Positions 1 to 64,000 of a stretch of 64,000 nt of DNA are shown here, piece after piece (position 1 is the first letter of the stretch; every line of letters begins with the position of its first letter). Where the stretch lies: positions 62,001-126,000 of the forward strand of contig NZ_JAMFLH010000002.1 of the NCBI RefSeq assembly GCF_023501975.1. Direction: 5' to 3'. The translations under genes were made by a program, and so were the position numbers. Below the pieces are notes generated by a model. It did not search any database, had not been told where the DNA came from, and saw only the letters and a program-made list of their open reading frames with translations. The DNA comes from Altererythrobacter sp. KTW20L. Lineage in GTDB: Bacteria > Pseudomonadota > Alphaproteobacteria > Sphingomonadales > Sphingomonadaceae.

Positions 1-236
1 TGGGCGGCGGGGCCGACGGCGAAGGCGCCAGTGCCGAAACGGTGAAAGCCCGCATCAAGGCCCTGATCGACAGCGAGGGTCCGAGCGACATCCTGTCCGA
101 CGATACACTGGTCGACCTGCTGAAGAAGGAAGGCTTCGACCTGGCCCGCCGCACCGTGGCGAAATATCGCGAGGCTATCGGCATCGGGTCCAGCGTACAG
201 CGGCGCAGGCAGAAGAAGCTGGCGGGGGTGAGCTAG
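1..236 (+). CDS. rpoN: RNA polymerase sigma-54 factor, C-terminal fragment
   Basis: This is the last ~78 residues of RpoN; the start lies outside the window and the frame is open from base 3. Sigma-54 directs core RNA polymerase to -24/-12 promoters and needs an AAA+ activator. The diagnostic RpoN box is visible as ARRTVAKYRE, the helix that reads the -24 GG, followed by the usual basic tail IGSSVQRRRQKKL. The upstream stretch SAETVKARIKALIDSE matches the preceding part of the DNA-binding domain. A near-consensus sigma-54 promoter occurs in front of glnK later in the window. The gene ends at a TAG, followed by a 325-base gap before ctrA. Confidence 0.93.
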   Translation, partial: GGGADGEGASAETVKARIKALIDSEGPSDILSDDTLVDLLKKEGFDLARRTVAKYREAIGIGSSVQRRRQKKLAGVS

Positions 237-561
237 GTCTTCTGTTTTCCGCACCCCCATCCGGGGGCGCGGTCCTCGGTGCTGATCCCTTCGCTTCGCT
301 GCGGGGCACCTGCGGGCGGCCGGCCGGCCTATGGTTCGGCTGATCGCCGAACGATCCCGGCACCGGCAATGCGGTTGGCATGTCGCCCAAAGCGCGGATG
401 CGCCTTCGCAAGGCAAAAAAGACCTGTGACTCAAAAGACTCAGTGCAAAAGTGTTAACGCATAAACCTGTTATTAACCTTTTTTGGTGAGAAGTTGCGTG
501 GTTAATTCACGGCAATCTCTCCTAAGGGGACATTACCGCAGGGACTATAGGGGACACCCAG
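237..561. other. rpoN-ctrA intergenic leader
   Basis: This 325-base gap holds no convincing gene. It contains a hairpin with 7-bp arms GTTCGGC/GCCGAAC at 334-340 and 346-352. The last ~110 bases are AT-richer and carry three TTAA words (454, 473, 502). A strong ribosome binding site AGGGG (549-553) lies 8 bases before the ctrA ATG. No T-tracted terminator for rpoN is evident. Confidence 0.6.
462..476 (+). promoter_or_regulatory. Candidate CtrA box upstream of ctrA
   Basis: TAAA-N7-TTAA is one mismatch from the CtrA consensus TTAA-N7-TTAA. It is flanked by further TTAA half-sites at 454-457 and 502-505, and the right half reads TTAACC. It lies ~86 bases before the ctrA ATG. Autoregulation is inferred from the motif and from how ctrA is controlled in other alphaproteobacteria. 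Confidence 0.5.
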
Positions 562-1257
562 ATGCGCGTGCTGCTGATCGAAGACGAGCCGACAACCGCT
601 AAGGCAATCGAGCTGATGCTCACGGCCGAAGGCTTCAACGTCTATTCCACCGATCTGGGCGAGGAAGGCCTCGATCTGGGCAAGCTGTATGATTACGACA
701 TCATCCTGCTCGACCTGAACCTGCCCGACATGCACGGCTATGACGTGCTTAAGAAACTGCGCGTCGCCAAGGTGCAGACGCCGGTGCTCATCCTGTCGGG
801 CATTTCGGAAATGGACAGCAAGATCCGTTCGTTCGGTTTCGGTGCCGACGATTATGTCACCAAGCCGTTCCACCGTGATGAACTGGTCGCCCGCATCCAC
901 GCCGTTGTGCGCCGTTCCAAGGGCCACTCGCAGTCGGTCATCCGTACCGGCAAACTGGCGGTCAACCTCGACGCCAAGACTGTCGAAGTCGATGGCGCCC
1001 GCGTCCACCTGACCGGCAAGGAATATGCCATGCTGGAACTGCTTTCGCTCCGCAAGGGCACTACCCTCACCAAGGAAATGTTCCTCAACCACCTCTATGG
1101 CGGGATGGACGAGCCCGAACTCAAGATCATCGACGTGTTCATCTGCAAGCTGCGCAAGAAGCTTTCCAGCGCCTGCGGCGGCGAGAACTACATCGAGACC
1201 GTCTGGGGCCGCGGCTATGTGCTGCGCGATGCCGAGACCGAGATGGAAGCCGCCTGA
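562..1257 (+). CDS. ctrA: Cell cycle response regulator CtrA
   Basis: 231-residue OmpR-type response regulator, the master cell-cycle and development regulator of alphaproteobacteria. The receiver domain spans about 1-120, with acidic pocket E7/D8, phospho-acceptor D51 (ILLDLN) and a lysine in YVTKPF. A winged-helix DNA-binding domain covers about 125-225 and ends in the typical [12 protein letters not shown]. Very close resemblance to CtrA throughout, including the [12 protein letters not shown] segment, separates it from generic OmpR regulators. The start is supported by AGGGG 8 bases upstream. It is monocistronic and followed by a strong hairpin terminator. CtrA-like TTAA boxes lie in its own leader. 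Confidence 0.96.
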
Positions 1258-1283
1258 ACGTTCCTCCAATAACCTGAACGATC

Positions 1284-1322
1284 CGGGCCGGCCGTCGCAA
1301 GACTGGCCGGCCCGTTCGTTTT
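1284..1322 (+). terminator. Rho-independent terminator of ctrA
   Basis: Perfect 9-bp inverted repeat GGGCCGGCC (1285-1293) / GGCCGGCCC (1305-1313), extended by an outer C-G pair, with an 11-base loop and followed by TTCGTTTT. It starts 27 bases after the ctrA stop and separates ctrA from the convergent DUF2383 gene. Confidence 0.85.
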
Positions 1323-1329
1323 CACAAGC

Positions 1330-1770
1330 CTAGTTGTCGTACTGGCGCTCAAGTTGGTCGGCCAGGCGTTCGCCTTCGCGCACTTCGGCCCGGCCGCGTT
1401 CGATCACCGCACGGGTCTGCGGGTCGAGGCTATCGGTCTCAAGCGCGGCATCGAACTTGCCAGCGAGGTATTCCTCGCCCTCGTCGACGCGTTCGACAGC
1501 GGCTTCATCGCCGTTCTCGAACATGGCGGTGAGGTTGAGCCACAAGCGGTGGAGGCCGCCCGCCGCCGTGCCCTTGGTTACCAGCTCGCCGCCGAGGCGA
1601 ACCAGCTCCTGATTCATCACATCGAGCGTCTGCTGGCGCTTGTCGGCCTGGCTCATCAGCACCTGCTGCAGCTGGGGCGATTTCGCCAGTTCGGCGGCCT
1701 TGCGGTAGCCGGTTACCGAATCGTAGGTCGTATCGATCAGCGTTTCGAGAGTGGTCTTGCCGGAAGTCAT
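1330..1770 (-). CDS. DUF2383 (PA2169-type) four-helix-bundle protein
   Basis: About 146 residues of mostly helical sequence matching the DUF2383/PA2169 family: the N-terminal TLETLIDTTYDSVTGYRKAAE, an SPQLQQVL segment and a GGLHRLW region. These ferritin-like bundles have no settled biochemical function. I prefer the ATG at 1770 (MTSGKTT) because an AGG lies 9 bases before it; an in-frame ATG at 1779 would add MPP. A textbook EcfG promoter sits just upstream, so the gene is probably induced by general stress. It is convergent with ctrA across that gene's terminator and appears monocistronic. Confidence 0.85.
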   Translation of the reverse strand: MTSGKTTLETLIDTTYDSVTGYRKAAELAKSPQLQQVLMSQADKRQQTLDVMNQELVRLGGELVTKGTAAGGLHRLWLNLTAMFENGDEAAVERVDEGEEYLAGKFDAALETDSLDPQTRAVIERGRAEVREGERLADQLERQYDN

Positions 1771-1802
1771 TGGGGGCATCCTATCGTTGGGGGGACTCCC
1801 GG

Positions 1803-1827
1803 AACGACCAATGAAAGGCCATGTTCC
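1803..1827 (-). promoter_or_regulatory. EcfG (general stress sigma) promoter for the DUF2383 gene
   Basis: Read on the minus strand this is GGAAC (1827-1823), exactly 16 bases, then CGTT (1806-1803). That is the consensus for EcfG/PhyR-controlled promoters in alphaproteobacteria. It lies about 25-35 bases before the start codon, a good distance for a short leader. Confidence 0.75.
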
Positions 1828-1904
1828 GCCCTCCGTGCGACTGATGCCGGTCGCCGCATGGGCAAACCCCGCCTTCCCCGCCCAATTGGGGTCAACCGTT
1901 TTCG

Positions 1905-3161
1905 TCAGGGTTGAACCGCCTTTCCTCCGGTCAACCCCTCCACCACGCGCTGCCCCAGCCCGTGCGCCAGGTCGAGCCCGCTCGGCTGCTGGAACAGGCG
2001 CAGGTGGAATTCCGGCAGGATGGCGATCAGATGGTCGAAGATGTCGGCCTGGATGCCTTCATATTCGGCCCAGCTGGTGGTGTTGGTGAAGCAGTAGATC
2101 TGCAACGGCAGGCCCTCGGGCGTCGGGTCAAGCTGGCGGACCAGCAGGGTGAAGCTGTCCGTCGCCAGCCGCGGATGGGCTTTCAGGTAGGCGCTGATAT
2201 AGGCGCGGAAAGTGCCGATGTTGGTGATCCGGCGGGCGTTGACCGGGTTCCGCTCGCCTTCCAGTTCGCGCGCGTTCCATTCGCGCAGCTCGGCTTCCTT
2301 TTTGCCGAGGTAGTCTTCCAGCAAGCGGAAGCGGCAGAGGTCTTTCGCCTCCTCGTCGGTCAGGAAGCGCACCGAATTCTGGTCCAGCGGCAGGGCGCGC
2401 ATGATCCGCCGCCCGCCCGCCTCGCTCATCCCGCGCCAGTTGCGGAAACTGTTGGCGATCAGCATGTGGGTGGGGATGGTGGTGATGGTCTTGTCGAAGT
2501 TCTGCACCTTCACCGTGTGCAGCGCGATGTCGATCACGTCGCCATCGGCATTCATGCCGGGCATCTCGATCCAGTCGCCCACCCGCAGCATGTCGTTGCT
2601 GGAAAGCTGCACCGATGCCACCAGCGACAGGATGGTATCCTTGAACACCAGCATCAGCACGGCGGCCATGGCACCCAGCCCCGACAGCAGCAGCAGGGGC
2701 GACTGGTCGATCAGGACCGAGATGATCAGGATGACCGCGGTGCAATAGACCAGGATCTTGACCACCTGGACATAGCCCTTGATCGGCCGACTGTTGGCTT
2801 CTGGCCGCCGGCGATAGAGCTCCTCGACGTAATCCAGCCCCTTGCTGATCGCCATGGCGATCGACAGCACGATCGAGGCCCGCGCCAGGTTGGCAATCAG
2901 GGCGATTGCTTCCTCCGGCAGGTGAGGCACAAATTCGATCCCGCGCGAGACGATCAGCAGCGGGAAGACTGTTGCCAGCCGGGCGGCGGCCCTGTCGGCC
3001 GTCCGCGTGCGGGTATCGAGGAACGGCGCGGCAAAGCGCAGGATCACATGCTTCAGCAGCCAGTTGACCGCCAGGGCGAGCAGGAGCAGCAGTGCCAGCC
3101 CGATCAGGGACTGCACCCACAGCGCCTGTTCGGCGAAGTTCGTAGCAAGTTCATTGAGCAT
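1905..3161 (-). CDS. Mechanosensitive ion channel, MscS superfamily, YbdG type
   Basis: 418-residue inner-membrane protein. Four to five hydrophobic helices fill the first half (for example ~17-38, ~66-80, ~88-108, ~135-152 and a pore helix ~158-185 beginning LSGLGAMAAVLMLVFKD). A cytosolic beta domain follows with the YbdG-like motif PGMNADGDVIDIALHTVKVQNFDKT. The family opens to relieve turgor on osmotic downshock; the YbdG branch is linked to miniconductance. The length matches YbdG (about 415). It is transcribed away from trmB and stands alone. A lysine/glutamate-rich insert near 275-300 is also typical of the branch. Confidence 0.9.
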   Translation of the reverse strand: MLNELATNFAEQALWVQSLIGLALLLLLALAVNWLLKHVILRFAAPFLDTRTRTADRAAARLATVFPLLIVSRGIEFVPHLPEEAIALIANLARASIVLSIAMAISKGLDYVEELYRRRPEANSRPIKGYVQVVKILVYCTAVILIISVLIDQSPLLLLSGLGAMAAVLMLVFKDTILSLVASVQLSSNDMLRVGDWIEMPGMNADGDVIDIALHTVKVQNFDKTITTIPTHMLIANSFRNWRGMSEAGGRRIMRALPLDQNSVRFLTDEEAKDLCRFRLLEDYLGKKEAELREWNARELEGERNPVNARRITNIGTFRAYISAYLKAHPRLATDSFTLLVRQLDPTPEGLPLQIYCFTNTTSWAEYEGIQADIFDHLIAILPEFHLRLFQQPSGLDLAHGLGQRVVEGLTGGKAVQP

Positions 3162-3270
3162 GGGCGGTGCCCTACCCGCTCTTGCCCCTGCACCTCAAGG
3201 CTTGCGGCGCGGGGCTTGCAGACCGGAGGCGCTGGACAAGTGCCCCCGCCCGCGACTAGCGCCCCTTCCC

Positions 3271-3972
3271 ATGACTGCGCACAAACCCGGTGATCCGACC
3301 ACTCTCAACCGCCTTTACGGGCGCAGCCAGGGCAAGACCCTGCGCGCCGGGCAGCAGGACCTGGTGGACAATTTCCTGCCAACCATCTCCCTGCCCGAAG
3401 AAGGCCCGATCACCAGCCGGGTGCTGTTCGGCGACGATCGCCCGCTGCATTTCGAGATCGGTTTCGGCGGGGGGGAGCACATGGCCTACCGGGCGGACCT
3501 ATTGCCCGACCATGGCTTCATCGGTGCCGAACCCTTCGTCAACGGCGTGGCCCAGGCGCTGACCCATGTGCGGGATGGCACGCTGGGTAACGTGCGCATC
3601 CACCACGGCGATGCGTTGCAGGTGCTGGCCCGCGTACCCGATGGCGCGCTGACCATGCTCTACCTGCTCCACCCCGATCCCTGGCCCAAGGCCCGCCACG
3701 CCAAGCGCCGGATGATGAACGACGGGCCGGTCAACATGTTTGCACAAAAGCTCAAGCAAGGTGGAGAGTTCCGTTTCGGCACCGATCACGCGGTCTATCT
3801 GCGCCATGCGCTGATGGTGATGCGGCGGCACACCGACACATTCGAATGGCAGGTGGACGGCCCGCAGAACTGGCAGGTCCGCCCCTCCGGCTGGCCCGAA
3901 ACCCGCTACGAACACAAGGCCCGCACGGTTTACGGGCATGAGGTGTGGTACTTCCGCTACCGGCGGCGCTAA
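3271..3972 (+). CDS. trmB: tRNA (guanine(46)-N7)-methyltransferase
   Basis: 233-residue class-I SAM-dependent methyltransferase that makes m7G46 in the variable loop of tRNA. The SAM-binding segment HFEIGFGGGEH and the family signature HPDPWPKARHAKRRM are both present, as is the C-terminal TRYEHKA. The frame is open upstream to 3007, but the conserved protein begins near the ATG at 3271, giving the usual family length. The divergent partner is the mechanosensitive channel gene, leaving a 109-base shared promoter region. Confidence 0.93.
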   Translation: MTAHKPGDPTTLNRLYGRSQGKTLRAGQQDLVDNFLPTISLPEEGPITSRVLFGDDRPLHFEIGFGGGEHMAYRADLLPDHGFIGAEPFVNGVAQALTHVRDGTLGNVRIHHGDALQVLARVPDGALTMLYLLHPDPWPKARHAKRRMMNDGPVNMFAQKLKQGGEFRFGTDHAVYLRHALMVMRRHTDTFEWQVDGPQNWQVRPSGWPETRYEHKARTVYGHEVWYFRYRRR

Positions 3973-4130
3973 CCGGCACAAATTGCGAGATAGGAATGCT
4001 TCCTGCCGGCAAGCGCAGATTTGGTGGACAGGAGAGCGCTTTCGATTGCAGTTAGCCAGCGGACGAGACCTGATATCGGGTCTCGTGCCGACCTATTGTT
4101 ACTGGCGCCGCTCGGGGGATCAGACCGGAT

Positions 4131-5933
4131 ATGACGATAGCGGCATTTCTGGCAGACTATTCGGCCGAAATCGGGGTAGCCCTGCTGCTGCTGGTATTCA
4201 TCGCCTTTGCCGCAGAGCGCCGCCCTCCGGTGGTGATCGCCATCCTGGCAGCGGCCGTGGCAGTAATACTGGGCTTCCTGTCACCCGACGAGATGCTGGA
4301 TGTGTTCGGCAATTCCGCGCCGGTGACCATCGCTGCCATGTTCATCCTGACCGGCGCGCTGATGCGCACGGGGGCGCTGGAAGCCGTATCGGGCTGGGTG
4401 ATCCACCGGACGCTGCGCAAGCCGCGGCTGGCGCTGGCAGAGATCGTGGGCGGCACATTGCTCGCTTCGGCCTTCATGAACAATACGCCGGTCGTGATCG
4501 TCATGATCCCCGTTGTCCGCCGACTCGCGCGCGTCATGCAGGTTGCCGCAACGCGCTTGCTGATCCCCCTGTCCTATCTCACGATCCTGGGCGGCACGCT
4601 GACCCTGATCGGCACTTCGACCAACCTGCTGGTTGACGGGGTGGCGCAGGAAGCCGGGCAGGAAGCCTTCGGCATATTCGAGATCACCGGCGTCGGCCTG
4701 GTGGCGGTTTTTACCGGCCTGCTGGTCATCGGCCTGCTTGGTCCCCTGCTCCTGCCATCACGCGGGCCGCGCAAGATGGACGAGGAGCGCGAAAGCGATC
4801 TCTACCTGTCGCAACTCACGCTGGCGCCCGAATCGAAATTGCATGGTCGGCGCCTCGACGAGACCGGCTTTTTCCACCGGCCCGGTCTCAGGTTCCTGGC
4901 CCGTGTGACCGCCGTCGGGTGGGAGCGCGATGCAATCGGCAGCCACGTGATGGCAGTTGACGACAGCTTCATCATCGCGGCCTCTCCCGAAGAGCTGGCA
5001 TCGCTGGCCGAAGACATCGATTTCAAGACCGGGCTGGTCGGGCTGGGCGATGGTGTCGTCACCATGCGCGGGCGACGGCCAGACGACCTGCGGATCGTCG
5101 AGGCGGTGATTTCCGATAGCCACCCGATCGTGGGCAGGCGGCTGACTGAAATCTCGATCCTCTCGCGCCTGCATGTCCGCGTGCTAGGCCTGTCGCGGCC
5201 ACGCAATCTGGCGGGTCCTAGCCTGTCCGATGTGCGTGTACGGGCGGGCGACCGCCTGCTGATTGCGGCTGCAGGAGATGCGGCAGAGGCCCTCCAATCC
5301 AACGTGCAGTTGACCCATGTGTCCGAATCGGCGGTCCGCTCGTTCAAGCGGCAGATGGCTCCTGTGGCCCTGGCGACCCTGGCCGCCGTGGTGATCGGAG
5401 CATCGGTGTTCGGCGTGCCGATCGAGCTGATGGCGATACTGGGCGTCGGGATCGTCCTCTTGACGCGGTGCCTCGAACCCGACGAGGCCTGGTCGAGCCT
5501 CGATGGCAATACTTTGGTGCTGATCTTCGCCATGCTCGCCTTCGGACGGGGGCTGGACAATGCCGGCTCGATCACCCTGATGGTCGAGTGGCTGGCACCG
5601 CTGCTGAATGGCAGTTCACCATTCTTCACCCTGCTGCTGGTCTATGCCATCACCAGCTTGCTGACCGAAACGGTCACCAACAATGCCGTGGCGGTTATCA
5701 TGACGCCGATCGCCATCGGACTTGCTGAGGCCTCGGGGATAGATGCGCGCCAGCTGATCGTGGCGGTGATGTTCGGTGCCAGCGCCAGCTTCGCCACGCC
5801 GATCGGCTACCAGACCAACACGCTTGTCTATGGCGCGGCGAACTACCGCTTCATGGACTTCGTGAAGGTCGGCGTGCCGATGAACCTCATCGTCGGCGTG
5901 GCTACGTGCCTGGCCATCAGTGCCTTTTTCTGA
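4131..5933 (+). CDS. SLC13/DASS-type permease with two RCK_C (TrkA-C) domains
   Basis: 600-residue membrane transporter with two hydrophobic halves flanking a soluble centre. The N-terminal half carries the conserved helix-break motif MNNTPVV and the C-terminal half its counterpart TNNAVAVIM, both typical of the ArsB/CitT/SLC13 superfamily. The soluble middle (about 215-395) contains two TrkA-C-like ligand-binding domains, as in sodium- or sulfate-linked members. The substrate (dicarboxylate, sulfate or another anion) cannot be told from the sequence. The start lies within a weak ribosome binding context. It ends 9 bases before the end of the convergent maeB gene. Confidence 0.85.
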   Translation: MTIAAFLADYSAEIGVALLLLVFIAFAAERRPPVVIAILAAAVAVILGFLSPDEMLDVFGNSAPVTIAAMFILTGALMRTGALEAVSGWVIHRTLRKPRLALAEIVGGTLLASAFMNNTPVVIVMIPVVRRLARVMQVAATRLLIPLSYLTILGGTLTLIGTSTNLLVDGVAQEAGQEAFGIFEITGVGLVAVFTGLLVIGLLGPLLLPSRGPRKMDEERESDLYLSQLTLAPESKLHGRRLDETGFFHRPGLRFLARVTAVGWERDAIGSHVMAVDDSFIIAASPEELASLAEDIDFKTGLVGLGDGVVTMRGRRPDDLRIVEAVISDSHPIVGRRLTEISILSRLHVRVLGLSRPRNLAGPSLSDVRVRAGDRLLIAAAGDAAEALQSNVQLTHVSESAVRSFKRQMAPVALATLAAVVIGASVFGVPIELMAILGVGIVLLTRCLEPDEAWSSLDGNTLVLIFAMLAFGRGLDNAGSITLMVEWLAPLLNGSSPFFTLLLVYAITSLLTETVTNNAVAVIMTPIAIGLAEASGIDARQLIVAVMFGASASFATPIGYQTNTLVYGAANYRFMDFVKVGVPMNLIVGVATCLAISAFF

Positions 5934-5942
5934 GCGGGCAGC

Positions 5943-8240
5943 CTAGCCAACCACTCCCGCAGCAGCCAGCACCGACAGGGTCAGCAGGTCAGGCGCGCTC
6001 GCCGTCATCGGGGCGATCTGGACCGGGTGCTCCATGCCGATCAGCATCGGGCCGATCGTGGCATTGCCAGCCAGTTCGCGCAGCAGCTTGGCCGACAGGT
6101 TGGCCGATTGCAGCCCCGGCATCACCAACACATTGGCCGGACCCGACAGGCGGCTGAACGGATACATGCCCATGACCTTGGGATTGAGCGCGGCATCGGG
6201 TGCCATCTCGCCTTCGTATTCGAAACCGGGGTCCTTGGCATCGAGGATCGCCACGGCATCGCGGATCCCTTCCAGCCAGCGGCCGGGAGGATTGCCGAAG
6301 GTGGAATAGGACAGGAAAGCCACGCGCGGTTCATGCCCCAGCCGCCGGGCGACCGCCGCGGTCTCGCAGGCGATATGGGCCAGGCCAGCGGCATCGGGCC
6401 GCTCGTTGATCGTCGTATCAGCCAGGAACACGGTGTAGTTCTTGCCGATCATCATGTGCACGCCGAACGGGATCTGGCCCTTCTTCGGCTCGATCACCCG
6501 GCTGACTTCGCGCATGGTCTGGGCGAAGGGCCGCGTGATGCCGGAGATCATCGCATCGCCATGGCCCAGCGCCAAGAGCAGGCTGGCAAAGGTGTTGCGA
6601 TCCTGGTTGACCATGCGGCGCACGTCACGCTCGGTATGGCCGCGCCGCTGCAGGCGTTCGTAGAGGTAATCGACCATGCCGGGCACCAGCGGCGAATCGA
6701 CCGAATTCTGGATTTCGAAACTGTCCGGGTCGTCCACGCCCAGTTCCACCAGCTTTTCCACCACCGGCTGGGTGCGGCCAACCAGCACCGGGGTGCCATA
6801 GCCGAAATCGCGGTACTGAATGGCGGCGCGCAGCACCACTTCCTCTTCCGCTTCGGCAAAGATCATCCGCTTGGGATTGTCCTTCACCTGGGCATAGACG
6901 CTGGTCAGCACCGACGTGGTCGGGTTGAGGCGGCTCTTCAGCTGGTGGCGGTAGGCATCGAAATCGGCGATCGGCTGCTGCGCCACGCCGCTGTCCATCG
7001 CCGCCTTGGCAACGGCAGCCGACACGGTCTCCATCAACCGCGGATCGAACGGGGCGGGGATGATATAGTCATGCCCGAACACGTGGTTGATGCCATAGGC
7101 GGCGGCCACTTCTTCCGGCACCGGCAGGCGGGCCAGATCGGCAATGGCCTTGGCCGCGGCAATCTTCATTTCCTCGTTGATGGCGGTCGCCCGCACATCC
7201 AGCGCACCGCGGAAGATGAAAGGGAAGCCCAGCACGTTGTTGACCTGGTTGGGATAGTCCGACCGGCCGGTGGCGACGATGGCATCCGGGCGTACGCGCT
7301 TGGCATCGTCGGGTGTGATTTCCGGATCGGGATTGGCCATGGCAAAGATGATCGGCTGGGGGGCCATCTTGGCCACCCATTCGGGCTTCAGCGCGCCAGC
7401 TGCGGATAGGCCGAGGAAAATGTCCGCGCCTTCCAGCGCCTCTTCCAGTGTGCGGCGGGGGGTATCGACCGCGTGGGCGCTTTTCCACTGGTCCACGCCA
7501 TCGCGGCCCACATGGATCACGCCCGACCGGTCGCACATCAGGACGTTGTCGTGCCGCACGCCCATGGCCTTGATCAATGCGGTGCATGCGATGGCGGCAG
7601 CGCCCGCGCCATTGACCACGACCTTCACGTCCTTGAAATCCCGCCCGGTCAGGTGACAGGCGTTGACGAGGCCGGCGGCGGAGATGATCGCAGTGCCGTG
7701 CTGGTCATCGTGCATGACCGGGATCTTCATCCGCTCGCGCAGGGCCTGCTCGATCACGAAGCATTCCGGCGCCTTGATGTCTTCCAGGTTGATGCCGCCG
7801 AATGTCGGTTCCATCAGCGCCACGGCATTGATGAAGGCTTCGGGATCTTCGGTGTCGAGTTCGATGTCGATCGAATCGACATCGGCGAAGCGCTTGAACA
7901 GCACCGCCTTGCCCTCCATCACCGGCTTGGAGGCGAGCGCGCCGAGGTTGCCGAGGCCGAGGATGGCCGTGCCGTTGGAGATCACCGCCACCAGGTTGCC
8001 CTTGGCGGTATAGCGGAAGGCATCGGCGGGGTTTTCGGCGATGGCCTTCACCGGAACGGCGACACCGGGCGAATAGGCGAGGCTGAGGTCGCGCTGGGTG
8101 GCCATCGGCTTGCTGGCGACGATCTCGATCTTACCGGGCCGGATTGTCTCGTGATAGAACAGCGCCTCGCGCGCGGTGAAGTCGTTCGTCTTTTCGGCCA
8201 AGTGATCCTCCCAAGGGTTCGGCAATGCCTTAACTTCCAT
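5943..8240 (-). CDS. maeB: NADP-dependent malic enzyme with C-terminal phosphotransacetylase-like domain
   Basis: 765 residues. The N-terminal ~430 form the malic enzyme: SLAYSPGVAVP, the metal/substrate region MHDDQHGTA and the NAD(P)-binding VVNGAGAAA. The remaining ~330 residues resemble phosphotransacetylase, the usual layout of proteobacterial MaeB, where that domain is regulatory. It decarboxylates malate to pyruvate, producing NADPH. The start ATG at 8240 fits the conserved N-terminus (DFTAREALFYH). It is divergent from mutS across a 77-base gap. Confidence 0.95.
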   Translation of the reverse strand: MEVKALPNPWEDHLAEKTNDFTAREALFYHETIRPGKIEIVASKPMATQRDLSLAYSPGVAVPVKAIAENPADAFRYTAKGNLVAVISNGTAILGLGNLGALASKPVMEGKAVLFKRFADVDSIDIELDTEDPEAFINAVALMEPTFGGINLEDIKAPECFVIEQALRERMKIPVMHDDQHGTAIISAAGLVNACHLTGRDFKDVKVVVNGAGAAAIACTALIKAMGVRHDNVLMCDRSGVIHVGRDGVDQWKSAHAVDTPRRTLEEALEGADIFLGLSAAGALKPEWVAKMAPQPIIFAMANPDPEITPDDAKRVRPDAIVATGRSDYPNQVNNVLGFPFIFRGALDVRATAINEEMKIAAAKAIADLARLPVPEEVAAAYGINHVFGHDYIIPAPFDPRLMETVSAAVAKAAMDSGVAQQPIADFDAYRHQLKSRLNPTTSVLTSVYAQVKDNPKRMIFAEAEEEVVLRAAIQYRDFGYGTPVLVGRTQPVVEKLVELGVDDPDSFEIQNSVDSPLVPGMVDYLYERLQRRGHTERDVRRMVNQDRNTFASLLLALGHGDAMISGITRPFAQTMREVSRVIEPKKGQIPFGVHMMIGKNYTVFLADTTINERPDAAGLAHIACETAAVARRLGHEPRVAFLSYSTFGNPPGRWLEGIRDAVAILDAKDPGFEYEGEMAPDAALNPKVMGMYPFSRLSGPANVLVMPGLQSANLSAKLLRELAGNATIGPMLIGMEHPVQIAPMTASAPDLLTLSVLAAAGVVG

Positions 8241-8317
8241 TGCCCGTGCGCGATAGGGGAAAGAGCCGCTCTGCCCCTTCCCGAATCGCCTTACTGCCCG
8301 TTACCTGCCGCGCAGCC

Positions 8318-10936
8318 ATGAACGCACCCGCAACCCCCATGATGCAGCAGTACCTCCTGCTGAAGGAAGAGGCGGGCGATTGCCTGCTGTTCTATCGCAT
8401 GGGCGATTTCTTCGAGCTGTTCTTTGACGACGCGCGCATAGCGGCAGGAGTGCTCGATATTGCCCTCACCAGCCGGGGCCATCACGGCGGCGAGGCGATC
8501 CCGATGTGCGGCGTGCCGGTCCATTCGGCCGAAGGCTATCTCGCCCGGCTGATCCGCGCCGGATGCCGGGTGGCGATTGCCGAACAGGTCGAAACGCCCG
8601 AACAGGCCAAGCAACGCGCCAAGCGCGAAGGCACGCCCACTTCCAAGGCATTGGTGGCGCGCAGCATTGTGCGGTTCGTCACCGCCGGGACGCTGACAGA
8701 GGAAGCCCTGCTCGAACCCCGCCGCGCCAATGTGCTGGCGGCCCTGTGTGAGGTGCGCGGGCAATGCGGGATCGCGGCCTGCGACATCTCGACCGGACGG
8801 ATGGAGCTGGAGGAATGCGAGGCGGGCCAGGCAGGCGCCGTACTCGCCCGCATCGGCGCCAGCGAACTGGTCGTGCCCGAAGGGTGGGAGCACGGGCCCC
8901 TCGATGCCATCCCGCGCCCGCGCGGCACTTTCACCAGCGATGAAGGCGAAGCGCTACTGAAGCGCGTCCACGGCGTTGCCACGCTGGATGGCATGGGCAG
9001 CTTCACCCGCGCCATGCTGGCGGCGGCAGGCGGCTTGGTGGCCTATCTCGACCATGCCGGTCGCGGCAAGCTGCCCTTGCTGCTGCCGCCAGTGGCCCGG
9101 CAAAGCGGCGGCACCATGGCGATGGACGAAGCCACGCGGGCCAGCCTCGAAATCACCCAGGCCCAGAACGGCGGGCGTACCGGGTCGCTGCTGGCCGAAG
9201 TGGACCGCTGCGTGACCGGTGCGGGCGCGCGACTGCTGGCTGAAGACCTGTCCTCTCCCCTTACCGACCGGCTGGAAATCGAACGGCGGCTGGCGCTGGT
9301 GGGCGAGTTTCACCGCGATCCGCTGCTGCGGGCCGACCTGCGCGGGATACTGCGCGCCATTCCCGATCTGGGGCGCGCGCTGGGCCGGATAATGGCCGAA
9401 CGTGGTTCGCCGCGCGATCTGGGCCAGGTGCGCGATGGCCTGATCGAAGCGCGGCGGCTGCACGGCCTGCTGGGTTCGCGACAGGATCGCCCCGCCTTGC
9501 TCGACGGGCTGCTGCCACAACTGACGGGTCACGGCGCGCTGACCGACCTTTTGTCCCGCGCCCTCGTCCCCTCACCGCCGACCGAACGCGGCCAGGGCGG
9601 CTATATCGCGCCGGGATACGATCATGCGCTGGACGAATTGCGCGAAGTGTCTGGCGATGCCCGGCGGGCGATTGCGGCGATGGAAGCGCGTTACAAGGCG
9701 GAGACCGGCATCGCCGCGTTGAAGATCCGCCACAACGGCGTGCTCGGCTATTTCATCGAAGTGCCCGCCGCCAAGGCCGATGCCCTGATGGCGCCCGACA
9801 GCGGCTTCATCCACCGCCAGACAATGGCGGGGGCCGTGCGCTTCAACTCGCTGAAACTGCACGAGGAAGCCAGCCGCATTGCCGAGGCGGGCGGCCGTTC
9901 GCTGGCGGCCGAGGAATCCCATTTCGAGGAGCTGGTGGCCGAAGTCGGCAAGAGCGCCACCCGCATCGCCGAAACGGCCGCCGCCCTTGCTCGGCTGGAT
10001 GTGGCGGCAGGGCAGGCCGAGCGGGCGGCAGAAGGCCACTGGTGCCGCCCCGAAGTGGTCGAGGAGCCGGTGCTCGACATTGTTGGCGGACGCCATCCCG
10101 TGGTCGAGGCGGCGCTGGCGAAAGCGGGCGAGCGGTTCGTGGCCAACGACTGCGCCCTTTCATCGCAGGACCGGCTGTGGCTGGTCGGCGGGCCGAACAT
10201 GGGCGGCAAGTCCACTTTCCTGCGGCAGAACGCCCTGATCGTGCTGCTGGCCCAGGCGGGCGGCTTCGTTCCGGCACAGAGCGCCACTCTGGGGCTGGTG
10301 GATCGCCTGTTCAGCCGGGTGGGCGCATCGGACAACCTGGCGCGCGGCCGCTCCACCTTCATGGTCGAGATGGTCGAAACCGCCGCGATCCTGGCCCAGG
10401 CGGGGGAGCGCAGTTTCGTAATCCTTGACGAGGTCGGGCGCGGAACATCAACCTACGATGGCCTCGCGCTGGCCTGGGCCGTGGCCGAGGCGATCCACGA
10501 GACAAACCGCAGCCGCTGCCTGTTTGCCACCCATTACCACGAAATGGCGCGGCTGGCTGAAACCTGCCCCGCCCTCTCGCTCCACCATGTTCGCGCGCGC
10601 GAATGGAAGGGCGAACTGGTGCTGCTGCACGAACTGGCAAAGGGCGCGGCGGACCGCAGCTATGGCCTTGCAGTAGCGCGACTGGCGGGCGTTCCCGCGC
10701 CGGTCGTGGCGCGGGCGAAGTCCGTGCTCGACAAGCTGGAAAAGGGCCGCGCCGAAACCGGCGGGCTGGCAGCGGGCCTTGGCGACCTGCCGCTGTTCGC
10801 CGCTGCCGCTCAGGCGCAGGAGGAGGAATACGACACGCTGCGCGAGGAATTGGGCAGCCTTGATGTCGATGCCCTCACCCCGCGTGAGGCGCTGGACCTG
10901 CTCTACCGACTGAAGCGAGAAGCGGGGGAAGCCTAG
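8318..10936 (+). CDS. mutS: DNA mismatch repair protein MutS
   Basis: 872 residues, normal length. The mismatch-reading N-terminus is visible as MGDFFELFFDDA, which includes the Phe-x-Glu motif that wedges into mismatches. Connector, lever and clamp domains follow. The ATPase has Walker A GPNMGGKST near residue 625 and Walker B/signature DEVGRGTSTYDG near 704, then the ATHYHE region. The frame is open further upstream to a TTG at 8240, but the ATG at 8318 (MNAPATPMMQQY) leaves room for the shared maeB/mutS promoter and fits the family. The stop overlaps the end of the convergent acidic-protein gene by 4 bases. Confidence 0.96.
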   Translation: MNAPATPMMQQYLLLKEEAGDCLLFYRMGDFFELFFDDARIAAGVLDIALTSRGHHGGEAIPMCGVPVHSAEGYLARLIRAGCRVAIAEQVETPEQAKQRAKREGTPTSKALVARSIVRFVTAGTLTEEALLEPRRANVLAALCEVRGQCGIAACDISTGRMELEECEAGQAGAVLARIGASELVVPEGWEHGPLDAIPRPRGTFTSDEGEALLKRVHGVATLDGMGSFTRAMLAAAGGLVAYLDHAGRGKLPLLLPPVARQSGGTMAMDEATRASLEITQAQNGGRTGSLLAEVDRCVTGAGARLLAEDLSSPLTDRLEIERRLALVGEFHRDPLLRADLRGILRAIPDLGRALGRIMAERGSPRDLGQVRDGLIEARRLHGLLGSRQDRPALLDGLLPQLTGHGALTDLLSRALVPSPPTERGQGGYIAPGYDHALDELREVSGDARRAIAAMEARYKAETGIAALKIRHNGVLGYFIEVPAAKADALMAPDSGFIHRQTMAGAVRFNSLKLHEEASRIAEAGGRSLAAEESHFEELVAEVGKSATRIAETAAALARLDVAAGQAERAAEGHWCRPEVVEEPVLDIVGGRHPVVEAALAKAGERFVANDCALSSQDRLWLVGGPNMGGKSTFLRQNALIVLLAQAGGFVPAQSATLGLVDRLFSRVGASDNLARGRSTFMVEMVETAAILAQAGERSFVILDEVGRGTSTYDGLALAWAVAEAIHETNRSRCLFATHYHEMARLAETCPALSLHHVRAREWKGELVLLHELAKGAADRSYGLAVARLAGVPAPVVARAKSVLDKLEKGRAETGGLAAGLGDLPLFAAAAQAQEEEYDTLREELGSLDVDALTPREALDLLYRLKREAGEA

Positions 10937-11253
10937 CTGCCGTCGGACGGTAGATCGGGATCGACCTTCGATCCGGGACCGAACTTGTCCTCGTTGTCAT
11001 CGTGATTGTCCTCGCCGCGGAAGGCGTCGAAGTCGATCCGGCCCGATTGCTCCATGTCACGCATGTGATCGACGATATCCTGCGTGGAATCGTCGCTCAG
11101 GTCGGCTTCGGACTTGTGCTTGGTGCTGTCGAGCGGGCTGCCCTGGACGCCGCCCAGCGCCTCTTCGGCAACCGACTGGGTCTGCTCCTGCTCGTCATCC
11201 TGTTCGGAATTGTGATTCTCGGGGGCGAGGTTGTCTTGCTTGCGGTCGGCCAT
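10933..11253 (-). CDS. Small, highly acidic, probably disordered protein
   Basis: 106 residues, extremely rich in Asp, Glu, Gln, Asn and His with almost no hydrophobic core and no signal peptide or membrane helix, so probably intrinsically disordered. I do not recognise a family. The only mildly structured part is around STQDIVDHMRDMEQSGRIDFDAFRGE. Translation is well supported by GGAG 7 bases before the ATG. A candidate EcfG promoter lies directly upstream, suggesting a stress-induced role, perhaps as a desiccation- or hydration-type protector; that role is inference only. It overlaps the mutS stop by 4 bases in convergent orientation. Confidence 0.75.
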   Translation of the reverse strand: MADRKQDNLAPENHNSEQDDEQEQTQSVAEEALGGVQGSPLDSTKHKSEADLSDDSTQDIVDHMRDMEQSGRIDFDAFRGEDNHDDNEDKFGPGSKVDPDLPSDGS

Positions 11254-11273
11254 GGAAATCTCCTTTGCCGTTC

Positions 11274-11299
11274 AACCATCAGCCAGCCTTCACGGTTCC
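11274..11299 (-). promoter_or_regulatory. Candidate EcfG promoter for the acidic protein
   Basis: On the minus strand: GGAAC (11299-11295), 17 bases, GGTT (11277-11274). The GTT core and the 16-17 spacing fit EcfG promoters; the first base of the -10 is G rather than C. It lies ~21 bases before the start codon. Confidence 0.55.
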
Positions 11300-11302
11300 G
11301 AC

Positions 11303-11869
11303 CTACCGGTTCGCTCCGGGCCGCCACAGCACGTCGCCCGCGCCGCCATCGTTGACCGCGCGGGAGAGCACGAACAGGTAATCCGACAGGCGGTTGATAT
11401 AGGCCAGCGCGGCCGGATTGACCGGTTCTGCCGCTGCCAGCGCGGTCATCGCCCGTTCCGCCGCGCGGGCGCTGGTGCGGGCAAGGTGAAGCCGCACGGC
11501 CGCCTCGCTGCCGCCGGGTAGGATAAAGCTGGTCAACGGGGCAAGTTTGGCATTCACCGCGTCGATCCGCTGTTCCAGCCAGCTAACCTGGGCAGGCACG
11601 ATCCGCAGCACCATGTCGGACGGGGTAAAGTCTTCACCCGGCGTGGCAAGATCGGCGCCAAGGTCGAACATGTCGTTCTGGATGCGGACACAATCGGCAG
11701 CGTGTTCGCCTTCCAGCGCCAGCACCGCCAGGCCGAGCGCGGCATTCGCCTCGTCCACCGCGCCTACCGCGACCAGCCGCGGCGCGTGCTTGGGCAGGCG
11801 AGAGCCATCTACCAGGCCGGTTGTGCCATCGTCGCCGGTGCGGGTGTAGATGCGGTTGAGCCTGACCAT
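11303..11869 (-). CDS. Cob(I)yrinic acid a,c-diamide adenosyltransferase, PduO type
   Basis: 188 residues matching the PduO-type ATP:cob(I)alamin adenosyltransferase fold. The N-terminal ATP-binding motif RTGDDGTTGL, the VDEANA segment, the FILPGGS loop and the C-terminal NRLSDYLFVLSR are all present. It attaches the 5'-deoxyadenosyl group to reduced cobalamin to make coenzyme B12. It follows the HIG1 gene by 20 bases and probably belongs to the gluQ-HIG1 transcript. No other B12 genes are adjacent, so it may act in salvage or cofactor loading. Confidence 0.93.
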   Translation of the reverse strand: MVRLNRIYTRTGDDGTTGLVDGSRLPKHAPRLVAVGAVDEANAALGLAVLALEGEHAADCVRIQNDMFDLGADLATPGEDFTPSDMVLRIVPAQVSWLEQRIDAVNAKLAPLTSFILPGGSEAAVRLHLARTSARAAERAMTALAAAEPVNPAALAYINRLSDYLFVLSRAVNDGGAGDVLWRPGANR

Positions 11870-11889
11870 CGACTGCGCCGCTCAGGCGG

Positions 11890-12123
11890 TCACTGGTTCA
11901 CGGCCAGCAGGATCGCCACGACCACGATGGCCAGCGCCTGGTACTTGATGCGGGCGAACATCATCTTGTTCTGTTTCGCCTGCATCTCGCTGGCGCGAAC
12001 CATGTCCTGCTGGTTGTTCAGGTCCAGCTTGGTAGTCTGCAGGAAAGCCACGATCCCGCGCACCAGCGAGACCAAGACCATGATGGCGAGGCCGATGACG
12101 ACCAGGGCGAGAAACCAGTTCAT
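11890..12123 (-). CDS. HIG1-domain twin-transmembrane protein
   Basis: 77 residues with two hydrophobic helices (about 3-25 and 58-75) around a polar stretch containing NKMMFARIKYQALAI, the alphaproteobacterial form of the hypoxia-induced-protein (HIG1) region. Mitochondrial relatives assemble with respiratory supercomplexes; a role at the respiratory chain is therefore possible but unproven here. Its ATG overlaps the gluQ stop by 4 bases, so it is translationally coupled. Confidence 0.8.
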   Translation of the reverse strand: MNWFLALVVIGLAIMVLVSLVRGIVAFLQTTKLDLNNQQDMVRASEMQAKQNKMMFARIKYQALAIVVVAILLAVNQ

Positions 12124-12998
12124 GCCACGCTATGTAGGGGGGCGGACAAGGTAATTCCACCCGGCATTTGTCCCGTGCGCAAGGCCTGCGCCAAAGCCAG
12201 CCCGTCCTCGCCCGCCCGGCGCCGGTCGGCCAGCGATGGCGAGCCACGCCGCTTGGCGAGCTTGGTGCCGCTGTCGTCCAGCAACAGGGTATGGTGATGC
12301 CAGCGCGGCACCGGCAGGCCGAGCAGGTCCTGCAGCAGGCGGTGCACATGGGTCGCCTCGAACAGGTCCGCCCCGCGCGTGACCAGGGTGACCCCATCGG
12401 CGGCATCGTCCAGCGTGACGGCAAGGTGATAGGAGGCCGGCGTATCGGCATCCTTGCGCACCAGTACCACGTCGCCCGCGAGGTCGGGCCGCGCCGCCTG
12501 CTCGCCAGCCAGCGCGTCTATCCAGTTGAGCGGGCCGGTGCGGGCTAGGGCCTGGGCCACATCCAGCCGCCAGGCCACAGCCGTGCCCGGCAACGGCGGA
12601 TCGGCCTTGCAGGTGCCGGGATAGATGCCTTGCGTGCCGGCAAGGTCGGCGCGGGTGCATTTGCACGGATAGAGCAGGCCCATGGCCGCCAGTGTGGCGG
12701 CGGCCACCTCGTAGTGGTCGATCCGGCTCGATTGGGCGGGAACCTCCTCCCACGACAATCCCAGCCAGGCGAGATCATCCCGGAATTCTTGCGCCAGTTC
12801 GGGCCGCGACCGCGCGCCGTCGATATCCTCGATCCGAAGCAGGAAGCGCCCGCCCGCCGCTACCGCCAGATCGTGCGCGACGATAGCCGAAAAGGCATGG
12901 CCCAGGTGCAGCGAGCCGTTGGGGCTGGGCGCGAAACGGGTCACCTCCAACAGACTTCTCCTGCCCCCACTTGCCAAAAATGCTGTGGATTCGCCCAT
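12120..12998 (-). CDS. gluQ: Glutamyl-Q tRNA(Asp) synthetase
   Basis: About 292 residues, the truncated GluRS paralogue that glutamylates queuosine-34 of tRNA-Asp and lacks an anticodon-binding domain. Seen: RFAPSPNGSLHLGH (the HIGH-type motif), the zinc site C112-x-C114...Y126-xxx-C130, and TKLAKRR in place of KMSKS. The frame is open upstream to 13058, but those 20 extra residues are not family-like and would cover the promoter shared with the divergent HNH gene, so I use the ATG at 12998. queC, elsewhere in the window, supplies the queuosine pathway that makes its substrate. Confidence 0.92.
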   Translation of the reverse strand: MGESTAFLASGGRRSLLEVTRFAPSPNGSLHLGHAFSAIVAHDLAVAAGGRFLLRIEDIDGARSRPELAQEFRDDLAWLGLSWEEVPAQSSRIDHYEVAAATLAAMGLLYPCKCTRADLAGTQGIYPGTCKADPPLPGTAVAWRLDVAQALARTGPLNWIDALAGEQAARPDLAGDVVLVRKDADTPASYHLAVTLDDAADGVTLVTRGADLFEATHVHRLLQDLLGLPVPRWHHHTLLLDDSGTKLAKRRGSPSLADRRRAGEDGLALAQALRTGQMPGGITLSAPLHSVA

Positions 12999-13063
12999 TG
13001 TAACAGGCTTGACGCTGTTTTGCGCAAATGCTCCATTTGAGGCAATCAGGGAGGACACCGCAC

Positions 13064-13672
13064 GTGTTCAAAGCCGAACTGATCGATCGCGCCGCGCATT
13101 TCCGCCTGGCTGAGGACGATCCGCAGCGCCGCCTGGAAAGCTGCCCCGCGCTGGTGCTCAACGCGGATTACACCCCGCTGTCCTACTATCCGCTCAGCCT
13201 GTGGCCGTGGCAGACCGCGATCAAGGCGATCTTCCTCGAACGGGTGGACGTGGTGGCGAGCTACGAACGGCAGGTCCACTCCCCTTCGCTCGACATGAAA
13301 ATCCCCAGCGTGATCGCGCTCAGGCAATATGTCCGCCCCAGCGAATTCCCCGCCTTCACCCGCTTCAACCTGTTCCTGCGCGACCGGTTTACCTGCCAGT
13401 ATTGTGGCAGCGGCCAGAACCTGACCTTCGACCACGTCGTGCCGCGTCGGCTGGGCGGGCGGACGAGCTGGGAGAACATCGCCACGGCCTGCGCCCCGTG
13501 CAACATGAAGAAGGGCGGGCGGCGGCCGAAAGAAGCCGGGATGCGCCTGCAGGTCGAGCCGATCCGCCCGACCAGCTGGCAATTGCAGCAACACGGCAAG
13601 AGCTTCCCGCCCGGCTATCTCCACGAAACCTGGCGCGACTGGCTCTACTGGGACATCGAGCTCGAAGAGTAG
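13064..13672 (+). CDS. HNH endonuclease family protein
   Basis: About 202 residues. The HNH fold is visible in the second half: a CQYCG knuckle, then TFDHVVPRRLGGRTSWEN with the catalytic D-H pair, and a second knuckle CAPCN. The N-terminal part (VLNADYTPLSYYPLSLWPW) is characteristic of a widespread, apparently chromosomal group of HNH proteins of unknown physiological role. I choose GTG at 13064 because AGGGAGG lies 9 bases before it; an ATG at 13028 has no comparable site. Divergent from gluQ. Confidence 0.88.
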   Translation: MFKAELIDRAAHFRLAEDDPQRRLESCPALVLNADYTPLSYYPLSLWPWQTAIKAIFLERVDVVASYERQVHSPSLDMKIPSVIALRQYVRPSEFPAFTRFNLFLRDRFTCQYCGSGQNLTFDHVVPRRLGGRTSWENIATACAPCNMKKGGRRPKEAGMRLQVEPIRPTSWQLQQHGKSFPPGYLHETWRDWLYWDIELEE

Positions 13673-13683
13673 GATGTGTCAGT

Positions 13684-14100
13684 TCAGCCGTCGATGATCC
13701 GCTGGGCCGGATGGTGCTTGTCGAGGTGGCGCTTGATGATCCTGAGGTTGCGGGTGTTCGACCGGAACATGAAGTCGAACAGGTCGCCTGCTACCGGCAC
13801 TGCGCCCACGGCAGTATCGAAAGCAATATTGCCCGCCATGCGCCACAGCTTCCACTTGGGAAGGCCGAGGTTGCGCGCCTCCCACACGATGTAGGCCCCC
13901 ATGGCCCCTGCAATGAGGTCGCCCACCACCGGGATCAGCCCGATGAGCGCATCGAGGCCGACCGGCCGGTTGATGCCTGGTATCACGAAGGCTCGTTCAA
14001 GGATCACTTCCATCGCTTCCACGCGCTTGCGGATCGCGACCGGATCATTCCCCATTGGCAGTTCCATGACCAGCGGCCGCGGACGTATCGGTTCAACCAT
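13684..14100 (-). CDS. DUF4112 domain membrane protein
   Basis: 138 residues. The DUF4112 hallmark is clear: a region beginning GLDALIGLIPVVGD and a second, similar AVGAVPVAGD followed by DFMFRSNTRNLRIIKRH. Two hydrophobic helices lie in these regions. The function of the family is not known. The ATG at 14100 has GGAGGA 7 bases upstream and is preferred over a TTG at 14115. It is convergent with the HNH gene, and stands apart from the lipoprotein gene behind it. Confidence 0.87.
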   Translation of the reverse strand: MVEPIRPRPLVMELPMGNDPVAIRKRVEAMEVILERAFVIPGINRPVGLDALIGLIPVVGDLIAGAMGAYIVWEARNLGLPKWKLWRMAGNIAFDTAVGAVPVAGDLFDFMFRSNTRNLRIIKRHLDKHHPAQRIIDG

Positions 14101-14152
14101 CGACCATTCCTCCAATGCCTGCCCGGCTTATGCCAGACCGGCAATCAGTGTA

Positions 14153-15625
14153 TTATCTAGGTAGGACGGCCATGTCCGGCAAGGGGTGGAAGGCCCAGCG
14201 GTTGCTGGCGAAACCTTCGACATTGCCGCGCACCAGGGCCCAGCGCAGCGGCGAGCCGAAGGGGATATAGATGTTGGACGAGGTCAACGCGGCCTCAGCC
14301 TCGCCCAGCAGCAACGCGCGGCGGACCGTATCGCGTTCATCCAGCGCGCGTCCGGCCATGCGGTCGGCTTCCTCGCTGCACAGACCGCGATCAAGCTGGC
14401 AATTGAACTGGTTGAGGAACCAGCGGGCCGAGCCATAGCGCGCAATCCGGTCAACCAGTTGCAGGTCCGCCTCGGCGGCGCTTTCCGCCCGCACCAGTCC
14501 TACCCCGACTTGCGCCAACTGGCTGCGCAACTCGGCGAACAGCAATCGGTGCCCGGGCGTATCGGGTATAGCGACAGACAGTCGCGGCACTTCGCCCGGC
14601 GCGGCACCGGCCAGCCGCGCGGCCGCCACATTGCGGCGTTCCTCCATCGACAGACCGGTCCACCGTTCGGTGACAAGGCCAGGATCATCCGACAATCCCG
14701 GCGCGACCAGCCGCGATGTCGGCACCCAGCCGCCGATGTTGAACGCCGAGGCCAGCGCGGGCCGGTCGATCGCCAGAGCTATCGCCTCGCGCAGTTCGGG
14801 TGTCGCCAGCAGTCCACTGTCGCGCATCACCTGCAGGCCGAACAGGCCGATTACCGGATCGAGCCGCACGGTTCCGCGCGACAGCGGCCCGGTATCGGCC
14901 AGTGGCAGCGAAGCGAGATCGCCGCCCAGCACCACTTCTATCTCGCCATCGCCGAACCGCTCGATCGCCTCTGCCGCATCCAGCGCGTGCAGGTGGATGT
15001 CGCGCACGCGGCTTTGCCACTCCTCCTCATCGGGCAGGCCGCGTTCGCGCGGGGGGCGCATGGACAGGACCGCGCCATTCTCGTCGCGCACCAGCACCAT
15101 CGGCCCGGTCTCGCCCTCGCCGCTGACCAGGCCGAGTTCGGGCTGGGCCAGGAGTTGCAGCAGGTCCGGCATCGGGCTGGCAACGCGGATTTCGACCACC
15201 CGGCCAGCCATGGCGCGTACTTCGTCCACCGGTGCAAGGTCGAGCCCCAGTGATGTGCCGCGCAGGCTCCTGATCGCCCGGTTAAGCGCGGTCCGCACGC
15301 TTTCGGCGGTCAACTCCTCGCCATTGGGCCAGGTGCCATCGCGCAGCCGGAAGACGAATATGCTGCCGCCATCGGTGACATTCCACCGGTCGGCCAGTGC
15401 TGGCACCACTTCGCCCTGGGCATTGAGTGCGACAAGACCCGAGCGCGTGGCGGCCAGGACATGCTGCCCGCTTTCCGACAGGCGCACGCCGGTGTCGAAC
15501 AGGTTGTCCTCGCTGTCCATGAAGGCCACGTCGAAGGACCCGTCCGAACCGGAACAGGCGGCAAGGCCGAGGCACCCGGCCAGGAAGCACGAACGCAGGA
15601 CAGGCAGGAACGGGCGACGGGCCAT
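14153..15625 (-). CDS. Family-5 (oligopeptide/dipeptide type) solute-binding lipoprotein
   Basis: About 490 residues. The N-terminus is a lipoprotein signal with basic MARRPF, a hydrophobic stretch and lipobox LAAC. The mature part resembles periplasmic SBP_bac_5 proteins: RDGTWPNGEELTAESVRTALNRAI and PELREAIALAIDRPAL are typical. No permease or ATPase genes accompany it, so it may serve a distant ABC transporter or act as an orphan receptor. The start is the ATG at 15625; an upstream ATG at 15661 would place 12 unlikely residues before the signal sequence. Confidence 0.87.
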   Translation of the reverse strand: MARRPFLPVLRSCFLAGCLGLAACSGSDGSFDVAFMDSEDNLFDTGVRLSESGQHVLAATRSGLVALNAQGEVVPALADRWNVTDGGSIFVFRLRDGTWPNGEELTAESVRTALNRAIRSLRGTSLGLDLAPVDEVRAMAGRVVEIRVASPMPDLLQLLAQPELGLVSGEGETGPMVLVRDENGAVLSMRPPRERGLPDEEEWQSRVRDIHLHALDAAEAIERFGDGEIEVVLGGDLASLPLADTGPLSRGTVRLDPVIGLFGLQVMRDSGLLATPELREAIALAIDRPALASAFNIGGWVPTSRLVAPGLSDDPGLVTERWTGLSMEERRNVAAARLAGAAPGEVPRLSVAIPDTPGHRLLFAELRSQLAQVGVGLVRAESAAEADLQLVDRIARYGSARWFLNQFNCQLDRGLCSEEADRMAGRALDERDTVRRALLLGEAEAALTSSNIYIPFGSPLRWALVRGNVEGFASNRWAFHPLPDMAVLPR

Positions 15626-15685
15626 GGCAAGAGGCTTAGGCCCGGCGCGGCCCGGCATCAACCGGCGAGGAACAGGATAAAGCGG

Positions 15686-16066
15686 CTAGAGCTTGCGCAG
15701 CCGGTTCTTGTCCACCGGAGCAGGCTGAGGCTGGATTATCGCCCGGTGCATCAAGCTCACGCCAGAAGGTTCTTCCACAGTCTGCTGCGGGGCGCGGGCG
15801 CGGGTGGGGTCGATCTCGTCGATGAAGGCGATGCCGAAGCGGTCATCCTGCTTCCATGCGACCGAGCCCTTGACCCAGCCGATGTTGCGCAGTTCGACGT
15901 GCACGAGCTGGCCACGAGCCACTTGGGCGGCTCCTTCGGCCATCATGCCACCCGCCGACAGGTTGCGCACCTTTACCCGGTGCACCGCTTCCTGCCCGTC
16001 CACGCTAAGCTGGGCGAGGAGGAACAGGCTGTCACGGTTGACTTGGCGGGTATCGACATTGTTCAT
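15686..16066 (-). CDS. PilZ domain protein
   Basis: 126 residues forming one PilZ-like barrel. The second c-di-GMP motif is recognisable as VRNLSAGGMMAEG (an N/DxSxxG form), and WKQDDRFGIAFI is the usual end of the fold. The N-terminal arginines (TRQVNRDS) may supply the RxxxR motif, but it is not canonical, so c-di-GMP binding is uncertain. It stands between the lipoprotein and dksA genes on the same strand, with over 100 bases upstream. Confidence 0.82.
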   Translation of the reverse strand: MNNVDTRQVNRDSLFLLAQLSVDGQEAVHRVKVRNLSAGGMMAEGAAQVARGQLVHVELRNIGWVKGSVAWKQDDRFGIAFIDEIDPTRARAPQQTVEEPSGVSLMHRAIIQPQPAPVDKNRLRKL

Positions 16067-16194
16067 TTCGGCAAGCGGATCCTTCAGGGCCTACCCAATC
16101 GGCAGGCGCGCGAGACACAGCAGCATGTCTGCCCCGCAATGGATAACCGTTCGTTAATAGACCGCACCGGAGGCGCACAGTGTCCCGAAACGGG

Positions 16195-16653
16195 TCAGTC
16201 GTCGCGCGAAATCTTTTCGCGTCGTTCGTGGGCCTGCTGGGCCTCCACCGTCATCGTGGCGATGGGGCGGGCGATCAGGCGGTTGATGCCGATGGGATCG
16301 CCGGTCACTTCACACCAGCCATATTCGCCCTCGTCGATACGCCGCAGGGCCGAATCGATCTTGGCAATCAGCTTGCGCTGCCGATCACGGGTGCGCAGTT
16401 CGATGCCCCAGTCGGTTTCCGACGAGGCGCGGTCATTGAGATCGGGCTCGCGGATCGGGCCGTCCTGCAGGCTTTGCAAGGTGCCGACCGATGCTTCCAG
16501 GATCGACTTCTTCCATTCGAGCAGCAGCACGCGGAAGTAGTTCATCTGCGCGTCGGACATGTACGTCTCGTCCTCGGACGGCGCATAGTCGCTGGGCAAG
16601 GCGCGTTTGGCCTTGGCAAGAATATCGATGTCGCCTCGGGGAACCGACGCCAT
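16195..16653 (-). CDS. dksA: RNA polymerase-binding transcription factor DksA
   Basis: 152 residues. A coiled-coil centre (about 30-105) precedes the zinc-region motif YGWCEVTGDPIGINRLIARP. Only one of the four zinc-region cysteines is kept (C, then T, and no second CxxC), the form known from alphaproteobacterial DksA proteins that work without the canonical zinc site. It binds the secondary channel of RNA polymerase and acts with ppGpp in the stringent response. The ATG at 16653 gives the family length; the longer open frame to 16923 covers the promoter. Confidence 0.93.
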   Translation of the reverse strand: MASVPRGDIDILAKAKRALPSDYAPSEDETYMSDAQMNYFRVLLLEWKKSILEASVGTLQSLQDGPIREPDLNDRASSETDWGIELRTRDRQRKLIAKIDSALRRIDEGEYGWCEVTGDPIGINRLIARPIATMTVEAQQAHERREKISRDD

Positions 16654-16756
16654 TATGCACTCCGCATCCTGATCCACCCCGGCCTGTCCTGCGTCGCATG
16701 GCGCCTGCCCCTTTGGGGTCTGTAGCAGCCTTAAACCAGGCGGGATTTGAGGCGCG

Positions 16757-16785
16757 CCTATAGTGGGGGTGAAACCTGCGCACAA
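16757..16785 (-). promoter_or_regulatory. Candidate housekeeping promoter of dksA
   Basis: Minus strand: -35 TTGTGC (16785-16780), 17-base spacer, -10 TATAGG (16762-16757). It would give a leader of roughly 100 bases before the dksA ATG. Confidence 0.5.
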
Positions 16786-16868
16786 GCGCCAAATAGGGAG
16801 AATCCCGTCATATCCCGGACTTGGACAGTTGGCCGCCACCCTGCGCCGCGAAGTTCTTGGCGCCTGCG

Positions 16869-16876
16869 TTAACCAT
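16869..16876 (+). promoter_or_regulatory. CtrA-type half-site TTAACCAT
   Basis: TTAACCAT is a commonly used CtrA recognition word. It lies 82 bases before the Sel1-protein ATG. The extended word TTAACCATTC recurs at 23968 upstream of the GTA-like remnant. Binding is inferred. Confidence 0.4.
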
Positions 16877-16958
16877 TCCTTGACCATGTTCGTCAAAACA
16901 TCGGGCCATGGAGACCCGGGCACATGGGGAGCGCGGGCAAGTATGGGGGTACACGATC

Positions 16959-17291
16959 ATGGAACTGGCCAAGATCGAAACGTTCGCAAAGATAGTTCCG
17001 GCAACCAACATGGGGGCCGACCTGCTGGTAGCGGAATGCCTGGCAGCCGCTGCCGCCGGGGATACCGCCGCCTATTTCGACCTCGGGGTGATCTACTCGA
17101 CTGGCAGCCATGGCGTGGAAGCCGACCTGATTGATGCCCACAAGTGGTTTAACCTGGCCGCCAGCCGGGGCCATGAAGAAGCCGCCTGGTGCCGCGCCGA
17201 CATTGCGGAGGAAATGACCGCCCGCGAAATCGCCGAAGCCCAGCGCCGCGCCCGCGAATGGCTCAGCGCCGGATCGCGCCGGGCAGCCTGA
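16959..17291 (+). CDS. Sel1-repeat (SEL1-like TPR) small protein
   Basis: 110 residues. The Sel1-like repeat is seen in AAYFDLGVIYSTGSHGVEADLIDAHKWF and the following NLAASRGHEEA, the two helices of such repeats. There is no signal peptide, so it is probably a cytosolic adaptor. The ATG at 16959 is chosen with GGGGG 9 bases upstream; an in-frame ATG at 16908 would add 17 residues. A CtrA-type half-site upstream hints at cell-cycle-linked expression. Convergent with the GNAT gene. Confidence 0.75.
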   Translation: MELAKIETFAKIVPATNMGADLLVAECLAAAAAGDTAAYFDLGVIYSTGSHGVEADLIDAHKWFNLAASRGHEEAAWCRADIAEEMTAREIAEAQRRAREWLSAGSRRAA

Positions 17292-17295
17292 CTGC

Positions 17296-18432
17296 TCAGC
17301 CCTTCCTGAACGGCGTCCGTTCGCTCAGCCGCAGGGTGTCGATGGCGACGCCGCGCCGCTCGCGATCAAGGTAGTCGGCCACAGCCGCGCGGAAGCCCGG
17401 ATCGGCGATGTGGTGCATTGAGGTGGTTGCCACCGGTTCATAGCCACGTGCCAGCTTGTGGCCGCCCTGTGCGCCCGCCTCTACCCGTTTCAGCCCCCGC
17501 TGGATCGCGGCATCGATGGCCTGGTAATAGCACAGCTCGAAATGGAGGAACGGCCGCTCCTCCACACAGCCCCAATAGCGGCCATAGAGCGCTTCATCGC
17601 CGATGAAATTGAGCGCGCCCGCCACCGGTGCGCCGTCTGCCTCGGCCAGCACCAGCAGGACAGCATCGCCCATTCTTTCACCAATCATGTCAAAGGCTTG
17701 CCTGGTGAGGTAGGGCGTCCCCCATTTGCGCGCGCCGGTATCCTGATAGAACACCCAGAAGGCATCCCAGTGCTCGGGCCGGATCCGGCTCCCCGACAGG
17801 TGGCGGATCGTCACCCCGTACTGGGCCGCTTCCCGCTCCTTGCGGATAGCCTTGCGCTTGCGGGAAGACAGCGCGCCCAGGAAATCATCGAAGCTGCCAA
17901 AGTCGCGGTTGGTCCAGTGAAACTGGATATCCTCGCGCCGCAGCCAGCCCGCCGCCTCGAACAGGGCGTGCTGGGCTGGCTCGATGAAGGTGGCGTGGGC
18001 CGATGACAGGCCATTGGCACTGCACAGTTTTTCCGCCGCCCGCATCAGTGGCAGGGCATAGGCTTCGTCGCGCAGCAACAGGCGCGGTCCGGTGGCCGGA
18101 GTGAACGGCGCGGCAATCTGCAGCTTGGGATAATAGTCGCCGCCCGCCCGCTCCCAGGCATCGGCCCAGGCGTGGTCGAACACATATTCGCCCTGGCTGT
18201 GGAACTTGGCATAGGTCGGCAAGGCAGCGAGCAGGTGCCCTGCCCCATCCTCCAACACCAGCGGCAGCGCCTGCCAGCCAGTGCCCTCGCCCACGCTGCC
18301 CGAATCCTCCAGCGCCGACAAAAAAGCGTGGCGCATGAACGGATTGCCGCCGCCGGTCAGCGCGTCCCATTCCGCCGCGTCGAGCGTAGATACGCCTTGC
18401 GCAACCCTGATGGTGATATCGCCTTCGGCCAT
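17296..18432 (-). CDS. GNAT/FemAB-like protein (COG3146 type)
   Basis: 378 residues matching the COG3146 (DUF482) group, built on a GNAT-type acyltransferase fold related to FemAB aminoacyl ligases. Typical parts are NPFMRHAFLSALE near the start, SSRKRKAIRKER in the middle and EAGAQGGHKLARGYEP near the end. The substrate is unknown; the old name 'peptidoglycan biosynthesis/recognition' is only a suggestion. It begins 5 bases after the end of the phosphodiesterase gene and closes a five-gene operon (DUF3572, HAD, RidA, GDPD, this gene). Confidence 0.87.
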   Translation of the reverse strand: MAEGDITIRVAQGVSTLDAAEWDALTGGGNPFMRHAFLSALEDSGSVGEGTGWQALPLVLEDGAGHLLAALPTYAKFHSQGEYVFDHAWADAWERAGGDYYPKLQIAAPFTPATGPRLLLRDEAYALPLMRAAEKLCSANGLSSAHATFIEPAQHALFEAAGWLRREDIQFHWTNRDFGSFDDFLGALSSRKRKAIRKEREAAQYGVTIRHLSGSRIRPEHWDAFWVFYQDTGARKWGTPYLTRQAFDMIGERMGDAVLLVLAEADGAPVAGALNFIGDEALYGRYWGCVEERPFLHFELCYYQAIDAAIQRGLKRVEAGAQGGHKLARGYEPVATTSMHHIADPGFRAAVADYLDRERRGVAIDTLRLSERTPFRKG

Positions 18433-18437
18433 TGCCC

Positions 18438-19226
18438 CTAACTAGGGGTGGCCGCAGGCTTTTGCGAGAGACCCGGACCTTCGGCTATGGGTGCATCGGC
18501 ATATTCCATCGCCCGCTCCCGCAATGATGGGCTGGAAACGGTCCAGGTGAGCAGCGGCAGGCCGCGCTTCTTCTGGCGGGCAGCAAAGGTGCTCGGCAGG
18601 TCGCGCACGTCATAGGCGAGAAACTGGGCGCGGGCGTGCCACAGTGCCATGTGCCGCTTGACCGTGCCGGAGAAGGTCCGGCGGTTTTCCTCGGTCACCA
18701 CCAGCCCGCGCAGGACATGGGGCACGCGGCTGGCGAACCAGGCCCCTACCCGCGGATCGAAGCTCATCACCGCCACGGGTCCGCGATAGCCTTCAAGGTC
18801 ACGCCGCACTGCGCGGCACAGGCGATGGACAGAGCGGTTGCGGTCGGCTTTCAGTTCGAGCAACAGGGGTACCTGTCCCGCCACCTGATCGAGCACGTCG
18901 CGCAAGGTCGGCACCAAGTCGCCGCCGATGGCGAGCGGAACCTGCGTGATCTCGCCAATTGCCATGCGGTCGAGCCGCCCTTCGCGCCCGGCCAGCCGGT
19001 CCAGCGTGGCATCGTGGAACACCACGGCACGCTCATCCGCCGTGCGGCGCACGTCGCATTCGATGCCCAATCCGGCCGCGATAGCTGCGGCAAAGGCGGC
19101 GGGCGAATTTTCGCAGACCTGGGCATTGTGCAGGCCCCGGTGGGCGTAAACATGGTTGCGCAGCCAGCCCGCTACCTGCGGGTCGGGCGGCGGCGCGCGC
19201 CAGACGTCAACCAGCGCGAAGGGCAA
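18438..19226 (-). CDS. Glycerophosphodiester phosphodiesterase family protein
   Basis: About 262 residues, TIM-barrel phosphodiesterase that hydrolyses glycerophosphodiesters to glycerol-3-phosphate and an alcohol. Catalytic and metal motifs: YAHRGLH (first His), ENSPAAF, a GIECDVRRTADE segment (metal-binding Glu-x-Asp) and VVFHD (second His). The start is unclear: no ATG or GTG lies close to the conserved part. The TTG at 19226 is the best choice and overlaps the RidA stop by 20 bases; a longer frame to 19307 would overlap RidA extensively. Confidence 0.85.
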   Translation of the reverse strand: MPFALVDVWRAPPPDPQVAGWLRNHVYAHRGLHNAQVCENSPAAFAAAIAAGLGIECDVRRTADERAVVFHDATLDRLAGREGRLDRMAIGEITQVPLAIGGDLVPTLRDVLDQVAGQVPLLLELKADRNRSVHRLCRAVRRDLEGYRGPVAVMSFDPRVGAWFASRVPHVLRGLVVTEENRRTFSGTVKRHMALWHARAQFLAYDVRDLPSTFAARQKKRGLPLLTWTVSSPSLRERAMEYADAPIAEGPGLSQKPAATPS

Positions 19227-19665
19227 AGATCCCGTCCACTTCGACCGCCGCGCCCAGTGGCAGGACCGGTACGCCGACCGCGCTGCGTGCATGGCGACCG
19301 GCATCACCGAACACCTCGGCCATCAGTTCCGATGCCCCGTTGGCGACCTTGGGCTGGTCGGTGAAATCCGCGGTCGAGCTGACAAAGGCGCCCAGCTTGA
19401 CGACCTGCTCCACCCGTTCCAGCAGGCCTGCCGCGCGCAATTGCGCCAGCAGCATAAGCCCGCAGGCGCGCGCCGCCTCATAGCCCTGGTCCACGGCAAC
19501 ATCCTCGCCCAGCCTGCCGGTGACCAGTTTGCCTTCGACGAACGGCAACTGGCCGGAAACGTAGGCGCACCCGCCCGACACCACGACGGGCACATATGCC
19601 GCGACCGGAGCGGCGGCGGCAGGCAGGCTGAGGCCCAGTTCTTCAAGGCGGGCTTCGACAGTCAT
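19207..19665 (-). CDS. RidA family protein (YjgF/YER057c/UK114)
   Basis: 152 residues of the longer RidA subfamily. Motifs: VVVSGGCAYVSGQLP near the start, a LGAFVSSTADFTDQPKVANGAS stretch and HARSAVGVPVLPLGAAVEVD at the end, where the arginine binds the carboxylate of imine intermediates. Canonical RidA enzymes hydrolyse reactive enamine/imine products of PLP enzymes; this subfamily is less studied. The ATG overlaps the stop of the HAD gene (ATGA), indicating coupling. Confidence 0.9.
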   Translation of the reverse strand: MTVEARLEELGLSLPAAAAPVAAYVPVVVSGGCAYVSGQLPFVEGKLVTGRLGEDVAVDQGYEAARACGLMLLAQLRAAGLLERVEQVVKLGAFVSSTADFTDQPKVANGASELMAEVFGDAGRHARSAVGVPVLPLGAAVEVDGIFALRAG

Positions 19666-20291
19666 CGGGCTTCTCCATGCAATGTTTCAATGAGCCACGG
19701 CAAGGCCTCGTCCCACCTGTCGATCCGCGCGTGGGCGTGGCCTGCAAGCCGGGCGCAGGGGATCTGCGGGGAGATCGATGGCTCGCCACAGAAATGCAGC
19801 CGGTGGACATGCGGCACGTGTTCGAGCGCCGAAGCGTGGTGGGCGGCGATATCATCGATGAACACGGCGCGCTCGGCCCCGAACTCGCCAACGATCCGGG
19901 CCAGGGCGCCGCCCTTGGGCCCCAGGTTGGTGAACACCTGCGCGTCGATCCCCAGATCCCGCAGCTGGCGGCCCCGCGCTTCGTTGCGCTTGTCGGGCAG
20001 GTTGGTGAGGATCACCACATCGGCCTCGCGCTGCAGTTCGGTGATGGCGTTCACTGCCCCTGCGATCGGCACCTGGCGATGCATCTCGGTTTCGAAGAAC
20101 AGGTCGAGATAGGACCACATCTGCTCTTCGCTCATCGGTTCGGTCTGGCCGCGGTGGCGCATGGAATCGCGGAAGGCCTGGCCTTCCAGTACGAAATCGA
20201 CAGCGTGCTCTTCGTCCAGCCATTCGCGGAAATGGCGCACCATGTGCAGCAGCACCTCGTCGCAATCGGTGATGACCAGTGGGCGTGTCAC
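19662..20291 (-). CDS. HAD family hydrolase
   Basis: 209 residues with the HAD catalytic layout: motif I ITDCDEVLLH near residue 8 in place of the usual DxDxT/V, motif II VILTNLPDK, and a late acidic motif AVFIDDIAAHH (motif IV). The cap is small and the substrate unknown. It probably starts at GTG 20291, overlapping the stop of the DUF3572 gene in ATGTGA. Second gene of the reverse operon that also holds RidA and the phosphodiesterase. Confidence 0.85.
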   Translation of the reverse strand: MTRPLVITDCDEVLLHMVRHFREWLDEEHAVDFVLEGQAFRDSMRHRGQTEPMSEEQMWSYLDLFFETEMHRQVPIAGAVNAITELQREADVVILTNLPDKRNEARGRQLRDLGIDAQVFTNLGPKGGALARIVGEFGAERAVFIDDIAAHHASALEHVPHVHRLHFCGEPSISPQIPCARLAGHAHARIDRWDEALPWLIETLHGEAR

Positions 20292-20626
20292 ATGTGCTCC
20301 TGTCCGCCGGCGCGCAAAAACTGTTCCGGCTTCACCCCGATCGCTCCGGCGGCAGCGACGAGATCCGGCTCGTGACTGCAGAGGAAATCGATCACCGCAC
20401 GGTGGGTGCTTTCCTCGGCCAGGGCGGCGCGCAGGGTGTCCGGTGTCAGGCCCGTCAGGTCGAGAAACCGCTGCGCGCGGCGCTCGTCTTCAAGAATCCA
20501 GCCGAGCGCGGGCAGCGCCAGCGCGGCTGTCTCTTCCGCCGTGGGAGGGGCCTGGTAACGAATTGTCAGTCTTCCGATAAGAAGGTAAAGGCCGTGGCAA
20601 GCCTGCCGTTGGGGGACGGCCGGCAT
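20288..20626 (-). CDS. DUF3572 domain protein
   Basis: Up to 112 residues; the conserved part begins at ETAALALPALGWILEDERRAQRFLDLTGL, which matches the small alphaproteobacterial DUF3572 family of unknown function. The start is uncertain. The only normal start codons (ATG 20626, TTG 20638) lie within 12 bases of the divergent divK ATG and lack a ribosome binding site. An ATT codon further in (about 20557, preceded by GGAAG at 7 bases) would give a protein of family length. It leads the DUF3572-HAD-RidA-GDPD-GNAT operon. Confidence 0.78.
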   Translation of the reverse strand: MPAVPQRQACHGLYLLIGRLTIRYQAPPTAEETAALALPALGWILEDERRAQRFLDLTGLTPDTLRAALAEESTHRAVIDFLCSHEPDLVAAAGAIGVKPEQFLRAGGQEHM

Positions 20627-20637
20627 CTGGGAATGCA

Positions 20638-21009
20638 ATGACCAAACGAATCCTCGTTGTCGAGGACAACGATCTCAACCGGAAGCTTTTCTGCGATGTC
20701 CTGCGGGCCGGCGGTTTCTCGGTCGAGCCCGTGGCAGACGGCAACATGGCGTTGGAACGGGCGCGGTTTTTCCTGCCCAACCTGGTGGTCATGGATATCC
20801 AGTTGCAGGACGTGTCGGGCCTCGACCTGATCGCCAGCATGAAGGGTGATGCGCAACTGTGCGAAGTGCCGGTGCTGGCCGTCACCGCCTATGCCGGCAA
20901 AGGCGACGAAGAGCGCATCCGCGAGATCGGGGCCGAAGGCTACCTGTCCAAGCCGGTGTCGATCGGACCATTCATGGCCGCCGTTCGCGGATTGATCGAC
21001 GCGACTTGA
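20638..21009 (+). CDS. divK: Single-domain response regulator DivK
   Basis: 123 residues, one receiver domain and nothing else. Phospho-acceptor D53 (VVMDIQL), acidic pair E9/D10 and K105 (YLSKPVS) are in place. The segment VTAYAGKGDEERIREIGAEGY is close to Caulobacter DivK, which relays signals from PleC/DivJ to DivL and CckA and so controls CtrA activity. Its ATG lies within 12 bases of the possible DUF3572 starts, so the promoter must sit inside that gene's apparent 5' end or the DUF3572 protein starts further in. No pleD follows it here. Confidence 0.9.
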   Translation: MTKRILVVEDNDLNRKLFCDVLRAGGFSVEPVADGNMALERARFFLPNLVVMDIQLQDVSGLDLIASMKGDAQLCEVPVLAVTAYAGKGDEERIREIGAEGYLSKPVSIGPFMAAVRGLIDAT

Positions 21010-21047
21010 TCGAAGGGGCGACCTGATAGTCGGGCCGGTACCGCCGG

Positions 21048-21614
21048 TCAGATCATCAGCCCGAATTCCACCAGGAAAGATGCCAGCGTGGCAAACAGTC
21101 CGCCGATGAATATCCGGTAGGCGAGCGACAGGAAGCGGTACTTGCGCCGCTGCAATACCTGCCCGTTCTGGTAGATATCGTGCAGCATCATGCGGAAAAC
21201 ATGATCGTCGTGATGGAGGTTCTCCAGCACGCTGGCTGTCCATTCGTCCTCGTCCAGCTCGCTGAAATGGCCGAAGAACATCAGGTTTGGCCGCACCCCG
21301 GGCGGGGCCTTGCCGACAGAGGGGATCACTGCCAGCACCGCCATCAGCGAACTGAGGAAGGCAAACACCGCCAGCAGCGCCAGCGACCACGGCAGGTCTC
21401 CCGCCAAGGACCGGCTGACCGCGATCGAAAACACCAGGAAGGTGGCGCCCATCAGGATCGACGCTTTCTGGTCCGCCATCTGCGACAGCATCAGCGAATT
21501 GACCTGCACGGTGCGCAACATCTGCACGGCCTGAGGCGTATAGACCGGCATCGGTGACCCGGCCGGCACTTTGCCGCCGGATCCACCACCTGTCGTGCCT
21601 GGATGCCCTGTCAT
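21048..21614 (-). CDS. DUF5706 / Pycsar-effector-like transmembrane protein
   Basis: About 188 residues. A Gly/Pro-rich N-terminus is followed by MLSQMADQKASILMGATFLVFSIAV, the hallmark of the DUF5706 family now named after Pycsar effectors (PycTM). Hydrophobic helices are visible at about 55-72, 77-100 and 160-185, with an acidic/histidine segment between (SELDEDEWTASVLENLHHDDHVF). PycTM proteins disrupt the membrane when bound by cUMP or cCMP made by a partner cyclase. No nucleotide cyclase is next to it here, so an immune role is not established. The ATG at 21614 is chosen; longer frames run to 22193 through the divergent acp gene and are not credible. Confidence 0.75.
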   Translation of the reverse strand: MTGHPGTTGGGSGGKVPAGSPMPVYTPQAVQMLRTVQVNSLMLSQMADQKASILMGATFLVFSIAVSRSLAGDLPWSLALLAVFAFLSSLMAVLAVIPSVGKAPPGVRPNLMFFGHFSELDEDEWTASVLENLHHDDHVFRMMLHDIYQNGQVLQRRKYRFLSLAYRIFIGGLFATLASFLVEFGLMI

Positions 21615-21740
21615 CGCGCTTTCCACCCCTGTCCGGTTGCCCCTCTCTAGACTGCGGCAGGCGCGAGCGCTTGACAAGCGGATGAAAGACCCGCTTTCCG
21701 AGACCCATGACGGGCTGCTAAGGGTCGGCCGGCAACGAAT

Positions 21741-21998
21741 ATGGGAATTTCCGGCATGAACCGCGAAGAGATTGACCGCACCATCCTCTCGATCATCGAG
21801 CCTTTCAACAAGAAGGGCGTGCAGATCACCGACAGCACGACCTTTGCCGGCGACCTGGAATTCGACAGCCTGACGGTGATGGATTTCGTCGCCGAGATCG
21901 AGGATTCGTTCGACATCATCATCTCGATGAACCAGCAGGCCGAGATCGAGAACTACGGCCAGCTGGTCGATGCCGTGAACAAGCTGCAGGGCGAGTAA
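21741..21998 (+). CDS. Acyl carrier protein (sphingolipid-associated)
   Basis: 85 residues (80 if the second ATG at 21756 is used). The phosphopantetheine-attachment motif is EFDSLTVMDF, with the serine at residue 43 (38 from the second ATG). Acidic helices surround it as in other ACPs. It stops 7 bases before spt, so the pair is an operon; in sphingolipid-making bacteria a dedicated ACP supplies the acyl chain for the first step. The start codon choice between the two ATGs is not decided by a clear ribosome binding site. Confidence 0.9.
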   Translation: MGISGMNREEIDRTILSIIEPFNKKGVQITDSTTFAGDLEFDSLTVMDFVAEIEDSFDIIISMNQQAEIENYGQLVDAVNKLQGE

Positions 21999-22005
21999 CC
22001 CCACC

Positions 22006-23238
22006 ATGAGCGACACCGCAACTCCCGAACTCACAATCGAACGCGACCTGTTTTCCAAGTTCGACGAGATCATCGCCGTGCGCGAGAACCTGCTCTCCAG
22101 CGGGGTCACCGACCCCTTCAGCCTGGTGATGGAAAAGGTCCTCTCGCCCACCCGTGCGATCTGTAACGGGCGCGATACGATCCTGCTCGGCACCTACAAC
22201 TACATGGGCATGACCTTCGACCCCGATGTGATCCAGGCGGGCAAGGATGCGCTGGACCAGTTCGGCGCAGGTACCACCGGAAGCCGCGTTCTGAATGGCA
22301 CCTACCAGGGTCACCGCGAATGCGAGCAGGCGCTGCGCGAATTCTACGCCATGGACCATGCGATGGTCTTCTCCACCGGCTACCAGGCGAACCTCGGGAT
22401 CATCTCGACCATCGCTGGCAAGGATGACTATATCATCCTCGACATCGACAGCCATGCGAGCATCTGGGACGGCTGCGCGCTGGGCAATGCCCAGGTCGTG
22501 CCGTTCAAGCACAACGATATCGAGGCGATGGAAAAGCGCCTCAAGCGTGTTCCCGAAGGCGCGGGCAAGCTGGTCATCCTCGAAGGCGTCTATTCGATGC
22601 TGGGCGATGTCGCGCCGCTGAAGGAAATGGTCCGCGTGGCCAAGGAACATGGCGCCATGGTGCTGGTGGACGAGGCCCACTCGATGGGCTTCATCGGCGA
22701 GCACGGGCGCGGCGTGGCAGAGGCGCAAGGCGTGATCGACGATGTCGATTTCATCATCGGCACCTTCTCGAAAAGCGTTGGCACCGTTGGCGGCTTCTGC
22801 GTGTCGAACCATCCCAAGTTCGAGATCATGCGGCTGGTCTGCCGCCCCTATGTCTTCACCGCCAGCCTGCCACCCAGCGTGGTGGCTACCGCCGCCACCT
22901 CGATCCGCAAGCTGATGCACGGCGCGGACAAGCGGGCGCACCTGTGGGAGAATTCCCGGCGACTGCACGGTGGCCTGACGGCGCTTGGCTTTACCCTTGG
23001 CACCAGCGAACCGCAAAGCGCGATCGTGGCGGTAATCATGCCTGATCTGGAGCGCGGTGCCGGCATGTGGGAAGCCCTGTTGCATGAGGGGCTCTACGTG
23101 AACCTGGCGCGTCCTCCGGCAACACCGGCCAACATGACCCTGCTGCGCTGTTCGCTGTGTGCCGAACACAGTGCAGAGCAGGTCGAGACCATCCTCGGCA
23201 TGTTCGAGCGGGCGGGCAAGGCGGTCGGGATTATCTGA
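22006..23238 (+). CDS. spt: Serine palmitoyltransferase
   Basis: 410 residues, soluble homodimeric PLP enzyme of the alpha-oxoamine synthase family, close in size to the Sphingomonas enzyme. It condenses L-serine with a C16 acyl thioester to 3-ketodihydrosphingosine, the first step of sphingolipid synthesis. Seen: PLP lysine K256 (GTFSKSVGT), D222 and H225 in VDEAHSMG, and H150, which stacks on the cofactor. The adjacent ACP gene makes acyl-ACP the likely donor. This gene strongly supports a sphingomonad host. Confidence 0.95.
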   Translation: MSDTATPELTIERDLFSKFDEIIAVRENLLSSGVTDPFSLVMEKVLSPTRAICNGRDTILLGTYNYMGMTFDPDVIQAGKDALDQFGAGTTGSRVLNGTYQGHRECEQALREFYAMDHAMVFSTGYQANLGIISTIAGKDDYIILDIDSHASIWDGCALGNAQVVPFKHNDIEAMEKRLKRVPEGAGKLVILEGVYSMLGDVAPLKEMVRVAKEHGAMVLVDEAHSMGFIGEHGRGVAEAQGVIDDVDFIIGTFSKSVGTVGGFCVSNHPKFEIMRLVCRPYVFTASLPPSVVATAATSIRKLMHGADKRAHLWENSRRLHGGLTALGFTLGTSEPQSAIVAVIMPDLERGAGMWEALLHEGLYVNLARPPATPANMTLLRCSLCAEHSAEQVETILGMFERAGKAVGII

Positions 23239-23250
23239 CCGCGCGAGTTT

Positions 23251-23895
23251 TTACCGCAGGTCTTCGATCGTCGCTGCGGCGCAAGGATCGGAGCTGTTGT
23301 CCTCGCTCGGATCGAGCTGTGTCAGAATCACGAAACCGCCGATTACCAGCACCACGAACAGCGTGGTGAGCAGGCCGAGGTACTTGTCGATCATGGCCTT
23401 GATCGGCGCGCCGAACAGCTGGAACAGCACGCCCACGGTCATGAAGATGAACCCGCGCCCGGCCACGCTGGCGAGGAAGAACGTGGCCAGCGACATTTCG
23501 ATGAAGCCGGCCGTGATAGTCAAGAGCTTGAACGGCACCGGCGTAGTCCCGGCGATCACGATCACTTCCCAATCGTATTCGCGCAGGTGGCAGGCGGCCA
23601 CCGGGAAGGCATCGGTCAGGCCTAGCACCCCGATCAGCCACTGGCCGACCGCCTCGTAGAGAAAATAGCCGATGGCATAGCCGAACAGGCCGCCCAGCAC
23701 CGAAAAGGCCGTGCAGATGAAGGCAAAACGCAGCGCCTTCGTCGGTTCGGCCAGGCACATCAGGCCCAGCAACGGGTGCGGCGGGATCGGAAAGAAGCTC
23801 GATTCGATAAAAGCGAAGAAAGCCAGCCAGCGCTCGGAAAAGGGATGCGCCGCCTTCTCCATAGTCCAGTCGTAGAGCGCGCGCAGCCACTTCAT
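23251..23895 (-). CDS. YqaA family (SNARE-associated/DedA-like) membrane protein
   Basis: 214 residues with four to five hydrophobic helices. The YqaA/DedA hallmarks are FFAFIESSFFPIPP near the start, the glycine-rich AFSVLGGLFGYAIGYF and GTTPVPFKLLTITAGF, where the Pro pair and basic residue are typical of DedA re-entrant loops. DedA relatives act in lipid transport and proton-motive-force maintenance; this member is uncharacterised. Convergent with spt, whose stop lies 12 bases away. Confidence 0.88.
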   Translation of the reverse strand: MKWLRALYDWTMEKAAHPFSERWLAFFAFIESSFFPIPPHPLLGLMCLAEPTKALRFAFICTAFSVLGGLFGYAIGYFLYEAVGQWLIGVLGLTDAFPVAACHLREYDWEVIVIAGTTPVPFKLLTITAGFIEMSLATFFLASVAGRGFIFMTVGVLFQLFGAPIKAMIDKYLGLLTTLFVVLVIGGFVILTQLDPSEDNSSDPCAAATIEDLR

Positions 23896-23967
23896 CCCGG
23901 TGTTCCCCGATGCTGAGATCCGCCTGAGCGGTTAGGCGAGGGCGTGAACCAGCGCAAGCGGGATGAT

Positions 23968-23975
23968 TTAACCAT
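23968..23975 (+). promoter_or_regulatory. CtrA-type half-site upstream of the GTA-like remnant
   Basis: TTAACCAT, identical over ten bases (TTAACCATTC) with the site at 16869. It lies 16 bases before a -35 element. CtrA control of gene transfer agents is known from Rhodobacter and relatives; binding here is inferred. Confidence 0.45.
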
Positions 23976-23990
23976 TCTGGCACTTTATCA

Positions 23991-24019
23991 TTGACATTGT
24001 GACGCTCTTTGGTTAGAGA
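23991..24019 (+). promoter_or_regulatory. Sigma-70-type promoter of the small-terminase-like gene
   Basis: -35 TTGACA (23991-23996), 17-base spacer, -10 TAGAGA (24014-24019). The best-matching housekeeping promoter I found in the window. It would start transcription about 100 bases before the ATG at 24129. Confidence 0.6.
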
Positions 24020-24128
24020 CATGGAACATCGCGATACACCGATTCGAAACGGGGTGGTCCTGCCGGGGCCGCCCTTTTTTGTGCCCGGACCACACCGGAC
24101 TATCGGTGCGCTCAAGCCAAGAGGGCCC

Positions 24129-24611
24129 ATGGGAACGACAACTCATCTCAGGACTGTCCAGAAGACCGGCGAAAAGCCCGGGCTCGATCGCCACTGGCGC
24201 GGCCTGTTCCTCGATACGCTGGCCGAAACCTCCAATGTCAGCGCCGCAGCGCGCGAGGCCGGGATCAATCCCAGCCGCGCCTACAAGGTCCGCCGCGAAG
24301 AGCCCGCCTTTCGCGCCAAATGGTACGAAGCCCTGCTCGAAGGCTATGAACTGCTCGAACTGGAAACGCTCCACCGCCTCCGCATGGGGGTCGATGCGGG
24401 CAAGGAAGACCGCAAGTTCGATATCGCCAACGCCCTGCGCATCCTGATGATGCACCGCGAGACCGTGGCCCGCGAACGCGCGCAGCACAGCCACGGCTGC
24501 CGGACAGGTGCAGAAGGAGTTCTTCGTCAACGAGGCCCATGCCCGGGCCGACATGCTGCTCCATCCCGCCGTACTGGGCGAAACGGACGCTCCGCCCGCC
24601 GACGCAGCTGA
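24129..24611 (+). pseudogene. Small-terminase-like (GTA-type) gene with displaced 3' end
   Basis: The first ~120 residues match the small HTH protein that precedes the large terminase in sphingomonad GTA loci: TVQKTGEKPGLDRHWRGLF, then the helix-turn-helix NVSAAAREAGINPSRAYKVRR and DIANALRILMMHRETVARERA. After about base 24490 the reading frame becomes nonsense (Arg/Pro-rich) because the DNA now encodes the DUF2793 protein in the +1 frame. The large terminase, portal, capsid and tail genes that normally follow are absent. The ATG at 24129 has AGAGGG just upstream; an ATG at 24021 or GTG at 24009 is possible. I read it as the left end of a deleted GTA cluster. Confidence 0.65.
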
Positions 24612-24897
24612 AGGCGATTGTTGGCTCGTCGGAGCGGGGGCAACCGGAGTCTGGGCTGGCCATGCGGGTGAGCTAGCCTGTATGCAATCGTCCAACTGGC
24701 TGTATGCCGCTCCGCGTAACGGCATGATAGTCTATGACGAGGCCGCAGGCCAGAACCGGCGCTATGCGGACGGTTGGCAGGCGGCCGCCCCGGTTGCCGA
24801 GCCCAGTGGAGGGCTTACTGTTGACGCCGAAGCGCGCAGCGCTGTGGCGGGATTGATAACTGCCCTGGTCGCTGGCGGCATCCTGCCTGGCAGCTAG
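24490..24897 (+). pseudogene. DUF2793 protein, 5'-truncated (GTA/phage tail type)
   Basis: The sequence beginning AAGQVQKEFFVNEA matches the first conserved block of DUF2793 proteins found with alphaproteobacterial GTA or prophage structural genes, and continues to a normal end (RSAVAGLITALVAGGILPGS). The usual first ~20 residues before AAGQ are missing and replaced by the terminase-like coding DNA in another frame. The frame has no stop back to 24451, and a GTG lies at 24508 without a clear ribosome binding site. It is likely the right end of a deleted cluster, joined to the left end near 24490. Confidence 0.65.
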
Positions 24898-26435
24898 GCG
24901 GCTGCAGCAAACGCACGGCCGTATCGCCGGACCACAAGCGTCAGCGCGACAAGGCCCGGCACCACGGCGACCAGTGATGACATGACGCCGAGTGATAACT
25001 CACCGGAACTCGTCGAGATATATCCGGCAACGAACGGGCCCAGACCCAGTCCGAGCAAGGTTGCGCCCAGCAGGAATATCGCCGTCGCAGTCCCCCGCAT
25101 GTGCGGCTTGACCAGCGCTTGGCTAGCTGCCGCGCATGCGCCCAGCGCAGAGGCCGTGGCGGCCTGCGCGAGGAAGTTGCAGACCAGGAATACCGTGCCG
25201 GAACTTGTGCTGTAGCCGACCAGGATCAGCGGAACCGATCCTACCAGGGCGATCAACGAAACCATGACCCGCCCGCTTGCATAGTGCCGCGAAAGTCTGT
25301 CGGCCAGCCATCCCCCCAGGATTACGCCAATGAATCCGCCGAGCGCGTTGGGCGCGCCAACAACCATGCCAAGCTCGGTCTTGCTGAAAGCAAACGTCCG
25401 CTCGGCATAGGGAGCGGCCCAATAGGTTATCGTGTAGCCGATGTAACAGACTGCGGCATAGACCAGCACAATGCCGGTGAAAGCTGCGGAACCCCAGGTA
25501 AAGGCGAAAGTCTCCCGGTCGCTCGATCGCAGCGCGCTAGCCCAGCTGAAGGTGGCGTAGAAACCGACCCCCACGAAGATGAACTGCGCCAAGTTGCCAA
25601 AGATCGCAGAAGCCAGCCAGGCCACGATGGCCAGCAACAGCGCCACGGCCAGATTGATCGCCAACGCCCGGTGCCCACGCCTCGCCGCCCCGAGCAAGGT
25701 GAATGGCGGCACAATCTGCACGGTCTGGCTGAGGAATTCCTGCCATGCACGCGGATTATTGCCGCTGACGCTTGCGCCTCCATCGAGCGCCCCGCGCACC
25801 GGCTCTTTCAGCGTCAAGACCCATATCGCCAGCAACAGGCCGGGCAGTCCAACGATGACGAAGGCCGCCTGCCATCCGACAAGGCCCAGCGGGCCGCCCA
25901 TGGGCCAGGCAGAATTCCATGTCTCGACGATGGCGCCGCCGATAACCAGCGACAAGCCACTCCCCACGAACAGTCCCGACGCATAGAGGGACAGGGCCGT
26001 GGCGCGCAGCCGCGCAGGAAACCAGTCGGAGATCAGCGAGTAGGCGCAGGGATTGGCACTCGCCTCGCCCACGCCCACCCCGATCCGCGCGACTGTCAGG
26101 GTAGTGAAGTTCTTCGCGGCACCCGACAGGATGGTCATGGCAGACCACAGTGTAAGCCCCAGGCTGAGCAGGCGCAGGCGATGCCAGCCATCGGCCAGCC
26201 GTCCGAGCGGGATACCGAACAGGGCATAGAATATCGCAAAGGCCGTCCCGTAAAGGAAGCCCAGCTGGGCATCGTCAATGCCCAGATCACGGCCAATGTC
26301 GTTCGCCAGGATCGACAGGATCTGCCGATCAACGAAGTTGACCAGGTAGACCAGGAACAGGACCCCCAGCGCGTACCAGCTATAGGCCGGGACGCGATCC
26401 GATACCTCGTGCTGATCCTCCTCCCGAGCCTCCAT
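24894..26435 (-). CDS. MFS transporter, spinster-like
   Basis: About 513 residues with twelve hydrophobic helices. The N-terminal half starts LVYLVNFVDRQILSILANDI and carries the MFS loop-2 motif GRLADGWHRLRLL, followed by GVGEASANPCAYSLISDWFP, typical of the spinster-like branch common in sphingomonads. The middle loop (about 215-260) is cytosolic. The substrate is unknown. Its ATG overlaps the queC stop by one base (TGATG), so it is translated by coupling, yet nothing ties it functionally to queuosine. The frame upstream of 26435 belongs to queC. Confidence 0.9.
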   Translation of the reverse strand: MEAREEDQHEVSDRVPAYSWYALGVLFLVYLVNFVDRQILSILANDIGRDLGIDDAQLGFLYGTAFAIFYALFGIPLGRLADGWHRLRLLSLGLTLWSAMTILSGAAKNFTTLTVARIGVGVGEASANPCAYSLISDWFPARLRATALSLYASGLFVGSGLSLVIGGAIVETWNSAWPMGGPLGLVGWQAAFVIVGLPGLLLAIWVLTLKEPVRGALDGGASVSGNNPRAWQEFLSQTVQIVPPFTLLGAARRGHRALAINLAVALLLAIVAWLASAIFGNLAQFIFVGVGFYATFSWASALRSSDRETFAFTWGSAAFTGIVLVYAAVCYIGYTITYWAAPYAERTFAFSKTELGMVVGAPNALGGFIGVILGGWLADRLSRHYASGRVMVSLIALVGSVPLILVGYSTSSGTVFLVCNFLAQAATASALGACAAASQALVKPHMRGTATAIFLLGATLLGLGLGPFVAGYISTSSGELSLGVMSSLVAVVPGLVALTLVVRRYGRAFAAAA

Positions 26436-27136
26436 CAACCGCCATCCGGCAACGCAGCGTAAGCCGTGGGATCGATCAGCCCTGCCTCGGCAAATCCCTT
26501 CTGGCGCAACCGGCAGCTGTCGCACAGGCCGCAGGCTCGGCCATCGAGCGCAGGATCGTAACACGACCAGCTCATTCCCGGATCTAGGCCCAGTCGGGCC
26601 GCTTCGGTCGCTATCCGCGCCTTGTCCCAGTATTGGAGCGGGGTGTGGATCGTAAACGGCCTGCCTTGGACCCCGTCACGCGTGGCTAGCCGCGCGCATT
26701 CCTGGAAACTGGCGATAAAGTCTGGCCGGCAATCGGGATAGCCGGAGTAATCAAGCGCATTCACTCCGATGAAAATGTCGTGCGCGCCTACAGCTTCGGC
26801 CCAGGCCAGCGTCAGTGACAGGAAAACCAGATTGCGCGCCGGTACATATGTGACCGGAATGCCGTGTGCCTCCACTCCGCCCTTCGGCACGGGGATCTCA
26901 TCCGTCAGCGCCGATCCGCCGAATCGCGACAGATCGAGTGGGAGGATGACGTGGCGCTCCGCCCCCAGTGCTGCAGCAATCTCAACCGCCGAGGCAATCT
27001 CGCGGCGATGGCGCTGGCTGTAGTCGATGGTCAAGGCATTCACGGCAAAGCCCTGCTCGCAAGCAATTCCCCCGGCCACCATTGAGTCGAGCCCTCCGGA
27101 AAGGAGGATTACGGCCTTGGGTTGCTGCTGCGCCAT
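26435..27136 (-). CDS. queC: 7-cyano-7-deazaguanine synthase
   Basis: 233 residues, converts 7-carboxy-7-deazaguanine to preQ0 with ATP and ammonia on the queuosine pathway. Seen: the ATP-pyrophosphatase P-loop SGGLDS (13-18), IGVNALDYSGYPDCRP, and the zinc cysteines C192, C202, C205 and C208. The length matches the family. The other queuosine genes are not adjacent, but gluQ elsewhere in the window acts on queuosine-containing tRNA. First gene of a two-gene unit with the MFS transporter. Confidence 0.95.
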   Translation of the reverse strand: MAQQQPKAVILLSGGLDSMVAGGIACEQGFAVNALTIDYSQRHRREIASAVEIAAALGAERHVILPLDLSRFGGSALTDEIPVPKGGVEAHGIPVTYVPARNLVFLSLTLAWAEAVGAHDIFIGVNALDYSGYPDCRPDFIASFQECARLATRDGVQGRPFTIHTPLQYWDKARIATEAARLGLDPGMSWSCYDPALDGRACGLCDSCRLRQKGFAEAGLIDPTAYAALPDGG

Positions 27137-27190
27137 GCGCCACGGCTAGGCACGTAGCGCGCAATCGGCAAGACTTCTTGCTTCGCAAAA

Positions 27191-27595
27191 TCAGCAGGGG
27201 CCGGTTCGCCTCGCCTCACCTTCGATCGTGAACGGCATTCCGCCCTGCGTCCCTTGGCTCCGGATCTGGACCAGCCCGGCACTTTCACGGCGGATTGTCG
27301 TCCGGCCATAGCCATCACCGCGACAGGTGTACTGCACTGTCACCACTGATGCGCTGTCTTCCACGATATAGGAGGTGCAGCCCGACTGCCGGTGCTGCAA
27401 CTGGATCAGCTCGCGACCCGTTCGCACACAGATGGTGCGATGACTTCCGTCGGCCCGAGAACGCAGGTCCCAGCTGCCCTTGCTGAGTGTCTCGAGCATG
27501 GCCAGTTCAGGCGCCTGGGCGGAAGCTGGCCAGACCGCGCCAAGCAATGCGGCGGCGGCAAGCACGCTGAAACGCCTTTGCAATTTCCCCATCAC
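27191..27595 (-). CDS. Small secreted protein of unknown function (DUF3617-like)
   Basis: 134 residues with a clear signal peptide (basic start, hydrophobic VLAAAALLGAVW, cleavage after ASA). The mature ~107 residues hold four cysteines and a beta-rich pattern resembling short DUF3617 periplasmic proteins, a weak assignment. No catalytic motif can be named. It follows queC on the same strand with a gap of 54 bases and may be transcribed separately. Confidence 0.65.
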   Translation of the reverse strand: MMGKLQRRFSVLAAAALLGAVWPASAQAPELAMLETLSKGSWDLRSRADGSHRTICVRTGRELIQLQHRQSGCTSYIVEDSASVVTVQYTCRGDGYGRTTIRRESAGLVQIRSQGTQGGMPFTIEGEARRTGPC

Positions 27596-27705
27596 TCCAG
27601 CCTCCTGTTCGCGGCCAACCGGCGCATCCGTATTGGCAGAACCTCATACCACACCGGACATGAACGCCCAATTGCCCTGCACGTGCGACGAGCCGATGAA
27701 GCACA

Positions 27706-28611
27706 TCAATCCAGGATGGGGAATTTCCTCGAGCAGAACGCGCAATCGACCACGATCACACCGTTCTCATCGGCCATATCGCGCCGCTCGTCCTTGGGGA
27801 ACCGCGCCAGTACCTGTTCGAAATGCAGGACACTGCAACGGCACCCCTTGGTCAGGTGTTCCCCCTGGACCACCCTTACTTCCGGTTCCTCGTGATAGAG
27901 CCGCCAGACAAGTTGCTCCAGTGACAAAGACTGTTCGAATATTTCTTCGGGGCGAAGAGAAGCGCCAAGAATGCTGATATGCTCCCACTCGGGTTCGTCA
28001 AAGCGGACATGCAGTCTTTCGCGCCCTTCCTCGCCGTCGGGCAAGTGCTGGATCAGCATCCCGCCGGCCACGCACCCGCCTGCGCCCGACCTAACGGCGG
28101 TGCGGATCAGGGTCGGAACCTGCTCGCTCTGGGCGAAATAGGCTTCTACCGCGTGGGTCAGCGACGCGCCTTCGAGCGGAACAAGGCCCTGGTACCGCTG
28201 GTCGCTGGTCGGGATGTCGAAGGTGATCGCCAGATACCCCTGGCCGAACAGATCGGCCAGTGACGGGTCAGCCCCAAGCCGGTCGAACTCTGCGGGGTCG
28301 TGGCTCAGATAGCCGCGCAATTCGCCATTCCGGTAATCGCAGACCAGCAGAGAGATCACCCCGCCTTCAGACTGGGCCTGGATGGTAAGCTGGTCATCCC
28401 GTTCTTTCAGCAGCCCACCCATCAACGCGGCGAGGACCAGCGCTTCGGCCAGGACGTGCTTGATCGCAGGGGGATAATCGTGCGCGGCGAGGATATCGTC
28501 GAGCACCGGGCCGAGCCGCACCATCCGTCCACGACAATCGCGCGCCGGGATGGTGAAACCGAGGATCCGGTCGAAGTTCGTTTCGGGCGAGTCGGGATGC
28601 TGCTGGGCCAT
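27706..28611 (-). CDS. hslO: Redox-regulated chaperone Hsp33
   Basis: 301 residues. The C-terminal redox switch is complete: C257-x-C259 and C290-xx-C293, which bind zinc when reduced and form disulfides on oxidation, unleashing holdase activity. Family segments GGGLLKERD-like GGLLKERDD and GYLAITFD are present. The ATG at 28611 begins MAQQHPDS; the frame continues upstream into argF and is not used. It follows argF by 31 bases, ending the argD-argF-hslO unit, an order common in alphaproteobacteria. Confidence 0.95.
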   Translation of the reverse strand: MAQQHPDSPETNFDRILGFTIPARDCRGRMVRLGPVLDDILAAHDYPPAIKHVLAEALVLAALMGGLLKERDDQLTIQAQSEGGVISLLVCDYRNGELRGYLSHDPAEFDRLGADPSLADLFGQGYLAITFDIPTSDQRYQGLVPLEGASLTHAVEAYFAQSEQVPTLIRTAVRSGAGGCVAGGMLIQHLPDGEEGRERLHVRFDEPEWEHISILGASLRPEEIFEQSLSLEQLVWRLYHEEPEVRVVQGEHLTKGCRCSVLHFEQVLARFPKDERRDMADENGVIVVDCAFCSRKFPILD

Positions 28612-28642
28612 GAGGCGCGATATAGGCAGCCAAAGCGGGAAG

Positions 28643-29593
28643 TTAACCCGCCGGGGTCGATCCCAGCAGGCCGAAACACCACAACAAGACGGACTTCTGG
28701 GCGTGTAGGCGGTTTTCCGCCTCGTCAAACACGACCGATTGCGGGCCTTCGAACACCTCTTCCGAAACTTCCTCACCGACATGAGCGGGCAGGCAGTGGA
28801 GGAACTTGGCATCGGGCTTCGCCTGCGCCATAAGTGCAGCATTGACTTGGAATGGCGCAAGCTCTGCCAGCTTTTCGTCGGCGTGGGCCTGGCCCATCGA
28901 AATCCAGGTGTCAGTGACAACAACGTCCGCCCCCGCTGCCGCCTCGGCAGCATCCTGCGTGACCGTGATCGCCGACCCTGCAGCGCGCGCGCCAACCAGA
29001 TAGCGCGCTTCGGGCACATAGCCCTGCGGGGTGCCGATGCGCATATCGAACTTCATCAGCCCGGCTGCTTCGACCAGCGAATTCATCACGTTGTTGCAAT
29101 CGCCCAGCCAGGCCAGCTGCAATCCGGGCAGGGGTTTGCCGTGTTCGATAATGGTGAGCAGGTCCGCCATGATCTGGCACGGGTGCGACATGTCAGTCAG
29201 GCCGTTGATGACCGGCACCCCGGCATGGCGCGCCATTTCCTCCACCTTGGCGTGATCGTCGGTCCGCACCATGATCGCATCGACCATGCGGCCCAGAACC
29301 CGCGCCGTATCTGCCACCGATTCGCCGCGGCCCAGTTGCGAGGTGCCTGAATCGAGCACGAGCGGCGAGCCGCCAAGCTGGCGGATGGCGATGTCGAAGC
29401 TCACCCGGGTGCGGGTCGAATTCTTCTCGAACACCATTGCCAGCACGCGTCCGGCCAGCGGCGCATCGGCATCGGCCTTGCCCTTGGGCCAGCCCGCTCG
29501 CGCCTTCTTGCGATCAATCGCATCGCCGATCATGGCGGCGATATCGTCACCGCCGGCATCGGCCAGGTCGAGGAAATGCCGCATCGCCATCAT
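28643..29593 (-). CDS. argF: Ornithine carbamoyltransferase
   Basis: 316 residues, makes citrulline from ornithine and carbamoyl phosphate. Carbamoyl-phosphate site STRTR at 59-63, ornithine-binding region around DTWISMG, and the HCLPAH motif with the catalytic cysteine near the end. The ATG overlaps the argD stop by 3-4 bases (GATGATG), so the two arginine genes are coupled. Confidence 0.96.
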
Positions 29594-30780
29594 CCTGCTG
29601 CGGGCGGCTGGTAATCGGCTGCAGCAGCCGACAGCTTCTCGAAGAACTCGTCGATCTCGGCATCGCCAATGACCAGCGGAGGCAGGATCCGCAGTGTCTC
29701 GTCACCCGCCGCCACGGTCAGTAACTGATGGTTATCGCGCAGGTGGACCATGAACGGGCGCGGCTCGCTCTTCATTTTCAGGCCCAGCATCAGCCCCATA
29801 CCGCGCACGCTGTCGAACAGTTCCGGATAGTTGCCGATGAACTGTTCCAGCCGCGACCGCAACCGATCACCCTTGTCGCGCACTTCGGCCAAGAATGCGG
29901 GATTGGCCACGGCATCCATGACCGCCGTGCCTGCCGCCATGGCCAGCGGGTTGCCACCATAGGTCGATCCGTGGGTACCGAAAGTCATGCCGCGCGCAGC
30001 CTTTTGGGTGGCAAGACAGGCGCCGAGCGGGAAGCCGCCACCGATGCCCTTGGCCGTGGCGAGGATGTCCGGCTCCATGCCGTATTGCTCGTAGGCATAG
30101 AAAGTGCCGGTCCGTGCTACGCCGCACTGAACTTCGTCAAACGCCAGCATCAGGTCATGTTCGTCTGCCAGTGCGCGCAGGCCGCCGATGAATTCTGGCG
30201 TACCGACGCGGATGCCCCCCTCACCCTGGATCGGCTCTACGAGGAAGCCAGCGGTCTGCGGGCCGATCGCGGCCTTCACGGCCTCGAGATCGTTGAATTC
30301 GACATAGCGGAAGCCGGGCAGCAGCGGGGCAAAACCCTTGTGCATCTTTTCCTGGCTCGACGCGCTAATCGTGGCCAGAGTGCGCCCGTGAAAGGCATTG
30401 TTGAACGTGATCAATTCGTACCGCGTGGTGTCGCCACCGGCCTGGTGATAAGCGCGCGCCGTCTTGATCGCGGCCTCGACCGCTTCGGCACCGGAGTTGG
30501 TAAAGAACACCGTGTCGGCGAAGCTGGCATCGACCAGCCGCTGCGCCAGTTCCTCACCCTGCGGGCTGCCATAGAGGTTGGACACGTGCATCAGCGTTGC
30601 GGCCTGGCGCTGGATCGCGCCGATCAGACCTTCGTGCGAATGGCCAAGCAGGTTTACCGCGATACCCGAGGCAAAATCGAGGTAGCGGGTGCCGTCCTCG
30701 GTGATCAGGTGGCAATGCTCGCCCTTGACGGGCCGGACGCCGCACCGGGGATAGACCGGCATTAGCGGGGTGATGGACAT
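29590..30780 (-). CDS. argD: Acetylornithine/succinyldiaminopimelate aminotransferase
   Basis: About 396 residues, class-III PLP aminotransferase of arginine synthesis, often bifunctional in lysine synthesis. Seen: [15 protein letters not shown] (phosphate site), [13 protein letters not shown] (cofactor Asp) and the PLP lysine in [14 protein letters not shown]. The ATG at 30780 is chosen with GAGGA about 9 bases before it; an in-frame ATG at 30801 adds seven residues not typical of the family. It leads argD-argF-hslO. Confidence 0.95.
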
Positions 30781-30817
30781 GGTTGAAATCCTCGAATTCA
30801 ATTCTGAAACGACAAGT

Positions 30818-30887
30818 GGCGGCCGATTGGCCGCCGCGTGATGTCCATCGTGTAGGATGGAGGCAGCGGCCGGTCAAACCCGGCCGC
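30818..30887 (-). terminator. Tandem hairpins between the cold-shock gene and argD
   Basis: Two strong hairpins: GCGGCCGG (30866-30873)/CCGGCCGC (30880-30887) with a 6-base loop, and GGCGGCC (30818-30824)/GGCCGCC (30829-30835) with a 4-base loop. They lie after the cold-shock stop and before argD. There is no long T-run, so termination may be partial or they may protect the mRNA end. Confidence 0.45.
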
Positions 30888-30909
30888 CAGCCCCATACCA
30901 GCCTGCGAA

Positions 30910-31677
30910 TCAGTCGCGGACAGGTGCCAGGTTGACAGCCGAGTGCTTGCCTCGTCGGTCAACTTCCAGGTCGAATTCGAAACGATCGCCTTCCTGGATG
31001 CCGGGAAGGCCCGAGCGTTCGACCGCGCTGATGTGCACGAAAGCATCTTCCTTGCCATCATCGCGGGTGATGAAGCCGAAGCCTTTCATCGCGTTGAAGA
31101 ACTTGACCGTGCCGACAGCCTTTTCGCCCGTCAGTTCACGCTGCGGAGCGGCGCGTTCGGGCGCAGCGATGACATCGCCCACCACCTGCAGATCGGCTGC
31201 GGAAACCTTGCCGCCGCGATCCACCAGGTTGAACTGCAGCTCCTGACCTTCGGCCAGCGCGGCAAGACCTGCGCGTTCCACCTGGCTGATGTGAACGAAC
31301 ACGTCCTCGCCGCCTTCATCGCGCTGGATGAAACCGAAACCCTTGGCAGCGTTGAAGAATTTTACCTTGCCCTTGCCGGTGCCGACTACCTGGGCCGGCA
31401 TGCCGCCGCCGCGGGGAGCGCCATCGCCGCCGCCGGGACCACGGCTGGCGAAACCGCCGCCACCGCCGCCCGAGCCGCCGCGCGAACCACCGCCGCTGTA
31501 GCGATCTCCGCCGCCGCCGCCGCCGCCGCCGAAGCGATCACCACCGCCTCCGCCGCCGCGCCAGTCATTGTCGCCAAACGATGGCGGAGTGCCGCCACCG
31601 AACGGGTCGAACGCCTCTTCCCCGAAACCATCCCGCTTGTCGCGCCCCCGGCCGCGACGACCTCTGTCGTAACCCAT
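30910..31677 (-). CDS. Gly/Arg-rich protein with two cold-shock domains
   Basis: 255 residues. Residues 1-95 are almost all Gly, Arg, Ser and Asp with RGG-like words; two cold-shock domains follow (about 101-168 and 187-253). Each has the RNP1 motif (GFGFIQRD, GFGFITRD) and RNP2 (DVFVHIS, DAFVHIS). It is predicted to bind single-stranded RNA or DNA as a chaperone or antiterminator. Double-CSD proteins are known in alphaproteobacteria; the long RGG-like head is unusual and could drive RNA condensation. A candidate promoter (TTCGCC-18-TATAGG, minus, about 31787-31816) would give a leader of over 100 bases, as in cold-shock genes. Confidence 0.88.
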   Translation of the reverse strand: MGYDRGRRGRGRDKRDGFGEEAFDPFGGGTPPSFGDNDWRGGGGGGDRFGGGGGGGGDRYSGGGSRGGSGGGGGGFASRGPGGGDGAPRGGGMPAQVVGTGKGKVKFFNAAKGFGFIQRDEGGEDVFVHISQVERAGLAALAEGQELQFNLVDRGGKVSAADLQVVGDVIAAPERAAPQRELTGEKAVGTVKFFNAMKGFGFITRDDGKEDAFVHISAVERSGLPGIQEGDRFEFDLEVDRRGKHSAVNLAPVRD

Positions 31678-31941
31678 GTATTCGATAAACCTTCAATTCC
31701 GCCCTTGTCGTTCACCCGGCGGCCCGGACGCAATCCGGCCGAGTGGAAGCGAAGGTCCTGCCCACCACTTCGTGCCCTCCCCTATATCCTAGATTTTCAC
31801 AGGTGGCGAACGATTTAAGAATCGATAGCCGGAGCGGTTTGGCCGCCTACCTTGCGAAGGGTCTTGGCCGCTTGCCAATTGTTGTGCAGGGTCGCCTCGA
31901 AGCGTGCTGCAGGATAAGATGGAACCGGTGGAGAGAGCGAA

Positions 31942-32388
31942 ATGAGCGATTTCAGGCAATTGTCCGATGCGGTCTGGGCCAGCCCGCAGATCACGGTCGA
32001 GGACGTGGAGCTTGCGGGTGCCCAGGGCTTCTCGCTGATCGTCAACAATCGCCCCGAAGGCGAAAGCGGGGACCAGACCGACGGCGAGACAATTGCCGAA
32101 GTCGCCCGTTCGCACGGCATGGCCTATTGCGCCATCCCCATCAGCCATAGCGGCTTCAACCAGGACCAGGTGGACCGGATGGCCGAAGTGCTGGAAACGG
32201 CTCCCGGGCCGGTGCTGGCCTACTGCCGCTCCGGCACCCGCTCCACCCTGCTGTGGGCCCTCGCCCGGGCCAGCAGGGGCGCCAGTGTGGAAGATCTCGC
32301 TGCTGCTGCGGCTGCCGCAGGCTATGACTTATCGCCTATCGCCCCGGCGCTGCACCACTATGCGGCGCAGGCCAAGCCTGCGGGCTGA
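31942..32388 (+). CDS. TIGR01244 family phosphatase-like/sulfur transferase protein
   Basis: 148 residues, a small cysteine-phosphatase-like fold (DUF442). The catalytic loop is CRSGTRS (C-x5-R), preceded by VLAYCRSG. Relatives occur fused to or next to sulfide-oxidation and biofilm-response genes (Blh). The true reaction (dephosphorylation or persulfide transfer) cannot be decided. GGAGAG lies 8 bases before the ATG. It begins a three-gene run with the next two genes, spaced 4 bases and then overlapping by 4. Confidence 0.87.
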   Translation: MSDFRQLSDAVWASPQITVEDVELAGAQGFSLIVNNRPEGESGDQTDGETIAEVARSHGMAYCAIPISHSGFNQDQVDRMAEVLETAPGPVLAYCRSGTRSTLLWALARASRGASVEDLAAAAAAAGYDLSPIAPALHHYAAQAKPAG

Positions 32389-32392
32389 GCCG

Positions 32393-32797
32393 GTGGACGG
32401 CCTGCTGCCCCTGTTTGGTGCAGGCGTGGCAGTGTTGGCGCTGATCGGACTATCGGCCTGGCTCGGGTTCGGCGGGCGGCAGAGCCTTGAAGGACCGGAC
32501 GAAGCGCTTGCCCTGGCCGGGGAGCTGCGCGGGTTCACGCCAAACAGGCTGGTCCTTGATCGCGATGGCGGGGCCGCGCTGGTCGGCGACACGCTCGGAC
32601 GGATTGCGCTGGTTGCCCCGCACGGAGCGCACTTCATTGCCCGCGAGATCGGCCCGGAAGCCCGGCTGGATCGCACCGATGGCGAACTTTCGATCGCAAT
32701 CGGAGCCATGCGGGTGATCCTGGCTCTGGGCGACGAGGCCGCCAGCTGGGAAAGCCTCGTTTCGCGGGCCATCGCGCCTGCGGAGACCGGCCCATGA
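32393..32797 (+). CDS. Single-pass membrane protein of unknown function
   Basis: About 134 residues starting at GTG 32393, 4 bases after the preceding stop. One N-terminal membrane helix (about 7-25, LFGAGVAVLALIGLSAWL), then a soluble domain with a repeated short beta pattern (LVLDRDGGAALVGDTLGRIALV) that looks like a small barrel or PH-like fold. I do not recognise the family. Tight spacing with the phosphatase-like and sterol desaturase genes suggests it works with them at the membrane. Confidence 0.75.
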   Translation: MDGLLPLFGAGVAVLALIGLSAWLGFGGRQSLEGPDEALALAGELRGFTPNRLVLDRDGGAALVGDTLGRIALVAPHGAHFIAREIGPEARLDRTDGELSIAIGAMRVILALGDEAASWESLVSRAIAPAETGP

Positions 32798-33687
32798 GCG
32801 GCTTCGATCCCCTGCCATACGCCATCCCCCTGTTCGTGCTCCTGATCCTGGTTGAAATGCTTTGGGCACGGGCGTGCAAGAGGGCGCGGGCGTATGAAGT
32901 GCGCGACACTGCAGTCTCACTCGGCCTCGGGCTTGGCTCGATCGTGGCCGGAGCCCTGGCGGCTGGTGCGACAGGCGCCCTGCTGGTCCAGGCCCACGAT
33001 TTTGCCCTGTTCGAGATCGGCTGGGCATGGTGGGCATGGGGCCTTTGCTTTGTGCTCGATGACCTGGCCTATTACTGGCAGCACCGCTTCAGCCACCGGG
33101 TGCGCTGGATGTGGGCCAGCCACGTCAATCACCATTCGAGCCAGCACTACAACCTGTCCACCGCACTACGCCAAACATGGACGGGCTTCATCGCGCTCAA
33201 TTTCGTTTTCCGATTGCCGCTGGCTGCCGCAGGGTTCGAGCCGGCCATGATCCTGACCTGCGCCGGGCTCAATCTGATCTACCAGTTCTGGATCCATACC
33301 GAGGCGATCGGCCGCATGCCGCGCTGCTTCGAGGCGGTGATGAACACCCCGTCGCACCACCGGGTCCACCACGCGAACAACGCGATCTATCTGGACCGGA
33401 ACTATGCCGGCACCTTCATTGTCTGGGACCGGGTGTTCGGCACCTTTGCACCGGAGGAAGAGGCAGTACCGATCCGCTACGGGCTGGTTCACCAGCTGGG
33501 ATCGTTCAACCTCCTGCGCGCGGCGTTCCACGAATGGGTAGCTATTGCCCGGGACGTGAGACAAGCGCCGTGGCGGCATAAACTATCTTATCTTTGGCGC
33601 GAACCTGGCTGGAGCCACGATGGCAGCCGCGAAACATCGGACATGATCCGTGCGCGGACACGAGGAAGCCTGCCTCCCTCCACTTGA
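32794..33687 (+). CDS. Sterol desaturase/fatty acid hydroxylase family protein
   Basis: 297 residues, integral membrane di-iron oxygenase. The histidine clusters are complete: HRFSH, HVNHH and HHRVHH, with several hydrophobic helices before and between them. The family hydroxylates or desaturates lipids, carotenoids or hopanoids; the target here is not determined. Its ATG overlaps the preceding gene by 4 bases. In a sphingolipid-making host a hydroxylase acting on lipid chains is a reasonable guess but only that. A bidirectional terminator follows. Confidence 0.92.
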   Translation: MSGFDPLPYAIPLFVLLILVEMLWARACKRARAYEVRDTAVSLGLGLGSIVAGALAAGATGALLVQAHDFALFEIGWAWWAWGLCFVLDDLAYYWQHRFSHRVRWMWASHVNHHSSQHYNLSTALRQTWTGFIALNFVFRLPLAAAGFEPAMILTCAGLNLIYQFWIHTEAIGRMPRCFEAVMNTPSHHRVHHANNAIYLDRNYAGTFIVWDRVFGTFAPEEEAVPIRYGLVHQLGSFNLLRAAFHEWVAIARDVRQAPWRHKLSYLWREPGWSHDGSRETSDMIRARTRGSLPPST

Positions 33688-33765
33688 TCCGGTTTTGATA
33701 GCATCGCCGCCGCTCTATCATTCCGTTCAGGCGGGGCCACGGTCGCAGCGCGCCGAAGGACCACG

Positions 33766-33803
33766 AAAAAGGGGCCGGAGGTTTCCCCCCGGCCCCTGTT
33801 TTC
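33766..33803. terminator. Bidirectional terminator between sterol desaturase and ompA-type genes
   Basis: GGGGCCGG (33771-33778)/CCGGCCCC (33789-33796), 8 bp with a 10-base loop. It is preceded by AAAAA and followed by TGTTTTC, so it can end transcription from both convergent genes. Confidence 0.8.
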
Positions 33804-33822
33804 TTGACCAGATGGTCGTCGC

Positions 33823-34965
33823 TTAGTTGCCCGAACCGGGACCGTAGGTGACTTCCACGCGGCGGTTCTGCAACTCGCGGACACCGTCGGCGGTGGGCAC
33901 GCGGTTCTGGCTTTCACCGAAGGCTTCGCTCGAGATGCGAGCAGCCGGGATGCCGCGACCGGTCAGGTACTGCTGGACCGAAGCGTTGCGACGTTCCGAC
34001 AGGCCGACGTTGTAGGTCGCCGAGCCCGAGCGGTCGGCGTGGCCGGCCAGCATGATCGAAGCCGTGCCGCAGTTGCCATAGGCCGTGACTGCCGAATCAA
34101 GCACCGTGGCTGCTTCCGGCGTGATGTTCGACGAATCCCAGTCGAAGAACACGATGTACGGGCCCTGGTTGCACTGCACGACCGGCGGCGGAGGCGGAGG
34201 CGGAGGCGGAGGGGGCGGAGGAGGGGGCGGAGGAGGCGGCGGCGGAGGCGGCGGGGGCGGCGGAGCAACCGACGATCCGCCAAAGTTGTAGATCAGGCTG
34301 ATCAGTGCCGAGTGCGTCGCCAGGCTGAACTGGTTGACGCGGCCTTCGGTGTCGCGGATATCGAACTGGTTGGTGTTGAGATACTTGTACTTCAGGCCGA
34401 TGTCGAAGTTCTCGCTCGCCGGGACGCGCAGGGCGGCAATGGCCTGCCATGCCCAGGTGTGATCGTTATCGTCATAGACGAACGGGCCCGCCTGTCCGAT
34501 GATCTGCTCACCGCTCATCCAGACGTGACCGTAGCCACCGCCGACCGAGAAGCCGACACCGTCATCGCCACCAAAATCGAGCAGGGCGTTGGCCATGACC
34601 GTTACCAGGCGGGTTTCGCCATCAGCGTTGAAGGTACCGGTGACCAAGGTCCCACCGGCGCCACGGGGCACACCAACAACGGTAGTCGAGAGAATCTCGG
34701 GATCCCATTCCTTGTAAGCCACTTCGACTTCGGTGCGGATCATGCCGAAGTCATAGCCGAGCTGACCGCCCAGCTCCCAACCGGTTTTGCCTTCCAGCAG
34801 GATTGCATCTTCGACCGGACCGTTGGGCGTGAACACCCGGAGGTTGGTCTCATTCGGGAACACGGCACCGACATCAACGCCGAAGTAACCCTGTCCATCC
34901 CGTGCCATCGCAGGAGCTGCAATAGCAGCCGCCGCAACGCCGAGGCAGAGCGCAATTTTTCGCAT
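33823..34965 (-). CDS. OmpA family outer-membrane protein with long polyproline linker
   Basis: 380 residues. A signal peptide (MRKIALCLGVAAAAIAAPAMA) precedes an N-terminal beta-barrel (about 22-245) ending in LISLIYNFGG. A run of 27 consecutive prolines follows, then a C-terminal OmpA domain that binds peptidoglycan, with GHADRSGSATYNVGLSERR and QNRRVEV as typical motifs. It tethers the outer membrane to the cell wall. The start is the ATG at 34965; the longer frame to 35085 runs through the promoter. A good sigma-70-type promoter lies just upstream. Confidence 0.93.
   Translation of the reverse strand: MRKIALCLGVAAAAIAAPAMARDGQGYFGVDVGAVFPNETNLRVFTPNGPVEDAILLEGKTGWELGGQLGYDFGMIRTEVEVAYKEWDPEILSTTVVGVPRGAGGTLVTGTFNADGETRLVTVMANALLDFGGDDGVGFSVGGGYGHVWMSGEQIIGQAGPFVYDDNDHTWAWQAIAALRVPASENFDIGLKYKYLNTNQFDIRDTEGRVNQFSLATHSALISLIYNFGGSSVAPPPPPPPPPPPPPPPPPPPPPPPPPPPVVQCNQGPYIVFFDWDSSNITPEAATVLDSAVTAYGNCGTASIMLAGHADRSGSATYNVGLSERRNASVQQYLTGRGIPAARISSEAFGESQNRVPTADGVRELQNRRVEVTYGPGSGN
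34183..34263 (-). repeat. Polyproline-coding (CCN) tract in the OmpA-family gene
   Basis: 81 bases that encode 27 prolines in a row, mostly CCG/CCC/CCT codons. Such a tract would normally need elongation factor P and could vary in length by slippage. Confidence 0.9.
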
Positions 34966-35280
34966 GATTAATTTCCCCTTTGAACCTTTGACGTGCTTCA
35001 TAAATGCACAGTGTGCCGGTGGCAACCGCAAGTAATATGTGGGGCAACCAAATTGCTGGCATGAAGCGTCATTTTTGCCCCTCATCCCTCAAGGGGCCAG
35101 CAGCCGAATAGTTCCTTAACGCCGTCGAATATGGCACTTTTCGCGCTAAAGCTTGTCACAATCAGCCTGGATGGTTGCACAATTGCAACATATTGCCGGG
35201 CAATGGCCAAATTCACTTTGCCGACGCAACTCACAAGCCTGCGAGCCGGATTCGTTGTGCGCTTGCAGGAATTCTTTGAA
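34966..35280. other. Intergenic region between ompA-type and second PII genes
   Basis: 315 bases with no gene, AT-richer than its surroundings. It holds the ompA-type promoter (34997-35025) and a small dyad GTTGCA-N4-TGCAAC at 35174-35189 that could be an operator. No T-tracted terminator for the PII gene is evident. Confidence 0.55.
34997..35025 (-). promoter_or_regulatory. Promoter of the OmpA-family gene
   Basis: Minus strand: -35 TTGCCA (35025-35020), 17-base spacer, -10 TATGAA (35002-34997). Transcription would start about 25 bases before the ATG, with AAGGGG in the short leader. Confidence 0.6.
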
Positions 35281-35619
35281 TTACAAGGCCAGCTCGCCGG
35301 ATTCGCCAGTGCGGATGCGGACGACCTCAGGCAGGTCGAGGACGAAGATCTTGCCATCGCCGATGGTGTCGGTGCTGGCTGTGACGCGGATGGTTTCGAC
35401 GACCTGCGGCGCCAGGGCATCGCTGGTGGCGATTTCCAGCCGGACCTTGGGCAGCATGTTCACCGCATATTCGGCTCCGCGATAGATTTCGGTCTGGCCC
35501 TTCTGGCGGCCGAAGCCCTTGGCTTCCGATGCCGTCATCCCGGCCACGCCGATTGCGGCCAGCGCCTCGCGAACCTCTTCCAGTTTGAACGGCTTTATCA
35601 CCGCGATCACCAGCTTCAT
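35281..35619 (-). CDS. Second PII signal protein (GlnB/GlnK type)
   Basis: 112 residues, the exact length of PII proteins. Uridylylation-site tyrosine Y51 lies in EIYRGAEY; the signature GAEYAVNMLPK and the C-terminal IRTGESGELAL complete the fold. PII trimers sense 2-oxoglutarate and ATP/ADP and bind AmtB or NtrB-type partners. It lies downstream of glnK-amtB but behind that unit's terminator, with its own sigma-70-type promoter, so it is probably controlled differently. The sequence is very similar to the glnK product, consistent with a tandem duplication. Confidence 0.93.
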   Translation of the reverse strand: MKLVIAVIKPFKLEEVREALAAIGVAGMTASEAKGFGRQKGQTEIYRGAEYAVNMLPKVRLEIATSDALAPQVVETIRVTASTDTIGDGKIFVLDLPEVVRIRTGESGELAL

Positions 35620-35674
35620 CGCCAACCCCTTTTGTGTTCGTCCCATCGGCATGAGGCCGACAGCAGCTTCTCTC

Positions 35675-35703
35675 TATAATGGGCCTGCCCCTGCGGGTGG
35701 CAA
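35675..35703 (-). promoter_or_regulatory. Promoter of the second PII gene
   Basis: Minus strand: TTGCCA (35703-35698), 17 bases, ATTATA (35680-35675). The -35 touches the T-run of the amtB terminator. About 55 bases of leader would precede the ATG. Confidence 0.55.
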
Positions 35704-35735
35704 CAAAAAAGGGCCGGAGCGGCTGGCTCCGGCCC
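35703..35735 (-). terminator. Rho-independent terminator of glnK-amtB
   Basis: Minus strand: perfect 10-bp stem GGGCCGGAGC/GCTCCGGCCC (35735-35726 and 35720-35711), 5-base loop, then six T. It closes the amtB transcript and separates it from the second PII gene. Confidence 0.88.
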
Positions 35736-35821
35736 AATAGTTTGTACGTTCGCAGGAGGAACGTGGTGAGGCGGAACCGGGGGGAGAGAAGGAGAAGGTC
35801 CCGGTTCCGCCAAACTTGGTA

Positions 35822-37159
35822 TCAGTTGTAGGCGCGCTCGCCGTGTTCCGAGATATCGAGGCCGTTGACCTCTTCCTCTTCGGTGACACGCAGCCCGATG
35901 GTCAGCTTCACGATGTAGCCGGCGATCAGGGTGCCGATACCGGCCCAGGCGACCGTAACCAGGACGCTGTAGGTCTGGATCCAGAGCTGTGCACCCATCG
36001 CGGTCGATCCATCGCCAGGTCCACCAAGGAACGGCTGGTAGACCACCGCCGTGCCGATGGCGCCGACGATGCCGCCGATGCCGTGGATGCCGAAAGCGTC
36101 AAGCGAGTCGTCGTAGCCGAACTTGGCCTTCATCTTGGCGACGAAGATGTAGCAGACGATCGACGACAGGATGCCGAGCAGGATCGCACCGAACGGGCCG
36201 GAGTTGCCGGCTGCCGGGGTTACCGCCACGAGACCGGCGATGATACCCGAGGCGAAGCCCAGGGCCGAACCCTTGTGACCGGCCAGCTTTTCCATCACCA
36301 TCCAGGCAAGGGCAGCAGCTGCCGTCGCGACGAAGGTGTTGATCATGGCCAGGCCGGCGAAGCCATCGGCTTCCAGCGCCGAACCGGCGTTGAAGCCGAA
36401 CCAACCCACCCACAGCAGGCCAGCGCCCACCAGGGTCATGGTCAGGCTGTGCGGAGGCATGGGTTCCGACGGGTAACCACGACGCTTGCCCAGCAGGTAG
36501 GCGAGCACCAGGCCGGAAATACCGGCATTGATGTGCACCACGGTGCCGCCGGCGAAGTCGAGCGCGCCGTCTTCGAACAGCAGGCCACCACCCGCCCACA
36601 CCATGTGCGCGATCGGGAAATAGACGATGGTCAGCCAGATCGGCACGAACATCATCAGCGCGGTGAACTTCATGCGCTCGGCCGTCGCACCCAGGATAAG
36701 GGCGGCGGTGATCGCGGCGAAGGTCATCTGGAAGCTGATGAAGACATACTTGCTGATGACCTCATCGCTGAAGGTTGCCGCCGTGCTGCTCGCATCGGTG
36801 CCAGCCAGGAAATAGCTTCCACCGCTGATGAACAGGCCAAGCGTGCCATCATAAACGGTATCGCCGAACGCCAGCGAATAGCCCCACATCACCCACACCA
36901 GCATGGCGAGGCAGGCGGTGGCGCCTACCTGCGTCATGGTGGAGAGCATGTTCTTGGAACGGGTCAGGCCGCCATAGAACAGTGCCAGGCCCGGCAGAAT
37001 CATCAGCAGCACCAGCAGCGTGGCAGTCATCATCCAGGCGTTATTGCCGGGATTGGGAACGGCAGGAGCGACCTCGGCCACCTCCTGCGCGAAGGCCGCC
37101 GTGGCGACCATCATTGAAGTACCGATTGCACCGGCACTGTAGATCAGTTTGCGGATCAT
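35822..37159 (-). CDS. amtB: Ammonium transporter
   Basis: 445 residues with an N-terminal signal-like segment ending near AFA, then eleven hydrophobic helices. Motifs: FYGGLTRSKN, the pore aromatic/His region FAGGTVVHINAG and FGIHGIGGIVG with the twin-histidine histidine. It takes up ammonium and is blocked by unmodified GlnK. The ATG at 37159 (MIRKLIYS) follows GGGGT; the longer frame to 37192 overlaps glnK. It sits 29 bases behind glnK in the same transcript. Confidence 0.95.
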   Translation of the reverse strand: MIRKLIYSAGAIGTSMMVATAAFAQEVAEVAPAVPNPGNNAWMMTATLLVLLMILPGLALFYGGLTRSKNMLSTMTQVGATACLAMLVWVMWGYSLAFGDTVYDGTLGLFISGGSYFLAGTDASSTAATFSDEVISKYVFISFQMTFAAITAALILGATAERMKFTALMMFVPIWLTIVYFPIAHMVWAGGGLLFEDGALDFAGGTVVHINAGISGLVLAYLLGKRRGYPSEPMPPHSLTMTLVGAGLLWVGWFGFNAGSALEADGFAGLAMINTFVATAAAALAWMVMEKLAGHKGSALGFASGIIAGLVAVTPAAGNSGPFGAILLGILSSIVCYIFVAKMKAKFGYDDSLDAFGIHGIGGIVGAIGTAVVYQPFLGGPGDGSTAMGAQLWIQTYSVLVTVAWAGIGTLIAGYIVKLTIGLRVTEEEEVNGLDISEHGERAYN

Positions 37160-37188
37160 AGTATTACCCCTCTGTCCGAAAGCGCCGC

Positions 37189-37611
<423 letters not shown>

Positions 37612-37686
37612 TTACCGCGCGTTAACGATTATGACGGGGGTGGGGGGCCTTCTGCTCCGCCTGAATCTTGGGCAGTTGCCTAAATA

Positions 37687-38388
37687 CTAGGCATCGATCT
37701 CCAGCTCGGCACGTACCGGGAGGTGATCCGATGCGCTGACGGCCAGGGCGCTGTGGTGGACTTCGACCTTGTCGCAGGACCAATGGGCCGAGTGGACGAT
37801 CCGGTCGAGCGCGGCGAGCGGTCGGCGGCCGGGGAAGGATCGGCCGGGTTCGAGCACGGTCCAGTCATGGGCATCATCGGCAAAGGCGCGCAGGGATCCA
37901 CCTCGTGGCGACCATTCGTTGAGGTCGCCCATGATTACCGCCGGGCCCTGGCCCAGTTTCATCACGTCGCAGACCGCTTCGATCTGGCGCCGCCTGAGCA
38001 GGCCTGACAGGTCGAGATGCAGTCCCACCACGTCGAATTCCTGCCCGTCCTTGGACAGCCGGGCATGGACCGCGCCGCGCGGTTCGAGCGAGGGCAGCGT
38101 AATGGGCGCGGCATCGATGATGTCTATCCCCCGCCGAACCAGGATGGAGTTGCCGTGCCAGCCCATGCCACCTGCACGAGTGACCAGCGGCACGATCTGC
38201 CAGTGCGATTCCACCACCATGTCGCGCGGCAGCACGGCGGCGCGGGTGCCGAAACGCAGGTCGGCCTCCTGCAGCGCCACCACATCGGCATCCATCTCGT
38301 GCAGCACGCGCACGATCCGGTCGGCATCGCGCCGACCGTCGATGCCCACTGCCTTGTGGATGTTGTAGCTGCCGAATGTGATGCGCAT
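37687..38388 (-). CDS. Endonuclease/exonuclease/phosphatase family protein
   Basis: 233 residues of the EEP fold. Metal and catalytic motifs: GSYNIHKAVG (Asn), VALQEAD (Glu), VVGLHLDL (His), VIMGDLNEW (Asp-x-Asn) and the final SASDHLPV (Asp-His). No signal peptide. The substrate may be nucleic acid or a phosphoester. It follows the flavin/PPOX-like gene by 3 bases and forms a two-gene unit with it. Confidence 0.88.
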   Translation of the reverse strand: MRITFGSYNIHKAVGIDGRRDADRIVRVLHEMDADVVALQEADLRFGTRAAVLPRDMVVESHWQIVPLVTRAGGMGWHGNSILVRRGIDIIDAAPITLPSLEPRGAVHARLSKDGQEFDVVGLHLDLSGLLRRRQIEAVCDVMKLGQGPAVIMGDLNEWSPRGGSLRAFADDAHDWTVLEPGRSFPGRRPLAALDRIVHSAHWSCDKVEVHHSALAVSASDHLPVRAELEIDA

Positions 38389-38391
38389 GGC

Positions 38392-38970
38392 TTAGCTCTT
38401 GGCAGGCTCCGGCGCTTGGCCCGCGATAAAGCGGTCCGTCTGGCGCGTGGGCAGGCCATCGATGCTCTGCCGCCGGTTGCGGTGCTTGTAGGCCCATTCC
38501 TGCGGATCGGCCTTGGCATGGAGCTTGACCAGCGTCTGCCGCTCGGCCTCCAGGGTCATAAGAGGGACGCCATAGCCGCAACTGGTCTGGACACTCTCTA
38601 CCGCGATGTCGAAGATCTGGCGGGTACCGGGCAGCAGGGTGAAGTGGGAGGCGAGCTCATCCCATCCGCGCTCCCACGGCAGGACCGGCTCGCCCCGGCC
38701 ATAGATGCGCAGGATCTGTGCAGGCTGGCGGAAATTGCAGAACATCAGCGTGATGCGCCCATCCGCCAGCAAGTGGGCATTGGTCTCGTTGCCCGATCCA
38801 CCCAGGTCCAAATAGGCGACGCGGGTGGGCGAGAGGACTCTGAAGGCGTCGTACCCCTTGGGGCTGAGGTTGATCCGCGCCCCTTCGGCCGCCGTGGCAA
38901 CGAAGAACACCGGCTGGGCAGCGATCATCGCCTGGTGCGCAGCGCTCAGTTCGTCGGAGAATTCGGCCAT
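38392..38970 (-). CDS. Pyridoxamine 5'-phosphate oxidase family (FMN-binding split-barrel) protein
   Basis: 192 residues. The split-barrel pattern is seen in PVFFVATAAEGARINLSPKGYDAFRVL and the GNETNAHLL segment, which resemble a group of probable flavoproteins distinct from PdxH. The enzymatic role is unknown. Starts at an ATG 31 bases before the end of prfC and heads a unit with the EEP gene. Confidence 0.85.
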   Translation of the reverse strand: MAEFSDELSAAHQAMIAAQPVFFVATAAEGARINLSPKGYDAFRVLSPTRVAYLDLGGSGNETNAHLLADGRITLMFCNFRQPAQILRIYGRGEPVLPWERGWDELASHFTLLPGTRQIFDIAVESVQTSCGYGVPLMTLEAERQTLVKLHAKADPQEWAYKHRNRRQSIDGLPTRQTDRFIAGQAPEPAKS

Positions 38971-39001
38971 GGGACCAACTTATGGGCGAGCAGAGGAGTT
39001 G

Positions 39002-40525
<1,524 letters not shown>

Positions 40526-40539
40526 TGTTGCTCTCTTCT

Positions 40540-40636
40540 CCCCTCCCGCTTGCGGGAAGGGCCGGGGGTGGGCCTGTCACTATCGCAGCGTCAGGAGCAG
40601 GCCCACCCCTAACCCCTCCCGCAGGCGGGAGGGGGA
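40540..40636. repeat. REP-like cluster of three palindromes
   Basis: Three hairpins in 97 bases: an imperfect CCCTCCCGC/GCGGGAAGGG (40541-40561), a 12-bp perfect pair GGGGTGGGCCTG (40565-40576)/CAGGCCCACCCC (40598-40609), and a 10-bp perfect CCCCTCCCGC/GCGGGAGGGG (40613-40634). The two outer hairpins are related and flank the central one, as in BIME/REP elements. It lies between prfC and pheT on the minus strand. Confidence 0.75.
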
Positions 40637-43021
40637 CTAACCCCGCAGTTCCCCGCCGAGTTTCGCCGCAGCCGCGACAACCTTGTCCGAGATCGCCTTC
40701 AGTTCCGCATCGGTGAAGCTTTTCTCGCCCGGCTGTAGCGTCACTTCCACCGCGAGCGACTTCTTGCCCTCCGGCACGCCTTGACCGGCGAACAGGTCGA
40801 ACAGGCGGACATCAACGATGCTGGCCTTGTCCGCACCCTTGACCGCGCGCAGCAGGTCGGCGGCGGGGAGGTCGGCCGGCACCAGGAAAGCAAAATCGCG
40901 GCTGACTGCTTGGAGCGCCGCGGGTGCATAGGCGATTCGGGCAAAACCGGCGGCCTTGCGCTGCGGGATCGCGTCGAGAAACAGTTCCACCGCCATCACC
41001 GGCCCGTCGATATCGAACTCCGCCAGGGTTGCCGGATGGAGCGCGCCGAAGCGGGCCAGCACGATCTTGGGGCCGAGCCGCAGGGTGGCCGACTGGCCGG
41101 GGTGAAACTGGTCGCCTGCCTCCCCCATCACCATCAGGTTCCCGACCGGCGCGCCAGCTTCGGCCAGCAAGGCAAGGGCTTCGGCCTTGGCATCGAAGGC
41201 ATGGAACATCGCCGCCTTGCCTGTGGACCAGCCGCGCGGGGTCTTTTCGCCCGCCAGCACCACGCCCAGCGTTGCCCGCTCGTCACTGCTGCCGTCGGCT
41301 GCGCGCAGGTAGCGGCGGCCGATCTCGAACAGGCGCAGGCCAGCCGCACCGCGATCGCGGTTGCGTTTGGCGGCGCTGAGCAGGCCGGGGATGAGCGAGG
41401 GGCGCATGGCCTTCATGTCCTCGCTGATCGGGTTGTCGAGCACCCAGAGGGGGCCTGATGCAAAGTGCTCGGCCTGGGAAACCGGGAGGAAGGACCAGGT
41501 CACCGCCTCGTTTAATCCGCGCCCGGCCGCCGCACGCCGCAAGCGCCGCTCCAGCACCTGCGCCGCAGTGGCCGTGGGCCGCGCCACGCCGACATTCCCG
41601 GTCAATGGAACGCTGGCCACATGGTTCAGCCCGTGGATGCGGACGACTTCCTCCACGATGTCAGCCGCGCCTTCGATGTCGTGGCGCCGCAGCGGAACAG
41701 TGACCTGCCAATCGTCAGAGACGGCGAAATCGAGCGCTATCAGGACGCGACGCTGTTCAGCCTCGCTCACGGCCACCCCGCCCAGCTTCTGCGTCAATTC
41801 GGGGTCGTATGACACCACCTTGGCCTTGGCTGGCGGGCTGCCTGCACGAACTACATGGCTCGCCTCGCCGCCGCAGATGCGCTGGATCAGGCTGGTCAGG
41901 CCGTCGAGCCCGCCCTCGAGCCAGGCCGGATCGACCCCGCGCTCGAACCGCGTCCGGGCATCGGTGGCAAGGCCCAGCTTGCGGCCGGTCACGCCGATGG
42001 TCTCGGGGTTGAAGTAGGCGATTTCGAGCAGCACGTCGGTCGTGCCCGGCTGGACGCTGGAATGCTCCCCGCCCATGATCCCGGCGATGTCGTGGACGCC
42101 ATTGTCATCAGCGATCACGGTCATCGTGGAATCAAGGATGTAGGTCTTCTCGTTCAACGCTAGCACCTGCTCGCCATCGCGTGCGCGGCGGGCGGCGACT
42201 GGCCCGCTGAGCTTGGCGAGGTCATAGACGTGTGCCGGACGCCCGAAGGCGAGCATCATGTAATTGGTGATGTCCACCAGCGCGCTGATCGGCCGTTGCC
42301 CAGCCGCCTTGAGCCGCGCCTGCATCCAGTCGGGCGAAACGCCATTGGTCACGCCCTTGATCACCCGGCCATAGAACGCCGGGCAGCCCTCGGGATCGTC
42401 GGTGCGGATTTCGACGGGACAGGGGAAATTGCCCTCGATCCGGTCATCGCGCAGCGGCTTCAGCGTGCCCAGCCCAGCCGCCGCGAGATCGCGGGCAATG
42501 CCGTAGACGCCCATGCAATCGGGCCGGTTGGGGGTGATCGCCACATCGAACACCGGGCTGGTGCCGTGGTATTGGGCAAAGGGGGTGCCCACCGGCGCAT
42601 CGGCGGGCAGTTCGATGATGCCTTCATGATCGTCACCCAGCTCCAGCTCGCGGGTCGAGCACATCATGCCGTTCGATTCCTGGCCGCGGATGGCGCTCTT
42701 CTTCAGCAACATGCCGTTGGCCGGGACCACCGCGCCGGCGGTGCCGAGCACGCCCTTCATGCCCGCGCGGGCATTTGGCGCTCCGCAGACCACCTGCAAG
42801 GGATCGCCCTCGCCGGTATCGACGGTCAGCACTTGCAGCTTGTCGGCATCGGGGTGGGGTTTGGCGGTCAGCACATGGGCCACGCGGAAGCCGGCCAGCC
42901 TGTCAGCCGGATCCTCGATCCCCTCCACTTCGAGGCCGATGGCGTTCAGCCTGGCCGAGATTTCCGCCACGCTTGTCTCTGTGTCGAGGAAATAGCGCAG
43001 CCATTCGAGCGAGAACTTCAT
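40637..43021 (-). CDS. pheT: Phenylalanyl-tRNA synthetase, beta subunit
   Basis: 794 residues. Domain order fits PheT: N-terminal [12 protein letters not shown], a tRNA-binding OB domain (about 40-150, with VVCGAPNA), B3/B4 editing domain, B5 domains, a catalytic-like core and the C-terminal FDX-ACB domain ([17 protein letters not shown]). It charges tRNA-Phe with PheS as an alpha2-beta2 enzyme. The ATG at 43021 overlaps the pheS stop by 4 bases; the extension to 43090 is within pheS. Confidence 0.96.
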
Positions 43022-44118
43022 GGCCGCGCTCCTACACCGGCGGAAAGCGTCGGCTGGTCGTAGGCCGAGAAGCCGTAATGCTGTAGCCACCGCACGTCGC
43101 CATCGAAGAAGGCGCGCAGGTCATCCATGCCGTACTTCAGCATGGCGAGGCGATCGACGCCCACGCCGAAAGCGAAGCCCTGCCATTCATCAGGGTCGAG
43201 GCCCGACATTTCGATCACCTTGCGGTTGACCATGCCGCTGCCCAGCAGCTCCATCCAGCCATGCCCCGGCGCATCGCCGCTGCCGCCCAGGACACGCCTG
43301 CCGTTCTCGATGGCAAAGCCCACGTCCACTTCCACGGACGGTTCGGTAAACGGGAAGTAGCTCGGGCGCAGGCGCAGCACGATATCGTCAGTTTCGAAGA
43401 AGGCCTTGAGGAAGGTTTCCAGCGTCCATTTCAGGTGGCCGAGGTGGATATCCTTGTCGATCACAAGCCCTTCGACCTGATGGAACATCGGCGTGTGGGT
43501 GGCGTCACTATCACTGCGATAGACCCGGCCCGGCGCGATGATGCGGATCGGCGCGCCTTCAGCCAGCATGGTGCGCACCTGCACCGGGCTGGTATGGGTC
43601 CGGAGCAGCATCCGCCCTCCCTTGGGGGCGGTGTCGGGGAAATAGAATGTATCATGCATCGCCCGCGCCGGATGGCTTTCGGGCATGTTGAGCGCGGTGA
43701 AATTGTACCAGTCGTCCTCGATCTCCGGCCCGGTGGCGACAGCAAAGCCGAGGTCGGCGAAGATTTCCGCCAGTTCGTCCATCACCTGGCTTACCGGATG
43801 GACCGTGCCGCACGGCGCATCGGGCGCGGGAAGGGTCAGGTCGGCCTTCTCGGTGGCAAGGCGGCGGGCAAGCTCGTCCGCCTCGAACGCGGCCTTCCGG
43901 TCTGCAAGGGCATCGGCCACAGCCTGACGCAAGGCCTGGATCGCAGGCGCCTTCTCCTGCCGTTCCTCCGGGCTCATGCCGCCCAGCGTCTTGAGCAGGC
44001 CGGACACGCTGCCTTGCTTGCCCAGCAGTTCAACGCGCAGGGTTTCCAGCGTGGCAAGGTCGGTGGCAGCGGTGATCCGCTGCAGCGCATCGGTGGTCAT
44101 GGATTGGATATCGGACAT
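43018..44118 (-). CDS. pheS: Phenylalanyl-tRNA synthetase, alpha subunit
   Basis: 366 residues, class-II catalytic subunit. The N-terminal coiled-coil (about 1-90) binds tRNA. Motif 2 region [13 protein letters not shown] and motif 3 region [17 protein letters not shown] are present, with [12 protein letters not shown] before the active site. The ATG at 44118 ([12 protein letters not shown]) fits the family; an ATG at 44187 would add 23 poorly conserved residues. First gene of pheS-pheT. Confidence 0.96.
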
Positions 44119-44219
44119 CGGACTTCGGTTTTCCGCTCGGGCAGACAAAAGGACAGGCGCGCCTGTTAGCGGCCAAGCGCCCGCCACCCAAGTGCTAATC
44201 GCTGCAAGTTCCTGGTCGG

Positions 44220-45140
44220 CTAGCCTTGCCCGTGCGCCCCATAGCGAAGCACGGTGGGCATGTCGGTTTGCGGTGCGGCACCCTGGTCGGCCATGCGCTG
44301 GGCCATGATCCGGTCGAGGATGGGATGCGGGGTCTCGGCATATTCGGTGGGAGTCATACCCATGAAACTGCGGAAGTCGCGGACGAAATGGGCATGGTCA
44401 TAGTACTGCACGTCGAGCGCAGTGGTCCATTTGTGGGGTGCCTTGGCATCCGGACCGGCGAGCATGAACCGCGCCAGGCTGCGCAGGAACCGCTGACGCC
44501 GCAGCAGCAGCTTGGGGGGAAAGCCGAAATAACGCGAGCACAGCCGCTCAAGCGACCGACGACCGATATCGAGACCAAGCGCCAGTTGTTCGACATCTGC
44601 AATCTCGGGGTCACGCAGCGCTTCCTGCAGTGGCAGCACACGCTCTGGCAGCGGCGGAGCCCGGCAATCAAGCTCGAGCAATCGGGCATTTATCCGCCCC
44701 GCTGTCTCGTCGGCATCCCCTCCAGCGCGTTCGATCTCCCGCAAAACGGTCAGGAACGGTGCAAAGCCGGGCAAACTGGCGGCGTCGAAGATCCCGTCGG
44801 CGAGCGTACTGGCCGGTGTCTCGACATATCGCGCCCAGCCAGCCGGTTGCAGCCCCAGCCCCCATATGCGCGAACGGTGCAGGGCAAACTTTATCGCCCG
44901 GCTGGTCGGCCCGCTGAGCACAAACTGCGAAGTAGAACCAAGCTCGTCCGGCGTGATCGCCGCCATCGGCGACTTGCCGTACTGAATAAAGCGCATGGCG
45001 GCCCATTCGGGATGCAGCAGGTCATGAATCATCGCCGCATCGCCGCAATCGATCTCGAACAGATAGAGTGCCGTAAAGTAGGGTTGCAGTTCCTCCGACA
45101 GGCGGAAAAAGCGCACATCTATGGCGAATTGTCCCGTCAT
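44220..45140 (-). CDS. AraC family transcriptional regulator
   Basis: About 306 residues. The C-terminal HTH pair is visible: [25 protein letters not shown] followed by [25 protein letters not shown], the two helix-turn-helix units of the family. The N-terminal part (about 1-180) is a putative ligand-binding domain of the DUF6597 type. The effector is unknown. The ATG at 45140 is used; the open frame to 45281 is mostly basic and unlikely. Divergent from the secreted CsgG/SH3-like gene, so a local target is possible. Confidence 0.88.
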
Positions 45141-45407
45141 CGGATGCGACCAGCCCCCTGCACGTTCGTCCCTCCCTTGTTGGATCGGACGTAACGCGAT
45201 TACGCGCGAAAGTAACACTTGGTTCCCGATTGCGCGAAATGTTGCGCGGATTCCATGACAATCGCGAGCAGAAAATGACAAGGCCGGTTAGGTGCTTCCC
45301 GGCATCTTGCCTCTTCCCCTCCAGCGGTCGCTTATCGGCTCCAGCAGGCGCGCAGTCAGCGCCTGAAGCGGCTGAAAGCCTGCTGCAAGCGATTGAAAGG
45401 GGGAACC

Positions 45408-46295
45408 ATGTACAGGAATCTCATAACATTGGCCCTGGCGGCAGGGTGCGCCAGCGCAGTGGCCAGCGTCCCGGCACTGGCCAACGACGTAGAGCTGGTG
45501 CGCTGCGAACAAAGCCTGGGCAGCGTGGCGCTGGTCGATGGCGCCGGAGCCGGTTGGCAGCAGTGGAACCTTGGCAGCCCGCGCGCCCTGCTGATGCGGC
45601 TGGCCAGCGAATCGGGCTGCTTCACGCCGCACGCCGGTGGCGCAGAACCCGCCCGGTTCCTGATGACCGCAGTGGCCGGGACCGAGGAAGAGGTGGACCA
45701 GGGTGTCAACCTTGCCACTACCGCCGCCACCGAGGCCCTGGTCCGCAGCGGAGCCGCTGCCAGCGTATTGCGCAGCGTGCCATTCGGCGGGTCGGCACTT
45801 GGCATGCTGGGCGGGCTTGGCGGCACGCGCCGCACCGTCGCCGCGGGCCTCACCGTGGTCAGCCCGGCCACTGGCCAGCCGATCGCGTCGGGCACCGGGA
45901 CGGTCCGTTCGTCGAGCCTCAGCTTCCGGGGGTCCAGCGGCGGCTGGGCGCGCGGCGTGGCAGAGACGACCGGCTATGCCGACAGCCGCGATGGCCAGAA
46001 ACTGACCGAAGCCTTCATCATCGCCTTCAATGAAGTGGTGGCGCAGAACGCAGCCTTGGCTGCCGCGCCGCAGCCGGGCGCGGCCATGGCGGCAGCTGAC
46101 CCTGCAGCCGGTCCCTCTGCCGTAGCTGCAGTCGATACCGTGATGCGCGCAGCAGCCGCAGCCGATGCCGCCGAAGTCCGCAGCCTGCGCGCTGGCACTG
46201 AACTGGTGCCGACCGGCAACCGTGATGGCCTGTGGGTCGAGGCGGCCGACAACTTCGGCACCAAGGGCTGGGTCTCGGTCGAAGACCTGCGCTGA
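45408..46295 (+). CDS. Secreted protein with CsgG-like and SH3-like regions
   Basis: About 295 residues with a signal peptide (ITLALAAGCASAVASVPALA). The first mature part (VRCEQSLGSVALVDG...GSPRALLMRLASESGCF) resembles a CsgG/HfaB-like secreted family common in sphingomonads. An Ala-rich linker (about 225-255) leads to a C-terminal bacterial SH3-like domain (RSLRAGTELVPTGNRDGLWVEA). It may take part in a surface or cell-wall structure; no partner genes are adjacent. AAAGGGGG lies just before the ATG. A 12-bp terminator follows. Confidence 0.72.
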   Translation: MYRNLITLALAAGCASAVASVPALANDVELVRCEQSLGSVALVDGAGAGWQQWNLGSPRALLMRLASESGCFTPHAGGAEPARFLMTAVAGTEEEVDQGVNLATTAATEALVRSGAAASVLRSVPFGGSALGMLGGLGGTRRTVAAGLTVVSPATGQPIASGTGTVRSSSLSFRGSSGGWARGVAETTGYADSRDGQKLTEAFIIAFNEVVAQNAALAAAPQPGAAMAAADPAAGPSAVAAVDTVMRAAAAADAAEVRSLRAGTELVPTGNRDGLWVEAADNFGTKGWVSVEDLR

Positions 46296-46360
46296 CAGGA
46301 CCATTCCCCCGGAGCCTGGCGGTGTCACGACCCTTCATCGCCCGGCTCCGGACAAGGGAA

Positions 46361-46395
46361 GGGCGCGGATGGCCCAAACCATCCGCGCCCTTTTT
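46361..46395 (+). terminator. Rho-independent terminator after the CsgG/SH3-like gene
   Basis: Perfect 12-bp stem GGGCGCGGATGG (46361-46372)/CCATCCGCGCCC (46379-46390), 6-base loop, then five T. The strongest terminator in the window. Confidence 0.92.
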
Positions 46396-46436
46396 GATTC
46401 CCCTGGTCCGTTGCCGGACCACCTACGCAAGGCCGG

Positions 46437-46796
46437 TCAGGCCGGAAGCGCGTCCTTGGCCTGCTTGATGATCAGGCCGAAAGCTTCAGCCTGGTTCATC
46501 GCCAGGTCGGCCATGACCTTGCGGTCAAGCTCGATCCCGGCCAGCTTGGTGCCGTGCATGAACTGCGAATAGGTCAGGCCTTCGGCCCGGACTGCCGCAT
46601 TGATGCGCTGGATCCACAGGGCGCGGAAGTTGCGCTTGTTGATCTTGCGGTCGCGATAGGCGTACTGGCCGGCCTTCTCGACCGCCTGGCGCGCAACGCG
46701 AATGGTGTTCTTGCGGCGGCCGCGATAGCCCTTGGCCTGTTCGAGTATCCGCTTGTGCTTGGCGCGCGTGGTGACGCCGCGTTTGATGCGTGACAT
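46437..46796 (-). CDS. rplT: 50S ribosomal protein L20
   Basis: 119 residues, the normal length. The start [15 protein letters not shown] and the interior [26 protein letters not shown] are diagnostic for L20. It binds 23S rRNA domains early in assembly and in many bacteria represses its own operon. It follows rpmI by 12 bases. The usual upstream infC is not here. Confidence 0.98.
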
Positions 46797-46808
46797 GCCT
46801 TATACTCC

Positions 46809-47012
46809 TCAGCTCAGCCCGTAGGGCGCCCACAACTTGATCGTCCGTGCATCGGGCTCGGAGATCACCTTGGTGCCGCGGTTCTGGCGGATGTACTTGG
46901 CATTGTGGCTGATCAGGCGGTGGCGCTTTCCGGCGACACCATGCTTGACCTTGCCGTTGGCGGTGATCTTGAAGCGCTTCTTCACACCGCTCTTGGTCTT
47001 CAGCTTGGGCAT
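46809..47012 (-). CDS. rpmI: 50S ribosomal protein L35
   Basis: 67 residues. [21 protein letters not shown] and [16 protein letters not shown] are diagnostic for L35. The ATG at 47012 has AAGGAG-like sequence upstream; the longer frame to 47042 is not needed. Two-gene unit with rplT, with no infC immediately upstream. Confidence 0.97.
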
Positions 47013-47171
47013 TTTCGTCTCCTTCAAAAGGGACACGTCCAACCAGCCCTGGCAGCCCTTGTGGCCAGACCGGCAGATGAATCACGTGTCAGTGAAGCGC
47101 GGGCGTTTAGGCAGGAGTCGGAGAAAAGGCAAGGGGCTGGTGCAGAGCATGACCCCGGCCCCCGATTCCGC

Positions 47172-50105
47172 CTATCCTCCTACGAACACGAAGGGTGCCC
47201 AGATCGCCGGATGGGCCGCGCCGTCAACCGAAGCGTCGGCGATCAGCGCAAGCTTGGCCTGGCGCAGGGCCTCTGCCGGATCGAGACCCCGTGCAGCCCC
47301 TTCGGCCGTAGCCACGCTGAGCCGCGCCGCCACATCGTCGCGCACCCGCCAGTGCGAGGCGAGCAGGCTTTGAGCCCCAGCATAGAGAAAGGCCTGGGCC
47401 AAGCCGCCGAAAGCAGCATCGTCCATGCTGTTGCCCGAGGCCGAATTGCAGGCCGACAGCACCACCCAGCGCGCCGTCAGGTTCAGCGCGGCGATCTCGG
47501 ACGTTGTCAGCAGGCCATCGCCCGCCTCCCCCGGCAACGGCGGCGAGAGGACCAGCGCGGCCTCCTCCAGCCCGTCGAGCTCCCCTGCCATCAGGCCGTG
47601 GGTGGCGAAGGTAATGATGTCGGCGGAGTCCAGGCCAAGCGAGCCAAGCGCCGCTTCGGTCGCCTCCGGCCCTGCCAGGATACGCGATTCCCCGGCGTCT
47701 ACCGCTCTTGCCATGGCCGCCAGCTCGCCCGCCGCCAGTCCGAGCGGCCCGAGATCGGCAATGCGCCGTGCATTGTCCGGGCCACGAAAAGCCAGCGTCG
47801 TCGTCGCTGTCGGCAGGGCGGCATCGGGAAGTGCTGGCGCACCGACCCCGACAAAGCGGTCGTAGGACCGCTCCCACTGGCCCGCATCGCTCCGGCCTGC
47901 CCGCGCCGGATCGATCGGGTAGGCAAAGGCATGGCGTTCCAGCGCGAACCGTCCCGCCGCACCACTTTCCTTCAGAATCGAAAGCGGCAAGCGCGCCAGT
48001 TCGCCCCGCGCAATCACGTTGACCCGCGACTTGCTGTCCAGCACTGCTCGGATCGCGGGAGTGAAGAGCGCATCGTGCAGCACCTCGCTCGCCTCGCTGT
48101 CGAACGGAGCCAGGCCCGCCAGCCCGGCATCGAGATTGGTCCGCAGCCGGGTCACCAGTTCGCCGATTTCCAGGGTGCTCAGGCCCGCATCATCTGCCAC
48201 CACGCCATCGGACGTGACCGCAAAGATGCGCGTCTGCACATCCGCTTCGACGATGAACAGCAAGGCGGCGTCGGCGCCCAGTCGCTGCTGCATCTCCGCC
48301 AGTCCGACCGGGCGCAAAAGCGGCGCGGCCAGGTCGCCCTGCCGAGCCAGTTCCTCCGACAGCTCACTGATCGAGGCTTCGATCGCGGCCATGGCCCCCT
48401 GGTCTCCGGCCAGGGCCGCCCGCTGGAACGAGGCAAGCGCCGCCTCGCGCCGCTCCAGCAAGTCCTGCCGCACCCGCAAGGCGGCCGCCACTGCCGGATC
48501 ACCCGCCTCGTCGCGCTGGACTGCACGCAGCAATGAGCGTTCCGAAGCGCCGATGCCCTTGTACTGCGCCAGGTCGAAGGCAAGCGCACCATCGCCAAGG
48601 TCGCCGGCTGCCAGCATGGCCCAGCCGAGCGCCAGTTCGATATCCCCGTCGCGCCCTCCGCCGGCTCCTTCGCCTTCGACCTGCCCGCGCCAGGTGGCGA
48701 GCAGGTGGGGCACGGTTTCGTCGAGCAGGCGCCGCGCCAGCGCCGCGTCACCCGCGCGCGCCTCGGCGAGGGCGCGCAGGGCCTGCCCTTCCTGTGCAGC
48801 GCTGGAAAATTGTTCCGGCCGGTCGGCAAAGCCTTCGTCCAACTCGGCCAGCAGGGGCAGCGCCTCGGCCCAGCGGTTCACACGGCCAAGTTGCAGCGCC
48901 AGCATCTGCAAGTAGTATTGCCGGTCGTAGTGTCCCTGCGGCCGGTTGGCGCGGAAGAAATCGAGCACCGCGCGGTATTCGGCCAGCCCTTCGTCCACCC
49001 GGTCGAGCGAGATGAGGATACCAGCCAGCTTCAAGCGGGCCTCGAGGGTTTGCGGAGCGGTCGCCCCCTGGCTTTCGGTCAGCACACGGGCGGTATATTC
49101 GGCCAGCGGCAGGGTGTCCGCGGCCCGGTGCTGGGCCGTCAATGCGGCGATGAGGTTCAGCCGGGCCTCTGCCGCGGCGGGCGATTCGGGTCCGAATGCC
49201 TCCTCGCGGATGACAAGCGCACGGCGGGCCAGCCCTTCGCTCTCGGCCAGCTGGCCGCTGCGCAATAGCAGGTTGGAGCCGTTGAGCATGATCGTGGCGA
49301 GGCGCGGATGATCGGGCCCCATCAGCGGCCCGAACCGCACCAGCGCGGCACGCAAGACCTGCTCACCCTCGCTCCGCCGCCCGGCTTCGATCAGGGTATA
49401 GATGCGGTTGTTGGCATTGACCGCCAGGGCATCGTGCAATTCGGCATTGCCGGGATCGGCGGCGAGCAGCCGTTCGCCGATCTCCAGCGCCTCGTCCCCC
49501 AGTTCCAGCGCACGGTCGATGTTGCCCTGGCCGCGTTCGGACCAGGCAAGGTTGTTGAGGCCCGTCACCAGCGCCGGGGTGCCTTCGGGGGCATCCTCGC
49601 GCCACAGATCCACCGCCCGCCGCTGGTATTCCAGCGCCTCGTCATTGCGTCCGAGCGCCTGCATGACCACGGCCAGGTTGTTGGTGTTCTCGATATAGTC
49701 CTGCCGGTACTGCGGCCCGGCGGCGGCATAGATGTCGATCGCGGTACCCAGCAGGCCGGCCAGCGGCTCGATCTCCCCCATGATGAAGTAGGTGAAGGCC
49801 AGCTCGCCTTTCAGCTTTTCCAGTTCCGGGTGCGGATCGGGATAGATCGTGGCCGCATAGTCCACCACCGCGCCATAGGCAGCGCGATAGGCGCGTGGAT
49901 CGACCATCTTGTCGATGGCGTTGGCTGCTTCGAGCAACCCGTCCAGCCGCTCCTGCTGCTGCGGATCGAGCTCGATTACCGGAAAGGCGCCGGCCTGTTC
50001 GGTGACGGCATCCTGGGCGAAGGCGGCAGGGGCACAAAATGCCCCAAGGCACATCGCCGATACCGCCAGCCCTCGCAGACGGACCTTGCGCAACCGATCA
50101 CGCAT
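47172..50105 (-). CDS. Secreted TPR-CHAT domain protein
   Basis: 977 residues. A signal peptide (cleavage near AFA-QDA, residue 30) is followed by many TPR-type helices (about 80-530, for example NNLAVVMQALGRNDEALEYQRRAV). The last ~330 residues are a CHAT (caspase HetF associated with TPRs) peptidase-like domain with the catalytic pair H836 (FATHGLM) and C886 (LSACNSA), and the usual ending AHPAIWAPFVFVGG. Both catalytic residues are intact, so it may be an active protease in the periplasm. Substrate and biological role are unknown. No gasdermin, RAMP or other CHAT-system partner lies next to it. Confidence 0.88.
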   Translation of the reverse strand: MRDRLRKVRLRGLAVSAMCLGAFCAPAAFAQDAVTEQAGAFPVIELDPQQQERLDGLLEAANAIDKMVDPRAYRAAYGAVVDYAATIYPDPHPELEKLKGELAFTYFIMGEIEPLAGLLGTAIDIYAAAGPQYRQDYIENTNNLAVVMQALGRNDEALEYQRRAVDLWREDAPEGTPALVTGLNNLAWSERGQGNIDRALELGDEALEIGERLLAADPGNAELHDALAVNANNRIYTLIEAGRRSEGEQVLRAALVRFGPLMGPDHPRLATIMLNGSNLLLRSGQLAESEGLARRALVIREEAFGPESPAAAEARLNLIAALTAQHRAADTLPLAEYTARVLTESQGATAPQTLEARLKLAGILISLDRVDEGLAEYRAVLDFFRANRPQGHYDRQYYLQMLALQLGRVNRWAEALPLLAELDEGFADRPEQFSSAAQEGQALRALAEARAGDAALARRLLDETVPHLLATWRGQVEGEGAGGGRDGDIELALGWAMLAAGDLGDGALAFDLAQYKGIGASERSLLRAVQRDEAGDPAVAAALRVRQDLLERREAALASFQRAALAGDQGAMAAIEASISELSEELARQGDLAAPLLRPVGLAEMQQRLGADAALLFIVEADVQTRIFAVTSDGVVADDAGLSTLEIGELVTRLRTNLDAGLAGLAPFDSEASEVLHDALFTPAIRAVLDSKSRVNVIARGELARLPLSILKESGAAGRFALERHAFAYPIDPARAGRSDAGQWERSYDRFVGVGAPALPDAALPTATTTLAFRGPDNARRIADLGPLGLAAGELAAMARAVDAGESRILAGPEATEAALGSLGLDSADIITFATHGLMAGELDGLEEAALVLSPPLPGEAGDGLLTTSEIAALNLTARWVVLSACNSASGNSMDDAAFGGLAQAFLYAGAQSLLASHWRVRDDVAARLSVATAEGAARGLDPAEALRQAKLALIADASVDGAAHPAIWAPFVFVGG

Positions 50106-50208
50106 CTTGGCAATCCTCCCCGCAGAATTCCCGCCCCGGCCTGGTGCGACCGGAGCAGTCTAGCGCGAAAGGCGGGACGTGCCAGACCCTATGAGGGCGG
50201 AGGTGGCC

Positions 50209-51003
50209 TCAGCCCTGCCCGCCCATGGCCTCCAGCACGTCCTCCAGCCGCGCCGGATCGCCCAGCGCCAGTACGTGGCCTTCCGATCCCGCATGGAGAG
50301 GGTCGCCGTTCCAGTCGCACATCAATCCGCCTGCGCCTTCGACCACGGGCACCAGGGCGGCAAAATCGTGCAGCTTGAGGCCCGCTTCGCAGACCACGTC
50401 GATATGGCCGCTCGCGAGGCAGGCGTAGTTGTAGCAGTCGCCGCCCATCACCATGCGCTTGTGATCGGTCTTGGCGGCGAGCGCCATGAACACCTCGCCT
50501 TCCTGCTGGCTGAAGTACTGCGGGCCGGTGGTCGCAACGGTGGCGCCAGCGAGTTCGCGGCATGAGCGGGTGGTGACCGGCTGGCCGTTGAACGTGGTGC
50601 CCTGCCCCGCCACGCCCAGCCAGCGTTCGCCCTGCACCGGCTGGTCGATCATGCCCAGCACCGGGAAACCATCGACCAGCAGCGCGATCAGCGTGCCGAA
50701 GGTGGCCCGCCCCGCCAGGAATGCCGTGGTGCCGTCGATCGGGTCGAGCACCCACTGGCGGCCGGAACGGCCTTCCTCCACGCCGAATTCCTCGCCATGG
50801 ACACTGTCCTGCGGCACTTCGGCCTTGAGGATGCGGCGCATGGCTTCTTCGGCGCTGCGGTCGGCGATAGTTACAGGGGTGGCATCGCCTTTGGCTTCGC
50901 TTGCCAGGCCGCTGCGGAAGTGCGGCAGGATTTCCGCCCGCGCCGCATCGGCGAGGCGGTGGGCCAGCGCGATTTCGGCGGCCAGGCTAATCGCCCGGCT
51001 CAT
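50209..51003 (-). CDS. hisN: Histidinol-phosphatase, inositol-monophosphatase family
   Basis: 264 residues. Metal motifs: TIADRSAEEAMR, HGEEFG, and DPIDGTTAF (the family signature), with the late GHIDVVCEAGLKLHDFAALVPVVEGAGG typical of HisN rather than SuhB. It would dephosphorylate histidinol phosphate in histidine synthesis. Its ATG overlaps the cupin stop by 4 bases; it ends the prs-cupin-hisN unit. Confidence 0.9.
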   Translation of the reverse strand: MSRAISLAAEIALAHRLADAARAEILPHFRSGLASEAKGDATPVTIADRSAEEAMRRILKAEVPQDSVHGEEFGVEEGRSGRQWVLDPIDGTTAFLAGRATFGTLIALLVDGFPVLGMIDQPVQGERWLGVAGQGTTFNGQPVTTRSCRELAGATVATTGPQYFSQQEGEVFMALAAKTDHKRMVMGGDCYNYACLASGHIDVVCEAGLKLHDFAALVPVVEGAGGLMCDWNGDPLHAGSEGHVLALGDPARLEDVLEAMGGQG

Positions 51004-51428
51004 TCGTCTGCCGGTGCCGTTGCGGGAACAGACAGGGGGTCGCCTTCGTCATGCACCCGCACAATGATCGCGCGGATGCCCTGCGGTCCCGCCTTGGGCG
51101 TGTGGGGCAGCATCCGCGGGATCACGAAGGTCTCGCCCGCCACGATCTCGCGCGCCTCCATGCCCTCGATCTCGACCAGCGCGCTGCCTTCGGTGACGTA
51201 GAGATACTCTTCCCACAGATGGTAGTGCGCTTCGCCCACCGCATTGGGCGGCAGGTGGAGATCGGCCACGATCAGCTCGTGTCCGGGCGCGGCGTGGACT
51301 TCCTCGTTGAACACCGGGTTCGAGCCGAACGGCGGGGTGTAACCCTGGGGCTGAGCGATTGCCCCCGTGGCACATCCGGCCAGCACCAGGGCGAGCGGAA
51401 GGGCGAGCTGGTGAAAGGGCGCGCGCAT
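51000..51428 (-). CDS. Cupin-domain lipoprotein
   Basis: About 142 residues. A lipoprotein-type signal with lipobox LAGC is followed by one cupin barrel, with metal-binding histidines and acid in EAHYHLWEEYLYV and the second motif near PRMLPHTP. Function unknown; cupins at the membrane may bind sugars or metals. The ATG overlaps the prs stop by one base (TGATG). It sits between prs and hisN, though its lipid anchor argues against a role in their cytosolic pathway. Confidence 0.85.
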   Translation of the reverse strand: MRAPFHQLALPLALVLAGCATGAIAQPQGYTPPFGSNPVFNEEVHAAPGHELIVADLHLPPNAVGEAHYHLWEEYLYVTEGSALVEIEGMEAREIVAGETFVIPRMLPHTPKAGPQGIRAIIVRVHDEGDPLSVPATAPADE

Positions 51429-52363
51429 CAGTCGAACAGGCTCGAAACCGAGCTTTCGTCGGCGATGCGGCGCACTGCCTCGCCTACCAGCGGGGCGATA
51501 GTCAGGACGCGGATCTTCGATGATTCCACCGTCGCCTCGGTCGGGCGGATAGTGTCGGTGATGACCAGTTCCTTCATGCAGCTTCCCTCGATCCGCGCAA
51601 CGGCCCCGCCCGACAGCACGCCGTGGGTAATATAGGCCGTCACGCCTTTCGCGCCAGCTGCCAGCAGTGCCTCGGCAGCATTGCACAAGGTGCCGCCCGA
51701 ATCGATGATATCGTCGATCATGATGCAGTTGCGGCCCTTCACGTCGCCGATGATGTTCATCACCTCGCTCTCGCCCGGACGCTCCCGGCGCTTGTCGACG
51801 ATGGCCAGCGGGGCATTGTCGAGCCGCTTGGCCAGCGAGCGGGCGCGGACCACGCCGCCCACATCGGGCGACACGACCATCAGGTCGGTATCGCCATAAC
51901 GCGCCTGGATATCTGCGGCCATGACCGGGGCTGCGAACAGGTTGTCGGTCGGGATATCAAAGAAGCCTTGGATCTGCCCGGCGTGGAGGTCCACGGCCAG
52001 CACCCTGTCTGCCCCCGCCTCGGTGATCAGGTTGGCCACCAGCTTGGCCGAGATCGGCGTGCGCGGGCCGGGTTTGCGATCCTGCCGGCCATAGCCGAAA
52101 TAGGGCACCACGGCGGTGATCCGCTTGGCAGACGCGCGGCGCAGCGCATCGATGCAGATCAGCAGTTCCATCAGGTTGTCATTGGCCGGGAAGCTGGTGG
52201 ACTGGACGATGAAGACGTCCTCGCCGCGCACGTTCTCGTGGATTTCGACGAACACTTCCTCGTCGGCAAAGCGGCGGACGCTGGCATCGGTCAGCGGCAC
52301 TTCGAGATAGCCTGCGATTGCCCGTGCCAGCGGCAGGTTGGCGTTGCCGGACATGATCTTCAT
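51428..52363 (-). CDS. prs: Ribose-phosphate pyrophosphokinase
   Basis: 311 residues, makes PRPP from ribose-5-phosphate and ATP for nucleotide, histidine and tryptophan synthesis. Seen: [16 protein letters not shown], the flexible-loop [11 protein letters not shown]-like [22 protein letters not shown] and the PRPP-binding signature [12 protein letters not shown]. The ATG at 52363 fits the family; an upstream ATG at 52417 adds 18 non-conserved residues. PRPP is also the first substrate of histidine synthesis, consistent with hisN in the same unit. Confidence 0.96.
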
Positions 52364-52498
52364 GGCTCTGGCCCTCTGGTTGCGCGCCAGAATCGTCGCA
52401 AGGACTTTTCGCCGCATGGATTGGTCGCCCCGCCTCTAAACCAGCGTCACATGATTGCAACCTGTGGCGACGGGCAGGTTGGGGAAATGGACTTTGCC

Positions 52499-53491
52499 TT
52501 ACGGCCGATGCTCGGCCCTGATCCAGCGGACAGTGCCGGTCGAGGCGCGCATCACGACCGAATGGGTGGTGAGCAGCGCCGTGCCATCCTTGCGCCTGCT
52601 GTGCCGCACGCCATCTAGCAGCGAACCGTCGGTCACGCCGGTGGCGGCGAAAATGCAGTCGCCGCGCGCCAGGTCTTCCAGCCGGTAGATCCGGTCGAGA
52701 TCGGTGATGCCGCATTCGTGGGCGCGGCGGCGCTCCTCGTCGTTGCGGAACATCAGGCGGCCCTCGAACTGCCCGCCCACGCAGCGCAGCGCTGCCGCCG
52801 CCAGCACGCCTTCGGGCGCACCGCCGGAGCCCATATAGAGGTCGATCGTGCAATCGGGGTCGGCAGTCGCCATCACCCCCGCGATGTCCCCGTCGCCGAG
52901 CAACTGGATGCCGCAGCCGATGGCACGCAGCTTGCTGATAAGGTCGGCATGGCGCGGCCGGTCGAGCACGCAGACCATCAGTTCGGCAGGAGCGACGCCT
53001 TTCGCATCGGCCACGGCGGCGATATTCTCCTCCGCCGACTTGGCCAGGCTGACCACGCCATCGGGCAGGCCGGGGCCCACGGCGATCTTTTCCATGTAGA
53101 TGTCGGGCGCATTGAGCAGGCAGCCCTTGCCGGCGATCGCCAGCACGGCCAGCGCATTGGTCCCGGCCTTGGCGGTGATCGTGGTGCCTTCCAGCGGATC
53201 GACAGCGATGTCGATGGCCGGGCCGGTGCCGGGTGCCGCGCCCAGCTTCTCGCCGATGTAGAGCATCGGCGCCCGGTCGCGCTCACCCTCGCCGATCACC
53301 ACCGTGCCATCGACCGGCATCAGGTCGAAAGCGGCGCGCATGGCCTTTACCGCAGCATCGTCGGCGGCAGTCTCGTCGCCCCGGCCGACCAACCGCGCGG
53401 CTGCCATGGCGGCGGCCTCGGTCACGCGGACCAGCTCCATCACCAGCACCCGGTCGAGTGTTGCTGTGGCCTCAATCGCAGAGCTATTCAT
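52499..53491 (-). CDS. glpX: Class II fructose-1,6-bisphosphatase
   Basis: About 330 residues, GlpX-type gluconeogenic phosphatase. Metal and phosphate sites: VVIGEGERDRAPML, DIAVDPLEGTT and the late GGAPEGVLAAAALRC. The ATG at 53491 (MNSSAIEA) is chosen over a TTG two codons before. In alphaproteobacteria the homologue often follows hom; here hom lies about 0.5 kb away behind a convergent secreted-protein gene, so the association is loosened. Confidence 0.94.
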   Translation of the reverse strand: MNSSAIEATATLDRVLVMELVRVTEAAAMAAARLVGRGDETAADDAAVKAMRAAFDLMPVDGTVVIGEGERDRAPMLYIGEKLGAAPGTGPAIDIAVDPLEGTTITAKAGTNALAVLAIAGKGCLLNAPDIYMEKIAVGPGLPDGVVSLAKSAEENIAAVADAKGVAPAELMVCVLDRPRHADLISKLRAIGCGIQLLGDGDIAGVMATADPDCTIDLYMGSGGAPEGVLAAAALRCVGGQFEGRLMFRNDEERRRAHECGITDLDRIYRLEDLARGDCIFAATGVTDGSLLDGVRHSRRKDGTALLTTHSVVMRASTGTVRWIRAEHRP

Positions 53492-53537
53492 CGGCAATTC
53501 ACTCGCTTGGCGGAAGGTGGCGCAGGCTTAGGGCGGG

Positions 53538-54008
53538 GTGGTGATGATGTCGAGATTATTGGCCGCGCCCCTTTTCTTCGCAATGGGTTCTGCCCCCCTG
53601 CTCGCCCAGGAGCCCGCGCCTGCGATCACCGCCGAGGAAGCGATCGCAATCGCCGAGGACCGCTGGTCGATCCTCGTCCCCGAGGTCAATCCCTGCGCCG
53701 TGGCGCGGGACAACGCCGATCCCGATGTCATCGTCGTCTGCCGCGAGTGGGAGGACGGCGAGCGTTATACCTTCGATGCCCCAACTCGGGCCGATTCACG
53801 CGTCACCGGCAGCGGTGCCCCGCGGCCGCCAGACTTCGACGAATCGTGCCTGCGCAACCGCGGGCGGGAAAACTGCATGATGTTCGGCAAGGTCCCGCCC
53901 CCTGCCATCATGGTCGATTTTGACTCCCTGCCCGAAACCCCGGCCGATTCCGAAGCCGCGCGGCTCTATGGCGGACCGACAGATGCCGACCAGCCGCCCG
54001 GGGACTAG
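53538..54008 (+). CDS. Small secreted protein of unknown function
   Basis: 156 residues starting at GTG 53538 (ATGs at 53544 and 53547 are also possible). A signal peptide (LLAAPLFFAMGSAPLLA) is followed by a mature part rich in Glu, Asp and Pro with four cysteines (CAVAR, VVCRE, SCLRN, NCMMF), likely two disulfides. No known domain recognised. It lies between the divergent glpX and convergent hom genes and overlaps the hom stop by 4 bases. Confidence 0.7.
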   Translation: MVMMSRLLAAPLFFAMGSAPLLAQEPAPAITAEEAIAIAEDRWSILVPEVNPCAVARDNADPDVIVVCREWEDGERYTFDAPTRADSRVTGSGAPRPPDFDESCLRNRGRENCMMFGKVPPPAIMVDFDSLPETPADSEAARLYGGPTDADQPPGD

Positions 54009-55303
54009 CCCAGCAGCGGCATGACCAGCGGCGCTTCGGCCAGGCTGGGCGAACCTTCGAGCAATGCCAGTGCAGTGGTAATCGCCCGCTCCGGCCCTTC
54101 GTGGCTGACGATCGCCACCAGCACCGGATCCAGCGCCTGTTCGTCAGGGCTGCCGTGCTGGATCATGCTTTCGATCGACACCCCGGCATCGCGCATGGCG
54201 GCAGTGATCTCGGCCAGCACGCCCGGGCGGTCGGCCACGGTGAAGCGCAGGTAATGGCGGCCCAGCCGGTCGCCCGGATCGGCCTTTGCCGCGCTTTCCA
54301 GCCGCGCGACGGGCAGCGAGAAGGCCGGAACCGTGCTGCCGCGCGCGATGTCGATCAGGTCCGCCACCACGGCGCTGGCCGTCGGGCCATCGCCCGCGCC
54401 GCGCCCCTGGAACAACAGGCGGCCGACGAAATTGCCTTCGGCCACCACGGCATTGGTCGGGCCATCGACAGCGGCCAGCGGATGGTTCTTGGCCACCAGC
54501 ACCGGCTGGACCCGCTGGAACAGGCCGCCCGCATGGGGTTCTGCCACCCCGACCAGCCGGATTACGTGGCCCAGCGCATCGGCCTGGGCGATGTCGGCGG
54601 CGCGGATGCGGCTGATGCCCGATACGTCCACTGCGTCGAAATCAACTGAAGTGCCGAATGCCAGGGCGGCCAGGATCGCCAGCTTGTGCGCCGCGTCCAC
54701 GCCTTCCACGTCGAAAGTGGGGTCGGCCTCGGCATAGCCCAGGTCCTGGGCTTCCTTCAGCACGCCGCCGAAATCCGCGCCTGTGCTTTCCATCTGCGTC
54801 AGGATATAATTGCAGGTGCCGTTGAGGATGCCATAGATCCGCGAAATTGCGTTGGCCGCCGCGCCTTCGCCAAGGCCTTTCAGGATCGGGATGCCGCCGG
54901 CCACCGCCGCCTCGAACCGCAGGGCCAGCGCGCGTTCCTCGGCCAGGGCCGCCAGTTCCATGCCGTGGTGCGCGATCATCGCCTTGTTGGCCGTGACCAG
55001 GTGCTTGCCGCCACCCAGCGCATGGCGGGCCAGGGCCAGCGCCGGGCCATCGGACCCGCCGACCAGTTCGACCACCACGTCCACGTCATCGCGGGTGGCG
55101 AGCGCGGTCATGTCATCTTCCCAGGCGAAGGGGGCGAGGTCGATCCCGCGATCCTTGCCCCGGTTGCGCGCAGAGACCGCCACCACTTCGATCGGCCGCC
55201 CGGCCCGCGCCGCAATCAATGCGCCGTTTGTTTCCAGCAGGCGGATCACGCCTGCACCAACGGTGCCGAGGCCGGCCAGAGCGATGCGGAGCGGTTGAGT
55301 CAT
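54005..55303 (-). CDS. hom: Homoserine dehydrogenase
   Basis: 432 residues. NAD(P)-binding ALAGLGTVGAGVIRLL at the N-terminus, the HSD signature around GILNGTCNYIL and EADPTFDVEGVDAAHKLAILA, and a C-terminal ACT domain (FTVADRPGVLAEITAAM) that allows threonine feedback. It reduces aspartate semialdehyde to homoserine for threonine and methionine. GTGACA dyads lie ~95-125 bases before its ATG and may control it. Confidence 0.96.
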   Translation of the reverse strand: MTQPLRIALAGLGTVGAGVIRLLETNGALIAARAGRPIEVVAVSARNRGKDRGIDLAPFAWEDDMTALATRDDVDVVVELVGGSDGPALALARHALGGGKHLVTANKAMIAHHGMELAALAEERALALRFEAAVAGGIPILKGLGEGAAANAISRIYGILNGTCNYILTQMESTGADFGGVLKEAQDLGYAEADPTFDVEGVDAAHKLAILAALAFGTSVDFDAVDVSGISRIRAADIAQADALGHVIRLVGVAEPHAGGLFQRVQPVLVAKNHPLAAVDGPTNAVVAEGNFVGRLLFQGRGAGDGPTASAVVADLIDIARGSTVPAFSLPVARLESAAKADPGDRLGRHYLRFTVADRPGVLAEITAAMRDAGVSIESMIQHGSPDEQALDPVLVAIVSHEGPERAITTALALLEGSPSLAEAPLVMPLLG

Positions 55304-55648
55304 GGAAATTCCCGGTCAAAAAGGTTGCAGCAGCAAGGCGCCGATAGTTGGCCAGATGTCGCTTGGCTAGGGGTCGGTGCCAGCAAACCTGCCCGCAAAG
55401 GTGACACAAGTGACACCCTGTCACCTTCGATTCGGGCTATATAGTCCTTTGTTCCCAAGGGCCTGTCTTCCAGTGGACAAAGTGACAGGTGCCCGGGAGA
55501 AATTGCCCGGACAGGCGCGCGCGACAGCAGGGGTGCAGCGAAAGGGGGCACTGGCACGATACTCATGCCACGGTGCTGGCAGATCATTGGCCCTGTAGGA
55601 AAGCGCCAGCGCCAGCCCTTCTGCCAGGAGGACTGCTTGCCCGCCCTG
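55304..55648. other. hom upstream region with GTGACA dyads
   Basis: 345 bases without a credible gene, although a 73-codon frame exists on the plus strand (55377-55598). It contains the GTGACA dyads, a TATATA-rich patch at 55438-55443 and a second stem CCTGTC (55462-55467)/GACAGG (55484-55489). I could not match it to a known riboswitch. Confidence 0.5.
55398..55427. promoter_or_regulatory. GTGACA inverted repeats upstream of hom
   Basis: AAGGTGACA (55398-55406) pairs with TGTCACCTT (55419-55427). Nested within is GTGACA-CCC-TGTCAC (55410-55424). Alternative pairings of the same words suggest a regulator operator or a switching RNA hairpin. Located 95-124 bases before the hom start on the opposite sense. 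Confidence 0.5.
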
Positions 55649-56566
55649 TCAGAGCGTACTGCGCGCGCAGGCCCCCAGTTCGCGCACGACCAGGGCATAG
55701 TCTTCCCGCGCCCGCGCACGCGATGCGGGATCGGTCTGGATGAAAGCGCTCTCGGGCAGTTCCGTCGGCAGGAAGCAGGCCAGCGCATACCATTGCAGCG
55801 TTTCGGGCGCGGGGGGACGGGCCGACTGGTCCACGATATCGGTCCACGACACGCCCCAGCCCGGCTGCATGCCGGGGCGGCGCAGCACGGTGAGCGAGAC
55901 CGGCGCGCCATCGGGCGTTTCAAGGAACACCTGCGTTTCCGATTCGCCCGCCAGGTTGCCCGGCACGCTCATCACTTCGCGCACGCCGCTGATGAGCGGC
56001 GGCCGGTCGGGCTGGACAAGCTGGGTCAAGACCTGGCGCACTCGCTGTTCCAGCGCCGGATCATAGGGCTGGATCGCCTGGCGCCCGACAAGCTGGATCT
56101 CGCCGGGGCGATTCGGCACCCGCGCGGCAAACAGCAGGACAACTTCCTTCTTGATATCGGGTCGCCGCCCGCGCGCGTTTAGCGGCAGGTCCACCAGGAA
56201 GGCCTGCTCGCTGCCGACCGGGCCGGAACCTGCCAGCAGGGCCTGGGTGGTGGCCCGGACATAGAGCCGCGCCTTGCCCGGTTCGAGCCCCGGCGCACGG
56301 TCGGCCGGGACGTTGGTCTGGCGCCGCACTTCGGACCGCAGCACCATGTCGGACGCCAGGCCAAGCTCGACCAGATCGACGTAGGTTGGCGCGGTAGCCG
56401 GGATCGGGCCCTGCGGGATCGCGGTCGCCGCGCCACCGGCTGATTGCGCTTGCACCGGAATCGCCGCCAGGATGGCCAGACAGCAGGCCCCGACTGTTGC
56501 CAGTACGGACAACGGAATGATTGACCGGGGATTCGCCATCGGGGGGATTCGCACCATTTTTGCCAT
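55649..56566 (-). CDS. Secreted protein of unknown function
   Basis: About 305 residues. A signal peptide (VLATVGACCLAILAAIPVQA) is followed by a mature region with conserved-looking segments (YVDLVELGLASDMVLRSEVRRQ, LFAARVPNRPGEIQLVGRQAI, WYALACFLPTELPESAFI). I recognise it as a protein found in sphingomonads but know no function. The ATG at 56566 is chosen; ATG 56539 is also possible and the frame to 57076 is spurious. Divergent from tonB, so the 345-base gap holds both promoters. Confidence 0.72.
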   Translation of the reverse strand: MAKMVRIPPMANPRSIIPLSVLATVGACCLAILAAIPVQAQSAGGAATAIPQGPIPATAPTYVDLVELGLASDMVLRSEVRRQTNVPADRAPGLEPGKARLYVRATTQALLAGSGPVGSEQAFLVDLPLNARGRRPDIKKEVVLLFAARVPNRPGEIQLVGRQAIQPYDPALEQRVRQVLTQLVQPDRPPLISGVREVMSVPGNLAGESETQVFLETPDGAPVSLTVLRRPGMQPGWGVSWTDIVDQSARPPAPETLQWYALACFLPTELPESAFIQTDPASRARAREDYALVVRELGACARSTL

Positions 56567-56911
56567 CGCTCCATCCTGCATATTCGGATTGCTCGTGTCA
56601 TATATAGGGGCATCGGCCCGCCTTAAACACCCGTATTCGCGGTGAATCGCGCCTGAACCGGCAATCCAGCTGATAAAGCGATTGCCCGCTTGGAAAGCTC
56701 CCGTTAAGACCCGCCCCATCGGACCGGATAAAAACAAATACGCATGAAGACGCATGGTTCGTGTCAGGGGATGATGGATTACGTTACCCTCAATTGCCGC
56801 TCCTGATCCGTCAGGGCGGAAAACTTCGCTGTGGCAGGCAGGCCTCCGGGCCTGCATAGTGCTGCGTAGGCCGGGATCGCCCGGTAGTTGAATATGGAGT
56901 GATGGGACTGG
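56567..56911. other. Divergent control region of the tonB operon
   Basis: 345 bases without a gene. It holds a hairpin GCAGGC/GCCTGC near 56836-56859 (GCAGGCAGGCCTCCGGGCCTGC core) in the likely tonB leader. I see no clear Fur box and no strong -35/-10 pair. Confidence 0.5.
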
Positions 56912-57580
56912 ATGGCTTACGCTGACCAAGAAATGAGCGGTAGTCGAATTGTATCGATTATCATCGTTATCCTCATCCACGTTGCGCTGGGTTATGCGCT
57001 GGTAAGCGGCCTCGCCATGTCGGCGTTCGAAAAGGTCGTCGAGCGCGTGACCACCGTGGATATCGAAACACCTCAACCGGAACCTGAGGACGAGCCGCCG
57101 CCGCCGCCAGAACAGGAAGTGGCTCCGCCGCCTCCGGTGGCACCGCCGCCGCCGATCAGCATTGCGCCGGCTCCGCCGCCGATCCGCACGCAGCAGAACA
57201 TTCCGCCGCCCGCACCGCCGGCCCGGATCGTTCCGCCGCCTGCGCCTCCGGCTCCTCCGGCTCCGCCGCCGCCGCCGTCCCAGGCGCGCCCTGTGGAACG
57301 CGATGGCATGAACCGCTGGCAGCAGCGCATCATGGATAGCTACCCGACACGCGCCGTGCGCCAGAACGTCGAAGGCAACGTGGGTGTGTCCGTCACCGTT
57401 GGCACCGATGGGCGCGTGTCTGCCTGTACGGTTACGTCAAGCAGCGGCTCCAGCATTCTCGACGATGCAGCGTGTGAAGGCATGCAACGCTATGCCCGCT
57501 ACCGGGCAGCCCTCGACGATGCCGGCAACCCGACTACAGGACGCGATTCGTTGACCATCGTGTACCAGCTGGGCAACTGA
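56912..57580 (+). CDS. tonB: Energy transducer TonB
   Basis: 222 residues. One N-terminal membrane helix (about 9-32, VSIIIVILIHVALGYALV), a long proline-rich periplasmic rod (about 52-130, with EPEPEDEPP-like and PPPP runs) and a C-terminal TonB domain (about 140-222, YPTRAVRQNVEGNVGVSVTV). It transmits proton-motive force from ExbB-ExbD to outer-membrane receptors. Leads tonB-exbB-exbD-exbD, spaced 42, 83 and 46 bases. Confidence 0.94.
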   Translation: MAYADQEMSGSRIVSIIIVILIHVALGYALVSGLAMSAFEKVVERVTTVDIETPQPEPEDEPPPPPEQEVAPPPPVAPPPPISIAPAPPPIRTQQNIPPPAPPARIVPPPAPPAPPAPPPPPSQARPVERDGMNRWQQRIMDSYPTRAVRQNVEGNVGVSVTVGTDGRVSACTVTSSSGSSILDDAACEGMQRYARYRAALDDAGNPTTGRDSLTIVYQLGN

Positions 57581-57622
57581 TTTTCCCGATATCCAGAACA
57601 GAATTAATAGAGGACTTTTCGC

Positions 57623-58390
57623 ATGTTCATTGACATTCTCACCGTCGCCGCTGCCGAAGCGCCCCAGAACCAGTTCGGCTTCTGGGAAGCCATGGAACAG
57701 GGCGGCGCCACCGCCTGGTTCATCCTTGGCGTCCTGGTCATCCAGTCGGTTGGCTCGTTCTACATCCTGTTCACCAAGTGGTTCGAGCAGAACAAGATCA
57801 TCAGCCAGTATCGTTCGGGCCACTCCAGCTTCTGGCGCGCCGGTTCGATCTCGGAAGGTGCCACCAAGTTCGAAAAGAACAGCGCCTGGCGCCAGCTGGC
57901 CGACGATGCCCTGGCCGCCGAGCACCAGCACAAGAGCATGACCGACAGCCTTGAAGCCCATGACTGGCTGCATGGCTCGCTGGCCCGCTCGGAAGCCTCG
58001 ATCAACAACAAGCTGGCCGGTGGCCTGCCGTTCCTCGCCACCGTTGGTGCAACCGCACCGTTCGTCGGCCTGCTCGGCACCGTGGTCGGCATCTACCGCG
58101 CCATGATCGGTATCGCCGTCGAAGGTTCGGCCCAGATCGACAAGGTTGCAGGCCCCGTGGGTGAAGCGCTGATCATGACCGCCATCGGTCTGCTCGTCGC
58201 CGTGCCTGCCGTGTTTGCCTACAACTTCCTGCAGGTCCGCAACAAGAAGATCGCCGCGATGCTGACCGGCTTCTCGACCGAACTGCTGGCCAACATCGGC
58301 TCGAACGGTGTGGTGAAGCCTACCGTTGCTCCGGCCACCACCAAGACGGTGACCCCGGCTGCTCCGGCCAAGCCCGCTCCGAAGGCCTAA
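57623..58390 (+). CDS. exbB: ExbB proton-channel protein (MotA/TolQ/ExbB)
   Basis: 255 residues. Three hydrophobic segments: about 25-45, 135-160 (LPFLATVGATAPFVGLLGTVVGI, the conserved pore signature) and 180-205 (LIMTAIGLLVAVPAVFAYNFL). It forms the channel of the TonB motor with ExbD. The C-terminus has an Ala/Pro-rich tail (about 235-255). GAGGA lies 8 bases before the ATG. A hairpin separates it from the next gene. Confidence 0.95.
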   Translation: MFIDILTVAAAEAPQNQFGFWEAMEQGGATAWFILGVLVIQSVGSFYILFTKWFEQNKIISQYRSGHSSFWRAGSISEGATKFEKNSAWRQLADDALAAEHQHKSMTDSLEAHDWLHGSLARSEASINNKLAGGLPFLATVGATAPFVGLLGTVVGIYRAMIGIAVEGSAQIDKVAGPVGEALIMTAIGLLVAVPAVFAYNFLQVRNKKIAAMLTGFSTELLANIGSNGVVKPTVAPATTKTVTPAAPAKPAPKA

Positions 58391-58403
58391 GCCGATCGCA
58401 TAA

Positions 58404-58437
58404 GGGCGGCGCCCGGCACAGTGGTGCAGCGCCGCCC
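58404..58437 (+). other. Intercistronic hairpin between exbB and exbD
   Basis: GGGCGGCGC (58404-58412)/GCGCCGCCC (58429-58437), 9-bp perfect stem with a 16-base loop and no T-run. It could lower readthrough or stabilise the upstream mRNA, giving more TonB/ExbB than ExbD. Confidence 0.55.
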
Positions 58438-58473
58438 TATCGGCCCCTGAAGTACTGAGATAGGACGAAAAAC

Positions 58474-59013
58474 ATGGCCATTGCGTTGGGTGGAGAAGGC
58501 GCCGAAAAGCCCATGTCGGATATCAACACCACGCCCCTTGTGGACGTGATGCTGGTTATGCTGATCATCTTCATCATTGCCGTCCCGGTCGCCATCCAGA
58601 CGGTGGAAGACCTTGAAATTCCGGTCCTGCAGTCGCTGGAAACGGAAAACAAGGTAGAGAACCTGCTGATCACCGTGACCTCCACCGATGAGGCCGGGCG
58701 CACACCTCAGATGGTGGACACCGATTTCTCCGGTGCATCGCGGAACGGCGAGTGCCGGGTGTTCATCAACAACATCACCCTGGTTTCCTCGGGCGAACTC
58801 TACGACCAGGCCTTTGCCAAGCTCGATGCCATCGTGCAGCGCGCTGGTGGAGCTGATGCGATCAGGGCCGATCCGAGCCTGATCCCGCAGGTCCACATTC
58901 GCGGTGACGTGAACGTTCCGTGGCGCTGCGTCGCTGGCACGATCTACAACGTGCAGGCCGCCGGCTATCCCACCGTGGGCTTCATTTCCAACGCGGTCTC
59001 GCCCACCAGCTAA
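58474..59013 (+). CDS. exbD: ExbD biopolymer transport protein (first copy)
   Basis: 179 residues, longer than typical ExbD. The membrane helix begins at SDINTTPLVDVMLVMLIIFIIAVP with the essential Asp. The periplasmic part contains a cysteine-bearing insert (FSGASRNGECRVFINNITL) and a late segment VPWRCVAGTIYNVQAAGYPTVGF, two cysteines that could form a disulfide; ordinary ExbD lacks this. AGGAC lies 8 bases before the ATG. Confidence 0.92.
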   Translation: MAIALGGEGAEKPMSDINTTPLVDVMLVMLIIFIIAVPVAIQTVEDLEIPVLQSLETENKVENLLITVTSTDEAGRTPQMVDTDFSGASRNGECRVFINNITLVSSGELYDQAFAKLDAIVQRAGGADAIRADPSLIPQVHIRGDVNVPWRCVAGTIYNVQAAGYPTVGFISNAVSPTS

Positions 59014-59059
59014 GGGCACTCCGACCGGGTTCCTGGAAAAGATTTAGGAGTAACTTCTC

Positions 59060-59491
59060 ATGGCAATGTCAGGCGGATCTGATGATGGCACCCCGATGAT
59101 GGATATGAACATGACGCCGTTCATCGACGTCCTGCTCGTGCTCCTCATCGTGTTCATCATGTCCATCCCCGTGGCGACCCACGCCATCAATATCGACCTT
59201 CCGGCTCCGTCACCGCCGATCGACGTACCGCTGCCCGATCCGATCGTGAACAAGATCGTGATCACGCCAGTTGGCGAGATCCTGTGGAACGGCAATGCGG
59301 TCAACCTGGGCGAGCTGCGGTTCCAGCTGCAGCAGACGCTGGAATTCGCGGTCGAACCCGAACTGCAGTTCGAACCGGAAGCCAATGCCGAATACGAACA
59401 GACCGCCAACGTGCTCAACATCATCAAGAGCTCGGGCGTGACCAAGTTCGGCTTCGTGGGCAACGAACGGTACCGCGCCTTCGGCAAGTAA
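59060..59491 (+). CDS. exbD: ExbD biopolymer transport protein (second copy)
   Basis: 143 residues, usual ExbD size. The helix MDMNMTPFIDVLLVLLIVFIMSIP holds the pore Asp. The periplasmic domain ends VTKFGFVGNERYRAFGK. A second, shorter ExbD beside a longer one is a common arrangement in sphingomonads. AGGAG lies 9 bases upstream. A Rho-independent terminator follows immediately. Confidence 0.94.
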   Translation: MAMSGGSDDGTPMMDMNMTPFIDVLLVLLIVFIMSIPVATHAINIDLPAPSPPIDVPLPDPIVNKIVITPVGEILWNGNAVNLGELRFQLQQTLEFAVEPELQFEPEANAEYEQTANVLNIIKSSGVTKFGFVGNERYRAFGK

Positions 59492-59519
59492 GCCGGATCA
59501 AGCTGGACACACAGATCGA

Positions 59520-59546
59520 GGGGCGGGAGAAATCCTGCCCCTTTTT
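59520..59546 (+). terminator. Rho-independent terminator of the tonB operon
   Basis: GGGGCGGG (59520-59527)/CCTGCCCC (59534-59541), 8 bp with one G-U pair, 6-base loop, then five T. It ends the tonB-exbB-exbD-exbD transcript 28 bases after the last stop. Confidence 0.82.
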
Positions 59547-59683
59547 CTATGGCCGCGAAGGCGCAGCACACGAACGACCCGGCCCTAATCCCCGCATCCG
59601 CCGATAGACTCTCCCCAGCCAGCCCTACCGCATCGGCGAACGATGCGTTAGACCATGCAGCAGGCCATGGGCCGGAGGGAAGG

Positions 59684-60193
59684 ATGAGGCGCTCGCACAG
59701 CAAGTTCCGCCCCGCTCCATACGACCACGGAGCGCGGATTGCGCGGATCGACCTGACGCCGCTCGCCGCAGTCGGCTGCATTCTGAGCGCCTTGCTGATG
59801 CTGGCCCTGCCGAATCCAACCCATGCCCTGCTGTTCGATTTGCCTAGTGTGGGTCCACCGTCTGAGGAGTTTAACGTTCCGGAGCACCAACTTCGACAGC
59901 ATCGCGACGGGACCTTGTATTTGAACGGCGAGCCTGTGTTGCTGGGTGATTTGCAGCCGCTGCTAACCGCGCTCGGTCAGACGCCATACGAGCCAACCCT
60001 CTGGGTCGAAATGAGCGGTGACACGCCCTACGGCGCAGCGCTTCCGGTGATGGCGGCTATATCCACCAGCGGAATCCAGCAGGTCTGGCTGTGTTTTCCA
60101 ACCGATGTGCGTCCGGACCGTTATGCGCGCCGCTGGCCTTATCGCGACGCGGGCGAAGTTGAAGCTGGGTGTATTCCCTTGTCCGCAACCTGA
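59684..60193 (+). CDS. Divergent ExbD/TolR-like protein
   Basis: About 169 residues. IARIDLTPLAAVGCILSALLMLAL resembles the ExbD helix but has Ala where the essential Asp should be (TPLAAVG versus TPLVDV), so proton coupling is likely lost. The C-terminal half (LRQHRDGTLYLNGEPVLLGDLQPLLTAL, GIQQVWLCF) still fits the ExbD periplasmic fold. The ATG at 59684 follows GGAGGGAAGG; the frame opens further upstream to 59549. It lies behind the tonB-operon terminator, so expression is separate or by readthrough. Confidence 0.65.
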   Translation: MRRSHSKFRPAPYDHGARIARIDLTPLAAVGCILSALLMLALPNPTHALLFDLPSVGPPSEEFNVPEHQLRQHRDGTLYLNGEPVLLGDLQPLLTALGQTPYEPTLWVEMSGDTPYGAALPVMAAISTSGIQQVWLCFPTDVRPDRYARRWPYRDAGEVEAGCIPLSAT

Positions 60194-60198
60194 TCCCC

Positions 60199-62637
60199 TC
60201 AAACCCGCATCGCCGCCCCCGCCAGGCTCTCAGCCTCGAGCAGCAGCTCGTCATCGGCCGAGCCTTGCGGCAGGGCCTCGCGGCCGATCATCACCAGCAC
60301 CGGCACGGCGAGCGGGCTGACCCGTTCGAGTTCGACATGCACAATGCATTCGGCCGAAGTTGCCAGCAGTTCGGCCAGCCGGGCGATGTCGGTCATCTTG
60401 CTGCGCGCATCGGCCCAGGCCGCCTCGATCAGCACGTGGCCCGGCTCGTACTTGCGCAGCACGTCGTAGATCAGGTCAGTGCTGAAAGTGACCTGCCGAC
60501 CGCTCTTCCTCTGCCCCGGCTGCTGCCGCTCCACCAGTCCGCCGATCACCGCCACTTCGCGGAACGCACGGCGCAGAAGGGCCGAATCCTGCACCCAGTC
60601 CACGAACTCATCCGCCAGAATCGTTGGCGAAAGCAGCGGCGCCGGGTCCTCCACCGGCTTCAGGCCCCAGACTGCCAGGCTGTAGTCATTGGCGACAAAG
60701 CCGCCCGGCATCAGACCCAGGTCCTCCATCCGCTTGGTGATGAGCATGCCCAGGCTCTGGTTCGCGTTCCACCCGGTGAAGGTGTAGAACACCGTGTAGT
60801 GCCGCCCGCCGTGGGGAAAGCTCTCCACCAGCAGGTTGCCCGGCCCCGGCAGTTGCGAACGCCAGTCCTGCACTTCCAGCCATTCGCGCACATCATCGGG
60901 AAAGCGCCCCCAGCCCGCCCGATCGACCAGCATGGCGCGCACCCGTTCCGCCAGATGCGTGGTCAGCGGCAGCCGCAACCCGCCATAGCTGGGGATCATC
61001 GCCGCCTTGGTGCTGGCCCGCACCACCAGTTCCATGTCCTTCAGCTGTTCGACCGCAAGAGTAAGGCCGGAAAACTGGAACGTGTCTCCGGGCCGCAACG
61101 ATGCGGCAAACCGCTCCTCCACCTTGCCCAGTGACCGGCCGTTGCGGAACCGCACCGTCAACATCTCCGAATCGACGATGATCCCCGCATTGAGCCGGTG
61201 CCTCGCCGCCATTTCCGGATGGGTCAGCCGCCAGCACCCGTCCTTGTCGCGCGTGATCCGCCGGAAGCGGTCATAGGCTTTCAGCGCATAGCCGCCCGTC
61301 GCCACGAATTCGAGCACGCGAGTCCACACCGCCTGATCCAGCCAGGCATAGGCGAGGCTGGACCGCACTTCGGCCAGCAGCGCGGCCTCGTCGAACGGGG
61401 CGGAACAGGCGCAGGCCATCACGTGCTGCGCCAGCACGTCGAGCGCGCCGGGGCGGAAGTCCTCGCCATCGCGCTGGCCCTGGTCCACTGCGTCCTTGGC
61501 CGCCATGGCCTCCAGGAATTCGAACCGGTTGCCCGGCACCAGCAGGGCGCGGCTGGGGCTGTCGAGCCGGTGGTTGGCCCGGCCGATACGCTGGAGCAGG
61601 CGGCTCGATCCCTTGGGCGCGCCCATCTGCACCACCAGGTCGATATCGCCCCAGTCCACGCCGAGGTCGAGGCTGGCGGTGCAGACCAGCGCCCGCAACT
61701 CGCCGCGCGCCATGGCCCCTTCCACCTTGCGCCGCCCTTCCACTGACAGCGATCCGTGGTGGATGCCAATGGGCAGGTTATCCTCGTTCGCATCCCACAG
61801 GTGCTGGAAGATATATTCGGCCAGGAACCGGGTGTTGGTGAAGATCAGCGTCGTGCGGTTCTCGCGGATATGGCGGTAGAGCTGCGGAATGGCCCAGGTC
61901 GCGGCATGGCCGCCCCACGGCACGCGGGCATCCTCAGGTAAGAGGATTTCCACTTCGGCCGGCGCGCCGGGCTCACCTTCAACCAGCGCCACTGAATCGA
62001 TGTCTCCCCATGGCGCCAGCCATTCGCGGAAGGCCTCGGGATCGGCCAGCGTGGCGGACAGCCCGACCCGCTGCATATCGGGGGCAAGTGCCTGCAACCG
62101 GCTCAAGGACAAGGCCAGGAGGTCGCCGCGCTTCTGGGTGGCGAAGGCGTGGATCTCGTCCACCACCACGCGCTTCAGCCCGGCAAACATTGCCATGGAG
62201 TCGGGATAGCTGAGCAGCAGTGACAGGCTTTCGGGCGTGGTGAGCAACACATTGGGCGGGCGCATGCGCTGGCGCTTCTTGCGGTCGGACGGCGTATCGC
62301 CGCTGCGCGTCTCGATCCTGATATCGAGGCCCATCTCGGCCACCGGGGTGATCAGGTTGCGCTGCACGTCATGCGCCAGCGCCTTCAAGGGCGAGACATA
62401 GAGCGTGTGCAGGCCTTCGGGCGGAGGAGCGCCTTGCAGCACCGAAGGGCAGAAGGCCGCCAGCGTGGGCAGGAACCCGGCCAGCGTCTTGCCCGCCCCG
62501 GTATCGGCCACCAGCAACGCGTGCTGCCCTGCCAGCGAGGCGTGGAGCATTTCGGCCTGATGCCGCCGCACCCGCCAGCCGCGGCCTGCGAACCACTGGG
62601 CAATCTCGGGCGGGACGGGAGGAGCGGCAGCAGCCAT
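60199..62637 (-). CDS. DEXH-box helicase, Lhr / ligase-associated type
   Basis: About 812 residues. Superfamily-2 motifs in order: Walker A ADTGAGKTLAG near residue 55-65, TTPESLS, DEIHAF, SATLADP, and helicase C-terminal QRIGRANHR. The rest carries the Lhr-core winged-helix and beta domains. It matches the ligase-associated DNA-damage-response helicase found with a DNA ligase, exonuclease and PdeM phosphoesterase; those partners are not seen in this window. ATG 62637 (MAAAAPPVP) is used. Follows the membrane-protein gene by 44 bases. Confidence 0.9.
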   Translation of the reverse strand: MAAAAPPVPPEIAQWFAGRGWRVRRHQAEMLHASLAGQHALLVADTGAGKTLAGFLPTLAAFCPSVLQGAPPPEGLHTLYVSPLKALAHDVQRNLITPVAEMGLDIRIETRSGDTPSDRKKRQRMRPPNVLLTTPESLSLLLSYPDSMAMFAGLKRVVVDEIHAFATQKRGDLLALSLSRLQALAPDMQRVGLSATLADPEAFREWLAPWGDIDSVALVEGEPGAPAEVEILLPEDARVPWGGHAATWAIPQLYRHIRENRTTLIFTNTRFLAEYIFQHLWDANEDNLPIGIHHGSLSVEGRRKVEGAMARGELRALVCTASLDLGVDWGDIDLVVQMGAPKGSSRLLQRIGRANHRLDSPSRALLVPGNRFEFLEAMAAKDAVDQGQRDGEDFRPGALDVLAQHVMACACSAPFDEAALLAEVRSSLAYAWLDQAVWTRVLEFVATGGYALKAYDRFRRITRDKDGCWRLTHPEMAARHRLNAGIIVDSEMLTVRFRNGRSLGKVEERFAASLRPGDTFQFSGLTLAVEQLKDMELVVRASTKAAMIPSYGGLRLPLTTHLAERVRAMLVDRAGWGRFPDDVREWLEVQDWRSQLPGPGNLLVESFPHGGRHYTVFYTFTGWNANQSLGMLITKRMEDLGLMPGGFVANDYSLAVWGLKPVEDPAPLLSPTILADEFVDWVQDSALLRRAFREVAVIGGLVERQQPGQRKSGRQVTFSTDLIYDVLRKYEPGHVLIEAAWADARSKMTDIARLAELLATSAECIVHVELERVSPLAVPVLVMIGREALPQGSADDELLLEAESLAGAAMRV

Positions 62638-62681
62638 GGCAAGGAGATAGGCCTCGCCCCCTTCCTTCACAATGTGGCGCG

Positions 62682-64000
62682 TCAGAGGATACGCAGCAGA
62701 TCGGCCGAGACTGTCCCCGGGCGCGCCAGGACCACGTCGAGCATGGCGAGCTTGACCTGGCAGCGGCGCTGGTGGCCATTATCCTGCAATGCCGCATAGA
62801 CCGTCTCATCGGCCAGGCCCGACCGGTCGATGATGGCGCCAACCACGTCGCCCGGAATGTCCGCCCGCAGTTCCCCGAATCTGGGATGGCTGGCCATCAG
62901 CCCTGCCTCCCGAAGCCGGCGGAACATGGCCCGCTCGCGCTCCTGCGGCTCCACGCCCAGAATCACGTCGCCCAGCCCGGCCAGCCCCGCTTTGCGCATC
63001 GGGCAGTCTTCCCCGATACGTCCTTCGCGCTGCAGGGCCTGCAGCCACAACCGCTGGACCTCGTTGATTTCCACCAGTTCGCCGAACTCGGCAAGGCGCC
63101 GGGCATCGAGCGCAAAGACTCGGGCCACTTGCAGGGCGCGCACCAGGGCTTGTTCGTGGTTCTCGCCTGAGCGACGGGAGGAAAGATAGGCCGTGGTCAC
63201 ACCCGCGCGGAAGGCGGAATAGTCTTCGCCCGCCTCGACCGCGCCGTCCTTGCCCATGATCTGCTCCAGCGCGAGCCGCAGGCCCAACTCCTCCTCGCGT
63301 TCGGACATCGGGGTCTCAGCCTGGTTCTCGGCTGCGCTTTCGACCTGCGTTCGCGCATTCCGCTCGTTATTGTCCCCGCGGCTCAGCGCGCCGAACACCA
63401 CGGCAACCATCCATAGTATGCCGACGATCCGGATGATCCATCCGATGATCCCCGGCCCGCTGTCGGTCAGCCTGCGGTCCCACCAGCCCACGCGCTCGGG
63501 ATTGAGGTAGCTTTCAACCTCGGGATAGCGCTCGCGCACACCGTTGAGCAGGATGCGCACATCGTCCTTTTTCGCACGGAAGCGATCGAGGGGATTGGGC
63601 TTTCCCGGTCGCGCCAGTTCGGTCCAGACCTTGTGCAGCACATGGCCGGGCTGCCCCACGTTTTCGACAAAGCGCATCCCCCTGATGCGCAGGTTGAGGA
63701 AGCGCAGCGCCGGGCGTTCGTCGATCGTGCCCGCTTCGCCCAGCCAGTGGAATTCCTCGTTGGCCCGCTCGACCAGCGCGGCGGAACGCGGCCAGCCTTG
63801 CGCCATCATCTCGGCCAGGTGATGATCGATCGCATTGTACACTTCCAGCCGGGCGGCATGGGCCTCTGCCACCAGCGAGTTGACCAGGGCAAGGGCCTGT
63901 TCGTAGTCGGGGAGGGTAAAGCCATCGTCGCTGTAGTTCCCGTCCGGGAAGACCAGCTGGGCAAGGGCGCGCAACTGGCGCTCTATGCGCTGGCTGTCGG
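62682..64000 (-). CDS. Membrane protein of unknown function, partial at window end
   Basis: More than 430 residues; the frame is open through the window end at 64000, so the start is outside. One strong membrane helix (about 174-198 from the TTG at 63974, IIGWIIRIVGILWMVAVVFGALS) separates an N-terminal soluble part with helix-rich sequence from a C-terminal region of repeated helices. I recognise no domain. A short ligand-like segment, NNERNARTQVESAAENQAET, follows the helix and looks like a flexible linker. Same strand as the helicase, 44 bases upstream of it; probable co-transcription. Confidence 0.7.
   Translation of the reverse strand, partial: DSQRIERQLRALAQLVFPDGNYSDDGFTLPDYEQALALVNSLVAEAHAARLEVYNAIDHHLAEMMAQGWPRSAALVERANEEFHWLGEAGTIDERPALRFLNLRIRGMRFVENVGQPGHVLHKVWTELARPGKPNPLDRFRAKKDDVRILLNGVRERYPEVESYLNPERVGWWDRRLTDSGPGIIGWIIRIVGILWMVAVVFGALSRGDNNERNARTQVESAAENQAETPMSEREEELGLRLALEQIMGKDGAVEAGEDYSAFRAGVTTAYLSSRRSGENHEQALVRALQVARVFALDARRLAEFGELVEINEVQRLWLQALQREGRIGEDCPMRKAGLAGLGDVILGVEPQERERAMFRRLREAGLMASHPRFGELRADIPGDVVGAIIDRSGLADETVYAALQDNGHQRRCQVKLAMLDVVLARPGTVSADLLRIL

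Follow-up and report, generated by a model that had tools for sequence, protein, structure and literature searches.

A predicted exported TPR-CHAT cysteine protease of Altererythrobacter sp. KTW20L and its possible ties to exoprotein secretion

The window, by which we mean the whole stretch of 64,000 nucleotides that was analysed, carries on its reverse strand a gene for a 977-residue protein whose open reading frame was confirmed; it starts with ATG and is preceded by a GGAGG about 10 nt upstream (Table 1). Pfam matches and a structure model agree on the domain order, which is signal peptide, TPR repeats and CHAT domain. The CHAT domain (PF12770, residues 672–976) scores 166.4 bits against a Pfam cut-off of 24, and both TPR_10 and TPR_12 also exceed their cut-offs. 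Identity with the NCBIfam family FxSxx_TPR was rejected, as the score of 83 bits against a cut-off of 300 indicates a likeness of the TPR repeats only.

Table 1. Coordinates of the features discussed, numbered from the first letter of the window
Feature	Position	Strand	Basis
Exported (predicted) TPR-CHAT cysteine protease, 977 aa	47172..50105	-	ORF, Pfam, AlphaFold2 model
Predicted Sec-type signal peptide, residues 1-30 (AFA/QD)	50016..50105	-	alignment, A30 invariant 11/11
TPR solenoid and following helices, residues 48-589	48339..49964	-	Pfam TPR_10/TPR_12, model helices
CHAT (caspase/separase-like) domain, residues 672-976	47178..48092	-	Pfam 166.4 bits, structure matches
Catalytic His codon, H836	47598..47600	-	alignments
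Catalytic Cys codon, C886, sole Cys of the mature protein	47448..47450	-	alignments, Cys count
'CSG', exported protein (predicted), SH3_3-like tail	45408..46295	+	Pfam, recurrent neighbour clusters
Best motif match in the window, before CSG	45274..45292	-	17.8 bits
Weaker tandem motif, 20 bp from the best match	45254..45272	-	9.4 bits, third best in window

The CHAT gene is surrounded mostly by housekeeping genes (rpmI, rplT, those for an IMPase and a cupin, and prs), and this gene order is retained in two other genomes (G034 and G007) at 53–55% identity. Scans of the region for sigma-70 promoters and terminators did not rise above chance level. On the opposite strand, and ending 0.9 kb beyond the end of the CHAT gene, lies a gene that we call CSG. 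Its reading frame was listed from a TTG at 45393, while the signal peptide comes with the ATG at 45408; the SH3_3 tail reaches 23 bits, which is below the Pfam cut-off of 27. In other genera, CSG repeatedly occurs near CHAT genes. Several genomes also have it between rplT and pheS with no CHAT gene at that place, so that the closeness of the two genes in the window is partly positional. Two identities were considered for CSG and discarded: CsgG, as PF03783 does not match anywhere in the own genome, and chloroplast PsbY, where a match of profile A2 to a solved chain of that name (3.9e-7, over 72 positions near the N-terminus) was not accepted as homology.

The first-pass annotation had described a TPR-CHAT protein with an intact catalytic pair, and this description holds. 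H836 is part of the sequence FATHG and C886 of LSACN. Both residues are invariant in all 66 rows of alignment A6, the members of which are 26–56% identical to the window protein, and in all 25 rows of a first alignment that was made without L006 (identical to the window protein) and L031; a loss of the pair in relatives, for which the annotation had advised to look, was thus not seen. The AlphaFold2 model, computed from 66 sequences, has a mean pLDDT of 90.4 and a pTM of 0.89, with runs of very low confidence confined to the signal peptide region. A long helical solenoid begins at residue 48 and the C-terminal domain is alpha/beta, with a caspase/separase-like fold for which the structure matches to separase and Csx29 extend to the C-terminus of the model. 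Sequence searches of solved structures with CHAT-only queries gave no match at E values up to 1. By profile, dyad and fold, the window protein is a member of the CHAT family (PF12770), and its sequence makes it probable that it is an active protease.

The predicted signal peptide, MRDRLRKVRLR-GLAVSAMCLGAFCAPA-AFA/QD, combines a basic n-region, a hydrophobic core and the residues AFA, with cleavage expected before QD. The likely -1 residue, A30, is the same in all 11 rows of alignment A1, although the remainder of the peptide is variable. A rule requiring charge, a hydrophobic run and A-x-A, applied to candidate starts, recognised a signal-peptide-like start in 86 of 90 full-length CHAT relatives, as against 4 of 74 identically treated control proteins from seven cytosolic families; ten CHAT proteins shorter than 850 aa were excluded from this comparison and from the cysteine count that follows. 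Of the four that failed, at least L043 has the look of a signal peptide and misses the charge rule alone. Mature CHAT proteins contain 0.17 cysteines per 100 aa compared with 1.17 in the cytosolic controls, and exactly one cysteine is located beyond residue 60 in 63 of the 90. In the window protein, C19 and C24 are inside the signal peptide, and only C886 is left after its removal. The CHAT copies linked to TPS genes are less poor in cysteine, with 4–6 in twelve relatives and 7 in the own genome. We interpret the scarcity of cysteines in the mature proteins as a sign that surplus cysteines are selected against in an oxidising compartment. The claim that the protein is secreted is in agreement with these data: a signal peptide is predicted throughout the family, no sign of a lack of export was encountered, and on these sequence features we regard export of the window protein as very probable.

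It had further been stated that the protein has no system partners. This agrees with the window locus but not with the family. An alignment-profile scan of the GTDB species collection returned 424 relatives, the best 80 of which were kept; a plain protein query against genome contigs retrieved no relative, whereas the alignment query succeeded. Together with loci from the own and nearby genomes, the best 80 of 424 made 103 CHAT loci, reduced to 96 when 7 duplicates were dropped, and all genes up to six genes from the CHAT gene were clustered. Besides syntenic housekeeping sets, six families recur: an OmpR-type response regulator (RR, at 31 of the 96 loci), a histidine kinase (HK, 30), a small lipoprotein-like protein (LIP, 20), a large exoprotein (FECR, 15), a predicted outer-membrane barrel of 14 strands with TPR repeats (TPRB, 13) and the predicted SH3-tailed exported protein CSG (13). 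Pfam FecR itself was seen only in the 1182-aa neighbour of L053, which fell outside the FECR cluster. At least two of the six families occur within six genes of CHAT at 31 of the 96 loci and at least four at 14, in 24 different orders and orientations, while 57 loci, among them 11 nrdB loci, have none within that distance. The own genome encodes all six, with CSG close to the window CHAT gene. Neither the annotated neighbours nor the clusters that recur around CHAT genes include a defence family, and the partner genes point to a role in the handling of surface proteins, not in virus defence.

The window-type CHAT proteins form a clade of five rows with a support of 100. One of these, L059, is 57% identical to the window protein over the CHAT region and is encoded directly after RR-HK-LIP. 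The branch that joins this clade to the other module-linked CHAT proteins has a support of only 82.

The own genome (G000) has three CHAT genes, namely the window copy, one on contig C23 near nrdA/nrdB, and one on contig C35. With the exception of CSG, its partner genes are found on contig C5, where RR-HK-LIP faces FECR (2139 aa) and TPRB. The nrdB-linked CHAT tracks this module better, as the module is present in 10 of the 11 genomes with that copy, and the window copy may therefore serve another client. One genome (G007) has a window-type CHAT and CSG without HK, LIP, TPRB and FECR; another (G022) has a window-type CHAT and RR-HK-LIP without CSG, TPRB and FECR. It follows that no single partner is obligatory.

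Co-occurrence was analysed in 99 genomes, 40 of which belong to the same genus. CHAT (PF12770) is found in 39 of them and the group close to the window protein, delimited at E 1e-25 against it, in 23. All strong matches to CSG (14/14), LIP (12/12) and TPRB (13/13) are within these 23 genomes. FECR occurs in 13 of the 99, all among the 23 and identical to the set with strong TPRB matches, and HK in 13, with a single exception that lacks a window-group CHAT, a genome that is 70% complete (G027). Within the genus, genomes with strong CSG, LIP and TPRB matches also have a CHAT of this group in 11/11, 10/10 and 12/12 cases (Fisher p 2e-6, 9e-6 and 3e-7, values that are inflated by the kinship of the genomes). 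The bit-score lines were set at visible gaps after the lists had been viewed, weaker matches being omitted (for example 9 of the 23 genomes with a CSG match), and with such post-hoc lines and the E 1e-25 group cut the p-values are indicative only.

The upstream regions of RR and TPRB have the motif TAACRGC-n3-TGTCA in common. Exact copies occur twice in the 3.09 Mb of the own genome, both at promoters of the C5 module; only exact matches were used because the reversed pattern outnumbered the motif at up to two mismatches, and at up to three mismatches the matches in the window did not exceed those in shuffled sequences. A matrix built from 12 sites was scanned over 1.8 Mb of loci and found 53 sites of at least 17.5 bits, compared with a mean of 1.25 (maximum 6) for 20 column-permuted matrices. 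Among the non-training sites of at least 15 bits, 38 of 50 are no more than 350 bp upstream of one of the module genes. The motif precedes 17 of 22 CSG, 14 of 21 TPRB and 15 of 35 RR genes, as well as 5 of 86 CHAT genes and 31 of 1073 others. As the best match in the window precedes CSG, this gene belongs to the regulon by its sequence. Upstream of the window CHAT gene there is no motif (best score 5.0 bits), so that only kinship and co-occurrence connect the CHAT gene with the system.

A second association concerns the C35-type CHAT, for which 12 relatives were fetched (genes shorter than 150 aa were not called there). In the own genome the C35 CHAT gene follows a TpsB gene, with matches to ShlB (64.0 bits) and POTRA_2 (27.2 bits) that are both above their cut-offs, and a gene for an 1838-aa exoprotein-like product. 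TpsB and TpsA-like genes are likewise adjacent in 10 of the 12 fetched genomes; one exception (L195) is ended by a contig edge and the other (L200) has only a TpsA-like fragment. Together with the TPRB/FECR-linked proteins, there would be two branches of exported CHAT proteins beside two different outer-membrane exporters of giant proteins.

For TPRB, the predicted fold consists of TPR helices and 14 strands; its best Foldseek match is the TPR-barrel protein BcsC, and for the barrel the best alignments are with CymA and OmpG. The barrel of Slam also has 14 strands. TPRB resembles the type XI (Slam, DUF560) exporters in having a TPR domain followed by a predicted 14-strand barrel. SlipAM scores 21.5, 15.9 (L041) and 20.1 bits in three TPRB members, two of them just short of the cut-off of 22. 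FECR has no match to the cargo-type domain TbpB_B_D; for this reason FECR is not assigned as a type XI cargo and TPRB is called an exporter candidate only. A weak TbpB_B_D match (20.5 bits) was noted elsewhere in the genome, on contig C3. DUF560 subcluster 1C is described in PMC8406197 as largely from Sphingomonadaceae and uncharacterised.

Gene order, genome-wide co-occurrence and the promoter motif of the partners tie the family to a two-component system and to exoproteins and their exporters. Of several possible explanations, the one we favour, with a confidence that is evenly balanced, is that the window CHAT is an envelope cysteine protease acting with exoprotein secretion systems. Sec would export it to the periplasm or the outer membrane, where it would act as a TPR-docked CHAT-type cysteine protease. 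The TPR solenoid may hold either an exoprotein or the corresponding exporter, and cleavage by the CHAT domain may be directed at this client or at a factor regulating it; an envelope signal would thereby set surface display, release or quality control. A broader formulation is put forward more tentatively: in Sphingomonadales, exported TPR-CHAT proteases might quite generally be partners of exoprotein secretion at the outer membrane, forming a caspase-like envelope system under a two-component TAACRGC-n3-TGTCA regulon that processes or releases giant proteins from two-partner or TPR/14-strand-barrel exporters, with the window protein being one of three per cell.

The main rival is an envelope stress or signalling protease, where CHAT would cut HK, LIP or a sensor acting in trans and so signal inward, with the exoprotein genes being output only. 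RR, HK and LIP are the most frequent linked genes, the genome G022 retains RR-HK-LIP-CHAT in the absence of exoprotein, barrel and CSG, and in Foldseek the model is matched best by DdvA, an anti-sigma factor of the transmembrane type; the client of Csx29, too, belongs to an anti-sigma/sigma circuit. Set against this are the TPS-linked clade, with its adjacent TpsB and exoprotein genes in 10 of 12 fetched genomes, and three loci (L064, L076 and L082) where CHAT directly follows FECR and LIP is absent. On balance we consider inward signalling to be rather unlikely.

Less probable still is a redundant role for the window CHAT as a displaced paralogue of the nrdB-linked copy, with both copies serving the C5 module. 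This would agree with the branching of window-type proteins among the module-linked ones, albeit through the branch of support 82, and with the presence of HK and LIP in three of the four genomes with a window-type CHAT (G000, G034 and G022). However, the window-type clade is conserved (53–56% identity) with its dyad intact, and it is represented in two genomes that lack the nrdB copy (G022 and G007).

A non-proteolytic chaperone or scaffold, in which the TPR solenoid is the working part and the CHAT domain has kept its fold for binding, is improbable. TPR repeats dominate the sequence matches to solved structures and we know of no proteolysis established for this CHAT clade, but the His/Cys pair is unchanged in all 66 proteins, although these share only 26–56% identity with the window protein, and as a rule the mature chain has no other cysteine. 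An anti-phage effector, exported by chance or acting on the envelope, is highly improbable: although CHAT domains are described as common in defence systems (PMC10907252), PADLOC returned nothing but BovA at E 0.055, in line with the earlier placement of the protein outside any defence system, and the locus is stable, its synteny with rplT, IMPase and prs being preserved in two further genomes (G034 and G007).

Bacterial CHAT proteases have been studied mainly as defence effectors. A conserved exported branch, if true, would bring caspase-like proteolysis into envelope biology. Such a branch would be connected with exoprotein secretion of two kinds and with a defined regulon of a two-component system, and genes, catalytic residue and promoter can be named for it. 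Searches of a literature library yielded no publication in which CHAT domains are linked to two-partner secretion, FecR or filamentous haemagglutinin, and none on CHAT domain-containing proteins with Sphingomonas.

Several known proteins share parts of this architecture. Csx29 of Craspase (type III-E CRISPR) likewise has an N-terminal TPR solenoid and a C-terminal CHAT domain, and matches the model over 538 residues (7y83_D, the best, VIA Z 24.5, rmsd 13.0) or 505 residues (7xc7_D, 7.3 A, Z 23.7). It differs in the predicted signal peptide of the window protein and in an identity of only about 12–14%; neither Cas7-11 nor Csx30 is encoded beside the window CHAT among the seven neighbours scanned (rplT, IMPase, cupin, prs, SH3, AraC-type and pheS), and an identification as Csx29 was rejected on the grounds of predicted export and missing cas partners. 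HetF of Anabaena also possesses a CHAT domain and TPRs, and PMC8406250 gives it a predicted transmembrane segment and a role in the divisome. As the CHAT part of HetF comes first, within aa 1–555 and ahead of the transmembrane segment and the TPRs, while the window protein has TPRs first, CHAT last and a predicted cleavable signal peptide, the two were not equated. To regard CHAT proteins as otherwise cytosolic only would be too strong in the light of HetF, with its predicted transmembrane segment, and of DdvA.

DdvA of Myxococcus (8rot, 8rw5), the top Foldseek match, aligns over 622 residues with positions 121–976 of the model (rmsd 5.4, Z 19.8). DdvA is a transmembrane anti-sigma factor, whereas the window protein has no anti-sigma or membrane part; a Pfam scan of it detected no anti-sigma family and the model shows a signal peptide followed by TPRs, so that a DdvA-type assignment was not adopted. 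Separase, a eukaryotic cell-cycle protease, resembles the window protein in combining helical repeats with a CHAT-like protease domain (7nj1_A, 571 residues, rmsd 7.4, Z 20.1), at an identity of 15%. A functional analogy may be drawn to LapG, a periplasmic cysteine protease of transglutaminase-like fold that acts on the giant surface protein LapA under regulatory control: the window protein would function in a similar way, by means of an unrelated protease fold.

One CHAT clade is kept between or beside nrdA and nrdB at 11 loci (L005, on C23 of the window's own genome, G000, and L043, L044, L046-L052 and L132), frequently with a conserved gene of about 100 aa as neighbour, and a predicted exported protease is thus retained near ribonucleotide reductase genes. 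Elsewhere, CHAT genes occur as tandem pairs (L078, L106 and L127). In G003, two overlapping frames both match the CHAT profile in a profile search, which suggests a frameshift or an assembly error in this copy. A little past the CHAT gene of L147 and its exoprotein-like neighbour lie genes that, by eye, resemble parts of type VI secretion.

The protein of the FECR family (giant FecR-domain exoproteins, recurrent partners of CHAT genes) in G000 has a FecR-like part at its N-terminal end, numerous helical repeats whose turns are of the GGG/GGN type and, C-terminally, several repeated beta-rich units carrying paired cysteines. Its sole Pfam match, integrase SAM, was judged spurious.

Within the window, the AraC-type gene and CSG, which encodes an exported protein with an SH3_3-like tail, share an intergenic region bearing the promoter motif; several genomes keep these two genes together between rplT and pheS. 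The transporter-like gene between P-II-like genes, recognised by eye, is apparently AmtB.

Coordinates of the loci discussed (window positions where no contig is named; for L136 and L147, positions within the locus)
Feature	Location	Position	Strand	Description
Transporter-like gene with its two P-II-like neighbours	window	35281-37527	-	transporter-like gene of about 445 aa, P-II-like gene on either side (by eye)
AraC-type gene	window	44220-45140	-	divergent from CSG
Motif sites	window	45254-45292		in the intergenic region between the AraC-type gene and CSG
FECR protein (L136)	G000:C5	3340-9759		2139 aa
L147	G022:C2	9480-12698 and neighbours		CHAT gene adjoining a 2101-aa repetitive exoprotein-like frame
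CHAT copy	G003:C7	196026-196817		overlapping frames
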